A stretch of 41,243 nucleotides of DNA from Megasphaera sp. NM10 (GTDB lineage: Bacteria; Bacillota; Negativicutes; Veillonellales; Megasphaeraceae). Under the pieces are notes generated by a model, which was not told where the DNA came from, ran no database searches, and saw only the letters and a list, made by a program, of their open reading frames with translations. Positions 1 through 41,243 of this stretch are shown piece by piece. The position numbers and the translations under genes are program-made. The stretch is from NCBI RefSeq assembly GCF_000417505.1, contig NZ_APHY01000012.1, positions 1 through 41,243 on the forward strand. Reading direction: 5' to 3'. Position 1 is the stretch's first letter. Each line of letters begins with the position of its first letter.

Positions 1-2
1 GA

Positions 3-602
3 GGTCGTAAACTTAAATCTATCAACCAGTATTGGAACAAACGCAAAACCAGACTCCAAAGCATTGCCGCCAAGCAGGGCCAGAAGACGACGAACCAGCT
101 CTGTCAGTTAGCGAAGAAACGCAATTTCCGGATGCAGGACATCCTTCGCAAGACAGCCCGCTATATCCTCGATTTTTGCATCCGTCATCAGATAGGGATC
201 CTTGTCTGCGGCTATAATCGCGATTTCAAACGAGGACTAAAGCTGGGCAAAGTGACGAATCAGCATTTCACTCAAATCAGCCTGAGCTATATGCGTAGTA
301 CCTTGAAACAGCTGTGTGAACGCTATGGGATAACCTATCTGGAACAGGAAGAATCCTATACCTCTCAGGCCAGCTGCCTGGATTTGGACGACATTCCCGT
401 ATACCAGCCGGATACCCCCTATACAGGAAGGTTCAGTGGACAACGAGTCCGGCGCGGCTTGTACCGCTTTGCCGATGGAAGGACGGCCAATGCCGATATC
501 AACGGAGCCGCCAATATACTCCGTAAAAGTAAGCAGAACTTCGATTTCGAGGGACTGTGTAAAGGGCTTTTGGACAGCCCTTTGAGAATAAGGCTATCCT
601 GA
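3..602 (+). CDS. tnpB: TnpB (IS200/IS605 OrfB) RNA-guided nuclease, C-terminal part, 5' end off window
   Basis: An open frame runs in from the left edge and stops with TGA at 602, giving about 199 residues. It is the C-terminal RuvC region of a TnpB/OrfB protein, a transposon-encoded RNA-guided DNA endonuclease. Visible motifs are GYNRDFKRGLKLGK, then EQEESYTSQAS, the stretch FSGQRVRRGLYR, and NADINGAANIL, which holds the RuvC-III aspartate. The two CxxC pairs of the usual zinc ribbon are absent, and the position where an E-D-L RuvC-II motif is normally found reads GYN. The glutamates of EQEESYTSQ may serve instead, as in the SYTS[KQ]AS subgroup. The first RuvC aspartate and the N-terminus lie outside the window, so intactness is unknown. 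No tnpA is visible. A hairpin typical of the element right end follows. Confidence 0.9.
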   Translation, partial: GRKLKSINQYWNKRKTRLQSIAAKQGQKTTNQLCQLAKKRNFRMQDILRKTARYILDFCIRHQIGILVCGYNRDFKRGLKLGKVTNQHFTQISLSYMRSTLKQLCERYGITYLEQEESYTSQASCLDLDDIPVYQPDTPYTGRFSGQRVRRGLYRFADGRTANADINGAANILRKSKQNFDFEGLCKGLLDSPLRIRLS

Positions 603-636
603 TTTCAGGAGGAAACTTAAACAGCAACCTTCTCAA

Positions 637-670
637 GAATCTCCCGATTCTATAAGCGGGAGAGGTTCAA
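637..670 (+). mobile_element. Right end of IS200/IS605-type element (hairpin)
   Basis: A perfect 7-bp inverted repeat, TCTCCCG (640–646) and CGGGAGA (657–663), encloses the loop ATTCTATAAG and is followed by GGTTCAA. This subterminal palindrome just past tnpB is typical of IS200/IS605 right ends. In this family the same segment would also form the 3' end of the guide (omega) RNA, with the guide starting just past the element. The exact cleavage position, about 665–670, is inferred. Confidence 0.65.
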
Positions 671-932
671 AAAAAGAAAGTCGCCGTAGTCATGTAGGGG
701 CTTTGCCTCCCCTGCGAAGACCCTTTTTGGCACAGCAGGAATCGACCGTAGGGAGATGCAAGCTGGTTGCCAAAACGGAGAGCTGTGTTGGAGATATTCG
801 ATAAAATTTTTTTCGATGGATAGAAGGGAAGCCGCATACTATCAGAAAAATCACTATATAAGAAGGGGAAAAATTATGTGGAAACGGTAAAAATATACGG
901 AGCGATTCGGATGTGATACAATAGAGAAAACA
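671..932. other. Intergenic region between IS right end and NUDIX gene
   Basis: No convincing gene is seen in about 260 bases. A short palindrome, AGGGG (696–700) / CCCCT (709–713), lies in a TAGGGGC-led segment that resembles the palindromes after mutM. The second half becomes AT-rich toward the NUDIX promoter. A reverse open frame of 90 codons here has no recognisable protein features. Confidence 0.4.
914..922 (+). promoter_or_regulatory. Extended -10 promoter of NUDIX–helicase unit
   Basis: TGATACAAT is an extended -10 element (TG at 914–915, TACAAT at 917–922) about 32 bases before the start codon. The hexamer at the -35 position, about 894–899, is poor. The assignment rests on the -10 alone. 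Confidence 0.4.
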
Positions 933-953
933 ATGCAGAAAAGGGGAATTTTG

Positions 954-1352
954 ATGAAACATTTAGAAGTGGTAGCCGCGATTTTGGAGTATGATGGGAA
1001 AATTCTTTGTATGGAACGGGGCCAGGGAAAATTTGACTATGTCAGTTTCAAATACGAGTTTCCCGGTGGCAAGATTGAACCGGGCGAAGCCAAGCATACG
1101 GCCATTGAACGGGAACTGCGGGAAGAAATGGATGTCCATGTATCTGTCAAAGAATCAGATTTGTACATGACGGTCCATCATGATTATCCTGATTTTTCCA
1201 TGACCATGTACGCCTTTTACTGCCATTTGGACAAGCCCGATTTTGTCCGCAAAGAACACGTCGATGCGAAATGGATGGCTCCTGAAGACATGCCGACGCT
1301 GGACTGGGCACCGGCAGATGTGCCTATCATGAAAAAGCTTTCTGGAAAGTAG
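954..1352 (+). CDS. NUDIX hydrolase (MutT-like)
   Basis: A 132-residue NUDIX protein, expected to hydrolyse nucleoside diphosphates linked to another moiety, such as oxidised dNTPs. The NUDIX box is visible as G-K-I-E-P-G-E followed by RELREEMDV. It matches Gx5Ex7REuxEExGu except that Asp replaces the last Gly. The ATG at 954 is preferred over the in-frame ATG at 933 because AAGGGGAA (941–948) sits at Shine-Dalgarno distance from it. The stop lies 9 bases before the helicase start, so the two genes probably share one transcript. Codon use is more AT-rich than in the housekeeping block from 4.4 kb on. The substrate cannot be told from sequence. A role in sanitising nucleotides or in a defence unit with the helicase is inference. 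Confidence 0.85.
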   Translation: MKHLEVVAAILEYDGKILCMERGQGKFDYVSFKYEFPGGKIEPGEAKHTAIERELREEMDVHVSVKESDLYMTVHHDYPDFSMTMYAFYCHLDKPDFVRKEHVDAKWMAPEDMPTLDWAPADVPIMKKLSGK

Positions 1353-1361
1353 GCGATAGCC

Positions 1362-4238
1362 ATGGGGGAATATGGGGCTTTGGAGCAGTGTTTGCGCGAA
1401 GGTTTCATTGATTATACGGTGGAAGCGGACCAACGGTATGTTCCGAAAATTCTGACCAACAATAGGGATAAAAAGCGCAAGGTCCTCGATACGATTTTGT
1501 CACAGTTGTACGTTTGTGATTCCTTCTTGTTTTCCGTTGCCTTTTTGACGAAAAGCGGGATTGCCTGTCTGAAGGATGCGCTCATTCAGAACCGGACGGC
1601 GACGGGGAAGATTTTAGCCTCTCAGTATTTGAACTTTACGGAACCCGGTGCATTGCGGGAATTGTTGAAGTTTCCCAATGTCGAATTGCGCATGGTAACG
1701 GAAGAACGGGCTTTTCACGCCAAAGGCTATCTCTTTCATCGTTCCCAGGCAGGGCCGGAAAATTATACCATGGTCATTGGCAGCAGTAACATGACGGCCA
1801 ATGCCTTGACGCACAATCAGGAATGGAATGTGTTCTTTACATCGGCAGAAAACGGCTCGCTCATCAGGCAGACCAAGGAAGAATTTGATGCCTTGTGGGA
1901 TACGGCGGAAGTCGTCGATGAAGCGTGGATTCAGGCTTATGAGTCTGTGTACACGCACAATAAACCGAAACGGCAGTCCGTGTATGTTCCTTTTCATAAA
2001 ATCCAGCCGAACGCCATGCAAAAAGCGGCTTTAGCGGGGATTCAAAAGTTGCGCGACGATGGTCAGGACCGGGGGCTGCTCATTTCAGCGACTGGGACGG
2101 GGAAAACCTATTTGTCGGCCTTTGATGTCTTAAAAACGCATCCCCGGCGGTTTCTCTTTGTCGTCCATCGGGAGCTCATCGTCAAAAGTGCACGGGACAG
2201 TTACGTCCGGATTGGCATTAATCCAGCCGATACGGGGCTGCTGACAGGGCACGATAAAGAAATGGATAAGCCCTATATTTTTGCGACCATTCAGACCTTG
2301 GCCCAGGATGAAATACTCCATACCTTTGCGCCCGATGCTTTTGACTATATTGTCATCGACGAAGTGCATCATGGCGGAGCCGCGACGTACCAAAAGGTCA
2401 TTGGCTATTTTCGGCCCAAATTTCTGTTAGGTATGACGGCGACACCGGAACGGTCCGATGATTTCGATATTTATGCTTTGTTCCATCATCATATTGCTTA
2501 TGAAATCCGCTTGCACGACGCCTTGGAAGAAAATATGCTCGTTCCTTTTCACTACCACGGCATCAGCGAGATTACCGTCAATGGCAACGTGTTGGACGAT
2601 AAAAGCGATTTTGCTCTCTTGACTTGCGAAGAACGTATAAAACATATATTATATTATGCCGATTTGTATGGCAGTGATGCCGACCGCATCAAAGGCCTCG
2701 TCTTTTGCCGCAATGTAGAAGAAGCGCAGGCCTTGGCTGAAGCGTTTCGCCAGCATGGGAAACGGGCAATCGCCTTGACGGGCGCGTCGCGCGAAAGCGA
2801 ACGGAGTGAAGCGATTCGTCATTTAGAGGCGAAAGCTGCCGAAGACCCGCAGTATCTCGATTACATTTTCACTTGTGATATTTTCAATGAAGGCGTCGAC
2901 ATTCCCCAGGTCAATCAGGTCATCATGCTGCGACCGACAACGTCGGCTATCGTCTTTGTGCAGCAGTTAGGCCGGGGGCTTCGCAAATATCCGCATAAGC
3001 GCTATTTAGAAGTGCTCGATTTCATTGGCAACTATGAAAATAACTTTTTACTTCCCATCGCCCTGTTTGGCGACCGGACGTATGATAAGGATTTTGTCCG
3101 CCGCCTCATGCAGGTCAATTTTCTGCCGGGACCGACGTCGGTTCATTTTGACGATATCGCCAAAGAACGAATTTACGCGGCTATTGATGCCAAAAGTGCT
3201 TTGGCAGACCTGCGGGATTTGAAAGAATCATATCGTAATATGGCCTATCGCCTGGGCCGCCAGCCCATGATGATGGATTTTGTCCGCTTTGGCGACAAGG
3301 ATCCGGCGCTGTTCGTCGCTAAGAAAGAGTCTTTTTTTGAATTTGTTCAATACATGGAGCCTTATAACTCGACGCTGAACGCATCGCATCGGGCTGTGCT
3401 GAAGATGATGAGCCTGGAACTGGCCAATGGCAAACGGATAGAAGAATTGCTGGTCTTGCGCCATTTGCTGACAGAAGATTCCTGGTCTACGGCGGCCCTG
3501 GCTAAGGAAATGAACGAAACATACCATTTCCTGCCGTCTGCGGAAACGATGGAAAGCGTGGCCCGCCTGCTGGATTTGCAATTTTTTACTAAAACGGCCA
3601 GAAAAAAATACGGCGGACAGCCGCTCATTTCCTTTGAAAATCATGCTTATACAGCGACTCCTTATTGGAACGATTTGAAAGAAAATAAAGAATTTCAGTG
3701 CTATGTTCAAGATATCCTCGACTATGGGACCTATCGTTTTGAAAGCCTCTACGTCCACGACGAACCGGAAATCATTAAAGGCTTTGTCCGCTACGGCCGC
3801 TATTCCCGTAAAGACGTATCGCGTATTCTCAATTATGAGACGAATCGCGAAGGCACGCTCAATGGCTATCAGATTGTCGGGGCTACGTGTCCTATTTTCG
3901 TCACCTATGAGAAACGTGACGACATTTCGGCCAATACGAAGTACGAAGACCAGTTCGTCTCGCCACAGCAGTTCAGCTGGATGACGCGGGCTCGGATTCA
4001 CCTGACGTCGTCGCAGATTCCGGCGATTTGCAATGAGCACACGCGGAAACTGCTGTTTGTAAAAAAGAGCGATGCCGAAGGCTCCGACTTCTATTACATG
4101 GGAGATTTGACGGTATTAGGCGATCCTGTCGAAACGACGATTGCCGATGGCAAAGGGCAGCAGCTGCCTATCGTCAATTTCCAGTTCCTTTTGGACAAGC
4201 CTGTTGAGGATAAGCTCTATCGGTATCTGTGTGAGTGA
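1362..4238 (+). CDS. PLD-nuclease / SF2 DEAD-DEAH helicase / DUF3427 protein
   Basis: A 958-residue multidomain protein. The N-terminal third is a phospholipase-D-type nuclease domain with HAKGY (H119, K121) and GSSNMT at about 140–145. A superfamily 2 helicase core follows: Walker A SATGTGKT (242–249), Walker B DEVHH (from 333), motif III GMTATP, and motif VI QQLGRGLRK (from 534). The last 300 or so residues fit the DUF3427 region found behind such helicases. Only one HxK motif is evident, so a nuclease would probably act as a dimer. The protein likely translocates on nucleic acid and cleaves it. PLD–SF2 combinations are frequent among restriction-like and defence proteins, but no specific system is recognised. 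The start ATG follows GTAGGCGAT, a weak ribosome site 9 bases after the NUDIX stop. Composition is more AT-rich than the downstream block, in line with acquisition next to an IS element. Confidence 0.85.
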   Translation: MGEYGALEQCLREGFIDYTVEADQRYVPKILTNNRDKKRKVLDTILSQLYVCDSFLFSVAFLTKSGIACLKDALIQNRTATGKILASQYLNFTEPGALRELLKFPNVELRMVTEERAFHAKGYLFHRSQAGPENYTMVIGSSNMTANALTHNQEWNVFFTSAENGSLIRQTKEEFDALWDTAEVVDEAWIQAYESVYTHNKPKRQSVYVPFHKIQPNAMQKAALAGIQKLRDDGQDRGLLISATGTGKTYLSAFDVLKTHPRRFLFVVHRELIVKSARDSYVRIGINPADTGLLTGHDKEMDKPYIFATIQTLAQDEILHTFAPDAFDYIVIDEVHHGGAATYQKVIGYFRPKFLLGMTATPERSDDFDIYALFHHHIAYEIRLHDALEENMLVPFHYHGISEITVNGNVLDDKSDFALLTCEERIKHILYYADLYGSDADRIKGLVFCRNVEEAQALAEAFRQHGKRAIALTGASRESERSEAIRHLEAKAAEDPQYLDYIFTCDIFNEGVDIPQVNQVIMLRPTTSAIVFVQQLGRGLRKYPHKRYLEVLDFIGNYENNFLLPIALFGDRTYDKDFVRRLMQVNFLPGPTSVHFDDIAKERIYAAIDAKSALADLRDLKESYRNMAYRLGRQPMMMDFVRFGDKDPALFVAKKESFFEFVQYMEPYNSTLNASHRAVLKMMSLELANGKRIEELLVLRHLLTEDSWSTAALAKEMNETYHFLPSAETMESVARLLDLQFFTKTARKKYGGQPLISFENHAYTATPYWNDLKENKEFQCYVQDILDYGTYRFESLYVHDEPEIIKGFVRYGRYSRKDVSRILNYETNREGTLNGYQIVGATCPIFVTYEKRDDISANTKYEDQFVSPQQFSWMTRARIHLTSSQIPAICNEHTRKLLFVKKSDAEGSDFYYMGDLTVLGDPVETTIADGKGQQLPIVNFQFLLDKPVEDKLYRYLCE

Positions 4239-4246
4239 GTCATTAT

Positions 4247-4297
4247 TTAGTAAATCGTAAATTAGTAAATCGTAACTTACTAATTTATGATTTACTA
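4247..4297. repeat. AT-rich 21-bp inverted repeat with internal 14-bp direct repeat
   Basis: Arms at 4248–4268 and 4277–4297 are inverse complements with one mismatch (GTAA/ATAA in the middle), around an 8-base loop. The left half also contains TTAGTAAATCGTAA twice (4247–4260 and 4262–4275, period 15). It lies just after the helicase stop and has no T-tract, so it is not a standard terminator. It could be a protein-binding or recombination site, a MITE remnant, or an AT-rich bidirectional terminator. Confidence 0.7.
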
Positions 4298-4353
4298 GTG
4301 CAAGGTGTTATAAACAGGCCTACACAAAAACTTTACACGCCACCTGTGGTACA

Positions 4354-4383
4354 TTGACGGGAAATGTGGTAAACTAGTATAGT
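4354..4383 (+). promoter_or_regulatory. Promoter of PIN/TRAM–ispDF–gltX genes
   Basis: TTGACG (4354–4359), an 18-base spacer, then TATAGT (4378–4383). It lies about 40 bases before the probable start codon and begins the plus-strand housekeeping block. Confidence 0.6.
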
Positions 4384-4422
4384 TATAGAAGTATATACAA
4401 AGGGGAGGTGTTTTTTTACTCT

Positions 4423-5603
4423 ATGGAAGATAAATATGAATCGAATCATGATGGGCCGAAATCGAAGAAGTTCAATGGCCGCAATGTGGCCGATAACATC
4501 ATAAAAGGTGTCATCGTCCTGATTATGGCCGTCATCTTCGTCATGATTGCCGACCAGGTGATTACGACGCCCTTCATCAGTGCCGAAATCGAAGGGGAAT
4601 TTTTCCACGGCAGTATTTTCGGTACGACTATCATCACCATCGTAGCCTATATCGTCGGCATCATCGTCGGGGCCTGGTGGGCTATGGGATTTCGCCGTTC
4701 GTGCTGCGCCTCATCTGGGCAGCGATTCACCGCATCGAATCGGGCCTGAATGATTTCGAGAGCCAGGACATCATCGTCGGGACGCTGGGGTTGCTTTTTG
4801 GACTTATCATTGCGAATTTAATTGGCCTAGCGTTCGCACGCCTGCCGATCATCGGGGCCTACGGGCCTATCGTCTTCAGCATCGTCTTCGGCTACGCCGG
4901 CATGAGCATCGCCATCCGCAAGAAGAGCGAAATCATCGCCCTGGCAGGCAATCTGCGCCTGGGCAAGTCCGGCAAGGATCACGGCAGCAAGCATAAGGAC
5001 ATGGAATTTTCCGGCAAGCTCCTCGATACGAGTGCCATCATCGACGGCCGCATCGCCGAGATTTGCAGTACCGGCTTCCTGGAAGGGCCGCTGCTGGTGC
5101 CGGTCTTCGTCCTGGAAGAATTGCAGCTCATCGCTGATTCGTCGGACCTGTTGAAGCGCAATAAGGGCCGCCGCGGCCTGGATATCCTGAAACAGATGCA
5201 GGAAGATAATTACGTCGAAGTCCGCATCATCAACGACGATTTCGACGACGTCCAGGGCGTCGATTCCAAGCTCGTCCGCCTGGGCCGCAAGATCAATGCC
5301 AAAGTCGTCACTAACGACTATAACCTGAATAAAGTCGCCGCCCTCCAGGGCGTGGCCGTCCTCAACATCAACGACCTGGCCAATGCCCTGAAACCGGCCC
5401 GCATCCCTGGGGAACACATGAACGTCCTCATCGTCAAGGCCGGCAAGGAAGAGAACCAGGGCGTCGCCTATCTCGATGACGGCACGATGATCGTCGTCGA
5501 AGATGGCCAGAAATACATCGGTTCTACTGTGCCCGTTACGGTGACGTCTGTCCTGCAGACGTCGGCTGGGCGCATGATATTCGTTAAGATTGCAAATGAG
5601 TAG
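4423..5603 (+). pseudogene. PIN/TRAM-domain membrane protein (YacL family), frameshifted in this sequence
   Basis: The N-terminal part (from ATG 4423, or GTG 4408) has two hydrophobic segments and runs in one frame through IVGIIVGAWW. The homologous continuation GYGISPFVLRLIW, two further membrane segments, a PIN nuclease-like domain (KLLDTSAIIDGRIAEI, with EELQ, DSKLVRLG and VTNDYNLNK motifs) and a C-terminal TRAM RNA-binding domain are in the next frame, from about 4671 to 5603. Adding one G to the GGGG run at 4669–4672 restores IIVGGLVGYGIS and a protein of about 393 residues, the usual length. B. subtilis YacL is a membrane PIN/TRAM protein, and the family sits beside ispD in many Firmicutes, as here. 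The GGAGG site (4404–4408) is 14 bases from ATG 4423, rather far, so the start is uncertain. The break looks like a sequencing indel. Confidence 0.8.
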
Positions 5604-5612
5604 GTGAAATGT

Positions 5613-6773
5613 GTGAAAGTATCTGTCATCGTCGTAGCGGCCGGCACAGGGAGCCGCTTCAGCTACGAGCGGAACAAGCTCTTCTATCCCTTGTGCGGCG
5701 AGCCTGTCCTGACCCATACGCTGCGCCACATTTTCGCGGCCCGGTCGGTCAGTGAAGTGGTCATCGTCCATTCCCGCGTCGATGAGAAGGAAATCCGCCG
5801 CCTCGTCGATGACCTCCATCCTATCCAGCCCGTACGCTACGCCCTGGGCGGCGCCGAACGGGAAGATTCGGTCTACAACGGCCTCATGGCCGTCAGCCGC
5901 GACGTGGATGTGGTCATGGTCCACGACGGCGCCCGGCCTTTTGCCGGCCCGGACTGGTATGACCAGGGCGCGGCCATGATGGAAACGGCCCGAGCTGCCA
6001 TTTACGGCATCCCTCTCAAGGATACGGTCAAGGTCCGCGGCGACGACGGCCGGCTCCATACGCTGAACCGCAGCCGCCTGGTCGCCGCCCAGACGCCGCA
6101 GATCTTTCACCGCGACCTGCTCATGGAAGCCCATGAGCACGCCCGGACCGAGGACATCCAGGCGACAGATGACGCATCCCTCGTCGAAGCCCTGGGTATA
6201 CCCGTGGTCATCCTCGAAGGGAGCGAGAAGAACCGCAAGGTGACGACGCGCGACGACATTCCCATCCTGTCCCTGTACATGAAGGGGAGGGAAGTCCAGC
6301 GCATCGGTACGGGCTATGACGTCCACCGCCTGAAAGAAGGGCGGCGCCTGGTCCTGGGCGGCGTCGAGATTCCCTTTGAACGGGGCCTCGATGGCCATTC
6401 CGATGCCGACGTCGTCATCCACGCCATCATGGACGCCCTGCTGGGAGCCGCCGGGCTCCGCGATATCGGGACGTATTTTCCCGATACGGACCAGGCCTTC
6501 AAGGATATTTCCAGCCTGGTCCTCTTGGAAAAGGTCCGCCATCTGCTGCGGGAGAAATGCTGCCGCATCGTCAACCTCGACGTGACCTTATTGGCACAAC
6601 GGCCTAAAATCAAGCCCTATGTGCCGCAGATGATCGCTAATATTGCCGAGGCCCTGCGTATCCCCAAGACTGCTGTCTCCGTCAAGGCGACGACGACAGA
6701 GAAACTGGGGTTCGTCGGCCGGGAAGAAGGCATGGCCGCCCAGGCGGCAGCCATGGTCCTTAGCTATCAATAA
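5613..6773 (+). CDS. ispDF: Bifunctional IspD/IspF (MEP cytidylyltransferase / MECDP synthase)
   Basis: A fusion of two enzymes of the non-mevalonate isoprenoid pathway. IspD (about residues 1–225) makes CDP-methylerythritol from MEP and CTP. It shows the nucleotide-binding loop [20 protein letters not shown], and QTPQIF. IspF (about 228–386) forms the cyclic diphosphate. It shows the metal-binding [29 protein letters not shown] with DIG and FPDTD, and [12 protein letters not shown] with EG. Total length is about 386 residues, matching known fusions. The GTG at 5613 is preferred to the GTG at 5604 because TAGGTGA (5601–5607) is at ribosome-site distance. The gene starts immediately after the PIN/TRAM stop, so translation is probably coupled. 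Two separate genes are more common in Bacilli. In the fused form the intermediate CDP-ME kinase IspE acts separately. Confidence 0.95.
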
Positions 6774-6805
6774 TACATATATATAGTCTTTAGGAGGAAT
6801 TTTTT

Positions 6806-8261
6806 ATGTCACAGGAAGTACGCGTTCGTTTTGCTCCGAGCCCGACAGGCCCGTTCCACATCGGCGGTGCCCGTTCGGCACTGTTCAACTACCTCGTTGC
6901 CAAGCACAACCACGGTAAGTTCGTCGTCCGCATCGAAGATACGGACCGCAAGCGTTCGACGTCGGAATCGGAAGAAAACATCAAGGAAGCCCTGAAATGG
7001 CTGGGCATCACCTGGGATGAAGGCATCGACGTCGGCGGTCCCGATGGCCCGTACCGCCAGACTGAACGCCTGGGCATTTATCAGAAATATACGGAAAAGC
7101 TCTTGGCCGAAGGCAAGGCCTACTACTGCTTCTGCACGCCGGAAGAACTGGAAGCGGAAAAACAGGCTCAGCTGGCCAAAGGGGAAACGCCGGTCTACTC
7201 CGGCAAATGCGCTGACCTGCCCAAAGAAACGGTCGAACAGTACCTCAAGGAAGGCCGTCCCCACGTCATCCGCATCAAGACGCCGAAGAACGAAACGATT
7301 GAACTGGACGACCTCGTCCGCGGTCACGTATCCTTCGATTCCAACAACGTCGGCGACTTCGTCATCGTCAAATCCGACGGCATCCCGGTCTATAACTACT
7401 GCGTCGTCCTCGACGATGCCCTCATGCACATCACCCACGTCATCCGTGCGGAAGAACACTTGTCCAACACGCCGCGCCAGCTGGTCATCTACAAGGCATT
7501 GGGCTTTGAAGCCCCGCAGTTCGCTCACGTATCGCTCATCCTCCGGCGCCGACAAGAAGAAGATGAGCAAGCGCCATGGCGCTACATCGGTCCAGCAGTA
7601 CCGCGATATGGGCTACCTGCCCGACGCACTGGTCAACTTCCTGGCCCTCCTCGGCTGGACGCCGGAAGGCGATCAGGAAATCTTCAGCCGCGATGAACTC
7701 ATCGAACAGTTCACCCTCGACCGCGTCGCCAAGAACCCGGCCGTCTTCGACATCGAAAAGCTCAACTGGATCAACTTCCATTACATGAAGCAGCTCGATG
7801 AAGACCAGCTCTATGCCGTCTGCCTGCCGCACCTGCAGAAGGCAGGTTATGCCAGCGAAAATCCGGACGAAAAGGAAGCTGCCTGGTTGAAAGCCATCTG
7901 CGCCGCCATGCGCGAACACGTCCAGTACGGCGCTCAGATCGTCGACGCTGCCAAGGTCTTCTTCACCGACGACTATGCGCCGGAAAATGAAGAAACCGCA
8001 GCAGTCCTCAAAGAAGAAACGGCTCCGTCCGTCCTCAAGATGTTCCGGGATGAACTGGCTGCCCTCGACGACGTCACGCCCGACACGGTACAGCCCCTGT
8101 TCAAGAAAATCCAGAAGGGCCTCAAGGTCAAGGGCAAGTTCGTCTACATGCCTATCCGCGTCGCCGTCACCGGCGTCATGCACGGCCCGGACCTAAACGT
8201 CATCGTCGCCCTCATGGGCCGCGACAAAGTCCTGGCCCGTCTGGACGAAACGTTGGCATAA
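6806..8261 (+). pseudogene. gltX: Glutamate--tRNA ligase GltX, frameshifted in this sequence
   Basis: A class I aminoacyl-tRNA synthetase that charges tRNA-Glu. The first part has the HIGH-type motif [21 protein letters not shown], and the zinc-region cysteines in YYCFC. At FAHVSLIL the frame breaks. The text CTCATCCTCCGGCGCC has one C too many at 7543–7544; removing it gives [16 protein letters not shown], the normal KMSKR-type motif, and the frame then runs to TAA at 8259–8261. The corrected length is 484 residues, typical for the family. AGGAGG lies 9–10 bases before ATG 6806. Because GltX is essential unless a second copy exists, a base-call insertion is more likely than real inactivation. 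It is downstream of ispDF with a short AT-rich gap. Confidence 0.9.
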
Positions 8262-8266
8262 AGGGC

Positions 8267-8295
8267 TTGACATGAGCCCGATTATTGGGTACTAT
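8267..8295 (+). promoter_or_regulatory. Strong promoter of the cysS T-box transcript
   Basis: TTGACA (8267–8272), a 17-base spacer, then TACTAT (8290–8295) preceded by TGGG. The predicted transcript start is near 8302, ahead of the T-box leader. A small hairpin, GGGCT (8263–8267) / AGCCC (8275–8279), overlaps the -35 and may mark the gltX 3' end. Confidence 0.75.
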
Positions 8296-8301
8296 ATACA
8301 T

Positions 8302-8564
8302 GCGTATTAACTAATAATATGTATCAAATAAGAATCTGCGATGATCAAAATGAGTTGCAGTGGCATCCGACAGAGAAGAAGGGTCATGGCTGAGAGCCTT
8401 TCCAGGTCATAAAACTGCAATGCTGCCTTTGTGAGCAGGCCGGGTGAAAGGAGTAATCCGGTCCGGGGGCGCCCGTTACTGCGCAGTAAAGATTACGGCA
8501 CTGCCGTAAAAACAGAGTGGAACCACGGGCCACCGTCTCTGTCATAGGGGATGGTGGCCTTTTT
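8302..8564 (+). promoter_or_regulatory. T-box leader (tRNA-Cys-sensing riboswitch) of cysS
   Basis: The T-box core GAGTGGAACCACGG (8515–8528) is followed by an intrinsic terminator that competes with the antiterminator. The bulge tetranucleotide UGGA (8518–8521) would pair with tRNA 3' UCCA. Discriminator U73 is characteristic of tRNA-Cys, matching the cysS gene downstream. A long Stem I region (8335–8420) contains GATGATCAAAATGAGT and an AGAGAAGAAGGG stretch. A UGC codon is present at 8356–8358 and another at 8337–8339; which is the specifier was not resolved. Known mechanism: uncharged tRNA stabilises the antiterminator and lets transcription read into the synthetase gene. Confidence 0.9.
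8528..8564 (+). terminator. T-box-controlled intrinsic terminator
   Basis: GGCCACC (8528–8534) pairs with GGTGGCC (8553–8559). The stem extends by about four more pairs including G·U, and five T follow (8560–8564). The 5' arm overlaps the end of the T-box core, which is how the two structures exclude each other. Confidence 0.85.
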
Positions 8565-8589
8565 GTTCAAATTTCAGGGAGGTTACCGT

Positions 8590-10035
8590 ATGAGAGAACT
8601 GAAAGTATATAATACATTGACCCGTAAAAAAGAAATCTTCGTGCCCGTTACGCCGGGCCAGGTCAAGATGTATGTCTGCGGCATTACGCCGTACAACCAT
8701 TCCCACATGGGCAATGCCCGTCCTTTCGTCACGTGGGACGTCATCAAGCGCTATCTGGAACACTTGGGCTATGAAGTCACGCACATCCAGAACTTCACCG
8801 ACGTCGACGATAAGATCATCAACGCTGCCAACGGCGAAGGCGTCACGTGGGATACCATTTCCAACCGCTATATCGCATCGTACTTCGACGTCATGGACAA
8901 GCTCCACATCCGCCGGGCCGACAAGTATCCCCGCGTATCGGAACACATGGATGAAATCATCAACATGGTCCAGAACCTCATCGACAAAGGCTATGCCTAC
9001 GTCATCGACCACAACGTCTATTACAGCGTCGAAAAGTTCGCCGACTACGGCGAATTGAGCGGTCGCAGCCTCGACGACATGATGGCCGGCGCCCGTATCG
9101 AAGTCGACGACCGCAAGCACAATCCCATGGACTTCGCCCTCTGGAAAGGTGCTAAGCCCGGCGAACCGTCGTGGGACAGCCCCTGGGGCAAAGGCCGTCC
9201 GGGCTGGCACATCGAATGCTCGGCTATGAGCAATAAGTACCTTGGCGATACCTTCGACTTCCACGGCGGCGGCAGCGACCTCATCTTCCCGCACCATGAA
9301 AACGAAATCGCCCAGTCCGAAGCCTTTACGGGCAAGAAACCGATGGTCAAATACTGGCTCCACAACGGCTTCATCACCATCAACTCGGAAAAGATGAGCA
9401 AGTCCCTGAATAACTTCTTCCTGGTCAAGGACGTCCTGGAACACTACAGCCCCGATGCCCTGCGCTTCTTCCTCATTTCCAACCACTACCGCAGCCCCTT
9501 GGACTTCAGCGACGAACGGCTGGAAGAAATGACGCGCAGCCTCGAACGCCTGGGCACGGCCATCGACAACGTCCTGGAACTCCTGGCTATGCCGGCCGGT
9601 GCTAAATCGCCGGAAGCCCAGCAGCTCCTGGAAACGGCCCACAAGGACGAAGAAGACTTTGAAAATGCTATGTGCGACGACTTCAATACGGCCCTGGCCA
9701 GCGCGGCCATGTTCGATTTGGCCAAGAACGTCAACATCTTCAAGAATGCCGTCGTCAACAACGGCGTCCCCGTCGATTCGGCAGCCATGTCGGAAGTCAA
9801 GCGCGTCTTCAAGACCTTCACGGATATCCTCGGCATCCTCGAAGACCGCTGGACCGGCAAGAAGGAAGACGCCAGCAGCAAGGACTACGACGACCTCATG
9901 CAGGCCATCCTCGACATCCGTCAGGAATGCCGCGCCCAGAAACAGTACGCCCTGGCCGACGCCATCCGCGATAAACTGGCCGCTCTTGGCATCACTATCG
10001 AAGATTCGCCGCAGGGAGCGCGCTGGAAAAAGTGA
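8590..10035 (+). CDS. cysS: Cysteine--tRNA ligase
   Basis: A class I synthetase of 481 residues that charges tRNA-Cys in the cytoplasm. Visible are CGITPYNHSHMGNARPF (zinc Cys plus HIGH-type HMGN), GWHIECSAM (second zinc Cys region), GGGSDLIFPHHENEIAQSEA, and EKMSKSLNNF (KMSKS). The helical anticodon-binding region follows. ATG 8590 is chosen because GGGAGGT (8578–8584) precedes it. An in-frame ATG at 8551 lies inside the terminator hairpin and cannot be the start. Expression is governed by the T-box leader. The stop overlaps the next gene by GTGA, so cysS and mrnC are translationally coupled, as in many Firmicutes. Confidence 0.97.
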   Translation: MRELKVYNTLTRKKEIFVPVTPGQVKMYVCGITPYNHSHMGNARPFVTWDVIKRYLEHLGYEVTHIQNFTDVDDKIINAANGEGVTWDTISNRYIASYFDVMDKLHIRRADKYPRVSEHMDEIINMVQNLIDKGYAYVIDHNVYYSVEKFADYGELSGRSLDDMMAGARIEVDDRKHNPMDFALWKGAKPGEPSWDSPWGKGRPGWHIECSAMSNKYLGDTFDFHGGGSDLIFPHHENEIAQSEAFTGKKPMVKYWLHNGFITINSEKMSKSLNNFFLVKDVLEHYSPDALRFFLISNHYRSPLDFSDERLEEMTRSLERLGTAIDNVLELLAMPAGAKSPEAQQLLETAHKDEEDFENAMCDDFNTALASAAMFDLAKNVNIFKNAVVNNGVPVDSAAMSEVKRVFKTFTDILGILEDRWTGKKEDASSKDYDDLMQAILDIRQECRAQKQYALADAIRDKLAALGITIEDSPQGARWKK

Positions 10036-10517
10036 AATTCAAACAACTGCAAGCACTGAAGAAACGGGCCTACCAGGCCTTTGCCGACGGCAAGCGCCTG
10101 GACGTGCCCGACCAGGATGCGGCCCATCTCGACTCGATCAACCTGGCCTTCGTCGGTGACGCCTATTACGCCCTGACCCTGCGCCGGCGCCTGGTGGAAA
10201 CGGGCATCCCCCACGTCCAGGTCCTGCACACGCTGGCGGCAGAATTCGTATCCGCCAAGGCCCAGGCCTATGTCTACCGCCGCATCCACGACGGCCTGAC
10301 GGACGACGAAAAGGCCGTCTGCCAGCGGGCCCGCAATGCCTATACCCTGGCGCCGAAGAGCGCCACCGTCGCCGAGTACCACGACAGCACGGCCCTGGAA
10401 GCCCTGGTGGGCTACCTGGTCATGGCTGGCCGGACGGAACGCCTGGACGCCGTCATGGCCCAGGTCTATGAAGAAACGAAAGCCTATTGTAACGAAAAAC
10501 ATGGAGGAATGGAATGA
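10032..10517 (+). CDS. mrnC: Mini-ribonuclease III
   Basis: A 161-residue protein with only the RNase III catalytic domain and no double-stranded-RNA-binding domain. This is the Mini-III family that trims 23S rRNA ends in B. subtilis. NLAFVGDAYY corresponds to the RNase III signature with its acidic residues, and EYHDSTALEALVGYL supplies the second acidic cluster. It starts with GTG overlapping the cysS stop. It sits between cysS and rlmB, the standard Firmicute order. Its own stop overlaps the rlmB ATG. Confidence 0.92.
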   Translation: MKFKQLQALKKRAYQAFADGKRLDVPDQDAAHLDSINLAFVGDAYYALTLRRRLVETGIPHVQVLHTLAAEFVSAKAQAYVYRRIHDGLTDDEKAVCQRARNAYTLAPKSATVAEYHDSTALEALVGYLVMAGRTERLDAVMAQVYEETKAYCNEKHGGME

Positions 10518-11260
10518 GTGAGGCAAATATCATCATCGGCCGCAACAGCGTCACCGAAGCCCTGAAGGCCGGCCGGTCCATCACCAAGCTGTACGTCGCT
10601 GCCGGCAATGAGTCGCAGCCGCTGCAGCGCATCCGCGACCTGGCAGGCCGGAAGGAAATCCTCGTCGAAGACGTGCCCCTGAAGGTCCTCAACCACCTGG
10701 CACCGGGGAACCGCCACCAGGGCGTCATCGCCTTTGCCAAGCCCGTGGAATACGCCGATTTGACAGACGTTCTCATCGCTGCTGATGAAAAGGGGAAGGT
10801 ACCGTTCCTGGTCCTCCTCGACGGCATCGAAGACGTCCACAACATGGGGGCCATCATCCGCACGGCGGAATGTGCCGGCGTCGACGCCGTCCTCCTGCCC
10901 AAGCGGCGGACGGCGCTCATCAATGAGACTGTCGGCAAGACGTCGGCCGGCGCCGTCGAATACATGCCCCTCGTGCAGATCGGCAACATCGCCCAGACCC
11001 TGAAGCAGCTCAAGAAGCGCGGTTTCTGGGTCATCGGCGCCGATATGGACGGCGAGACGGACTATTTCCACAGCTCCCTGACGGACCCGGTCGTCCTGGT
11101 CATCGGCAGTGAAGGCCGGGGCATCTCGCACCTGGTCAAGGAGACGTGCGACGTCCTGGTCCAGATTCCCATGTTCGGCCACGTCAACTCCCTCAACGCC
11201 TCCGTCGCAGCGGCCCTGCTCATGTATGAAGTCGTGCGGCAGCGGCAGGCAGGCGAATAA
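10514..11260 (+). CDS. rlmB: 23S rRNA 2'-O-ribose methyltransferase, TrmH/SpoU family (RlmB)
   Basis: A 248-residue SPOUT methyltransferase with an N-terminal substrate-binding domain (about 1–80). The knotted SAM-binding domain carries the three SpoU motifs: NMGAIIRTAECAG, VIGSEGRGIS, and IPMFGHVNSLNASVAAALLMYE. Members modify a ribose in 23S rRNA (G2251 in E. coli RlmB); the exact target here is inferred. GGAGGAATGG precedes ATG 10514 and the start overlaps the mrnC stop, so it is part of the cysS operon. Confidence 0.92.
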   Translation: MSEANIIIGRNSVTEALKAGRSITKLYVAAGNESQPLQRIRDLAGRKEILVEDVPLKVLNHLAPGNRHQGVIAFAKPVEYADLTDVLIAADEKGKVPFLVLLDGIEDVHNMGAIIRTAECAGVDAVLLPKRRTALINETVGKTSAGAVEYMPLVQIGNIAQTLKQLKKRGFWVIGADMDGETDYFHSSLTDPVVLVIGSEGRGISHLVKETCDVLVQIPMFGHVNSLNASVAAALLMYEVVRQRQAGE

Positions 11261-11284
11261 TTTAAAATAAGCGAGGTAACGATT

Positions 11285-11992
11285 ATGCAGGCAGCGTCCA
11301 ATGCAGAAGAAAAACATGACCGCTTTGCAGGCATGACAGATGAAGAAATCGTACGCATCGCCCAGGAAGAGCACGATGGCAAAGCGGCCGATTATATCGT
11401 CAACAAGTATCGCAACTTCGTCAAATCCAAAGCCCGCGCCTACTTCCTGGTCGGCGCCGACCGGGATGACATCATCCAGGAAGGCATGATCGGCCTCTAC
11501 AAGGCGACGCGGGATTTCCGCGGCGACAAGCTGTCGTCGTTCCGGGCCTTTGCCGAGTTATGCATTACCCGGCAGATCATCACGGCCATCAAGACGGCGA
11601 CGCGGCAGAAACACATACCCCTTAACTCGTATGTGTCTCTCAACAAGCCCGTCTATGAAGACGAATCGGACCGGACGCTGCAGGACATCCTGTCCGGCAT
11701 CCGCGTCAGCGATCCCGAAGAGCTGGTCATCAGCCGCGAAGAATTCAATGATATCGAACTGAAGATGAATGAGATCCTCAGCGATCTGGAATGGCAGGTC
11801 CTGACAGCCTATCTCGACGGCAAATCCTACAACGAGATGTCCCGTCAGCTGCACCGGCACGTCAAGTCCATCGACAATGCCCTGCAGCGGGTCAAACGCA
11901 AGCTGGAACATTATCTGGAAACGCGCAATGCCGAAAAAGAAACGGAACCCGATGAGAAAGCCAAAGAACCTATTGATAGAAAAGCTAAATGA
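11285..11992 (+). CDS. sigH: RNA polymerase sigma-H factor (SigH/Spo0H-like)
   Basis: A 235-residue sigma-70-family protein. Region 2 is seen in DYIVNKYRNFVKSKARAYF and GADRDDIIQEGMIGLYKATRDF. Region 4 has LSDLEWQVLTAYLDGKSYNEMSRQLHRHVKSIDNALQRVKRKL. The position between rlmB and secG is the usual one for sigH in Firmicutes. B. subtilis SigH governs early sporulation and competence. Here a highly charged tail of about 25 residues (ETRNAEKETEPDEKAKE) extends past region 4. Sporulation is not established for this organism, so the regulon may instead concern competence or stationary phase. GAGG at 11272–11275 is the ribosome site. The secG promoter lies inside its 3' end. Confidence 0.93.
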   Translation: MQAASNAEEKHDRFAGMTDEEIVRIAQEEHDGKAADYIVNKYRNFVKSKARAYFLVGADRDDIIQEGMIGLYKATRDFRGDKLSSFRAFAELCITRQIITAIKTATRQKHIPLNSYVSLNKPVYEDESDRTLQDILSGIRVSDPEELVISREEFNDIELKMNEILSDLEWQVLTAYLDGKSYNEMSRQLHRHVKSIDNALQRVKRKLEHYLETRNAEKETEPDEKAKEPIDRKAK

Positions 11993-12001
11993 GTGTACAA
12001 T
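11973..12001 (+). promoter_or_regulatory. secG promoter inside the 3' end of sigH
   Basis: TTGATA (11973–11978), 17 bases, TACAAT (11996–12001). It is about 35 bases ahead of the secG GTG and overlaps the last codons and stop of sigH, so secG can be transcribed independently. Confidence 0.65.
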
Positions 12002-12036
12002 AGTACTGTTAGCGTCATTGTGTGAGGAGGATTAAC

Positions 12037-12273
12037 GTGATCACAGCATTAGAAATCATCGTTGTCATTTTGGCACTGCTCATCATCGGTGTCGTCGTGG
12101 CACAGAAGAGCAAGACCCAGGGCATGGGCGCCGGTTTCGGCGGCGGTGCCGAAGACTTGTTCGGGAGCCGGGCCCGCGGCATGGATGCCCTGCTTTCCAA
12201 ACTGACTATCGTCCTGTCGATAGCATTTGCCATTTGTACATTGCTGTTAGGCAGACTGATGCATACTTTTTAA
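12037..12273 (+). CDS. secG: Preprotein translocase subunit SecG
   Basis: A 78-residue membrane protein of the SecYEG channel. Two hydrophobic helices (about residues 2–20 and 55–75) flank a glycine-rich loop, GAGFGGGAEDLFGSRARGMD, characteristic of SecG. The GTG at 12037 is preferred over an in-frame GTG at 12022, since the latter overlaps the GAGGAGG ribosome site (12024–12030). It is followed by a terminator before rnr, while Firmicute order secG–rnr–smpB is kept. Confidence 0.92.
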   Translation: MITALEIIVVILALLIIGVVVAQKSKTQGMGAGFGGGAEDLFGSRARGMDALLSKLTIVLSIAFAICTLLLGRLMHTF

Positions 12274-12283
12274 TGAATTCTTA

Positions 12284-12315
12284 GGGGCTGTCGCATATGC
12301 GGCGGCTCCTTTTTT
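12284..12315 (+). terminator. Intrinsic terminator after secG
   Basis: GGGGCTGTCGCAT (12284–12296) pairs with ATGCGGCGGCTCC (12297–12309) with several G·U pairs, and six T follow (12310–12315). It separates secG from rnr. No clear promoter is seen between it and rnr, so rnr may depend on read-through. Confidence 0.75.
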
Positions 12316-12350
12316 ATCCTTTGCAGAACGGCGATTTGAGGAGGGGAACT

Positions 12351-14696
12351 ATGGATTTACAGCTGGCTCATGATATAATAAGTATATGTAATGAAGACAG
12401 CGGCGGCGCAACGGTCGAAGACTGTGCCGAACAGCTCGGCATCACCGGCGCCCGGCTGGCTGACGTATTTGACACATTTGAAGAATTAGTGAGGAGTGAA
12501 AAGCTCATGAGAATCGCAGGAGACCGGTATATCTCGGCCAAACAGCCCCAGGAAATCACCGGTATTTATAAAGGTTATACGCCGACCTTCGGGTTCGTCC
12601 TCAGCCAGGACCTGACGGAGGACGTATACATTGCCGAACAGAACCGCCATACGGCCATGAATAACGATAAGGTCACGGTCCGCATCCTGCACAGCGGCGA
12701 TGGCCGTCATAAACAGGAAGGGGAAATCGTATCCATCGTCGAACGGGTCAACAAGACCCTGGTCGGTACGTTCCAGCTGGAAAAACACAGCGCCTTCGTC
12801 ACGCCGGACGACGAACGCATCCGCGAAGACGTCTACGTGCCCCTCGACAAGACCGGCGGCGCCCGCAGCAGTGCCCGCGTCCTGGTCAAGATCACCAAGT
12901 GGCCCGAAGAAGGGCGCAAAGCCGAAGGGGAAGTGACGGAAGTCCTCGGCTATGACGGCGACAAGGACCTGGATATCAAGGTCATCATGGCCCGCCACGG
13001 CCTGCCTTTCGACTTCCCGGACGACGTCAAGAAGGAAGCCGCCAAGATCGACACGACGGTCACCTTGGAAGAAGGGCGCCGCGATTACCGCGACTGCCAG
13101 CTCATCACCATCGACAGTGAAGATGCCAAGGACCTGGACGATGCCATCGACGTCGTCCGCCTGCCCAACGGCCATTTCCGACTGGGCGTCTACATCGCCG
13201 ACGTCAGCTACTACGTCCGCCCGGGATCGGCCATCGACCAGGAAGCATATAACCGCGGCACCAGCGTCTACCTTGTCGACCGGGTCATCCCCATGCTGCC
13301 GACGGTCCTGTCCAACGGCATCTGCAGCCTCAACGCCAATGAAGACCGTTACTCCATGACCTGCGTCATGGAAATCGACGAAGAAGGCAAGGTCCTCAAG
13401 GCCGACATCGGCCCGGCCGTCATCCGCGTCAAACGGCGCTGCAACTACGTCGAAATCCGCAAGGCCCTCCTGGAAGGCATCGTGCCTGACGACTTGCAGC
13501 CCTTCATGCCCATGCTCCACGAACTGCGGGCCTTGTCGACGATCCTCAAGAACATGCGCCTCCGCCGCGGGGCCATCGACTTCGATTTCCCTGAATACAA
13601 AGTCATCCTTGATCCGGACGGCGTACCGCTGCGTCTGGAAAAACGGGAACGGACCATTGCCGAACAGATCGTCGAAGAAAGCATGCTCATTGCCAATGAA
13701 ACCGTAGCCTGCTATCTCCGGGACAGCGAAAACCCGTCGGTCTACCGTATCCACGAACTGCCCGAACCGGAACGGCTGGATATGATGCGCACCGTCCTGT
13801 CGAGTTTCAACCTGCCCATGCCCGATACGGAATCGGTCAAGCCGGCAGACTTCCAGAAGCTCCTGGAAATGACCAAGGGCACCGATGAAGCCGCCGTCGT
13901 CCAGACCATCGCTCTGCGCTCTATGCAGCAGGCCCGCTATTCGACGACTAATGCCGGCCACTTCGGCCTGGCTTCGGAATGTTATACTCATTTCACGTCG
14001 CCTATCCGCCGCTACCCGGACCTCATGGTCCACCGTCTGATCCGCCAGTACCAGCGCCGGGGCAAGCTGACCGAGGAAGAATCGCAGCAGTCCCTGTCGT
14101 ACCATACCATCGCCGCCGACCAGGCCAGCTCGCGCGAACGCATTGCCGTCGAAGCCGAACGGGAAACAGACGACCTCAAGAAGTGCCAGTACATGCTGCC
14201 CTTCATCGGTCAGCCTTTTGAAGCGCACATTACGGGCATTACGTCTTTCGGCCTCTTCGTGGGCCTGGAAAACGGCATCGAAGGCCTGGTCCACATTTCC
14301 CTGCTCACTGACGACGACTACGAATTCGACGAAGCGTCGTACACCCTGCGCGGCCAGCACGGCGGCAAGGTCTACCGCTTAGGCGATGCCATGGAAGTCA
14401 CCCTGGCTCAGGTCAATGTGGAAAAATGCGAAATCGACTTCGTCCCGGGCCGCTACGAATCGCTGGAAGACGTGCAGCAGCTCATGGCGGCCAGTGCCGA
14501 ACGGCGCCATAAACGGAAACACAGCGATAAGAAGGACACCGACACCAAGCACAACTGGTTCGCCGGAGCCATCGGCAAGAAGGGCAAGAAAGACAAGAAG
14601 GATAAGAAAGGCTGCAAGGACAAGAAATCCGGCCGCAAAGCCGCGTGCAAGGGCAAGGGCAGCAAGAGCCGCCGCGGCAAAAAGAAGAAGAAATAG
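12351..14696 (+). CDS. rnr: Ribonuclease R
   Basis: A 781-residue 3'-to-5' exoribonuclease that degrades structured RNA and takes part in trans-translation with SmpB/tmRNA. Domains in order are an N-terminal winged helix (about 1–60), cold-shock OB folds (FGFVLSQD region onward), the RNB catalytic domain (IDSEDAKDLDDAID with clustered aspartates; YIADVSYYV; FTSPIRRYPDLMVHR), and S1 (about 615–700, GQPFEAHITGITSFGLFVGLE in two parts). It ends in a very lysine-rich tail of about 60 residues (repeated KKDKK/GKKGKK), typical of RNase R and thought to help RNA unwinding or ribosome binding. ATG 12351 follows GAGGAGGGG (12338–12346). An in-frame ATG at 12297 lies inside the terminator and is rejected. 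smpB follows 12 bases later. Confidence 0.96.
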   Translation: MDLQLAHDIISICNEDSGGATVEDCAEQLGITGARLADVFDTFEELVRSEKLMRIAGDRYISAKQPQEITGIYKGYTPTFGFVLSQDLTEDVYIAEQNRHTAMNNDKVTVRILHSGDGRHKQEGEIVSIVERVNKTLVGTFQLEKHSAFVTPDDERIREDVYVPLDKTGGARSSARVLVKITKWPEEGRKAEGEVTEVLGYDGDKDLDIKVIMARHGLPFDFPDDVKKEAAKIDTTVTLEEGRRDYRDCQLITIDSEDAKDLDDAIDVVRLPNGHFRLGVYIADVSYYVRPGSAIDQEAYNRGTSVYLVDRVIPMLPTVLSNGICSLNANEDRYSMTCVMEIDEEGKVLKADIGPAVIRVKRRCNYVEIRKALLEGIVPDDLQPFMPMLHELRALSTILKNMRLRRGAIDFDFPEYKVILDPDGVPLRLEKRERTIAEQIVEESMLIANETVACYLRDSENPSVYRIHELPEPERLDMMRTVLSSFNLPMPDTESVKPADFQKLLEMTKGTDEAAVVQTIALRSMQQARYSTTNAGHFGLASECYTHFTSPIRRYPDLMVHRLIRQYQRRGKLTEEESQQSLSYHTIAADQASSRERIAVEAERETDDLKKCQYMLPFIGQPFEAHITGITSFGLFVGLENGIEGLVHISLLTDDDYEFDEASYTLRGQHGGKVYRLGDAMEVTLAQVNVEKCEIDFVPGRYESLEDVQQLMAASAERRHKRKHSDKKDTDTKHNWFAGAIGKKGKKDKKDKKGCKDKKSGRKAACKGKGSKSRRGKKKKK

Positions 14697-14708
14697 GAGG
14701 AATTCGTT

Positions 14709-15182
14709 TTGGCAACGTCACCGACAAAGGGTGTGAAATATATTTCGGACAACCGCAAGGCCCGTCACGATTATTTTATCCATGAAACGTATGAAGCCGG
14801 CATTGCCCTGACGGGGACGGAAGTCAAGTCCCTGCGCCAGGGCAAGGTCAATCTGAAGGACAGCTTCTGCCGCATCGAGAACGGCGAAGTCTTCCTCCTG
14901 GGCATGCACATCAGTCCCTATGATCAGGGCAACCGCTTCAACCACGATCCCCTGCGGACGCGCAAGCTCTTGCTCCATAAATATGAAATCATCAAGCTCC
15001 TGGGCAAGATCCAGGAAAAAGGCTATACCCTCATCCCGCTCAACCTCTATTTCAAGAAGGGGAAGGTCAAAGTGACCGTCGCCCTGGTAACAGGGAAGAA
15101 GCTCTACGACAAGCGGCAGGCCCTGGCCGAAAAAGAAGCCAAGCGCGACATCGAACGCCGCATGAAGAGCCGTAACTACTAA
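14709..15182 (+). CDS. smpB: SsrA-binding protein SmpB
   Basis: A 157-residue RNA-binding protein that delivers tmRNA to stalled ribosomes. Family motifs are visible: [77 protein letters not shown], and the conserved tail [18 protein letters not shown]. The start is a TTG at 14709, with AGGAGG (14696–14701) about 7 bases upstream; no closer ATG exists. It directly follows rnr, so the two trans-translation partners are co-transcribed. No tmRNA gene was seen downstream. Confidence 0.96.
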
Positions 15183-15200
15183 TCAGGAGGAGAAGTATCT

Positions 15201-15527
15201 ATGAATTCAGAAGACCCAAAAATCCTTTCGGATCACGAACGGGATAGTTTCCGCGGCCAGACCATCGATGAAGATGGGACGGTCCAAGACCAGAAGTCCC
15301 TCTATGAAGAACGGCTGCGTCAGCAACAGGAAGCGCATCATGGCATCCACATCGTCACGTCCGGCCTTTCGTGGCGTGTCAAACTGGCCCTGGGCTTCAT
15401 CGTCTTCTGCATCGTCGCCGTCATCATCGGCGCCCTGGGCTTTATCATCATGGCCATGCCCTATCTCTTGGGCATCTTCGTCATCTACTGTATCTACAGC
15501 ATCGTCAGCTCCCTGTTGCATCGGTGA
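15201..15527 (+). CDS. Small two-helix membrane protein of unknown function
   Basis: Not recognised as a named family. The 108-residue product has a charged soluble N-terminal half (DPKILSDHERDSFRGQ, EERLRQQQEAHH). Two strongly hydrophobic stretches follow near the C-terminus (about 57–79, VKLALGFIVFCIVAVIIGALG, and about 82–104, MAMPYLLGIFVIYCIYSIVS). AGGAGGAG (15185–15192) precedes ATG 15201. It lies between smpB and polA with gaps under 20 bases on each side, so it belongs to the same operon. The soluble part should face the cytoplasm if the loop rules hold. Confidence 0.7.
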   Translation: MNSEDPKILSDHERDSFRGQTIDEDGTVQDQKSLYEERLRQQQEAHHGIHIVTSGLSWRVKLALGFIVFCIVAVIIGALGFIIMAMPYLLGIFVIYCIYSIVSSLLHR

Positions 15528-15546
15528 GTGGGCGTAGGGAGGTTCT

Positions 15547-18123
15547 ATGAAAGAAAATATCGTCATCATCGACGGCAGCAGTCTGCTCTATCGGGCATTT
15601 TATGCCATCCCGCATCTCACCGATGCCCAGGGGCACCCGACGAATGCCGTCTATGGTTTTTTGAATATGTTATTGAAATTGTACGGAGAACTGGACCCGC
15701 AGTACGTTGCCGTCGCCTTCGACAAGAGCAAGCACACCTTCCGCAACGACTTGTTCGACGGCTACAAGGCTACGCGCAAGCCCACACCGGATGACCTGCG
15801 GCCCCAGTTCGCCCTGATCCGCGAAGTCCTGGCCTGCCTGGGCATCTGCGTCCTCGAACAGGAAGGCTACGAAGGGGACGACATCATCGGCACCCTGGCC
15901 CGCCGCACGGCAGCCGATGGCTATGCCGTCGCTGTCGTCACCGGTGACCGCGACGCCCTGCAGCTGGTCACGGACGACGTGACGGTCTATCTGACCAAGA
16001 AGGGCATCACCAACATGCTGGCCGTTACGCCGGCCGTCATGGAAGCCGAATACGGTTATACGCCGGCCCAGGTCATCGACATGAAGGCCCTCATGGGCGA
16101 TACGGCCGATAATATCCCCGGCGTCCCCGGCGTCGGCGAAAAGACGGCGCTCAAGCTCATCAGCCAGTTCGGCAGCGTCCACGGCGTCTACGAACACCTG
16201 GACGAAGTGAAGGGCAAGAAGCAGCAGGAAAAACTGGCCGACAACAAGGACAAGGCCGTCTTGTCCAAGGACCTGGCCACTATCCGCTGTGACGTGCCCC
16301 TCGATTACACCATGGACATGTTCCAGCCCCAGCCGCGCCAGGAAGACGTGGCCCAGCTCTTCCGCAGCCTGGGCTTCCGCAATCTTCTGGAACGCTTTGC
16401 CGCCTTCGACCGCTTCTCTCATCTGGCAGACGCCGCGGCACCGGCAGCGGCCGTCCAGGTCATGGACGCACCGGGCGCGGCCAGCCTGAAAGGGAAGACC
16501 GTCGCCGTCGCCGCCCGCTATGACGGCAGCCAGCCCATCCCGGCTGTGACGGCCCTGGCCATGGCCGTCGATGATGGCGCCTTCGTCGTTCCCGAAAGCG
16601 ATTACGACGCCTATCTCGCCGTCCTGACCGAAGCGGCAGCCGTCGTCACCGATGACGGCAAGGACCTGACCAAGGTCGTATCCCGCGTCGCTCCGGGCCG
16701 CCTGCCCTTGAAGGACATCATCCTGGCAGCCTATCTCCTCGACCCGACGCGGACGTCCTATGGCCTGACGTATATTTCCGAAACCTTCGACGTCAGCCTG
16801 GACGAAGGCACAGAAGACGACGGACAGAAGCTGGCCTGCGATGCCGCTTTTGCCCTCCAGGTCTGGCCCAAAGCGGCAGCTGAATTGGATAAGGCATCCC
16901 TGACACAGCTCTACGATACCATCGAAGAACCGCTCATCCATACGCTGGCCGTCATGGAAATGAACGGCTTCACTGTCGATACGGACCGCCTCATGACCAT
17001 GAAGAGCGAATTGTCCCGCCAGGCTGATGCCCTGGAAGAAGCCATTTACGACGACGCCGGCGAGACCTTCAACATCAATTCGCCGAAACAGCTCGGCGTC
17101 ATCCTCTTCGAGAAGTTGCAGCTGCCGGTCATCAAGAAGACCAAGACGGGCTATTCGACGGACAGTTCCGTCCTCGACGCCCTGCGCGACAAGCATCCCA
17201 TGATCGACAAGATTCTGCACTTCCGGGCCTTGAAGAAACTCATTTCCACTTATCTCGATGGCCTGGAACCGCTCATCGTGCCGGAAACGGGGCGCATCTA
17301 TACCCATTTCAACCAGATGGTCACGTCGACGGGACGTCTGAGCAGTTCCGACCCGAATCTGCAGAATATCCCCATCCGGACCGAACAGGGCCGCAAGATA
17401 CGCTCCCTCTTCGTGCCCGGCGAAGGCTATGACTACATCGTCTCTGGCGACTATTCGCAGATCGAATTGCGCCTCCTGGCTCACTTGTCCCAGGACCCGA
17501 CTATGATCGACGGCTTCAAGAAGGGCCAGGACATCCACCGCCGGACGGCGTCGGAAGTCTTCGGCATCCCCCTGGACGAGGTCACGCCGGAAGAACGGTC
17601 CCATGCCAAGGCCGTCAACTTCGGCATCATCTATGGCATCAGCGACTTCGGCCTGGCCCGGAATATCTCCATTTCCCGCCAAAAAGCCAAGGAATACATC
17701 GATTCGTATTTTGCCCGCTACAACACGGTCCACGACTACATGAACGGCCTCATCGCCTCGGCCAAGGAATCGGGCATGGCCGTCACCATGTTCGGCCGCC
17801 GCCGGGCGTTGCCGGAAATCAACAGCAAGAACTTCACGCGCCGGTCCTTTGCCGAACGGACGGCCATGAACACGCCTATCCAGGGCAGCGCCGCCGATAT
17901 CATCAAGCTGGCCATGAACGCTGTCCAGGACGAATTGGAAAAACGCCATCTGAAGAGCCAGCTCCTGGTCCAGGTCCATGACGAACTGGTCCTGGAAGTC
18001 CCGGCCGGGGAAAAGGACGAAGTGGAACAGCTCCTCAAGGATACAATGGAACACATTGTCGATTTATCCGTGCCCCTCGTCGTCGACATCCACAGCGGCG
18101 TCAACTGGGAAGAAGCGAAGTAG
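15547..18123 (+). CDS. polA: DNA polymerase I
   Basis: 858 residues. The N-terminal 5'–3' exonuclease/FEN domain (about 1–290) shows IDGSSLLYRAFYA, AFDKSKHTFRN, EGDDIIGTLA, TGDRDALQLV, and GDTADNIPGVPGVGEKTA. The middle (about 300–480) has the 3'–5' exonuclease fold but lacks the DEDD acidic residues: AARYDG stands where a D-x-E motif belongs. Proofreading is therefore probably absent, as in Bacillus Pol I. The polymerase domain has motif A SGDYSQIELRLLAHLS, motif B RSHAKAVNFGIIYG, and motif C QVHDELVLEVP. It fills gaps in repair and removes primers. GGGAGG (15537–15542) precedes ATG 15547. mutM follows within 9 bases, making a repair pair. Confidence 0.97.
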   Translation: MKENIVIIDGSSLLYRAFYAIPHLTDAQGHPTNAVYGFLNMLLKLYGELDPQYVAVAFDKSKHTFRNDLFDGYKATRKPTPDDLRPQFALIREVLACLGICVLEQEGYEGDDIIGTLARRTAADGYAVAVVTGDRDALQLVTDDVTVYLTKKGITNMLAVTPAVMEAEYGYTPAQVIDMKALMGDTADNIPGVPGVGEKTALKLISQFGSVHGVYEHLDEVKGKKQQEKLADNKDKAVLSKDLATIRCDVPLDYTMDMFQPQPRQEDVAQLFRSLGFRNLLERFAAFDRFSHLADAAAPAAAVQVMDAPGAASLKGKTVAVAARYDGSQPIPAVTALAMAVDDGAFVVPESDYDAYLAVLTEAAAVVTDDGKDLTKVVSRVAPGRLPLKDIILAAYLLDPTRTSYGLTYISETFDVSLDEGTEDDGQKLACDAAFALQVWPKAAAELDKASLTQLYDTIEEPLIHTLAVMEMNGFTVDTDRLMTMKSELSRQADALEEAIYDDAGETFNINSPKQLGVILFEKLQLPVIKKTKTGYSTDSSVLDALRDKHPMIDKILHFRALKKLISTYLDGLEPLIVPETGRIYTHFNQMVTSTGRLSSSDPNLQNIPIRTEQGRKIRSLFVPGEGYDYIVSGDYSQIELRLLAHLSQDPTMIDGFKKGQDIHRRTASEVFGIPLDEVTPEERSHAKAVNFGIIYGISDFGLARNISISRQKAKEYIDSYFARYNTVHDYMNGLIASAKESGMAVTMFGRRRALPEINSKNFTRRSFAERTAMNTPIQGSAADIIKLAMNAVQDELEKRHLKSQLLVQVHDELVLEVPAGEKDEVEQLLKDTMEHIVDLSVPLVVDIHSGVNWEEAK

Positions 18124-18131
18124 GTGAGACC

Positions 18132-18956
18132 ATGCCAGAATTACCGGAAGTAGAAACGATACGGGCCTTCCTCGACGAGCGTGTCCGGGGAAAGGCCATT
18201 ACGGCCGTTGAAATAGGCCTGCCCAGGCTCATCAAGAATACGACGGCAGACCGTTTTGCAGCCGCCTTGACCGGCCAGACCCTGGAAGGCGTGGAACGCC
18301 GCGGCAAGTACCTCTTTGTCCGCTGCCGCGGTCCCTGGTCCTTTCTGGTCCATCTGCGCATGACAGGCAGCCTGCTCTATGAAGAAAAGCCCGGCCAGTA
18401 TGCTGGCCGGGCCATTCATCTTATTTTTACGCTCAGCGAAGGGCGCCTCCTCTACCGCGATATCCGCACCCTGGGCTGCCTGTGGCTCGTGCCGTCAGAG
18501 GGGGCGACAGGCGTCAAAGGTTACGACAACCTGGGACCGGACGCCATCAGTCCGGACTTCACGACGGAGCGGCTCTATGACCTCCTCAAGGGCTGCCACC
18601 GGCCGGTGAAGATGCTCCTCCTGGACCAGACCAAAGTGGCCGGTTTGGGCAACATCTACGTCGACGAAGCCCTGTTCCGGGCGGGCATCCGGCCCATGCG
18701 CCACAGCGATACAGTGACCCAAAAAGAAGCGGCCCGCCTTCATGAAGCCATCGTCGCCGTCCTCCAGGAAGGCCTGGAACACGGCGGCACGACAATCCGC
18801 AACTTCATCAGCAGCAACGGCAAAGAAGGGCAGAACCAGGAAAACCTCCGCGTCTACGGCCGCGAAGGCACGCCCTGCACCGTCTGCGGCACGACCATCG
18901 AATACACCAAACTGAACGGCCGCGGCACCCACTACTGCCCGAAGTGCCAATCGTAG
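18132..18956 (+). CDS. mutM: Formamidopyrimidine-DNA glycosylase (Fpg/MutM)
   Basis: A 274-residue bifunctional glycosylase/AP lyase that removes 8-oxoguanine. The N-terminal catalytic PELPEVETIR starts right after the initiator Met. RRGKYLFV holds the conserved Lys, followed by HLRMTGSL. The helix-two-turn-helix carries QTKVAGLGNIYVDEALF. The C-terminal zinc finger has CTVC and CPKC pairs. The start overlaps no gene but follows polA by 8 bases with TAGGTGAG (18121–18128) as ribosome site. A perfect 9-bp hairpin begins immediately after the stop. Confidence 0.96.
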   Translation: MPELPEVETIRAFLDERVRGKAITAVEIGLPRLIKNTTADRFAAALTGQTLEGVERRGKYLFVRCRGPWSFLVHLRMTGSLLYEEKPGQYAGRAIHLIFTLSEGRLLYRDIRTLGCLWLVPSEGATGVKGYDNLGPDAISPDFTTERLYDLLKGCHRPVKMLLLDQTKVAGLGNIYVDEALFRAGIRPMRHSDTVTQKEAARLHEAIVAVLQEGLEHGGTTIRNFISSNGKEGQNQENLRVYGREGTPCTVCGTTIEYTKLNGRGTHYCPKCQS

Positions 18957-19057
18957 GGGCCGCCTAAAAGGCGGCCCGCAGGTCGCAGGTCGCCGGCCGC
19001 CCGCCAATCATAGGGGCGCCCAAGCCTCCCTTCATAGGGGAGGTGGCCCGCAGGGCC
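18957..19057. repeat. Cluster of GC-rich palindromes after mutM (REP-like)
   Basis: Three dyads lie in 100 bases: GGGCCGCCT (18957–18965) / AGGCGGCCC (18969–18977); CCTCCC (19025–19030) / GGGAGG (19038–19043); GGCCC (19045–19049) / GGGCC (19053–19057). Two segments begin with CRTAGGGGC (18952–18960, 19009–19017). A tandem GGTCGCAGGTCGC is also present. No T-tracts follow, so these are not normal terminators. They look like an intergenic palindromic repeat family. Confidence 0.55.
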
Positions 19058-19096
19058 GGAGAGGTTAAGCAGGAGCCGTCCCAAAGGAGGAGTACT

Positions 19097-19810
19097 ATGT
19101 ACGGATTGAGTGTCAGACAGTGGCGGCAGATCTTTGCTATTTTGTCCCGCTATGGCAACCGGATCGATTGGGTGAAACTCTTCGGGTCGCGGGCTCGTGG
19201 CGATTATAAGCCTGTTTCCGATGTGGATTTGGCCATTGCCAGTACGGAAAATCTGGTGACGCCGCTGCAGCTCGATTTCGACCAGAGCCAGCTGCCCTTT
19301 ACTTTTGATCTCATTGATTACCGGCGTCAGCCGAATCAGAAATTGAAAGATGCCATCGACAGGGAAGGGAAACTGCTCTGGGCTGTCGACGGCAAAGGAG
19401 AATGGATGATGACGAAAGAACAATTACGGCTGAAGTGGGAAGACTACCACAAAGCCCTGAACCGCCTGGAAATTGCCCTGACCAAGACTTTGGACGAAGA
19501 CGACCTCTATCTCGATGCAACCATCCAGCGTTTTGAATTTACCTTTGAACTGGCCTGGAAACTGATGAAGGCCGTCCTGGACTATGAAGGCATCGAAGCG
19601 ACCAGCCCACGCAGCAGTATCCGCGAAGCCTGGAAACAACATCTCATCGGCGATGCGGAAAAATGGCTGGACATGCAGGTCAAACGCAACCTTTCTTTTC
19701 ATACCTATAATGAAGAAACGGCACAGGACATCTACCGCCACATCAAAGAAGACTACATCGGCCTGCTGCAGGTGCTGGATCAGGAAGTACGTTCGAGACT
19801 TGATATTTGA
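19097..19810 (+). CDS. Fused MntA-like nucleotidyltransferase antitoxin and HepT-like HEPN toxin
   Basis: One 237-residue chain joins two proteins normally encoded by adjacent genes. Residues about 1–100 are a minimal nucleotidyltransferase (MNT): GSRARGDYKPVSDVD (30–44) matches the GSX10DXD signature exactly. Residues about 105–237 are a HEPN domain of the HI0074/HepT type, with helices EFTFELAWKLMKAVLDYEG and the motif RNLSFHTY (197–204), an exact RX4HXY. In characterised HepT/MntA pairs, HepT is an RNase using R and H, and MntA modifies the Tyr with AMP to neutralise it. ATG 19097 follows AAAGGAGG (19083–19090). At the junction an internal AAAGGAG and in-frame ATGs (19406, 19409) could allow a separate HEPN product. 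It stands alone after the mutM palindromes, and a strong terminator follows. Confidence 0.88.
   Translation: MYGLSVRQWRQIFAILSRYGNRIDWVKLFGSRARGDYKPVSDVDLAIASTENLVTPLQLDFDQSQLPFTFDLIDYRRQPNQKLKDAIDREGKLLWAVDGKGEWMMTKEQLRLKWEDYHKALNRLEIALTKTLDEDDLYLDATIQRFEFTFELAWKLMKAVLDYEGIEATSPRSSIREAWKQHLIGDAEKWLDMQVKRNLSFHTYNEETAQDIYRHIKEDYIGLLQVLDQEVRSRLDI
19394..19411 (+). promoter_or_regulatory. Internal Shine-Dalgarno and in-frame ATG at the MNT/HEPN junction
   Basis: AAAGGAG (19394–19400) lies 5 bases before ATG 19406 and 8 before ATG 19409, both in the reading frame. The second would start MTKEQLRLKWEDYHKAL, where a free HepT protein would begin. It may be a relic of two genes fused by loss of a stop, or an active internal start. 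Confidence 0.55.
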
Positions 19811-19825
19811 CCTTACTAACAACGT

Positions 19826-19866
19826 AAAAGGGCTTATTGCACGGAGAATCGTGCATAAGCCCTTTT
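19826..19866. terminator. Bidirectional intrinsic terminator
   Basis: AAAAGGGCTTATTGCACG (19826–19843) pairs with CGTGCATAAGCCCTTTT (19850–19866) around GAGAAT, with a single bulged T. T-tracts on both strands would end both the fused toxin-antitoxin gene and the converging acetyltransferase gene. Confidence 0.85.
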
Positions 19867-19911
19867 GCTGTATGCAAAAATATCATAGCTTTATGGTCAT
19901 ATTCTTTAAAT

Positions 19912-20727
19912 TTATGGTAAAAGACGATAATTATGGGGAACTGAGATGTGGAAAATGTCAGACAGGAGATGGGCAGCTTCTTCTTTTCCAGAAATGGGAA
20001 GACGCTTTTCTACTTTGCCATTTCGATACACTTTCATTTCATCTTTTACGATAGTCAAATCGGCATCCTGGGTAAACAGGCTGATTTTCATGTATTTATT
20101 GAACCGGGAATCGGGATGTTGGTCACAATAGAAAGAGGGCATGATAAAATCGTCATCGATCTGCGGTTCATCGGTAAAACCATAGATCGGTTTCCATGAT
20201 TTCCCCAGTTCTTTTTGCATGAGTACATGGCCGTAGAAAGAGTCTTCATCCATACAATAGGAAGAAATACCATCATTTTGTATTTCTCCGGTCTTGATGC
20301 GGATTGGTTGTCTGGGGGATTCACTATTGACGCCAACATCAGTGAGCCAGGGGATACTGTCTATGGTAACTATCAGGACCCGGTGACGCCGCATCTGGAC
20401 AATACCGGGCTCGTCCATAAAACGGCCTGCCCGCTGTTCAACGTGATAGCCAAGTGTCGTGAGCAGTAGAAGAAACAGCCCTTGCAGTTCAAAGCAATAT
20501 CCGCCCCGTCGATGAAGAATCATTTTTTTATAGAGGTCTTCTGAATCCATGGATGTTGAAATGCCATTCATAGGGTCCAGATTTTCATAAGGAATGGATA
20601 AAAGATGATGGATTTGGAGTTCCTTCAAGCCGTCTATATCGGTTACCTTCGGTGGAGATACCAGATGGATCCGTTGGAGATAGTTTGCGAGTTCTTGCGA
20701 GGATAATTTGTGATGAGTGACATCCAT
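19912..20727 (-). CDS. nat: Arylamine N-acetyltransferase
   Basis: A 271-residue cytoplasmic enzyme moving acetyl from acetyl-CoA to arylamines or hydrazines. The Cys-His-Asp triad is visible: C78 in RRGGYCFELQ, H115 in RRHRVLIV, D130 in WLTDVGV. IPYENLDP is the usual family motif before it. The start at 20727 is preferred to an ATG at 20754 because GGGAGGAA sits about 7 bases ahead of it. It has its own promoter and terminator and no operon partner. Codon use is more AT-rich than the housekeeping block, so horizontal acquisition is possible. The natural substrate is unknown. Confidence 0.93.
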   Translation of the reverse strand: MDVTHHKLSSQELANYLQRIHLVSPPKVTDIDGLKELQIHHLLSIPYENLDPMNGISTSMDSEDLYKKMILHRRGGYCFELQGLFLLLLTTLGYHVEQRAGRFMDEPGIVQMRRHRVLIVTIDSIPWLTDVGVNSESPRQPIRIKTGEIQNDGISSYCMDEDSFYGHVLMQKELGKSWKPIYGFTDEPQIDDDFIMPSFYCDQHPDSRFNKYMKISLFTQDADLTIVKDEMKVYRNGKVEKRLPISGKEEAAHLLSDIFHISVPHNYRLLP

Positions 20728-20805
20728 GACAGGTTCCTCCCTTTTTTGATTCATGGGATATGAATTTTATCCTGGATCTTCAAACATGACTTTTGTCTAA
20801 AAAAT

Positions 20806-20834
20806 AGTATACCATACTCTGGGAAATGTGCCAA
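20806..20834 (-). promoter_or_regulatory. nat promoter
   Basis: On the minus strand TTGGCA (20829–20834), a 17-base spacer, then TATACT (20806–20811). The transcript would start near 20799, about 70 bases before the start codon. Confidence 0.7.
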
Positions 20835-21071
20835 TGCAATAACAATCCATACAATGTCGCCAGGTTGCATTATGGTATTTGTAGCAAGATACAAAAGATA
20901 TGTAAAAAAAGTTTTGCCGAACTGGATTTTGATGCTGCAAAAAGAGATGTCGCTCCTTTTTTGGCAAACACATAGCTCTTTGAAGTACTGAGTTTTTTCA
21001 AGCGATTACAGAAAAGTTAAAGATAGATTCATCTGCTATCAAGTCAGAGTAAATTAAATAAATAACAAAAC
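20835..21071. other. AT-rich intergenic region, no gene recognised
   Basis: About 240 bases without a supported coding region. A weak plus-strand promoter-like pair (TTGCAT at 20865–20870, GATACA at 20888–20893) and a short AAAAAGAG…CTCCTTTTTT dyad (about 20939–20963) could frame a small RNA, but both signals are poor and this is only a possibility. Confidence 0.3.
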
Positions 21072-21113
21072 GACCCCCTAATCGTTAGAGTTTTGGTCTA
21101 ACAATTGGGGGTC
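21072..21113 (-). terminator. Terminator of the BCCT–DUF389 transcript
   Basis: GACCCCC…TTAGA (21072–21089) pairs with TCTAA…GGGGGTC (21097–21113). Read on the minus strand it is followed by GTTTTGTTATTT. It lies 35 bases past the DUF389 stop. Confidence 0.75.
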
Positions 21114-21148
21114 GGTATACTTTTCAGCTGCTTAAAGCAGTTTTGATT

Positions 21149-22522
21149 TTACCATTGAATCCCGTTGCCATAGTATTCGCTGGGAGCATTGCTGGTCTGG
21201 ACATTCAGAATGACAGGCATGTTTACCTGACCTTTGATCCAATCATGCAGACGCAGCGCGTCATCGGCACTAAGGGGAGTTCTGACGGTAACTTCGGCCA
21301 TGAAACGGTCGTAGCCAAATGTACCGTCTTTCGTATCGTTATCTCGATGCAAGGCTGTTAGCGTGCCACCCCGGACAGACTGGATTTCCGGGAATAATAA
21401 AGGAGCCTGGCTGTTTAGAATCTGGATGACCTGCTGGTCTGCTGCAGCACGTTCGTAAGCTGGGTAATATTTACTGGTCAGCATCTTGTACGAAGCTTCT
21501 TTTTCGGCTTTGCCTTGTTTTTCTATACGTGAATTGATTAATCGCTGCACTTCCTCAGTGTTCAGATTCCTGTTTCCCTGGATAATAGAAAGAGATATGC
21601 CTTGAAGACGTGGATAGTTATTTATGTTCGATTTAAGCTGGTCTATTTGTTCTTCCGTCAGGACAGCCCCGACAAGATCAATTGTCAAGGTCTTATCTTT
21701 TAGTGTGTAAGAAACGACACTAGTTTTTTCAAAATTCATGTTTGTTTCTATAAAAGATTTGACCTGGACTTCCTGGAGCGCATCTTTTACCGTTAGATGA
21801 GCCATATAGATGCTTGGAATCGTAATTAATAGGCCGAGGATAACTAAAATGAGACGCTGTTTGCGAAAATGAGCTTCAGCGACATTGCCGTGAGGCGGGA
21901 CTTTCAGAATCTTAAATACCAAGAACGAAGACAAGGCAATGAAAAAGGCATTGATGAAGAACAGGTACAAGGCACCCAGGAAAAACGTGTGGTTCCCGGA
22001 GGCCAGCCCATAGCCGGCCGTACAGAGGGGCGGCATCAGTGCCGTGGCGATGGCGACGCCGGGGATGACATTGCTCTTTTCTTTCCGCGTGTTCCCGACC
22101 GCACCGGCAATCCCGCCGCATAAGGCGACGAGGACATCCCAGATTGTCGGGGTAGTCCGGGCCAGGATTTCATCTGTCGGCGAGGTAAACGGCGAAAGGA
22201 GAAAATAAATCGAAGCTGTCAGCACGGCCAGGCCGACCTGGAAGGATAATTTGATGAGGGATTTGCGGATAAAAGGGACGTCATATGCGGCCATTCCGTA
22301 GCCCGTCGCTACGATACCGCCCATCAGCGGGGAAATGAGCATGGCGCCGATGATGACGGCGACGCTGTTCAAGTTCAGGCCGATGCAGGCGATCATGATG
22401 GCCATGACTAAGACGATCAAGTTCGTGCCTTCGATGGTGGCGTCGGATAAGATGCGCTGATTGATGACTTCCATCGGGGCCGAGTCGCCTTTCAAATCGA
22501 TTAAGTTATTCCAGCGGTTCAT
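21149..22522 (-). CDS. DUF389 family membrane protein
   Basis: 457 residues. The N-terminal half has about six hydrophobic helices (NLIVLVMAIMIACIGL, VAVIIGAMLISPLMGGIVA, PGVAIATALMPPLCTAGYGLA), the typical signature of the DUF389/TIGR00341 family. The C-terminal half is soluble and rich in charged residues, with an OB/BON-like look (LTIDLVGAVLTEEQIDQLKSNI). The function is unknown. ATG 22522 overlaps the stop of the BCCT gene (ATGA), with AAGGAGG ahead, so it is translationally coupled to the transporter. A joint role in osmotic or membrane stress is inference. Confidence 0.88.
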   Translation of the reverse strand: MNRWNNLIDLKGDSAPMEVINQRILSDATIEGTNLIVLVMAIMIACIGLNLNSVAVIIGAMLISPLMGGIVATGYGMAAYDVPFIRKSLIKLSFQVGLAVLTASIYFLLSPFTSPTDEILARTTPTIWDVLVALCGGIAGAVGNTRKEKSNVIPGVAIATALMPPLCTAGYGLASGNHTFFLGALYLFFINAFFIALSSFLVFKILKVPPHGNVAEAHFRKQRLILVILGLLITIPSIYMAHLTVKDALQEVQVKSFIETNMNFEKTSVVSYTLKDKTLTIDLVGAVLTEEQIDQLKSNINNYPRLQGISLSIIQGNRNLNTEEVQRLINSRIEKQGKAEKEASYKMLTSKYYPAYERAAADQQVIQILNSQAPLLFPEIQSVRGGTLTALHRDNDTKDGTFGYDRFMAEVTVRTPLSADDALRLHDWIKGQVNMPVILNVQTSNAPSEYYGNGIQW

Positions 22523-24537
22523 GATTTTCCTCCTTGTCCGGGATGTACTTTATCTGTCAGGTATAAGTCGTGTTTGCCGGCTGCCAGCATCTTGACATAT
22601 CGTTCATATTGACGGAGGACGTCGGTGATCAATTCATCTTTCTGCATATATTTGATGCTGTATCCGCGTCGGCCGTCGGCAAAATAACAAATGGGTTCAT
22701 AATTTTCCTCTTCCGTAATGGTCGGGAAGGACAGGGAGCCGACGACAGTATCGGATACGTCATTGGCCCGGTAGCGGATGCCATAAATGAAATTGCGGAG
22801 GCTCCCGCTTTCGACAATCAATTCCCGGCAGGCCGTCTGACTATCATCACTGCCCTGGATGTGGACGGAAATTCCATTCCGCAGAAATTCCTGGCGCAGT
22901 TCCTGGAAAGCCGGGTCGACGGTCTGTTTGAGGAACTGCTGGAAATCGTCCAAGGTCCCGACGGATACGATTTTTTTCAGCCGGTCCTGCCAATGGGAGC
23001 CATCCCAGTAGACGGTACTTTCTGACAATTTTCTGCTGAAATAGGCGTTATCGATCGTCAAGCCCCGGAGCAGGCAGAACACCATCAGGATCATGATGAC
23101 GGCAAAGGGCAGGGCGATGATGACGGTCATCGTCTGCAGGGCTTGGAGGCCGCCGGAATAGAGCAGGGCGATGGACAGCAGGGCAAGCAGGGTTCCCCAT
23201 AAGACAGTCTGCCACTTGGGAAACGTATTCTTCCCTTGCGAGGCGATGCTGTTGATGACGAAAATCCCCGAGTCAGCCGAAGTGATAAAGAAAATGACGA
23301 TGACCAGCAGGGCAATCAGTGAGGTGACCAGGGCCAGGGGGAATTGGTCCAGGAACAGGAATAAGAGCTTTTCCGTTTCCGCGGCGGCCTGGGTCAGGAT
23401 GCCACCGGTCTGGCCGTCGACCCAGATGGCCCCGTTGCCGAACACGGTCATCCAGAAGATATTGAACAGGGTAGGGACCAGGAGGACGCAGACGACAAAT
23501 TCGCGTATCGTGCGGCCTTTGGAAATCTTAGCGATGAAGAGACCGACGAAGGGCGCCCAGGAAATCCACCAGGCCCAATAGGTGATGGTCCAGTTCGTGA
23601 ACCATTCTTCTTTGGTGCTTTCGTAGGCGAAAGTGCGGAAAGACAGTTCGATGATGTGTGTCAGATAGTAGCCTACGTTTTCTGTGAAGGCCGACAAGAG
23701 ATATACCGTCGGGCCGGCGAAGAGGATGAACAGGAGCAGGGCGATGGCCAGGATCAGATTTCCCTGGCTCATGTAACGGATCCCCTTACTTACGCCGGAA
23801 ATGGCCGACAAGATGGCCAGGCCGACGGTGATGACAATCAAGAGGACGATGTGGGAAAAAGAGGCTGTCGAAAAAATGCCGACAGCACTCAGGCCGGCGT
23901 TGAGCTGCATGGCTCCGAAGCCCAGCGTCGTCGTCAGACCGAAAATCGTCGCACAGAGGGCGACGATATCGATCAGGTTGCCCCAGAAACCGTTCAGTCT
24001 ATGCTTCAGGAGGGGATAAAAACCGGAACGCAGGGTTACGGGAAGCTGATAGCGGAATCCGAAATAGGCCAGGGCCAGGCCGATGATACCGTAAATCGCC
24101 CAGGCATGGATTCCCCAATGGAACAGGGTGTTCAGCATGGCTTCCTTCGTTTGGACCAGTGATGAAGCCGACCCGTGCAAGGGGGCCGATAAGTGGGAAA
24201 TCGGTTCGGCTACACCAAAGAACATCAGGCCAATGCCCATACCGGCTGAAAACAGCATGCACAGCCAGGAAAAAAAGGAAAATTCTGGTTTTTCATCTTC
24301 GTTTCCCAAGCGGATGTCACCGAGTTTTCCCAGGCATAAGATGACCAGGAAGAGGAAAAAGAAGGCGACACAAAGAATGTATACCCAGCTGAATGAACTG
24401 AATATATATTCTTTTACAATACTTAAAATTGTATCTGTCCGGTCGGGAAAGAAGATACAGCTTATGATGACGATCCCAATGAATAAGATACTGGGCAGGA
24501 CAATACTTGCCTGCAAGTTGTTTTTTGGAATTTTCAA
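22519..24537 (-). CDS. BCCT-family betaine/choline/carnitine transporter (BetT-like)
   Basis: A 672-residue secondary transporter of the betaine-choline-carnitine family with about 12 membrane helices. The hallmark WTITYWAWWISWAPFVGLFIA segment is present, and GMGIGLMFFGVAEPISH precedes it. A hydrophilic tail of about 150 residues follows the last helix (from DRLKKIVSVGTLDDF), as in the longer choline transporters such as E. coli BetT. The chosen start is TTG 24537, preceded by AAAGGTGG. An in-frame ATG at 24654 lies upstream of the promoter and is rejected. Likely role: uptake of choline, carnitine or betaine for osmoprotection or catabolism; the substrate is not determinable here. DUF389 follows in the same operon. 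Confidence 0.92.
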   Translation of the reverse strand: MKIPKNNLQASIVLPSILFIGIVIISCIFFPDRTDTILSIVKEYIFSSFSWVYILCVAFFFLFLVILCLGKLGDIRLGNEDEKPEFSFFSWLCMLFSAGMGIGLMFFGVAEPISHLSAPLHGSASSLVQTKEAMLNTLFHWGIHAWAIYGIIGLALAYFGFRYQLPVTLRSGFYPLLKHRLNGFWGNLIDIVALCATIFGLTTTLGFGAMQLNAGLSAVGIFSTASFSHIVLLIVITVGLAILSAISGVSKGIRYMSQGNLILAIALLLFILFAGPTVYLLSAFTENVGYYLTHIIELSFRTFAYESTKEEWFTNWTITYWAWWISWAPFVGLFIAKISKGRTIREFVVCVLLVPTLFNIFWMTVFGNGAIWVDGQTGGILTQAAAETEKLLFLFLDQFPLALVTSLIALLVIVIFFITSADSGIFVINSIASQGKNTFPKWQTVLWGTLLALLSIALLYSGGLQALQTMTVIIALPFAVIMILMVFCLLRGLTIDNAYFSRKLSESTVYWDGSHWQDRLKKIVSVGTLDDFQQFLKQTVDPAFQELRQEFLRNGISVHIQGSDDSQTACRELIVESGSLRNFIYGIRYRANDVSDTVVGSLSFPTITEEENYEPICYFADGRRGYSIKYMQKDELITDVLRQYERYVKMLAAGKHDLYLTDKVHPGQGGKS

Positions 24538-24598
24538 AGAAAAACCACCTTTCCAAAATAAAAATGAAAGATATGAACAAATTAATTGTATTATATAA

Positions 24599-24627
24599 AT
24601 TGTATCATATCGAAAAGTACGTGACAA
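24599..24627 (-). promoter_or_regulatory. Promoter of BCCT–DUF389 operon
   Basis: Minus strand: TTGTCA (24622–24627), a 17-base spacer, TACAAT (24599–24604) with TG one base before it (extended -10). The transcript would begin near 24592, which places the true start codon at 24537. Confidence 0.75.
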
Positions 24628-24705
24628 ATGGAAGGAATCATTGACTTTTTCCATGGCTTATGTCATTCTTAGTAAGTCAGACTATGTATTGATTGGGGGA
24701 AAACT

Positions 24706-26141
24706 ATGATTTTGAATGGATTGATGGCGGTCTCCGATGCTTTGTGGGGGACGCCGATGATTGTCGTGCTGGTCAGTATGGGCTTGTATTTGAGTATCCG
24801 TTTTCATTTTTACTATAATTTCCGGCACATCGGGTTTCATTTCCGCAATACTTTTGGCAAGATGTTCCAGCACCATGGCAGCGGCCAGGGGTCGGTATCG
24901 GGGTTCGCCGCAGCTTGTACGGCCATGGCCAATACGATAGGCGTCGGCAATATCGGCGGCGTGGCGACGGCCATCGTTTCCGGCGGCCCCGGCGCCGTCT
25001 TCTGGATGTGGGTCTCGGGCTGTCTCGGCATGTCGACGAAGGCCTGCGAAATCATTTTGGGCCAGCGCTTCCGCGTCAAGTATTCTGAATCCATGGATGA
25101 ATACATGTGCGACCGGTCCTTTGTCATGCGCAACGCCCTGGGCTGGCGGAAAGGGGCTTTCCTGTTGGCCATTGCCTGTTTTACCCTGGGTCCCTGGACG
25201 TGCAGCGTCCAGACGGAATCCGTCGTAGGCGCCCTGCGGGAAGCCTTCGGCATCGACCCGCTCTGGTCAGCCGCTTTTCTGGGCCTCACCTGTTTCGTCA
25301 CCATCTTCGGCGGCTTGCGGCGCATTTCGGCCGTCATGGAACGGGTCGTGCCCATCATGGCCCTGCTCTACATCCTCGCGGCCTGGCCATCCTCGTCCAG
25401 CATCTGCCGCAGGTACCGGAGACGCTGGAATTGATCGTCCGCAGCGCCTTTACACCCATGGCTGGTGTCGGCGGTTTCGCCGGGGCCACCGTCAAGGACG
25501 CCATGCGCTATGGCATTGCCCGCGGCCTCTATTCCAATGACGCCGGTACGGGCTATGGCATCATCGCCCATGCGACGGCCCGGACGGACCATCCTGTCCG
25601 CCAGGCTTCCTGGGGCTGGGGCGAAGTGTTCCTCGATACGATCGTCGTCTGCTCAGTCACGGCCTTGTCGCTGCTCCTGACAAATTCCTACATCGATTAT
25701 CCCGGTGTCGACAGTGCCAGTTTGACGACGGTCGCCTTCCGCATTTCCTTTGGTGACTGGGGCGCCTGGTTCATGGCCATCGCCATTACGGTCTTTGCCT
25801 GGACGACGATCATCGGCATGTATTACAGCTGCGAAAAATCGGTCAACTACGCTTTCGGTGATACCCGGCGCAACCGCAGGGCGACCAAGGTCTATATGAT
25901 CTATTACATGATTCCCTGTGTCGTCCTCTACAATGCCAAAGCCGATGCCCTGTGGGCCATGACCGATATTTTGTCGGCTATTTACGTCATGATCACGATT
26001 TTATTCATCGTCACGCAGCGGAAAGAAATTTTCCGCTTGTTCAATGATTTCTGGTTCCGTTTCCTGCCGGCGCAGGAACGAGGGGAAAATCCGCCTGTCG
26101 TCGCTTATGGGACGGTGCCTGTGAAAGGGGAAAGAAAATGA
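24706..26141 (+). pseudogene. AGCS sodium:alanine/amino-acid symporter, frameshifted in this sequence
   Basis: A sodium-coupled alanine/glycine symporter of the AGCS family. The first frame (from ATG 24706) has SGFAAACTAMANTIGVGNIGGVATAI, the family signature, and several membrane helices to MALLYIL. The rest continues in the next frame from LAILVQHLPQVPETL through GGFAGATVKDAMRYGIARGLYSNDAGTG to 26141. The text CTCGCGGCCTGG at 25376–25386 lacks one G; CTCGGCGGCCTGG restores YILGGLAIL. The corrected length is 478 residues, normal for the family. The GATTGGGGG stretch just before ATG 24706 serves as ribosome site. The stop overlaps the next gene by ATGA, suggesting transport and metabolism of one amino acid. 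Probably a sequencing deletion. Confidence 0.88.
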
Positions 26142-27087
26142 AAAGTACATTGAAACAGATTTTGGACCGCGAGGGCATCCTGGTCCTCGACGGCTCCATG
26201 GGGACAGCTTTGGAAAATCTCGGGGCCGATTTGAACAACAAACTGTGGACGGCCCGCGTCCTGGCCGACCGGCCGGAACTGGTCAAGGAAGTCCACATCC
26301 AGTATTTTCGGGCCGGTGCCGATGCGGGCATTACCTGCAGTTACCAGGCCTCTTTGCCGGGCCTGATGGAAACGGGGTACAGCCGCGAACAGGCAGAAGC
26401 CTCATCACCCGGGCAGTCCAGGTCTTTTTGGACGCCCGCCAGGAATGGTGGGACGCCGAAGGGAAGCAGGCCGGCCGGTCCTGGCCGCTCTGTCTGGCCA
26501 GTGCCGGCCCGTACGGGGCTTATTTGGCCGATGGGTCCGAATATAAGGGCCATTACGGCGTCAGTGCCGATACGCTGCGGGACTTCCATCGCCGCCGGGC
26601 GGAACTCCTGTGGCAGGCCGGTGCCGACGTCCTGCTCTTTGAAACGGAACCGTCCCTGATGGAAGCGGAAGTCGAAGCGCAGATCGCCGAAGAACTGGGC
26701 GCCCCCTATTGGATCAGCTTTTCCTGCTGCGACGGCCGCCACAACTGCGAAGGCCAGCTCCTGGCCGATTGTGCCCGCCAGCTGGCCCGTAACTATCCGC
26801 ACCTGCAGGCCATCGGTGTCAACTGCACGAAGCCGGAATACATTGCCAGCCTCATCGGCGAATTGAAAAGGGCATCGGACCTTCCGATCATCGTCTACCC
26901 GAACAGTGGCGAAGAATACGACCCGCAGACCAAGACCTGGCACGGCGTCGGGACGGACCGCCGTTTCGGCGATTATGCCCTGGATTACATGAAAGCAGGT
27001 GCCGTCGCCGTCGGCGGCTGCTGTACGACCGTAGCCGACCACATCCGCCAAGTCGTCGCTGCTCGCAAGACGTATACGGGAAAATGA
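26138..27087 (+). pseudogene. mmuM: Homocysteine S-methyltransferase (MmuM-type), frameshifted in this sequence
   Basis: Transfers a methyl group from S-methylmethionine (or SAM) to homocysteine, giving methionine. The first frame begins MKSTLKQILDREGILVLDGSMGTALE and ends its homology at GYSREQAEA. The remainder (LITRAVQVFLDARQEW to RQVVAARKTYTGK) is one frame over. One C is missing from GCCTCATC at about 26399–26402; GCCCTCATC restores EALITRA. The corrected length is 316 residues (E. coli MmuM 310). Zinc-ligand regions GVNCTKPEY and VGGCCTT are intact. The overlap with the AGCS symporter suggests that the symporter imports a related substrate, such as S-methylmethionine. That is inference; S-methylmethionine permeases usually belong to another family. 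Confidence 0.88.
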
Positions 27088-27138
27088 TGGTTTATCGTAC
27101 AGTGTTTGTAGTTTTCAGCAGATAGTACATACTCTTTG

Positions 27139-27191
27139 GAAAGGGATTGTCGCACGAGGGCAGACGCCTTCATGTGGCAGTCCTTCTTTTT
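27139..27191 (+). terminator. Terminator after mmuM
   Basis: AAGGGATTGTCGCA (27141–27154) pairs with TGTGGCAGTCCTT (27172–27184) through several G·U pairs and one bulge, enclosing GAGGGC…GCCTTC. CTTTTT follows. Confidence 0.65.
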
Positions 27192-27203
27192 GAACCTATC
27201 ATA

Positions 27204-27232
27204 TTGACAATCATCTATATCACTTGTATAAT
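27204..27232 (+). promoter_or_regulatory. Promoter of arsP–arsR operon
   Basis: TTGACA (27204–27209), 17 bases, TATAAT (27227–27232): a consensus sigma-70 promoter, preceded by TTG before the -10. Such a strong promoter fits one held off by a repressor. Confidence 0.85.
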
Positions 27233-27257
27233 CTATGACATAGACAAAAATCTATGT
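27232..27257 (+). promoter_or_regulatory. Probable ArsR operator
   Basis: Perfect dyad ACATAGA (27238–27244) / TCTATGT (27251–27257) around CAAAAA, overlapped by TCTAT-GAC-ATAGA (27232–27244). It covers the transcription start and leader between the -10 and the ribosome site, a typical place for ArsR-family repressor binding. Confidence 0.65.
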
Positions 27258-27273
27258 GATGGAGGCGGAGGAT

Positions 27274-28272
27274 ATGTGGCTTTTTATCCAGAACCAGGTT
27301 TTAGGGATGCAGTGGCTGAATGAGGTCGTTGCGGCAATTTTACAATATGCCGGTGTCGATGTACAGAGCCGGGTCGGCGGCAGTTTGCAGTTTTTCTTTT
27401 ATGATGTCGTGAAGATTACCGTACTGTTATGCGTATTGATCTTTCTTATTTCTTATATCCAGAGTTACTTCCCACCGGAACGGAGCCGGAAAATCATGGG
27501 ACGGTTCCGCGGTATCTGGGCGAATATCATGGGGGCTTTGCTGGGGACGGTGACGCCGTTCTGCTCTTGTTCGTCCATTCCGCTGTTCATGGGATTTACC
27601 AGTGCCGGCCTCCCCCTGGGCGTTACTTTTTCTTTTTTGATTTCGTCACCTATGGTCGATTTAGGCAGCCTGGTATTGCTCATCAGTATCTTTGGCTATC
27701 GCATTGCCGTGGCCTATGTGGTTTTTGGCCTGATCATCGCCGTTATCGGCGGTTCCGTCATAGAACGCCTGCACATGGAGGCGGAAATTGAAGATTTCAT
27801 CCGTCAGGCTCCGGCTGTCAGTGAAGCGGAGATTCCACAATTGACAAGGCGCGACCGTTTGGACTATGCGAAAGAACAGATGACCAGTACGTTCCGCAAG
27901 GTCTTTCCCTATATCCTGATTGGCGTTGGAATCGGTGCGTTGATCCATAATTGGATTCCTGAGCAGTGGGTCGAAGACGTTCTGGGGCGCCAGAATCCGC
28001 TTGGCGTAATCCTGGCCACCCTGGTAGGGGCACCGATGTATGCCGATATCTTTGGCTCTATCCCCATTGCCGAAGCCTTGCTGGGGAAGGGGGCGCAGTT
28101 AGGCGCCGTATTGAGCTTCATGATGGCCGTGACGACGCTGAGTCTGCCTTCGCTTATCTTGCTGCGAAAAGCCATCAAGCCGAAATTGTTAGGCGTCTTT
28201 ATCCTGACTTGCGTCATCGGAATCATCTTGGTCGGCTACAGTTTCAACGCCCTTCAGGGATTTCTATTGTGA
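27274..28272 (+). CDS. Permease of the ArsP/YraQ (DUF318) family
   Basis: 332 residues with about eight membrane helices. The signature TPFCSCSSIPLF (from residue 94, C97 and C99) is shared by the ArsP/YraQ permeases. A second conserved half contains GAPMYADIFGSIPIAEALLGKG. Characterised ArsP members export trivalent organoarsenicals. Other members of the family are of unknown function, and the cysteines suggest thiophilic metalloid substrates. The start at 27274 is preferred over GTG 27256 or ATG 27259 because GGAGGCGGAGG (27261–27271) is the ribosome site. It is first in an operon with ArsR and a CxxC thioredoxin-fold protein, which supports metalloid resistance. Confidence 0.88.
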   Translation: MWLFIQNQVLGMQWLNEVVAAILQYAGVDVQSRVGGSLQFFFYDVVKITVLLCVLIFLISYIQSYFPPERSRKIMGRFRGIWANIMGALLGTVTPFCSCSSIPLFMGFTSAGLPLGVTFSFLISSPMVDLGSLVLLISIFGYRIAVAYVVFGLIIAVIGGSVIERLHMEAEIEDFIRQAPAVSEAEIPQLTRRDRLDYAKEQMTSTFRKVFPYILIGVGIGALIHNWIPEQWVEDVLGRQNPLGVILATLVGAPMYADIFGSIPIAEALLGKGAQLGAVLSFMMAVTTLSLPSLILLRKAIKPKLLGVFILTCVIGIILVGYSFNALQGFLL

Positions 28273-28281
28273 GGTGATTCA

Positions 28282-28611
28282 ATGAATGCCGTAGATGTAT
28301 CCTTATTATGTAAAGCCTTGGGGGATGCGAACCGCCTGCAGATTGTCCAATTGTTGACGCAGGGGGAAATGTGTGCCTGCAAGCTGCTGGAGTATTTTCA
28401 AATCACCCAGCCTACCTTATCTCATCATATGAAGGTGTTGACTGAATGCGGTCTGGTGACTAGCCGGAAAGAATGGAAGAATACCTATTACTCCCTGAAT
28501 TGCCAGACCTTGACGGCTTTCCGCACCTTTATAGATACTTTAAAGTGTACGCACACTGGCTGCGTACCGGGCAAAGCCTGCCAGCCATCAGCGCAGGCCG
28601 ACAAAGAATAG
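28282..28611 (+). CDS. arsR: ArsR/SmtB-family metalloregulator
   Basis: A 109-residue winged-helix repressor. The helix-turn-helix holds QITQPTLSHHMKVLTECGLV and the wing RKEWKNTYYSLN. The arsenic-type ligand motif is seen as GEMCACKLL (C31, C33), close to the ELCVCDL of arsenical repressors. A C-terminal cysteine set (KCTHTGCVPGKAC) may add further ligands, as in the C-terminal As(III) or Cd sites of some members. AGGTGATTCA precedes ATG 28282. Expected to repress its own operon by the palindromes at 27232–27257 and release on metalloid binding. Confidence 0.92.
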   Translation: MNAVDVSLLCKALGDANRLQIVQLLTQGEMCACKLLEYFQITQPTLSHHMKVLTECGLVTSRKEWKNTYYSLNCQTLTAFRTFIDTLKCTHTGCVPGKACQPSAQADKE

Positions 28612-28622
28612 GAGTTGATCAT

Positions 28623-28853
28623 ATGGTAATCAAAGTATTAGGCAGTGGCTGTAGCAAATGTGAATCCCTCCTGGCTGCTGCGAAAGAAGCCGTACAGCAT
28701 TTGGGGATTGACGCCGAAGTCCAATATGTCACGGACTTTGCCCAGATCGCCCGCTATGGCATCATGAGTACGCCGGCACTGGTCGTCGATGATAAAGTCG
28801 TTTCGACAGGCCGGGCCCTCAAAGCGGACCAGGTCGAAGCATACCTGAAGTAA
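28623..28853 (+). CDS. Thioredoxin-fold small redox protein (TM0996/MTH895 family)
   Basis: A 76-residue glutaredoxin-like protein with GSGCSKCESL (C10, C13) and the cis-proline turn STPALVVDDKVVSTG. The family is annotated as redox-active disulfide protein 2 and is often found with ArsP/YraQ permeases and ArsR. A role as thiol donor or metalloid carrier is likely but unproven. ATG 28623 follows AGGAG (28611–28615). An in-frame upstream ATG at 28473 overlaps arsR and is rejected. It is last in the operon, before a terminator. Confidence 0.9.
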   Translation: MVIKVLGSGCSKCESLLAAAKEAVQHLGIDAEVQYVTDFAQIARYGIMSTPALVVDDKVVSTGRALKADQVEAYLK

Positions 28854-28869
28854 GGGGATTATACTGCAA

Positions 28870-28904
28870 AAAAAGGCGCTGTCTTCATGCGACAGCACCT
28901 TTTT
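28870..28904. terminator. Bidirectional terminator between arsenic operon and YeiH gene
   Basis: AAAAAGG-C-GCTGTC (28870–28883) pairs with GACAGC-A-CCTTTTT (28891–28904) with one C·A mismatch. T-tracts lie on both strands. Confidence 0.85.
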
Positions 28905-28913
28905 CTGCACTTC

Positions 28914-29927
28914 CTAGAACCACGTGCGCACGATGAACCAGGACAGGGCCAGGATGACGAAGGAGCAGGTGATGGCGCTGACCATGGGGCGGACGCCTTC
29001 TTTGGCGATGACTGAGAAGTTGACGTTCAGGCCCAGGGCGGCCATGGCCATGCCCAGGATGAGGTAAGCTATCTTGACCAGCATGGGGACGGCCAATCCG
29101 ATGGCGGGGATATAGGAGCCGATGGCACTGGCTGCGATGAAGCCGCCCATGAACCAGGGGATGGGGACTTTGAATTTCTGATCCCTATCCTGGGACTGAC
29201 GGCGCTGGCGCCAGGCTTCGACGATGCCCAGGATGATGGCAACCGGAGCCAGGAGCAGGACGCGGGATAATTTGGCGATGATGGCGCTGTCTGTCCCGAC
29301 CGGGCCGGCACTGCCGCCGGCGGCGACGGCGTGGGCGATTTCATGGAGACTCAGGCCGGCCATGACGCCGAACTGGCTGTCCGTAAAGCCCAGGATGGGC
29401 TGGGCGAAGACTTCGATGAGTGTAAAGACCGTGCCCAGGATGGCTACGATGGCGACGGCCAGGACGGACTGGTCGGCCTTGGCCTTGAGGGCGCCGGACA
29501 CGCCCATGACGGCGGCGGCGCCGCAGATGCTGCAGCCACAGGCCGTGAGCAGGGCCAGGGTGTGATCGACGCGCAGGAAACGGGCGGCGGCGTAATTGAG
29601 GGGAATCATGATGGCGACGACAAAGACTGCCGCTTCCAGACTTTGCAGACCGGCGCTGACCAGGACGATGAGATTCAGCTTGAACCCCAGGAAGATGATG
29701 CCGGCCCGGAGGAATTTGTTGGCAATGAAGCCCGTACTTTCCCGGGCTGCCAGGGTGACGGGACGGCAGACCTGGATGACCATGCCCAATAGCAGGGCCA
29801 GGACGAGATGGCCGATGAGGGAAAAGCCCGGCAGGGCTGCCAGGGATTGGCCGGCCAGGGAACAGGCCAGGGTCAGGACGACACCGAGCAGGGCGTGGCG
29901 CCAGTCGATCATAGTGGATAAATGCAT
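28914..29927 (-). CDS. YeiH/UPF0324-type putative sulfate exporter membrane protein
   Basis: A 337-residue protein with about ten membrane helices belonging to the Cons_hypoth698/UPF0324 family. Conserved GCSICGAAAVMGV, SLHEIAHAVAAGG and the GTDSAIIAKLSRV stretch are visible. Family members are annotated as putative sulfate exporters; direct biochemical proof is limited. ATG 29927 follows AGGAG. It is transcribed divergently from a LysR-type regulator, the usual arrangement for yeiH with a CysL/YeiE-like activator, and suggests control by a sulfur or anion metabolite. Confidence 0.9.
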   Translation of the reverse strand: MHLSTMIDWRHALLGVVLTLACSLAGQSLAALPGFSLIGHLVLALLLGMVIQVCRPVTLAARESTGFIANKFLRAGIIFLGFKLNLIVLVSAGLQSLEAAVFVVAIMIPLNYAAARFLRVDHTLALLTACGCSICGAAAVMGVSGALKAKADQSVLAVAIVAILGTVFTLIEVFAQPILGFTDSQFGVMAGLSLHEIAHAVAAGGSAGPVGTDSAIIAKLSRVLLLAPVAIILGIVEAWRQRRQSQDRDQKFKVPIPWFMGGFIAASAIGSYIPAIGLAVPMLVKIAYLILGMAMAALGLNVNFSVIAKEGVRPMVSAITCSFVILALSWFIVRTWF

Positions 29928-29965
29928 GATGAAGTCACTCCTATACTGATATTTGAGATGACTCC

Positions 29966-30009
29966 AGTATAATCTGTCTCTTTCAATAAGTAAAATACTA
30001 GGATATAAT
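29966..30009. promoter_or_regulatory. Divergent promoter region of YeiH and LysR genes
   Basis: Minus strand: TATACT (29966–29971) with weak TTTACT 17 bases upstream (29989–29994) for the exporter. Plus strand: TATAAT (30004–30009) with TTTCAA (29981–29986) for the regulator. The promoters overlap back to back, so regulator binding at one AT-rich dyad (for example AATACT 29995–30000 with AGTATT 30020–30025) could control both. Confidence 0.5.
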
Positions 30010-30052
30010 ATAAATCATAAGTATTTACCTATGAAATGAGGAGGAGAAGTCC

Positions 30053-30937
30053 ATGACCTTGCGCCACTTCCGCATTTTCCTGGCTGTCTGCGAGCGGCTG
30101 AGCATGACCGAAGCGGCCCGCCAGCTCCACATCAGCCAGCCGTCAGTCACCCAGGCCATCCATGAAATGGAAAACCATTACGGCATATTGTTATTCGAAC
30201 GCCTGGGTCGTCATATTTACCTGACCGCTGCCGGCGAGAACTTGAAACAGTATGCCTATCAGATTTTATCGCTCTGCCAGCAGGCTGAAGACAGCCTGAC
30301 GGCCATGCAGCATCAGCTGCCAATCCGCCTGGGCGTCAGCATCACCATTGGCGACATCTTCCTGGTCGAACTCCTGACGCATTGCCGTCAGATACATCCT
30401 GAATGGGACATCCTGTCGGCTATCCACAATACGGAGGAACTGGAACAGCTCCTGATGGAAGATAAACTGGACCTGGCCCTTGTCGAAGGACGAGTCCATT
30501 CGCCATACCTCGTATCCCGGCCCATCCTTACGGATTATCTGACCCTCATCGCTTCGCCGAACAGCGAATGGAGCCGTAAGGCCATTACAGCGCCGCAGGA
30601 CCTGGACGACCTGCCCGTCTTCGTCCGCGAACAGGGAAGCGGCACGCGGGACCTCTTTGAGCGCGTCCTGGAAGACCACCACCTGACCTGCCGCATCATC
30701 GGCGTCTACAATAACTCCGAAGCCATCAAGAAAGCCGTCATGGCCAACTTAGGCGTATCCGTCCTGTCCCGCCGCCTGGTTCAAAACGAAATCGAAACGG
30801 GCCGCCTCGTCGAACTCCCTTTGCCGGGCCTCGAATTCAAGCGCCATTTCCGCCTAGTACATCACAAAAACAAATACCTGATACAGCCCATGCAGGACCT
30901 CATATCCATCTGCTGCCACAGTGATGAATGGCTGTGA
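30053..30937 (+). CDS. LysR-family transcriptional regulator (CysL/YeiE-like)
   Basis: 294 residues. The N-terminal winged helix-turn-helix has FLAVCERLSMTEAARQLHISQPSVTQAIHEMEN. An effector-binding domain follows (about 90–290) with two periplasmic-binding-protein lobes (DLALVEGRV, QGSGTRDLFERVL, IKKAVMANLGVSVLSRR). GAGGAGAAG (30040–30048) precedes ATG 30053. The divergent YeiH exporter is the probable target. The effector is not known; cysteine or sulfite-related compounds are plausible by analogy. Confidence 0.92.
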   Translation: MTLRHFRIFLAVCERLSMTEAARQLHISQPSVTQAIHEMENHYGILLFERLGRHIYLTAAGENLKQYAYQILSLCQQAEDSLTAMQHQLPIRLGVSITIGDIFLVELLTHCRQIHPEWDILSAIHNTEELEQLLMEDKLDLALVEGRVHSPYLVSRPILTDYLTLIASPNSEWSRKAITAPQDLDDLPVFVREQGSGTRDLFERVLEDHHLTCRIIGVYNNSEAIKKAVMANLGVSVLSRRLVQNEIETGRLVELPLPGLEFKRHFRLVHHKNKYLIQPMQDLISICCHSDEWL

Positions 30938-30945
30938 TGGAACCT

Positions 30946-30987
30946 AAAAATGACCGCCATCTGTCTGCCGACGGAGCGGTCATTTTT
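30946..30987. terminator. Bidirectional terminator between LysR and GT2 genes
   Basis: AAAAATGACCGC (30946–30957) pairs perfectly with GCGGTCATTTTT (30976–30987). It serves both converging genes. Confidence 0.85.
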
Positions 30988-30994
30988 GATTGAT

Positions 30995-31930
30995 TTATTT
31001 CTTTTCCCGTGTGCTTTCGCCGACGATGTACGGCGGGCGGCCTTTGCTTTCGTTATAGATGCGGCCGACGTATTCGCCGAGGATGCCCATGAAGGTGAAC
31101 TGGACGCCGCCGATGAAGAGGATGAGGGAGATGAGGGACGGATAGCCTGGGACGTCTTCGCCGAAGAGTAGGGTGCGCAGGACGATGAAGACGAGATAGA
31201 TGGCGGCGACGATGGCCAGGAAACAGCCGGTAAAGGCGGCGATGCGCAAAGGCGCCGTCGTGAAGCTGGTAATGCCGTCGATGGCCAGGTTGAAGAGCTT
31301 CCAGTAGTTCCACTTGGTCTTGCCCGCAGCCCGGGGCGGCCGGTCAAAGAGGATTTCTTTCTTCTCGAAGCCAATCCAGCTGAACAGGCCCTTGGTATAG
31401 CGCTGACATTCGCGCAGGCTGCGCAGGGCCTTGACGCAGCGCCTGTCGAGCAGGCGGAAGTCGCCGACGTCTTCCTGGACCGGGACGGGGGACAATTTCT
31501 TGAGCAGGCGGTAATAGACATGGCTCGACCACTTCTTGAAAAACGTTTCCCCTTCGCGGCGCCGGCGGCGGGCCGAGACGTCGCGGTAGCCTTTTTCCCA
31601 CCAGGCGATCATGTCCGGCAGGAGTTCCGGCGGGTCCTGGAGGTCGGCGTCCATGATGACCAGGGCGTCGCCTTCGGCGTAGTCCATGCCGGCCAGCATG
31701 GCTGCTTCCTTGCCGAAGTTGCGCGACAGGGATACGTAGGCCACGCGCTTATCTTTTTCGTGGAGCTGGCGCAGGATGGGCAGGGTCTGGTCGCGGCTGC
31801 CGTCGTTGACGAAGATGAAGGTAAAGGCGTAGTCTGGCAGGGCGTCGATGACGGCGCACGTCCGCTGATAGAACTGGGGCAGGACGGCTTCTTCGTTATA
31901 ACAGGGGACGAGGATGTCGATTTGCTTCAT
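30995..31930 (-). CDS. Family 2 polyprenyl-phosphate glycosyltransferase (ArnC/GtrB-like)
   Basis: 311 residues. The N-terminal GT-A domain shows DILVPCYNEEAVLP, VNDGSRDQT, MDADLQDPPELL and the DVGDFRLLDRR acceptor motif, as in dolichol-phosphate-mannose-synthase-like enzymes. Two C-terminal membrane helices follow (about 232–292). Expected reaction: transfer of a sugar from a nucleotide donor to undecaprenyl phosphate on the inner face of the membrane. The ATG at 31930 overlaps the stop of the GT39 gene (ATGA) with GGAGGTGA ahead. The pair therefore probably supplies and uses one lipid-linked sugar. Confidence 0.92.
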   Translation of the reverse strand: MKQIDILVPCYNEEAVLPQFYQRTCAVIDALPDYAFTFIFVNDGSRDQTLPILRQLHEKDKRVAYVSLSRNFGKEAAMLAGMDYAEGDALVIMDADLQDPPELLPDMIAWWEKGYRDVSARRRRREGETFFKKWSSHVYYRLLKKLSPVPVQEDVGDFRLLDRRCVKALRSLRECQRYTKGLFSWIGFEKKEILFDRPPRAAGKTKWNYWKLFNLAIDGITSFTTAPLRIAAFTGCFLAIVAAIYLVFIVLRTLLFGEDVPGYPSLISLILFIGGVQFTFMGILGEYVGRIYNESKGRPPYIVGESTREKK

Positions 31931-33603
31931 CGTTTGTCACCTCCGGCGGCGGCCCGGTTCAGGAGGACCGTATAGTCTTCGACGTCGAGGCGCTGGGCCG
32001 GAACCGTTCCCAAAACGCGCAGGGCTTCGTCGCGGTATTTCGGCTGGACGACGACGATAGCCGGCTGGTCGCTGTTCCAGAGGTCATACAAGTCCTGGCT
32101 GCCGTAGTACATGTTCGTCTGGTCCGTATGATGGATGCCGAATTCCAGCTCGCCCATGAAGTTGCCGGCGGCGATGGGACGATCCAGATAGTAGACCAGG
32201 CCTGGCATGAACGAGCCATACATGATGATCGGCGTGCTGTCCGGGACGTTCAGGGACCGGATGTCCTGGCTGACTGTATAGGCCGTCTGATGGTCGTGAA
32301 TCTGGCCCTGGATCTGATGGGCGCCGAGGCCGAAGCCATAGGCCATGCAGCTGAGGATGACCAGGACCGAGAGGAAGTCCTTCTTGCGATGCCAGACCCA
32401 GGCCGCTGCCAGGGTGCCGACGAAGAGCGAGGCGATGAGCAGGCCGCCGTGGGTCAGGAAGTCGGCGACGGTCAGGAAATCGGTGTGCATGAGGTAGGCG
32501 ATGCCCGCTGCCGTGAACAGCAGGCAGAGGATGGCATTTATGAGAAAACTGTGGCCGAGCCAGCGCCCTTCCTGACGGCACCGTTCGATGGACGCGGCCA
32601 GGAGGACCGACAAGGGCAGCCAGCAGGGCAGGATGTACGTCGGCAGTTTCGAGTCGGAAATACTGTAGAAGACGTAAATCAGGCCGGCCCAGAGGGCGAG
32701 CAGCAGCAGGTCCCTCTTATGCCGCAGGGAACCGGGCTTGCGGAAAATCCCGTCTTTGCTGAATAACGTCGCCACGAAGCCCGTCCAGGGCATGAGGCCG
32801 GCGATGAGGACCGGGACGAAGTAGTACCAGGGATGGAAGCGTTCGTGCATCTTGGTGGCGAAGCGCAGAAAGTGTTCGCGGATGAAGAAGAAATAGAAGA
32901 AGTCCGGATTCTTCTGGCAGACCAGGTAGTACCAGGGCACGGCGATGACCAGGAAGAGGATGATGCCCGGCAGGTAGAAGAGTTTGAGGAAGAGGCGCGG
33001 CCGCTTGCTCAGCAGGGCATACCAGAAGAGGATGCCAAAGGGGAAGACGATGGCGATGAGGCCTTTCGTGAGCATGCCGAAACCCATGGCAGCGTAGAAG
33101 ACGAGCAGGTATTTCTTGTTTTCCGTCCGTTCAAAGACGTAGAACGAGACCAGGCAGGCATCGATGAAAAAGGTCAGGGCCATGTCCATGACGCCGATAG
33201 AGGCGACGATGAGCTGCAGTGCCGACGTAGCCACGATGACGGCAGCCAGGAGCCCTGTGCGCTGGTTGTACATGGTCTTGGCCAGCCAGAAGGCCAGGAA
33301 GACGTTACCAAGGCCCGTCAGGGCCGGCAGGATGCGGCCCGTGAATTCACGGATGCCAAAGAGCTCCATGGACAGGGCCGTGACCCAGTATTGGAAAATA
33401 GGCTTCTCGAAATAGGGCATGTAATCGAAGTGGGGCGTGATGTAGTCGCCGGACAGGACCATTTCCATGGCGACCCGGTGATAGCGTCCTTCGTCGAGGT
33501 CGATGAGATGATACGACCCGATGTGGGCCAGGTACAAAAAGGCCGCAGCGGCGATGAACAGGCCCATCAGAAAGCGCCGGTGGCGGCGAAGTGCGTCAGT
33601 CAT
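31927..33603 (-). CDS. Family 39-type membrane glycosyltransferase (ArnT-like)
   Basis: 558 residues with about 12 membrane helices and a C-terminal soluble part. The first loop has HLIDLDEGRYHRVAMEMV (acidic catalytic region) followed by PYFEKPIFQYW, matching PMT/ArnT enzymes. Length is close to E. coli ArnT (550). Such enzymes take a sugar from undecaprenyl phosphate and add it to lipid A or another envelope acceptor outside the membrane. AGGAGG precedes ATG 33603. With the neighbouring GT2 it forms a two-gene glycosylation unit. Whether the sugar is aminoarabinose cannot be judged, as no arnA/B/D genes are in the window. Confidence 0.88.
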   Translation of the reverse strand: MTDALRRHRRFLMGLFIAAAAFLYLAHIGSYHLIDLDEGRYHRVAMEMVLSGDYITPHFDYMPYFEKPIFQYWVTALSMELFGIREFTGRILPALTGLGNVFLAFWLAKTMYNQRTGLLAAVIVATSALQLIVASIGVMDMALTFFIDACLVSFYVFERTENKKYLLVFYAAMGFGMLTKGLIAIVFPFGILFWYALLSKRPRLFLKLFYLPGIILFLVIAVPWYYLVCQKNPDFFYFFFIREHFLRFATKMHERFHPWYYFVPVLIAGLMPWTGFVATLFSKDGIFRKPGSLRHKRDLLLLALWAGLIYVFYSISDSKLPTYILPCWLPLSVLLAASIERCRQEGRWLGHSFLINAILCLLFTAAGIAYLMHTDFLTVADFLTHGGLLIASLFVGTLAAAWVWHRKKDFLSVLVILSCMAYGFGLGAHQIQGQIHDHQTAYTVSQDIRSLNVPDSTPIIMYGSFMPGLVYYLDRPIAAGNFMGELEFGIHHTDQTNMYYGSQDLYDLWNSDQPAIVVVQPKYRDEALRVLGTVPAQRLDVEDYTVLLNRAAAGGDKR

Positions 33604-33721
33604 AAAATACCTCCTATATATGTGCGTTACTATATAGTATACAGGAAGATTATAAATAAATCATAAAAGAAATGACAATTTCCTGTGTTTTCATATTTCT
33701 GTGACATATGTCATTTTTACC
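33604..33721 (-). promoter_or_regulatory. Upstream region of GT39–GT2 operon with palindromes
   Basis: A minus-strand TATACT (33636–33641) preceded by TG is the probable -10; no good -35 is seen. TGACATATGTCA (33702–33713) is a perfect 12-bp palindrome. AAATGACA (33670–33677) and TGTCATTT (33709–33716) form a wider dyad. These may bind a regulator; no T-tract supports a terminator for the incoming DMT gene. Confidence 0.4.
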
Positions 33722-34582
33722 TTAATGCGTCAGGGACAGGCGCGGCCGTCTGGGTTTGACGATGAGCAGGACGCCGCCCAGGACCAGGAGAATGCCCAGG
33801 GCTGTATGCCAGGTGAAGGCTTCGCCCAGGACGAGGATACCGCTGACGACGCCGACGACGGGGACGACCAGTATGGCGACGCCGGCCTTGCCGGCTTCCA
33901 TGTGGGCGAGGATATAATTCCATAAGAAGAAGCCGACAGCTGCAGCCAGGATACCGTTATAGAGCAGACAGGCGGCAGCTGTTGTTGTCCAGTGGATGGA
34001 AGGCTGTGGGACAATCAGGGCGACGATGAAGAGCAGGAGCGAGCCGACGACCATCTGCCAGGCCGAGTACTGCAGGGGCGGACTGTCCTGGAGGTGCCGT
34101 TTCAGGATGATGCCCGATGCGGCCCCGGCGGCGGCCCCGGCGAGGACGATGGAGACGGCTGTCATATTGCCCAGGTCATGGATGTCCATGAGGACGAAGA
34201 GGCCGGCGATGCAGATGGCTATGCCGGCTATTTTCCGGAGCGTCAGCCTTTCTTTGAGGAAGAGCTGGGCCAGAATGGCCATCCACACGGGCATGGTGTA
34301 GTTCAACACGGAGACGACGCCGGCTGTCAGCGAATACATGCCGATCTGCATGCAGACATTGTTGACGGCAATCTGCAAGATGCCCGTAGCGGCGATCCAC
34401 TTCCAGTACTTCCGTTCCGGGACGGGAATACGGCGCCAGGCGCAGACCGAGAGCATGACGGCGGCGCCGATGAGGAAGCGGAAGGCCACGAACAGGACGG
34501 GCGGGAAATAAGCATTGGCCGTCTTCATGACGACCCAGTTGAAACCCCAGATGGCATATAATAGAAATAGAGCGCGCATCAT
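33722..34582 (-). CDS. EamA/DMT-family transporter
   Basis: 286 residues in two homologous halves of five helices each. The first carries YAIWGFNWVVMK and VAFRFLIGAAVML; the second EamA repeat begins near VSIVLAGAAAGAASGIILKR. The end GEAFTWHTALGILLVLGGVLLIV is the usual closing motif. A drug/metabolite or amino-acid exporter; the substrate is unknown. AAGGTG precedes the two possible ATGs (34582, 34579). It is transcribed from its own promoter, away from coaE. Confidence 0.9.
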   Translation of the reverse strand: MMRALFLLYAIWGFNWVVMKTANAYFPPVLFVAFRFLIGAAVMLSVCAWRRIPVPERKYWKWIAATGILQIAVNNVCMQIGMYSLTAGVVSVLNYTMPVWMAILAQLFLKERLTLRKIAGIAICIAGLFVLMDIHDLGNMTAVSIVLAGAAAGAASGIILKRHLQDSPPLQYSAWQMVVGSLLLFIVALIVPQPSIHWTTTAAACLLYNGILAAAVGFFLWNYILAHMEAGKAGVAILVVPVVGVVSGILVLGEAFTWHTALGILLVLGGVLLIVKPRRPRLSLTH

Positions 34583-34622
34583 AGGAAAACACCTTCTTTT
34601 TTAGAAATTGGTTAGCAACCTT

Positions 34623-34651
34623 ATTTTATCGGACGGGAGAGGAGAAATCAA
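34623..34651 (-). promoter_or_regulatory. Promoter of DMT transporter gene
   Basis: Minus strand: TTGATT (34646–34651), 17 bases, TAAAAT (34623–34628), about 40 bases before the start codon. Confidence 0.5.
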
Positions 34652-34675
34652 GGCAGCGGCCCGTCCGGCAGGGCA

Positions 34676-34704
34676 TGGACAGACAGGCCGGGAACGGCTA
34701 TAAT
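34676..34704 (+). promoter_or_regulatory. Promoter of coaE–slt
   Basis: TGGACA (34676–34681), 17 bases, TATAAT (34699–34704), about 33 bases before the coaE ATG. Confidence 0.65.
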
Positions 34705-34736
34705 GGAAGAAAAGATTTACAGGAGGAGCGATTCTT

Positions 34737-35346
34737 ATGTTACATATTGGCCTGACCGGCGGCATTGCCTCCGGCAAAAGTACTGTCGTCACCATGCTGC
34801 GCGAATTGGGGGCAGGTATCGTCGACTGCGACGTCATTGCCCACGACGTCGTCGAACCCGGTTCAGAAGGACTTGCGGCCGTCGCTGCGGCTTTTGGGCC
34901 GAAGACGCTCTTAGCCGACGAATCCATGGACCGGGCCTACATCGGCAGCGTCGTCTTTGGCGATAAGGCGAAGAAAGCGCAGCTCGAAGCCATTTTATTC
35001 CCCCTCATCCATGCCGGCATCGACGGGGAAATCAAAAAAATCGAAGAAAATAAAAAAAAATCCTGTCATTTTCCTTGACATGCCCCTGCTTTATGAGGTA
35101 AAATACGATTCGTACGTTGACGAAACGTGGCTGGTGTACGTCGATCCGGTAACGCAGCTTACGCGGCTGATGAAGCGGAACGGCTATCCCGAAAGTGAAG
35201 CACTGGCACGGATTCATGCACAGCTTCCTATCGACGACAAACGGTCTTTGGCACAGGTCATCATCGACAATACCGGCTCTCCGGAAGAGACGCAGAAACA
35301 GGTACTCGTCGCATGGCAGGCCTTGATGGACCGCATCAAAGGGTAG
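34737..35346 (+). pseudogene. coaE: Dephospho-CoA kinase CoaE, frameshifted at a poly-A run
   Basis: The last enzyme of CoA synthesis phosphorylates dephospho-CoA. The first frame has the P-loop GLTGGIASGKST, DCDVIAHDVVEPG and FPLIHAGI, then breaks at EENKKK. The remaining part (NPVIFLDMPLLYEVKYDSYVDETWLVYV, RLMKRNGYPESEALARI, VIIDNTGS) continues one frame over to 35346. The poly-A run at 35052–35060 has nine A where eight keep the frame. The corrected length is 202 residues (E. coli 206). AGGAGGAG precedes ATG 34737. CoaE is essential, so this is probably a miscounted homopolymer. Transcriptional slippage on A9 could also rescue the protein if the base is real. Confidence 0.9.
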
Positions 35347-35356
35347 GGAGAAGACG

Positions 35357-35932
35357 TTGAGAAAAAGAGCAAGCACCAAAGGGAAAATCATCATAGCGGC
35401 ATTATTGATATGTCTGTCCGCATCGTACTTTTATTCTTGGAAAGATGATGTCATGCGGAAGTTCGTATACCCTCTCCAGTACGATTACCTGGTTCGGCAG
35501 TATGCCTACGAAGACAAAGTCGACCCCGCCCTGGTGGCGTCCGTCATCTTAGTGGAAAGCAAGTTTGACGAACGAGCTGCTTCCCAGCCCGGTGCCCATG
35601 GCCTCATGCAGGTCATGCCCGACACGGCACAATGGATTGCCGATGAGATGGGGATGACCGACTACACGCCTGAAAAACTCAATGACGTCCGTACAAACAT
35701 CAGGTTGGGAACCTGGTATCTGGCCTACTTATTGAAGGAATACGACGGGAATCAAGTACTGGCCTTGGCTGCGTATAATGCCGGCCGGGGACATGTCGAC
35801 TCGTGGATCCAGAAATATGGCTGGACGAAAAATTTTCAAGAAATTGAAAAAATCCCCTTTTCAGAAACGCGAGAATATGTTAGAATAGTCTTGCTGAACG
35901 AAAAGCATTACAAACAGCTTTACGATTTCTGA
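35357..35932 (+). CDS. Lytic murein transglycosylase, SLT domain
   Basis: A 191-residue envelope protein with a single N-terminal membrane anchor or signal segment (IIIAALLICLSASYFYSW). An SLT/goose-lysozyme domain follows: ILVESKFDERAASQPGAHGLMQVMP (catalytic Glu in ES) and ALAAYNAGRGHV. It cleaves peptidoglycan glycan strands with anhydromuramic products. The start is a TTG at 35357 with GGGAG (35346–35350); no ATG is available before the signal segment. It follows coaE by 10 bases. Firmicutes with this coaE–slt order are common in the Negativicutes by recollection only. Confidence 0.93.
   Translation: MRKRASTKGKIIIAALLICLSASYFYSWKDDVMRKFVYPLQYDYLVRQYAYEDKVDPALVASVILVESKFDERAASQPGAHGLMQVMPDTAQWIADEMGMTDYTPEKLNDVRTNIRLGTWYLAYLLKEYDGNQVLALAAYNAGRGHVDSWIQKYGWTKNFQEIEKIPFSETREYVRIVLLNEKHYKQLYDF
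35858..35886 (+). promoter_or_regulatory. Promoter of tRNA-Leu inside the slt 3' end
   Basis: TTTTCA (35858–35863), 17 bases, TAGAAT (35881–35886) with TG at 35878–35879 (extended -10), about 45 bases before the tRNA. Confidence 0.5.
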
Positions 35933-35937
35933 GTTAT

Positions 35938-36022
35938 GCGGTTGTGGCGGAATGGCAGACGCGCTGTCTTCAGGCGGCAGTGATCTTCGATCGTGCGGGT
36001 TCAACTCCCGCCAACCGCACCA
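35938..36022 (+). tRNA. tRNA-Leu (anticodon CAG)
   Basis: 85 bases. Acceptor GCGGTTG (35938–35944) pairs with CAACCGC (36012–36018), then discriminator A and encoded CCA. D-stem GCG/CGC; anticodon stem CTGTC (35964–35968) / GGCAG (35976–35980) with loop TTCAGGC, anticodon CAG at 35971–35973. A long variable arm (GATC-TTC-GATC), as in class II tRNAs, and T-arm GCGGG-TTCAACT-CCCGC complete the fold. The anticodon reads CUG, the leucine codon this genome uses most. Confidence 0.96.
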
Positions 36023-36030
36023 TTTTTACT

Positions 36031-36726
36031 ATGGATGCTACATTGATTGAAACACTCAAACAATGGAATATCACAACTGTTCTCCCACTTTCAGTGGGAG
36101 ATTTTCAGTTATTGGAAGAATATCGCATGATCGAGAAAGACGGCAAGCCCGTCGAGTACCGCTTGTTCACCTATGAGAATCACGTCAACGGCTGGACCGT
36201 GCGGGCTATCTTGAATCCCGAATCGGAAGAATTCTCTATCCGGACGGATATCGGCATGCTGGAATTCGCCCTCATCGAATTCATCACCGATTCCTTCGAC
36301 CTCTTCCGGTCCATGGTCGAAGAGCGCCTGGCCCGTATCATCCACGACGATTACGTCGAACGGAGCCGCAATTTCAGCGTCATCCTCAAGAACAAGGGCG
36401 TCCCTGACGTCGCATGGGATGAGTTCCTGCCCGACAGCTATCAGGGCTTCCGGCGCCTGGTCAAGCCCAACGATGCCGTGCGCATCATCAACGGGTCCTA
36501 CATGATCCTGGCTTATTACGACGCAGCCACGCGCAGCGGCCTGTCCCTGATGTACAACGTCCTGCGCGACGATTTCTTTGCTGAACGGCGGGTGCAGAAC
36601 TTCCCGCACCTGGTCCACGACTTCGATACGTCGTCTTTGAAGGAGCTGGAGAAAGCCTTGCGGAAACGCCTCCTGCCCGTCCTCGACGAAATCGCGGCTG
36701 ACCGGGACAAATCATTGTCAGAATGA
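36031..36726 (+). CDS. Conserved-looking protein of unknown function
   Basis: Not recognised. 231 residues from ATG 36031, no membrane segment. The sequence is acidic and mixed alpha/beta in appearance (VEYRLFTYENHVNGWTVRAIL, FALIEFITDSFDLFRSMVEERLARI, NGSYMILAYYDAATRSGL), ending in a charged helix (SLKELEKALRKRLLPVLDEIAADRDK). There is no ribosome site before 36031, and the frame open to 35944 crosses the tRNA gene. ATG 36127 (MIEKDGKPVEYRL) has GGAAGA at 36114–36119 and lies past the hairpin, so it may be the true start (199 residues). The rimP promoter overlaps its 3' end. Confidence 0.65.
   Translation: MDATLIETLKQWNITTVLPLSVGDFQLLEEYRMIEKDGKPVEYRLFTYENHVNGWTVRAILNPESEEFSIRTDIGMLEFALIEFITDSFDLFRSMVEERLARIIHDDYVERSRNFSVILKNKGVPDVAWDEFLPDSYQGFRRLVKPNDAVRIINGSYMILAYYDAATRSGLSLMYNVLRDDFFAERRVQNFPHLVHDFDTSSLKELEKALRKRLLPVLDEIAADRDKSLSE
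36081..36105 (+). terminator. Terminator-like hairpin after tRNA-Leu
   Basis: TCTCCCAC (36081–36088) pairs perfectly with GTGGGAGA (36094–36101), loop TTTCA, then TTTT. It is 58 bases past the tRNA and within the 5' part of the next reading frame if that starts at 36031, so it either ends the tRNA transcript or attenuates the downstream gene. Confidence 0.6.
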
Positions 36727-36743
36727 GCAGACAGTGGTATACT
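36715..36743 (+). promoter_or_regulatory. Promoter of rimP–nusA–infB operon
   Basis: TTGTCA (36715–36720), 17 bases, TATACT (36738–36743) with TGG before it (extended -10). It overlaps the last codons of the preceding gene. Confidence 0.75.
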
Positions 36744-36769
36744 AAAAGTAATTTAGATGTTTAGATGCG

Positions 36770-36793
36770 AAGAGTGGGTGAAAGCCCACTCTT
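36770..36793 (+). promoter_or_regulatory. Leader hairpin before rimP
   Basis: AAGAGTGGG (36770–36778) / CCCACTCTT (36785–36793), loop TGAAAG, then AACTTTTACC. It lies in the 5' leader about 20 bases past the expected transcript start. A hairpin of this kind ahead of rimP could be an attenuator controlled by NusA or a processing site; the following T-run is interrupted. Confidence 0.5.
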
Positions 36794-36837
36794 AACTTTT
36801 ACCTGTAGGAAATTTTGAAGATAAGCTGGTGAATACG

Positions 36838-37299
36838 ATGAGACGTGAACACATTGAAGATTTGATTGCCAAGGAAGTAGAACAGATTATCGAAGGGACT
36901 GACCTGGAACTGGTCGACGTCGAATACGTGCGCGAACGGAACTGGTACCTGCGCGTATTCATTGATAAAGAAGGTGGTGTCGACCTGGAAGACTGCCAGG
37001 CCGTCAGCGAGAAGCTGAGCAAGGTCCTCGACGAAAAGGACCCGATCAGCGACAACTATCTCCTGGAAGTATCGTCGCCGGGACTGGACCGCATCCTCAA
37101 GAAGGACAAGGACTTCGTCCGCTATGCTGGCCGGTCCGTAGACATCCATTTCTTTAAGGCCCGCGACGGCGTCAAGGACCTGACGGCAGATCTCGTCGAA
37201 AAGACAGCTGACGGGCATCTCATCGTCCAGGTCGATGGCCGTGAAGATAAGATTGACATGAAAGAAATATCGCAAGTCCGTTTGCATATTGATTTTTAG
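36838..37299 (+). CDS. rimP: Ribosome maturation factor RimP
   Basis: A 153-residue protein needed for 30S subunit assembly. Visible are the N-terminal domain (LELVDVEYVRERNWYLRVFIDKEGG), VSEKLSKVLDEKDPISDNYLLEVSSPGLDR, the family hallmark, and an SH3-like C-terminal domain. ATG 36838 is chosen with GGTGA at 36828–36832; GTG 36829, three codons earlier, is the alternative. First gene of the classical rimP–nusA–ylxR–ylxQ–infB operon. Confidence 0.95.
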   Translation: MRREHIEDLIAKEVEQIIEGTDLELVDVEYVRERNWYLRVFIDKEGGVDLEDCQAVSEKLSKVLDEKDPISDNYLLEVSSPGLDRILKKDKDFVRYAGRSVDIHFFKARDGVKDLTADLVEKTADGHLIVQVDGREDKIDMKEISQVRLHIDF

Positions 37300-37313
37300 T
37301 GGAGGTTATTAAC

Positions 37314-38465
37314 GTGAATAAAGAATTGCTCAATGCTATTGCTTACTTATCCAAAGAGAAAGGCGTATCTCCGGATGTCATCTGTGACTCCCTGGAAGCC
37401 GTCCTGATCACGGCTTACAAGAAGGAACCCGATGCCAATCCGACGGCGGAAGTCGAACTGAACCGCTCGACGGGCGACTATGCCATCAAGGCTGCCAAGA
37501 CCGTCGTCGACGAAGTCGAAGACCCGCATACGGAAATCTCTCTCGATAAGGCCCGCCTCATTGATGTCAATTACGAAGTCGGCGACGTCGTCAACGTCGA
37601 TGTCACGCCGGACAATTTCGGCCGCATCGCCGCCCAGGCTGCCAAACAGGTCATGATTCAGCGCCTGCGCGAAGCGGAACGCAACATCGTCTATGATGAA
37701 TTCTCGGACCGCACGGACGACATCATCACGGGCATCATCCAGCGCATCGAGAACCGCAACGTCTACGTCGACCTGGGCAAGGCTGAAGCCATCCTGCCGG
37801 CATCGGAACAGATCCCGTCGGAAACGTACAGCGTCGGCCAGCGCATCAAGTGCTATGTCGTCGAAGTCCGCAAGACGACGAAAGGCGCCCAGATCCTCGT
37901 ATCCCGGACCCATCCGGGCCTCTTGAAGCGCCTCTTTGAACTGGAAGTACCGGAAATCTACGAAGGCGTCGTCGAACTGAAATCCGTCGCCCGCGAACCG
38001 GGCCGCCGTTCTAAGATTGCCGTCTATTCCCGCGATGCCAATGTCGATTCCGTCGGTGCCTGCGTCGGCCCGAAAGGCTCGCGCGTCCAGAACATCGTCT
38101 CGGAATTGCAGAACGAAAAGATCGACATCGTCAAATGGGATGAAGACCCGGCGGTCTACATCGCCAACGCCCTCAGCCCGGCTCAGGTCATTTCGGTCAC
38201 GGTCGATGAAGACGAAAAATCGTCGAGCGTCGTCGTACCGGATTACCAGCTGTCCCTGGCCATCGGCAAGGCCGGCCAGAACGCCCGCCTGGCTGCGAAA
38301 CTGACCAACTGGAAGATCGACATCAAGAGCGAAAGCCAGGCTGCCGAACTGGCTGCCCAGGCAGAAGCTCCGCAGGACAGTGAACCGGCCGATGACATCG
38401 ACATCCTCAGCGACCTGGCCATGCCGGCAGCTGACGATGTTGCAGCCGATACGGAAGGAGAATAA
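37314..38465 (+). CDS. nusA: Transcription termination/antitermination factor NusA
   Basis: 383 residues. The N-terminal RNA-polymerase-binding domain (about 1–125) is followed by S1 (DIITGIIQRIENRNVYVDLGKAEAILP), KH1 (GRRSKIAVYSRDANVDSVGACVGPKG) and KH2 (LSLAIGKAGQNARLAAKLTNWKIDI). There is a short acidic tail instead of the E. coli C-terminal repeats, as usual in Firmicutes. It binds RNA polymerase and RNA to modulate pausing and termination. GGAGG (37301–37305) fixes GTG 37314 as start rather than GTG 37299, which overlaps the rimP stop. Confidence 0.96.
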   Translation: MNKELLNAIAYLSKEKGVSPDVICDSLEAVLITAYKKEPDANPTAEVELNRSTGDYAIKAAKTVVDEVEDPHTEISLDKARLIDVNYEVGDVVNVDVTPDNFGRIAAQAAKQVMIQRLREAERNIVYDEFSDRTDDIITGIIQRIENRNVYVDLGKAEAILPASEQIPSETYSVGQRIKCYVVEVRKTTKGAQILVSRTHPGLLKRLFELEVPEIYEGVVELKSVAREPGRRSKIAVYSRDANVDSVGACVGPKGSRVQNIVSELQNEKIDIVKWDEDPAVYIANALSPAQVISVTVDEDEKSSSVVVPDYQLSLAIGKAGQNARLAAKLTNWKIDIKSESQAAELAAQAEAPQDSEPADDIDILSDLAMPAADDVAADTEGE

Positions 38466-38468
38466 GCC

Positions 38469-38729
38469 ATGAAGACCCGAAAGACTCCCATGCGCGTCTG
38501 TGCCGGCTGTCAGGAACAGAAGAGCAAGAAGGAAATGATCCGCGTCGTCCGCACGCCGGAAGGCGCTGTCGAGATCGACAAGACCGGCAAGAAGTCCGGC
38601 CGCGGCGTCTATCTCTGTCTGAACAGCGAATGCCTGGAAAAAGCCTACAAGGAACATCGCCTGGAACGGTCCCTGAAGACCAAAGTGTCCAGCGAAATCT
38701 ATGAACAGCTGAGGAAGGAACTGCTGTGA
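38469..38729 (+). CDS. ylxR: YlxR family RNA-binding protein (RnpM)
   Basis: An 86-residue basic protein with the family signature: PMRVCAGCQEQKSKKEMIRVVRTPEG, GRGVYLCLNSECLEKA. The CxxC and CLxxxxC cysteines are present. YlxR/RnpM binds RNase P RNA in B. subtilis by recent reports. AAGGAG precedes ATG 38469. The stop overlaps the next start (GTGA). Confidence 0.93.
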   Translation: MKTRKTPMRVCAGCQEQKSKKEMIRVVRTPEGAVEIDKTGKKSGRGVYLCLNSECLEKAYKEHRLERSLKTKVSSEIYEQLRKELL

Positions 38730-39031
38730 GCGACAAGGTCCTGAATCTCCTCGGCCTTGCCTGCCGGGCTGGCAAGACCGTCTGCGGTGATGGAGCCGCA
38801 CAGAAAACATTGAAGCGCCGGCGCGTCCCGCTCTTATTCCTGGCCTCCGACGGCGGCAGCGATAACGTCGAGAAATATCGCCGCCTGGCGGAGCGGAAAG
38901 GGATCACCGTCGTTGATACATATACGAAAAATGAATTAGGCAGTGCCGTCGGCAAAGCCCAGAGCGTCATCATCCTCATTGATGACAAAGGCTTCGCCGG
39001 GGCCATAGAGAAAGTGAAGCGTGATGAATAG
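38726..39031 (+). CDS. ylxQ: L7Ae/L30e-type RNA-binding protein YlxQ
   Basis: A 101-residue protein of the ribosomal L7Ae fold: KVLNLLGLACRAGKTVCGDG, PLLFLASDGGSDNVEKYR, TKNELGSAVGKAQSVIILI. Members bind kink-turn RNA. The GTG start at 38726 overlaps the ylxR stop, with GAGGAAGG about 8 bases ahead. Confidence 0.92.
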   Translation: MSDKVLNLLGLACRAGKTVCGDGAAQKTLKRRRVPLLFLASDGGSDNVEKYRRLAERKGITVVDTYTKNELGSAVGKAQSVIILIDDKGFAGAIEKVKRDE

Positions 39032-39045
39032 AAGGGGGTAACTAG

Positions 39046-41243
39046 ATGACGAAACGAGTATACGAAGCCGCAAAAGAATACGGCGTTCCCGCAAAGACAG
39101 TAATCAAGACGCTGGCAGATCATCACATCAAAGCCGGTAATTTCACCGGTATTGACGCCAATATGAAGTCCATCCTCGATGCATCCTTCAAAAAGGGTGC
39201 CAAAGGGGAAGCACAGCGTGGACATAAACAGGAAAATAAACAGACAGGGGAAGGAACTAGCCGAAAAGTGAACGAAACGAGCCGACAGAACAAAAACAAA
39301 AAACAGGGCAATACGCCGAAACAGAATAACCAAAATCAGGACAAGAAACGCCAGAACCAGGGCAATACGCCGAAACAGAATAACCAGAATCAGGACAAGA
39401 AACGCCAGAACCAGGGCAATGGGCAGAACCAGCCGAACCGCGGTGCCAAAGCCGCTCAGGGCCAGAACCAGGGCAGCCGTCCGCAGAACCATAAAGGCGG
39501 CAATAACGGCGGCCAGAGCAGCCAGGGCCAGCAGGGCGACAACAAGCGCACCAAGTATTTTGGTCATTCCCAGGGCGGCAATGACAACCGCAGTGGCAAC
39601 AAGAACAAGCGCGGCGGCCAGAATAACCGCAATAACAACAAGAATAACGGCGGCAACCGTCCCCATACGCTGTTGTCCAACGTCCTGAACAAAGGCAAGC
39701 ACAACAAGAACAAGCGCAACCAGAAGCATCAGGCACCGGTAGCGCAGGAAGCTCCGAAGAAGAAGAATTATCCGACGGCTATCGAACTGCCGGAAACAAT
39801 CATCGTCAAGGACTTTGCCGAACGCCTGGGCCGCGATGTCGGCGAAGTCATGAAGAAGCTCCTCATGGGCGGCATCATGGCGACGATCAACCAGGAACTG
39901 GATTTCGATACGGCCTCCCTCGTTGCCGATGAATTCGGCGTCACCGTTACCAAGGAAGCACCGCCGGAAGACCCGACGGAAATCGAAGAAATCATCGACC
40001 CGCCGGAAACCCTCAAGACCCGTCCGCCTGTCGTCACCATCATGGGCCACGTCGACCACGGCAAGACGAGCCTCCTCGACGCCATCCGTCAGACCAATGT
40101 CACCAGCCACGAAGCCGGCGGCATTACTCAGCACATCGGGGCTTATCAGGTCCGCTACCAGGGCAAGAAAATCACCTTCATGGATACGCCGGGCCACGAA
40201 GCTTTCACGGCTATGCGTGCCCGCGGTGCCCAGGTCACGGATATCGCCGTCCTCGTCGTCGCAGCTGATGACGGTGTCATGCCGCAGACTGTCGAATCCA
40301 TCAACCATGCCAAATCGGCTGGCGTCCCCATCATCGTCGCTATCAACAAGATCGATAAGGAAAGCGCCAATCCGGAACACGTCATGCAGCAGCTGACGGA
40401 ATACGGCCTGGTCAGTGAAGACTGGGGCGGCGACACCATCATGGTCCCCGTTTCGGCACATAAGAAAATCGGCCTCGACGATCTCTTGGAAAATATCCTC
40501 GTCCTGGCAGAAGTACAGGATCTCAAGGCCAACCCGAACCGTCCGGCTCAGGGTGTCGTCATCGAAGCCAAGCTGGATAAAGGCCGCGGCCCGGTCGCTT
40601 CCGTCCTCATCCAGAAAGGGACCCTCCGCGTCGGCGATACGATCATCGTCGGCACCTGCTTCGGCAAGGTCCGCGCCATGAACAACGAACGGGGCGAACG
40701 CGTCAAGAAAGCGGAACCGTCCATCCCAGTCGAAATCCTCGGCCTCAACGACGTACCGGAAGCCGGCGACATCCTCAACGTCACCGACGAAAAGACGGCC
40801 CGTTCCGTTGCCGAAAAACGCCTGGAAAAGAAACGTTCGTCCGCACTCCACGTCAATGCCAAAGTCACCCTGGATGACCTGTTCAACCAGATCCAGCAGG
40901 GCGAACTGAAGGAACTGCCCCTCATCATCAAAGGCGACGTCCAGGGTTCCGTCGAAGCCGTGAGCCAGTCCCTCATGGGCATCAAGAGCGACGAAGTCCG
41001 CATCTCCATCGTCCATGCCGGCGTCGGCGCCATTAACGAATCGGATATCATGCTGGCTTCGGCATCGAACGCCCTGATCATCGGCTTCAACGTCCGCCCC
41101 GATGCGGCAGCCCGCAAGATGGCAGAACATGAAAAAGTCGACATGCGCATGTACCGCGTCATTTACGACGCCATCAACGACGTCGAAGCGGCTATCAAAG
41201 GGATGCTGGAAAAGAAATACGAAGAAAAGATCGTCGGACCGTG
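39046..41243 (+). CDS. infB: Translation initiation factor IF-2, 3' end off window
   Basis: Open from ATG 39046 (GAAGGGGG at 39031–39038) to the window end, at least 732 residues. The N-terminal IF2_N helix domain ([19 protein letters not shown]) is followed by a long linker rich in Asn, Gln, Lys and Gly (about residues 55–245) that includes an exact-period tandem repeat. The second IF2_N domain is at [27 protein letters not shown]. The G domain has [25 protein letters not shown] and SAHKKIG. Domains II and III are present, and the C-terminal fMet-tRNA domain is cut by the window edge. IF-2 places initiator tRNA on the 30S subunit with GTP. Confidence 0.97.
39304..39411 (+). repeat. 54-bp in-frame tandem duplication in infB linker
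   Basis: Two adjacent 54-base units (39304–39357, 39358–39411) differ only at one wobble base (CAA/CAG). Each encodes 18 residues beginning QGNTPKQ and ending KKRQN. A partial third unit CAGGGCAAT follows. It is a recent duplication inside the disordered IF-2 linker. Confidence 0.9.

What the first reader, a model, noticed from the sequence alone, without database searches (positions are those of the whole stretch)
954..4238. NUDIX hydrolase plus PLD-nuclease/SF2 helicase/DUF3427: candidate defence module
Two tightly spaced genes pair a nucleotide hydrolase with a large helicase carrying an N-terminal PLD nuclease. The unit is more AT-rich than the adjoining core genes and lies between an IS200/IS605 end and an odd AT-rich inverted repeat, like a small inserted island. 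Nuclease–helicase proteins of this architecture resemble antiphage effectors, and a NUDIX partner could process a nucleotide signal or modified nucleotides. No named system matched.
Basis: partly seen in the sequence, partly recalled or inferred. Interest (0 to 1): 0.6.

Follow-up and report, generated by a model that had tools for sequence, protein, structure and literature searches.

The report
Restriction enzyme with nucleotide-cleaning partner
A bacterial enzyme that shreds DNA carrying methylated or hydroxymethylated cytosine is encoded beside a small enzyme whose closest tested relative destroys exactly those modified building blocks, which suggests that the cell keeps the mark it attacks out of its own DNA.

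Summary
In detail: a NUDIX hydrolase (954-1352) and a PLD-nuclease/SF2-helicase/DUF3427 protein (1362-4238) lie 9 bp apart. The large protein is a SauUSI-family Type IV (modified-cytosine-dependent) restriction enzyme, so a named system does match.

The new part is the partner. In 129 SauUSI-clade genes the NUDIX lies within 500 bp in 112, in several gene orders. In S. aureus it lies 1 bp before SauUSI, and that NUDIX is PDB 5X1X. The closest assayed relative, B. fragilis 3GWY, hydrolyses 5-methyl-dCTP and 5-hydroxymethyl-dCTP with kcat/Km above 4x10^6 (PMC5158307), the triphosphates of the bases SauUSI attacks.

Enzymes with Asp/Glu at the predicted cytosine-reading residue (D858) nearly always have the NUDIX beside them (111 of 118); those with Asn mostly lack it (10 of 11). 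Independent changes are too few for formal significance. The same NUDIX subfamily also touches SRA or SRA-HNH genes (5 of 39 loci).

Best reading: a two-gene Type IV system whose NUDIX keeps 5-methyl/hydroxymethyl-dCTP out of host DNA, so the nuclease does not attack self. Linkage is shown; activity here and the protective role are inferred.

The parts
954..1352 (+). NUDIX hydrolase, 132 aa, PDC-S07 / NudG-like; proposed 5-methyl- and 5-hydroxymethyl-(d)CTP pyrophosphohydrolase
   Evidence: PADLOC PDC-S07 E 2e-42; PDB 3gwy E 1.9e-42; Nudix-box residues and the PAD Asp (residue 122) invariant in 122 linked NUDIX
1362..4238 (+). [quoted passage not shown]
   Evidence: PDB 7clg (SauUSI) E 2.1e-211 over residues 8-957; PADLOC mREase_IV E 3.8e-216
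1362..1934 (+). PLD nuclease domain; H119 and K121 of the HxK motif (1716-1724) kept, the place of SauUSI motif residue E126 is His
   Evidence: alignment with 7clg; column read-out; domain limit taken from SauUSI residues 1-191
1998..2984 (+). SF2 ATPase motor (ResIII + Helicase_C)
   Evidence: Pfam
3405..4229 (+). DUF3427 = coupler plus SRA-fold target-recognition domain; Y836, F846, V847, D863, W873 at the places of SauUSI Y831, F841, I842, D858, W868; SauUSI M829 is Asn here
   Evidence: Pfam, alignments, pocket roles from PMC7913695
4248..4297 (.). AT-rich hairpin with 21-nt arms just after the restriction gene; terminator-like position, role unknown
132..602 (+). TnpB C-terminal fragment of an IS200/IS605 element, cut by the contig start; not part of the system

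Best explanation
The two genes are one Type IV restriction system of the SauUSI family with a dedicated NUDIX partner. The large protein reads 5-methylcytosine and 5-hydroxymethylcytosine through its SRA-fold domain, runs along the DNA with its SF2 motor and cuts with its dimeric PLD nuclease. The NUDIX cleaves 5-methyl-dCTP and 5-hydroxymethyl-dCTP to the monophosphate plus pyrophosphate. Modified nucleotides released from shredded foreign DNA, from host DNA turnover or made by a phage are thereby not built into the host chromosome, where they would become targets. It is self-protection at the level of the nucleotide pool. Shown: both genes, their families, the recurrent linkage and the correlation with the predicted cytosine-reading residue. 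From published work on relatives: SauUSI specificity and mechanism, and the 3GWY substrates. Inferred: the substrate of this NUDIX, and that protection of self is why the genes are kept together.
For: 1) Helicase: full-length match to SauUSI (7clg), HxK pair and 5mC-pocket residues kept. SauUSI cuts m5C and hm5C DNA but not glucosylated-hm5C or m4C DNA (PMC3874153, passages; PMC7913695, section). 2) NUDIX: best solved relative 3GWY (E 1.9e-42; 52% identity). 3GWY kcat/Km: 5-Me-CTP 6.7e6, 5-Me-dCTP 4.8e6, 5-hydroxymethyl-dCTP 4.4e6, 5-OH-dCTP 8.5e4 M-1 s-1, mainly alpha-beta cleavage, much lower on canonical NTPs (PMC5158307, passages). In a NUDIX tree 3GWY falls in an 11-row set with 9 SauUSI-linked and 1 group-2-linked NUDIX (SH-aLRT 98). 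3) Linkage: NUDIX within 500 bp in 112 of 129 SauUSI-clade helicases, median gap 17 bp. Arrangements: upstream same strand 38, downstream same strand 29, downstream convergent 27, overlapping the stop-to-stop frame 18. In 60 relatives, strong PDC-S07 NUDIX (E<=5.3e-42) in 19 of 19 genomes with the full-length enzyme and 2 of 41 others, both of which carry a related PLD-helicase (Fisher p 1e-13, not corrected for kinship). 4) Residue 858 (predicted base-specific contact): D 103 linked/7 not, E 8/0, N 1/10. The seven unlinked D-type have the NUDIX 0.9-2.8 kb away (3) or a strong PDC-S07 NUDIX elsewhere in the genome (4). Of the ten NUDIX-less N-type enzymes nine lie in genomes that were searched, and 7 of these 9 genomes have no PDC-S07 NUDIX at E<=1e-20. 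5) The same NUDIX subfamily touches another kind of modified-DNA nuclease gene, SRA or SRA-HNH, in 5 of 39 loci without DUF3427 in the flanks and is fused to Vsr in Collinsella.
Against: No activity of this NUDIX was measured. PDC-S07 NUDIX is common without SauUSI (84 of 269 genomes of the phylum at E<=1e-35), so it also has other roles; the other 34 of the 39 DUF3427-free loci have no such SRA gene. A second DUF3427 group has Asp at this place in 31 of 31 loci but an adjacent NUDIX in only 8, and 16 of its 28 genomes have a strong PDC-S07 NUDIX anywhere. The D/N correlation rests on about 4 changes on the tree; independent pairs 2 for, 0 against, 1 no difference, p 0.5. One N-type enzyme (L281) has the NUDIX. 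An E-type fragment (L300, 207 aa, left out of the count) has none, nor has its genome. SauUSI alone is active in E. coli, so the NUDIX is not needed for cutting, and E. coli has its own NudG. Cytosine-5 methyltransferases are not depleted in carriers (12 of 19 against 28 of 41). Whether SauUSI would cut sparsely, randomly modified host DNA is untested.
Confidence: 0.55

Rival explanations
1. The NUDIX is an antiphage effector in its own right: it drains the hydroxymethyl-dCTP that T-even-like phages need, so a phage is either cut by the restriction enzyme (modified) or short of nucleotides and open to ordinary restriction (unmodified).
For: 3GWY uses 5-hydroxymethyl-dCTP at 4.4e6 M-1 s-1; hm5C enters phage DNA through an hmdCTP pool (PMC3874153, passage); PADLOC, a library of known and candidate defence proteins, has a model for this NUDIX.
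Against: It would remove the very mark the neighbouring enzyme needs. SauUSI also acts on 5-methylcytosine, which in most foreign DNA is added after synthesis (established knowledge) and so escapes a dNTP hydrolase. Not directly tested.
Confidence: 0.17
2. The NUDIX is a general mutation-avoidance or pyrimidine-pool enzyme that travels with the restriction gene without a functional tie.
For: PDC-S07 NUDIX occurs in many genomes without DUF3427, and most of the neighbours looked at there are not defence genes; E. coli NudG is linked to mutation avoidance (PMC5158307, passage).
Against: Linkage kept in several gene orders and by NUDIX from several parts of the NUDIX tree; 19 of 19 against 2 of 41 co-occurrence; absence with most N-type enzymes.
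Confidence: 0.18
3. The NUDIX makes or destroys a signal or acts on RNA (it may also take 5-methyl-CTP), regulating the nuclease or the cell rather than guarding DNA.
For: 5-Me-CTP is the best 3GWY substrate by a small margin; NUDIX domains occur in NAD/ADP-ribose conflict systems (PMC7159879, passage).
Against: No signal-making gene was recognised among the neighbours looked at in the window or in L072; the closest relative acts on C5-substituted cytidine triphosphates.
Confidence: 0.08

Closest known systems
SauUSI (S. aureus Type IV restriction enzyme, PDB 7CLG)
   Same: Same domain order over the full length (residues 8-957 against 9-952), HxK pair, SF2 motor, SRA pocket. In S. aureus record NZ_CP077890 a SauUSI gene (broken frame; matches the 7clg chain by eye) also follows a NUDIX gene, by 1 bp.
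   Different: 43% identical over residues 9-651 and 29% over 726-957 (pieces compared apart); motif residue E126 is His and M829 is Asn here; described as a single-protein system in the texts I saw.
Bacteroides fragilis Q5LBB1 / PDB 3GWY, 5-methyl- and 5-hydroxymethyl-(d)CTP pyrophosphatase
   Same: 52% identical to the window NUDIX, same supported tree set, same Nudix box and PAD Asp.
   Different: Its own gene neighbourhood could not be read here; activity of the window protein not measured.
E. coli NudG (Orf135, PDB 2RRK)
   Same: NudG-type NUDIX; 5-methyl-dCTP is one of the two likely physiological substrates listed for it, with 2-OH-dATP.
   Different: The window NUDIX is below the NudG model cut-off (82.8 against 156 bits); NudG falls with NUDIX not linked to SauUSI in the tree.
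S. aureus 'Mutator mutT protein' PDB 5X1X
   Same: Identical over 130 of 130 residues to the NUDIX encoded before SauUSI in the S. aureus record.
   Different: 37% identical to the window NUDIX. The paper search for it was swamped by unrelated hits, so whether a study exists is open.
SRA-HNH Type IV enzymes (McrA / TagI-like)
   Same: SRA or SRA-HNH genes have the PDC-S07 NUDIX touching them in 5 of 39 DUF3427-free loci.
   Different: Unrelated nuclease and no helicase motor; Pfam SRA scores are below the curated cut-off.

Membership tests
SauUSI-family Type IV restriction enzyme | Single chain PLD nuclease - SF2 ATPase - coupler - SRA domain, full-length similarity | tested here: met
   7clg E 2.1e-211 over residues 8-957; mREase_IV E 3.8e-216; Pfam domains
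SauUSI-family Type IV restriction enzyme | PLD motif H(x)K(x)4E | tested here: inconclusive
   H119 and K121 present; the last motif residue is His instead of Glu in the window and in the other 6 genus loci
SauUSI-family Type IV restriction enzyme | 5mC pocket residues Y831, F841, I842, D858, W868 | tested here: met
   Y, F, V, D, W in the window protein; the M829 wedge is Asn
SauUSI-family Type IV restriction enzyme | ATP-dependent cleavage of m5C/hm5C DNA | not testable with these tools
   needs purified protein
5-substituted (d)CTP NUDIX (3GWY / NudG type) | Complete Nudix-box catalytic residues | tested here: met
   G39, E45, R53, E54, E57, E58 kept, 100% in 122 linked NUDIX
5-substituted (d)CTP NUDIX (3GWY / NudG type) | Asp of the PAD motif (its base-reading role is recalled, not from a call) | tested here: met
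   D122 present; 100% in linked and other PDC-S07 rows, 7% in 15 weak hits
5-substituted (d)CTP NUDIX (3GWY / NudG type) | NCBIfam NudG equivalog cut-off (PRK10546, 156 bits) | tested here: not met
   82.8 bits; so it is not filed as NudG itself
5-substituted (d)CTP NUDIX (3GWY / NudG type) | Hydrolysis of 5-methyl- and 5-hydroxymethyl-dCTP | not testable with these tools
   measured only for 3GWY
RadD / DNA-repair helicase | NCBIfam RadD cut-off 720 bits | tested here: not met
   74.9 bits
Type I restriction R subunit | NCBIfam EcoAI-type cut-off 550 bits | tested here: not met
   114.4 bits; neighbours are a NUDIX and a PIN/TRAM gene

The most novel reading that the evidence does not exclude
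Modification-dependent restriction has a general self-immunity principle that acts on nucleotides: the host destroys the modified dNTP so its own DNA never carries the mark. PDC-S07 NUDIX would be the pool gatekeeper of SauUSI-type systems and of some SRA-HNH systems, the counterpart of the methyltransferase in ordinary restriction-modification, and would be dispensable only when the reader domain no longer reads cytosine (D858 to N).
Probability: 0.45. Interest if true: 0.82.

Novelty: new variant of a known kind. Interest (0 to 1): 0.62.

Why it matters
SauUSI is described as a single-protein barrier to gene transfer (PMC7913695, abstract and two sections; PMC3874153, passages). If its conserved neighbour is a 5-methyl/5-hydroxymethyl-dCTP hydrolase, the system has two components and a way of telling self from non-self at the nucleotide level that I found proposed nowhere in what I could search. 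It gives a likely function to a structure in the PDB (5X1X), a physiological reason for the odd substrate preference of 3GWY, and a direct test of how cells that restrict modified cytosine survive salvage of modified nucleotides. It also predicts that Asn-type enzymes read something other than cytosine.

Tried and rejected
Rejected: repair helicase (RadD) or Type I R subunit (far below cut-offs). Rejected: IS605/hairpin-bounded island. Rejected: exclusive pairing of PDC-S07 NUDIX with SauUSI (84 of 269 genomes of the phylum have it). Tested without support: depletion of cytosine-5 methyltransferases in carriers (12 of 19 against 28 of 41, Fisher p 0.77). Tested, too little power: correlated change of residue 858 and the NUDIX on the tree (the raw Fisher p of 8e-10 ignores kinship). 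The group-2 DUF3427 enzymes were first meant as an unlinked control and are not one: 8 of 31 have an adjacent NUDIX and 16 of 28 genomes a strong PDC-S07 NUDIX.

Could not check: the neighbourhood of 3GWY in B. fragilis (no genome handle; the plasmid search gave six records, of which only Hymenobacter canadensis is Bacteroidota); the empty site in genus members without the pair; the founding SauUSI paper (Xu 2011; not held), so whether it mentions the NUDIX is unknown to me. The adjacency itself is in print for Streptococcus (PMC7641849, legend of Fig. 9, passage). Searches that could have shown a stated link between SauUSI or Type IV restriction and NUDIX/MutT/5-methyl-dCTP. I saw none in the listings and in the passages I opened; several listings were cut (20 of 98 papers, 12 of 62, 10 of 354), and the library holds open-licence PMC papers only. 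One search was swamped by papers on 'nudge' and by papers on mutton.

Rows dropped before counts: in the 129-row count, duplicates L121, L122, L315 and eight ORFs under 850 aa (L112, L217, L231, L261, L262, L293, L300, L306; seven have the NUDIX within 2.5 kb, L300 none); the 31 group-2 loci were counted apart. In one search, nine loci gave no usable ORF and were left out of that read-out; they were scored. Neighbour ORFs of 26 NUDIX loci: 29 of 49 were sent to Pfam, picked by eye; the rest were judged from the first 60 residues only or not at all. SRA was then searched in all 39 DUF3427-free loci with a model whose four seeds come from that set; the fifth locus, L365, was found by it. The 39 include L343 and L344 from two group-2 genomes. 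Of six plasmid records with at least 80% of the helicase covered, four have the NUDIX beside it; the Fusobacterium record has none within 3 kb, and the Rhodobacter record is not among the 40 NUDIX rows shown of 42. Gene frames are stop to stop, so 'overlapping' may mean only that the frames overlap. The NUDIX tree has few columns for its rows and a long-branch warning; both trees used the quick method.
Full report
What is there. The window carries, on the + strand, a 132-aa NUDIX hydrolase (954-1352) and, 9 bp later, a 958-aa protein (1362-4238) with PLD nuclease, SF2 helicase and DUF3427 regions. The unit is AT-richer than the genes after it. A TnpB C-terminal piece lies upstream at the contig start and an AT-rich hairpin follows the second gene. 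Neither is a conserved border. In three close relatives (G006, G009, G013) the downstream order is kept while TnpB is not found next to the pair, and the hairpin is found in one of them in altered form. G013 shares its contig with Megasphaera massiliensis (Bacillota, Negativicutes). The pair is variable in the genus: full-length helicase in 7 of 15 genomes. In G007, G008 and G001 the downstream PIN/TRAM and ispDF genes are not found within the fetched flanks of the pair.

The large protein. It matches the SauUSI crystal structure (7clg) over residues 8-957 (E 2.1e-211) and the PADLOC Type IV model over nearly its whole length. H119 and K121 of the nuclease motif are kept; the Glu of SauUSI's motif is His in all seven genus loci. 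[quoted passage not shown] The window has Y, F, V, W and D at these places. SauUSI acts on m5C and hm5C but not on glucosylated hm5C or m4C, and one polypeptide suffices (PMC3874153, passages).

The NUDIX. Its best PADLOC match is PDC-S07. Its best solved relative is B. fragilis 3GWY (E 1.9e-42; 52% identity). 3GWY (Q5LBB1) was screened against 74 compounds. Its best substrates are 5-Me-CTP, 5-Me-dCTP and 5-hydroxymethyl-dCTP at 4-7 x10^6 M-1 s-1; [quoted passage not shown] In a tree of 187 NUDIX (quick method, few columns, long-branch warning) 3GWY lies in an 11-row set holding 9 SauUSI-linked NUDIX and 1 linked to a group-2 helicase (98). Catalytic residues and the Asp of the PAD motif are invariant in 122 linked NUDIX; the Asp is rare (7%) in 15 weak hits from relatives.

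Linkage. first showed the NUDIX adjacent in all 19 full-length loci of 60 relatives and in L041; it lies upstream in the genus and downstream elsewhere. A phylum sample with PADLOC's model (299 genomes, 13 full-length places including the window's) had it near 11 of 13. A DUF3427 search of 398 genomes of the phylum gave 46 places. Without the window's own, 16 belong to the SauUSI clade, and 14 of these have the NUDIX in the fetched flanks. Searches of 380 genomes of the window's class and 398 of the class of G252 gave 39 and 89 places; 101 new regions were read. After dropping duplicates and short ORFs, 129 SauUSI-clade helicases remain. In 112 the NUDIX is within 500 bp, in 111 within 130 bp, with 38 upstream same strand, 29 downstream same strand, 27 downstream convergent and 18 with overlapping frames. 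Many of these are congeners, so the number of independent cases is smaller; the varied arrangements are the stronger point. Plasmid records add Hymenobacter canadensis and three lactobacilli, Lactiplantibacillus plantarum, Latilactobacillus curvatus and Limosilactobacillus fermentum (positions); a Fusobacterium record lacks it. In the S. aureus record the NUDIX gene ends 1 bp before the SauUSI start and its protein is identical to PDB 5X1X over 130 residues.

Dedicated partner. In the 60 relatives the PDC-S07 scores are bimodal: 21 genomes at E<=5.3e-42 and every other listed match at E>=6e-20. All 19 genomes with the full-length enzyme are among the 21. The other two, G025 and G028, carry a related PLD-helicase with the NUDIX 2.5 kb or 12 bp downstream. 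Across the phylum the subfamily is not exclusive: 84 of 269 genomes have it.

Does the partner follow the mark? At the residue matching D858, 110 enzymes have Asp, 8 Glu and 11 Asn. The NUDIX is within 500 bp of 103, 8 and 1 of these. The seven unlinked Asp cases resolve as three with the NUDIX 0.9-2.8 kb away (L232, L245, L292) and four with a strong PDC-S07 NUDIX elsewhere in the genome (G908, G918, G929, G867). So all 118 Asp/Glu enzymes in the count have a PDC-S07 NUDIX nearby or in the genome; a Glu-type fragment left out of the count (L300) has none. Of the ten NUDIX-less Asn enzymes, nine lie in genomes that were searched. Seven of these have no PDC-S07 at E<=1e-20; two (G306, G587) have only a distant NUDIX in a longer frame, which in G306 is a NUDIX fused to a 2-thiouracil-desulfurase domain (G587 not read). 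The tenth is the Fusobacterium record L079. One Asn enzyme, L281, has the NUDIX, while four loci of its genus (L234, L238, L240, L241) have Asp. The tree needs about four changes between Asp/Glu and Asn. Independent pairs run 2 for, 0 against and 1 without difference, which cannot reach significance. The reading that Asn would prefer a 4-keto base is inference.

Beyond SauUSI. Of 39 PDC-S07 loci without a DUF3427 gene in the flanks, five overlap or touch an SRA or SRA-HNH gene (L329, L331, L342, L346, L365). Pfam's SRA scores are below the curated cut-off (four of the five matched). PADLOC calls two of them mREase_IV (L329, L346), and L346 matches McrA-type enzymes and, weakly, TagI in the PDB. 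By comparison 1 of 101 SauUSI-clade loci has such a gene. L331 has a GmrSD-type gene on the other side, and Collinsella fuses the NUDIX to Vsr. The other 34 loci lack an SRA neighbour, and the second DUF3427 group has an adjacent NUDIX in only 8 of 31 loci although all 31 have the Asp. These limit the claim.

How it most likely works. The nuclease finds modified cytosine, translocates and shreds. The NUDIX removes 5-methyl- and 5-hydroxymethyl-dCTP, so fragments of shredded DNA, host turnover or phage enzymes do not seed the host genome with targets. Direct antiphage depletion of hydroxymethyl-dCTP is the main mechanistic rival. SauUSI working alone in E. coli fits an accessory, protective role but is also what an unrelated neighbour would give.

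Novelty. The restriction enzyme is known. The adjacency has been drawn for Streptococcus ('homologs of MutT pyrophosphohydrolase', PMC7641849 figure legend, passage), and PADLOC holds a model of the NUDIX. I saw no paper that joins the NUDIX substrate to the restriction target, within an open-licence library, in partly cut listings, and without the founding SauUSI paper. I file it as a new variant of a known kind.

Noticed in passing
L073:3322-13888 (S. aureus NZ_CP077890): The record carries two copies, in opposite orientation, of a phosphosugar mutase - NUDIX - SauUSI segment with broken SauUSI frames; the NUDIX is identical to PDB 5X1X.
   Followed up: partly
L076:6001-6990: Collinsella NUDIX fused to a Vsr mismatch endonuclease, another protein tied to 5-methylcytosine.
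   Followed up: partly
L329, L331, L342, L346, L365: PDC-S07 NUDIX overlapping or touching SRA or SRA-HNH genes, a possible second two-gene Type IV layout.
   Followed up: partly
L079, L123, L126, L222-L226, L271, L272: SauUSI-clade enzymes with Asn in place of D858 and no NUDIX in the flanks; they may read a base other than modified cytosine.
   Followed up: partly
L273:9575-10573: A SauUSI-clade locus with the NUDIX that also has an SRA-HNH-like gene nearby.
   Followed up: no
L171:1072-1875: NUDIX fused to a 2-thiouracil desulfurase domain (PF04463) in a genome with an Asn-type enzyme.
   Followed up: no
L324:905-1432: Weak EVE-like (modified-base reader) ORF beside a PDC-S07 NUDIX, E 0.0032, below the curated cut-off.
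   Followed up: no
window 4248-4297: AT-rich hairpin with 21-nt arms after the restriction gene; present in altered form in G006, replaced by other sequence in G009 and G013.
   Followed up: partly
window 19500-22500: A second AT-rich stretch (42-49% GC in 1-kb steps) with an arylamine N-acetyltransferase-like ORF (19912-20754, -) and a membrane-protein ORF (21149-22522, -); names are from reading the translations, no family search.
   Followed up: no
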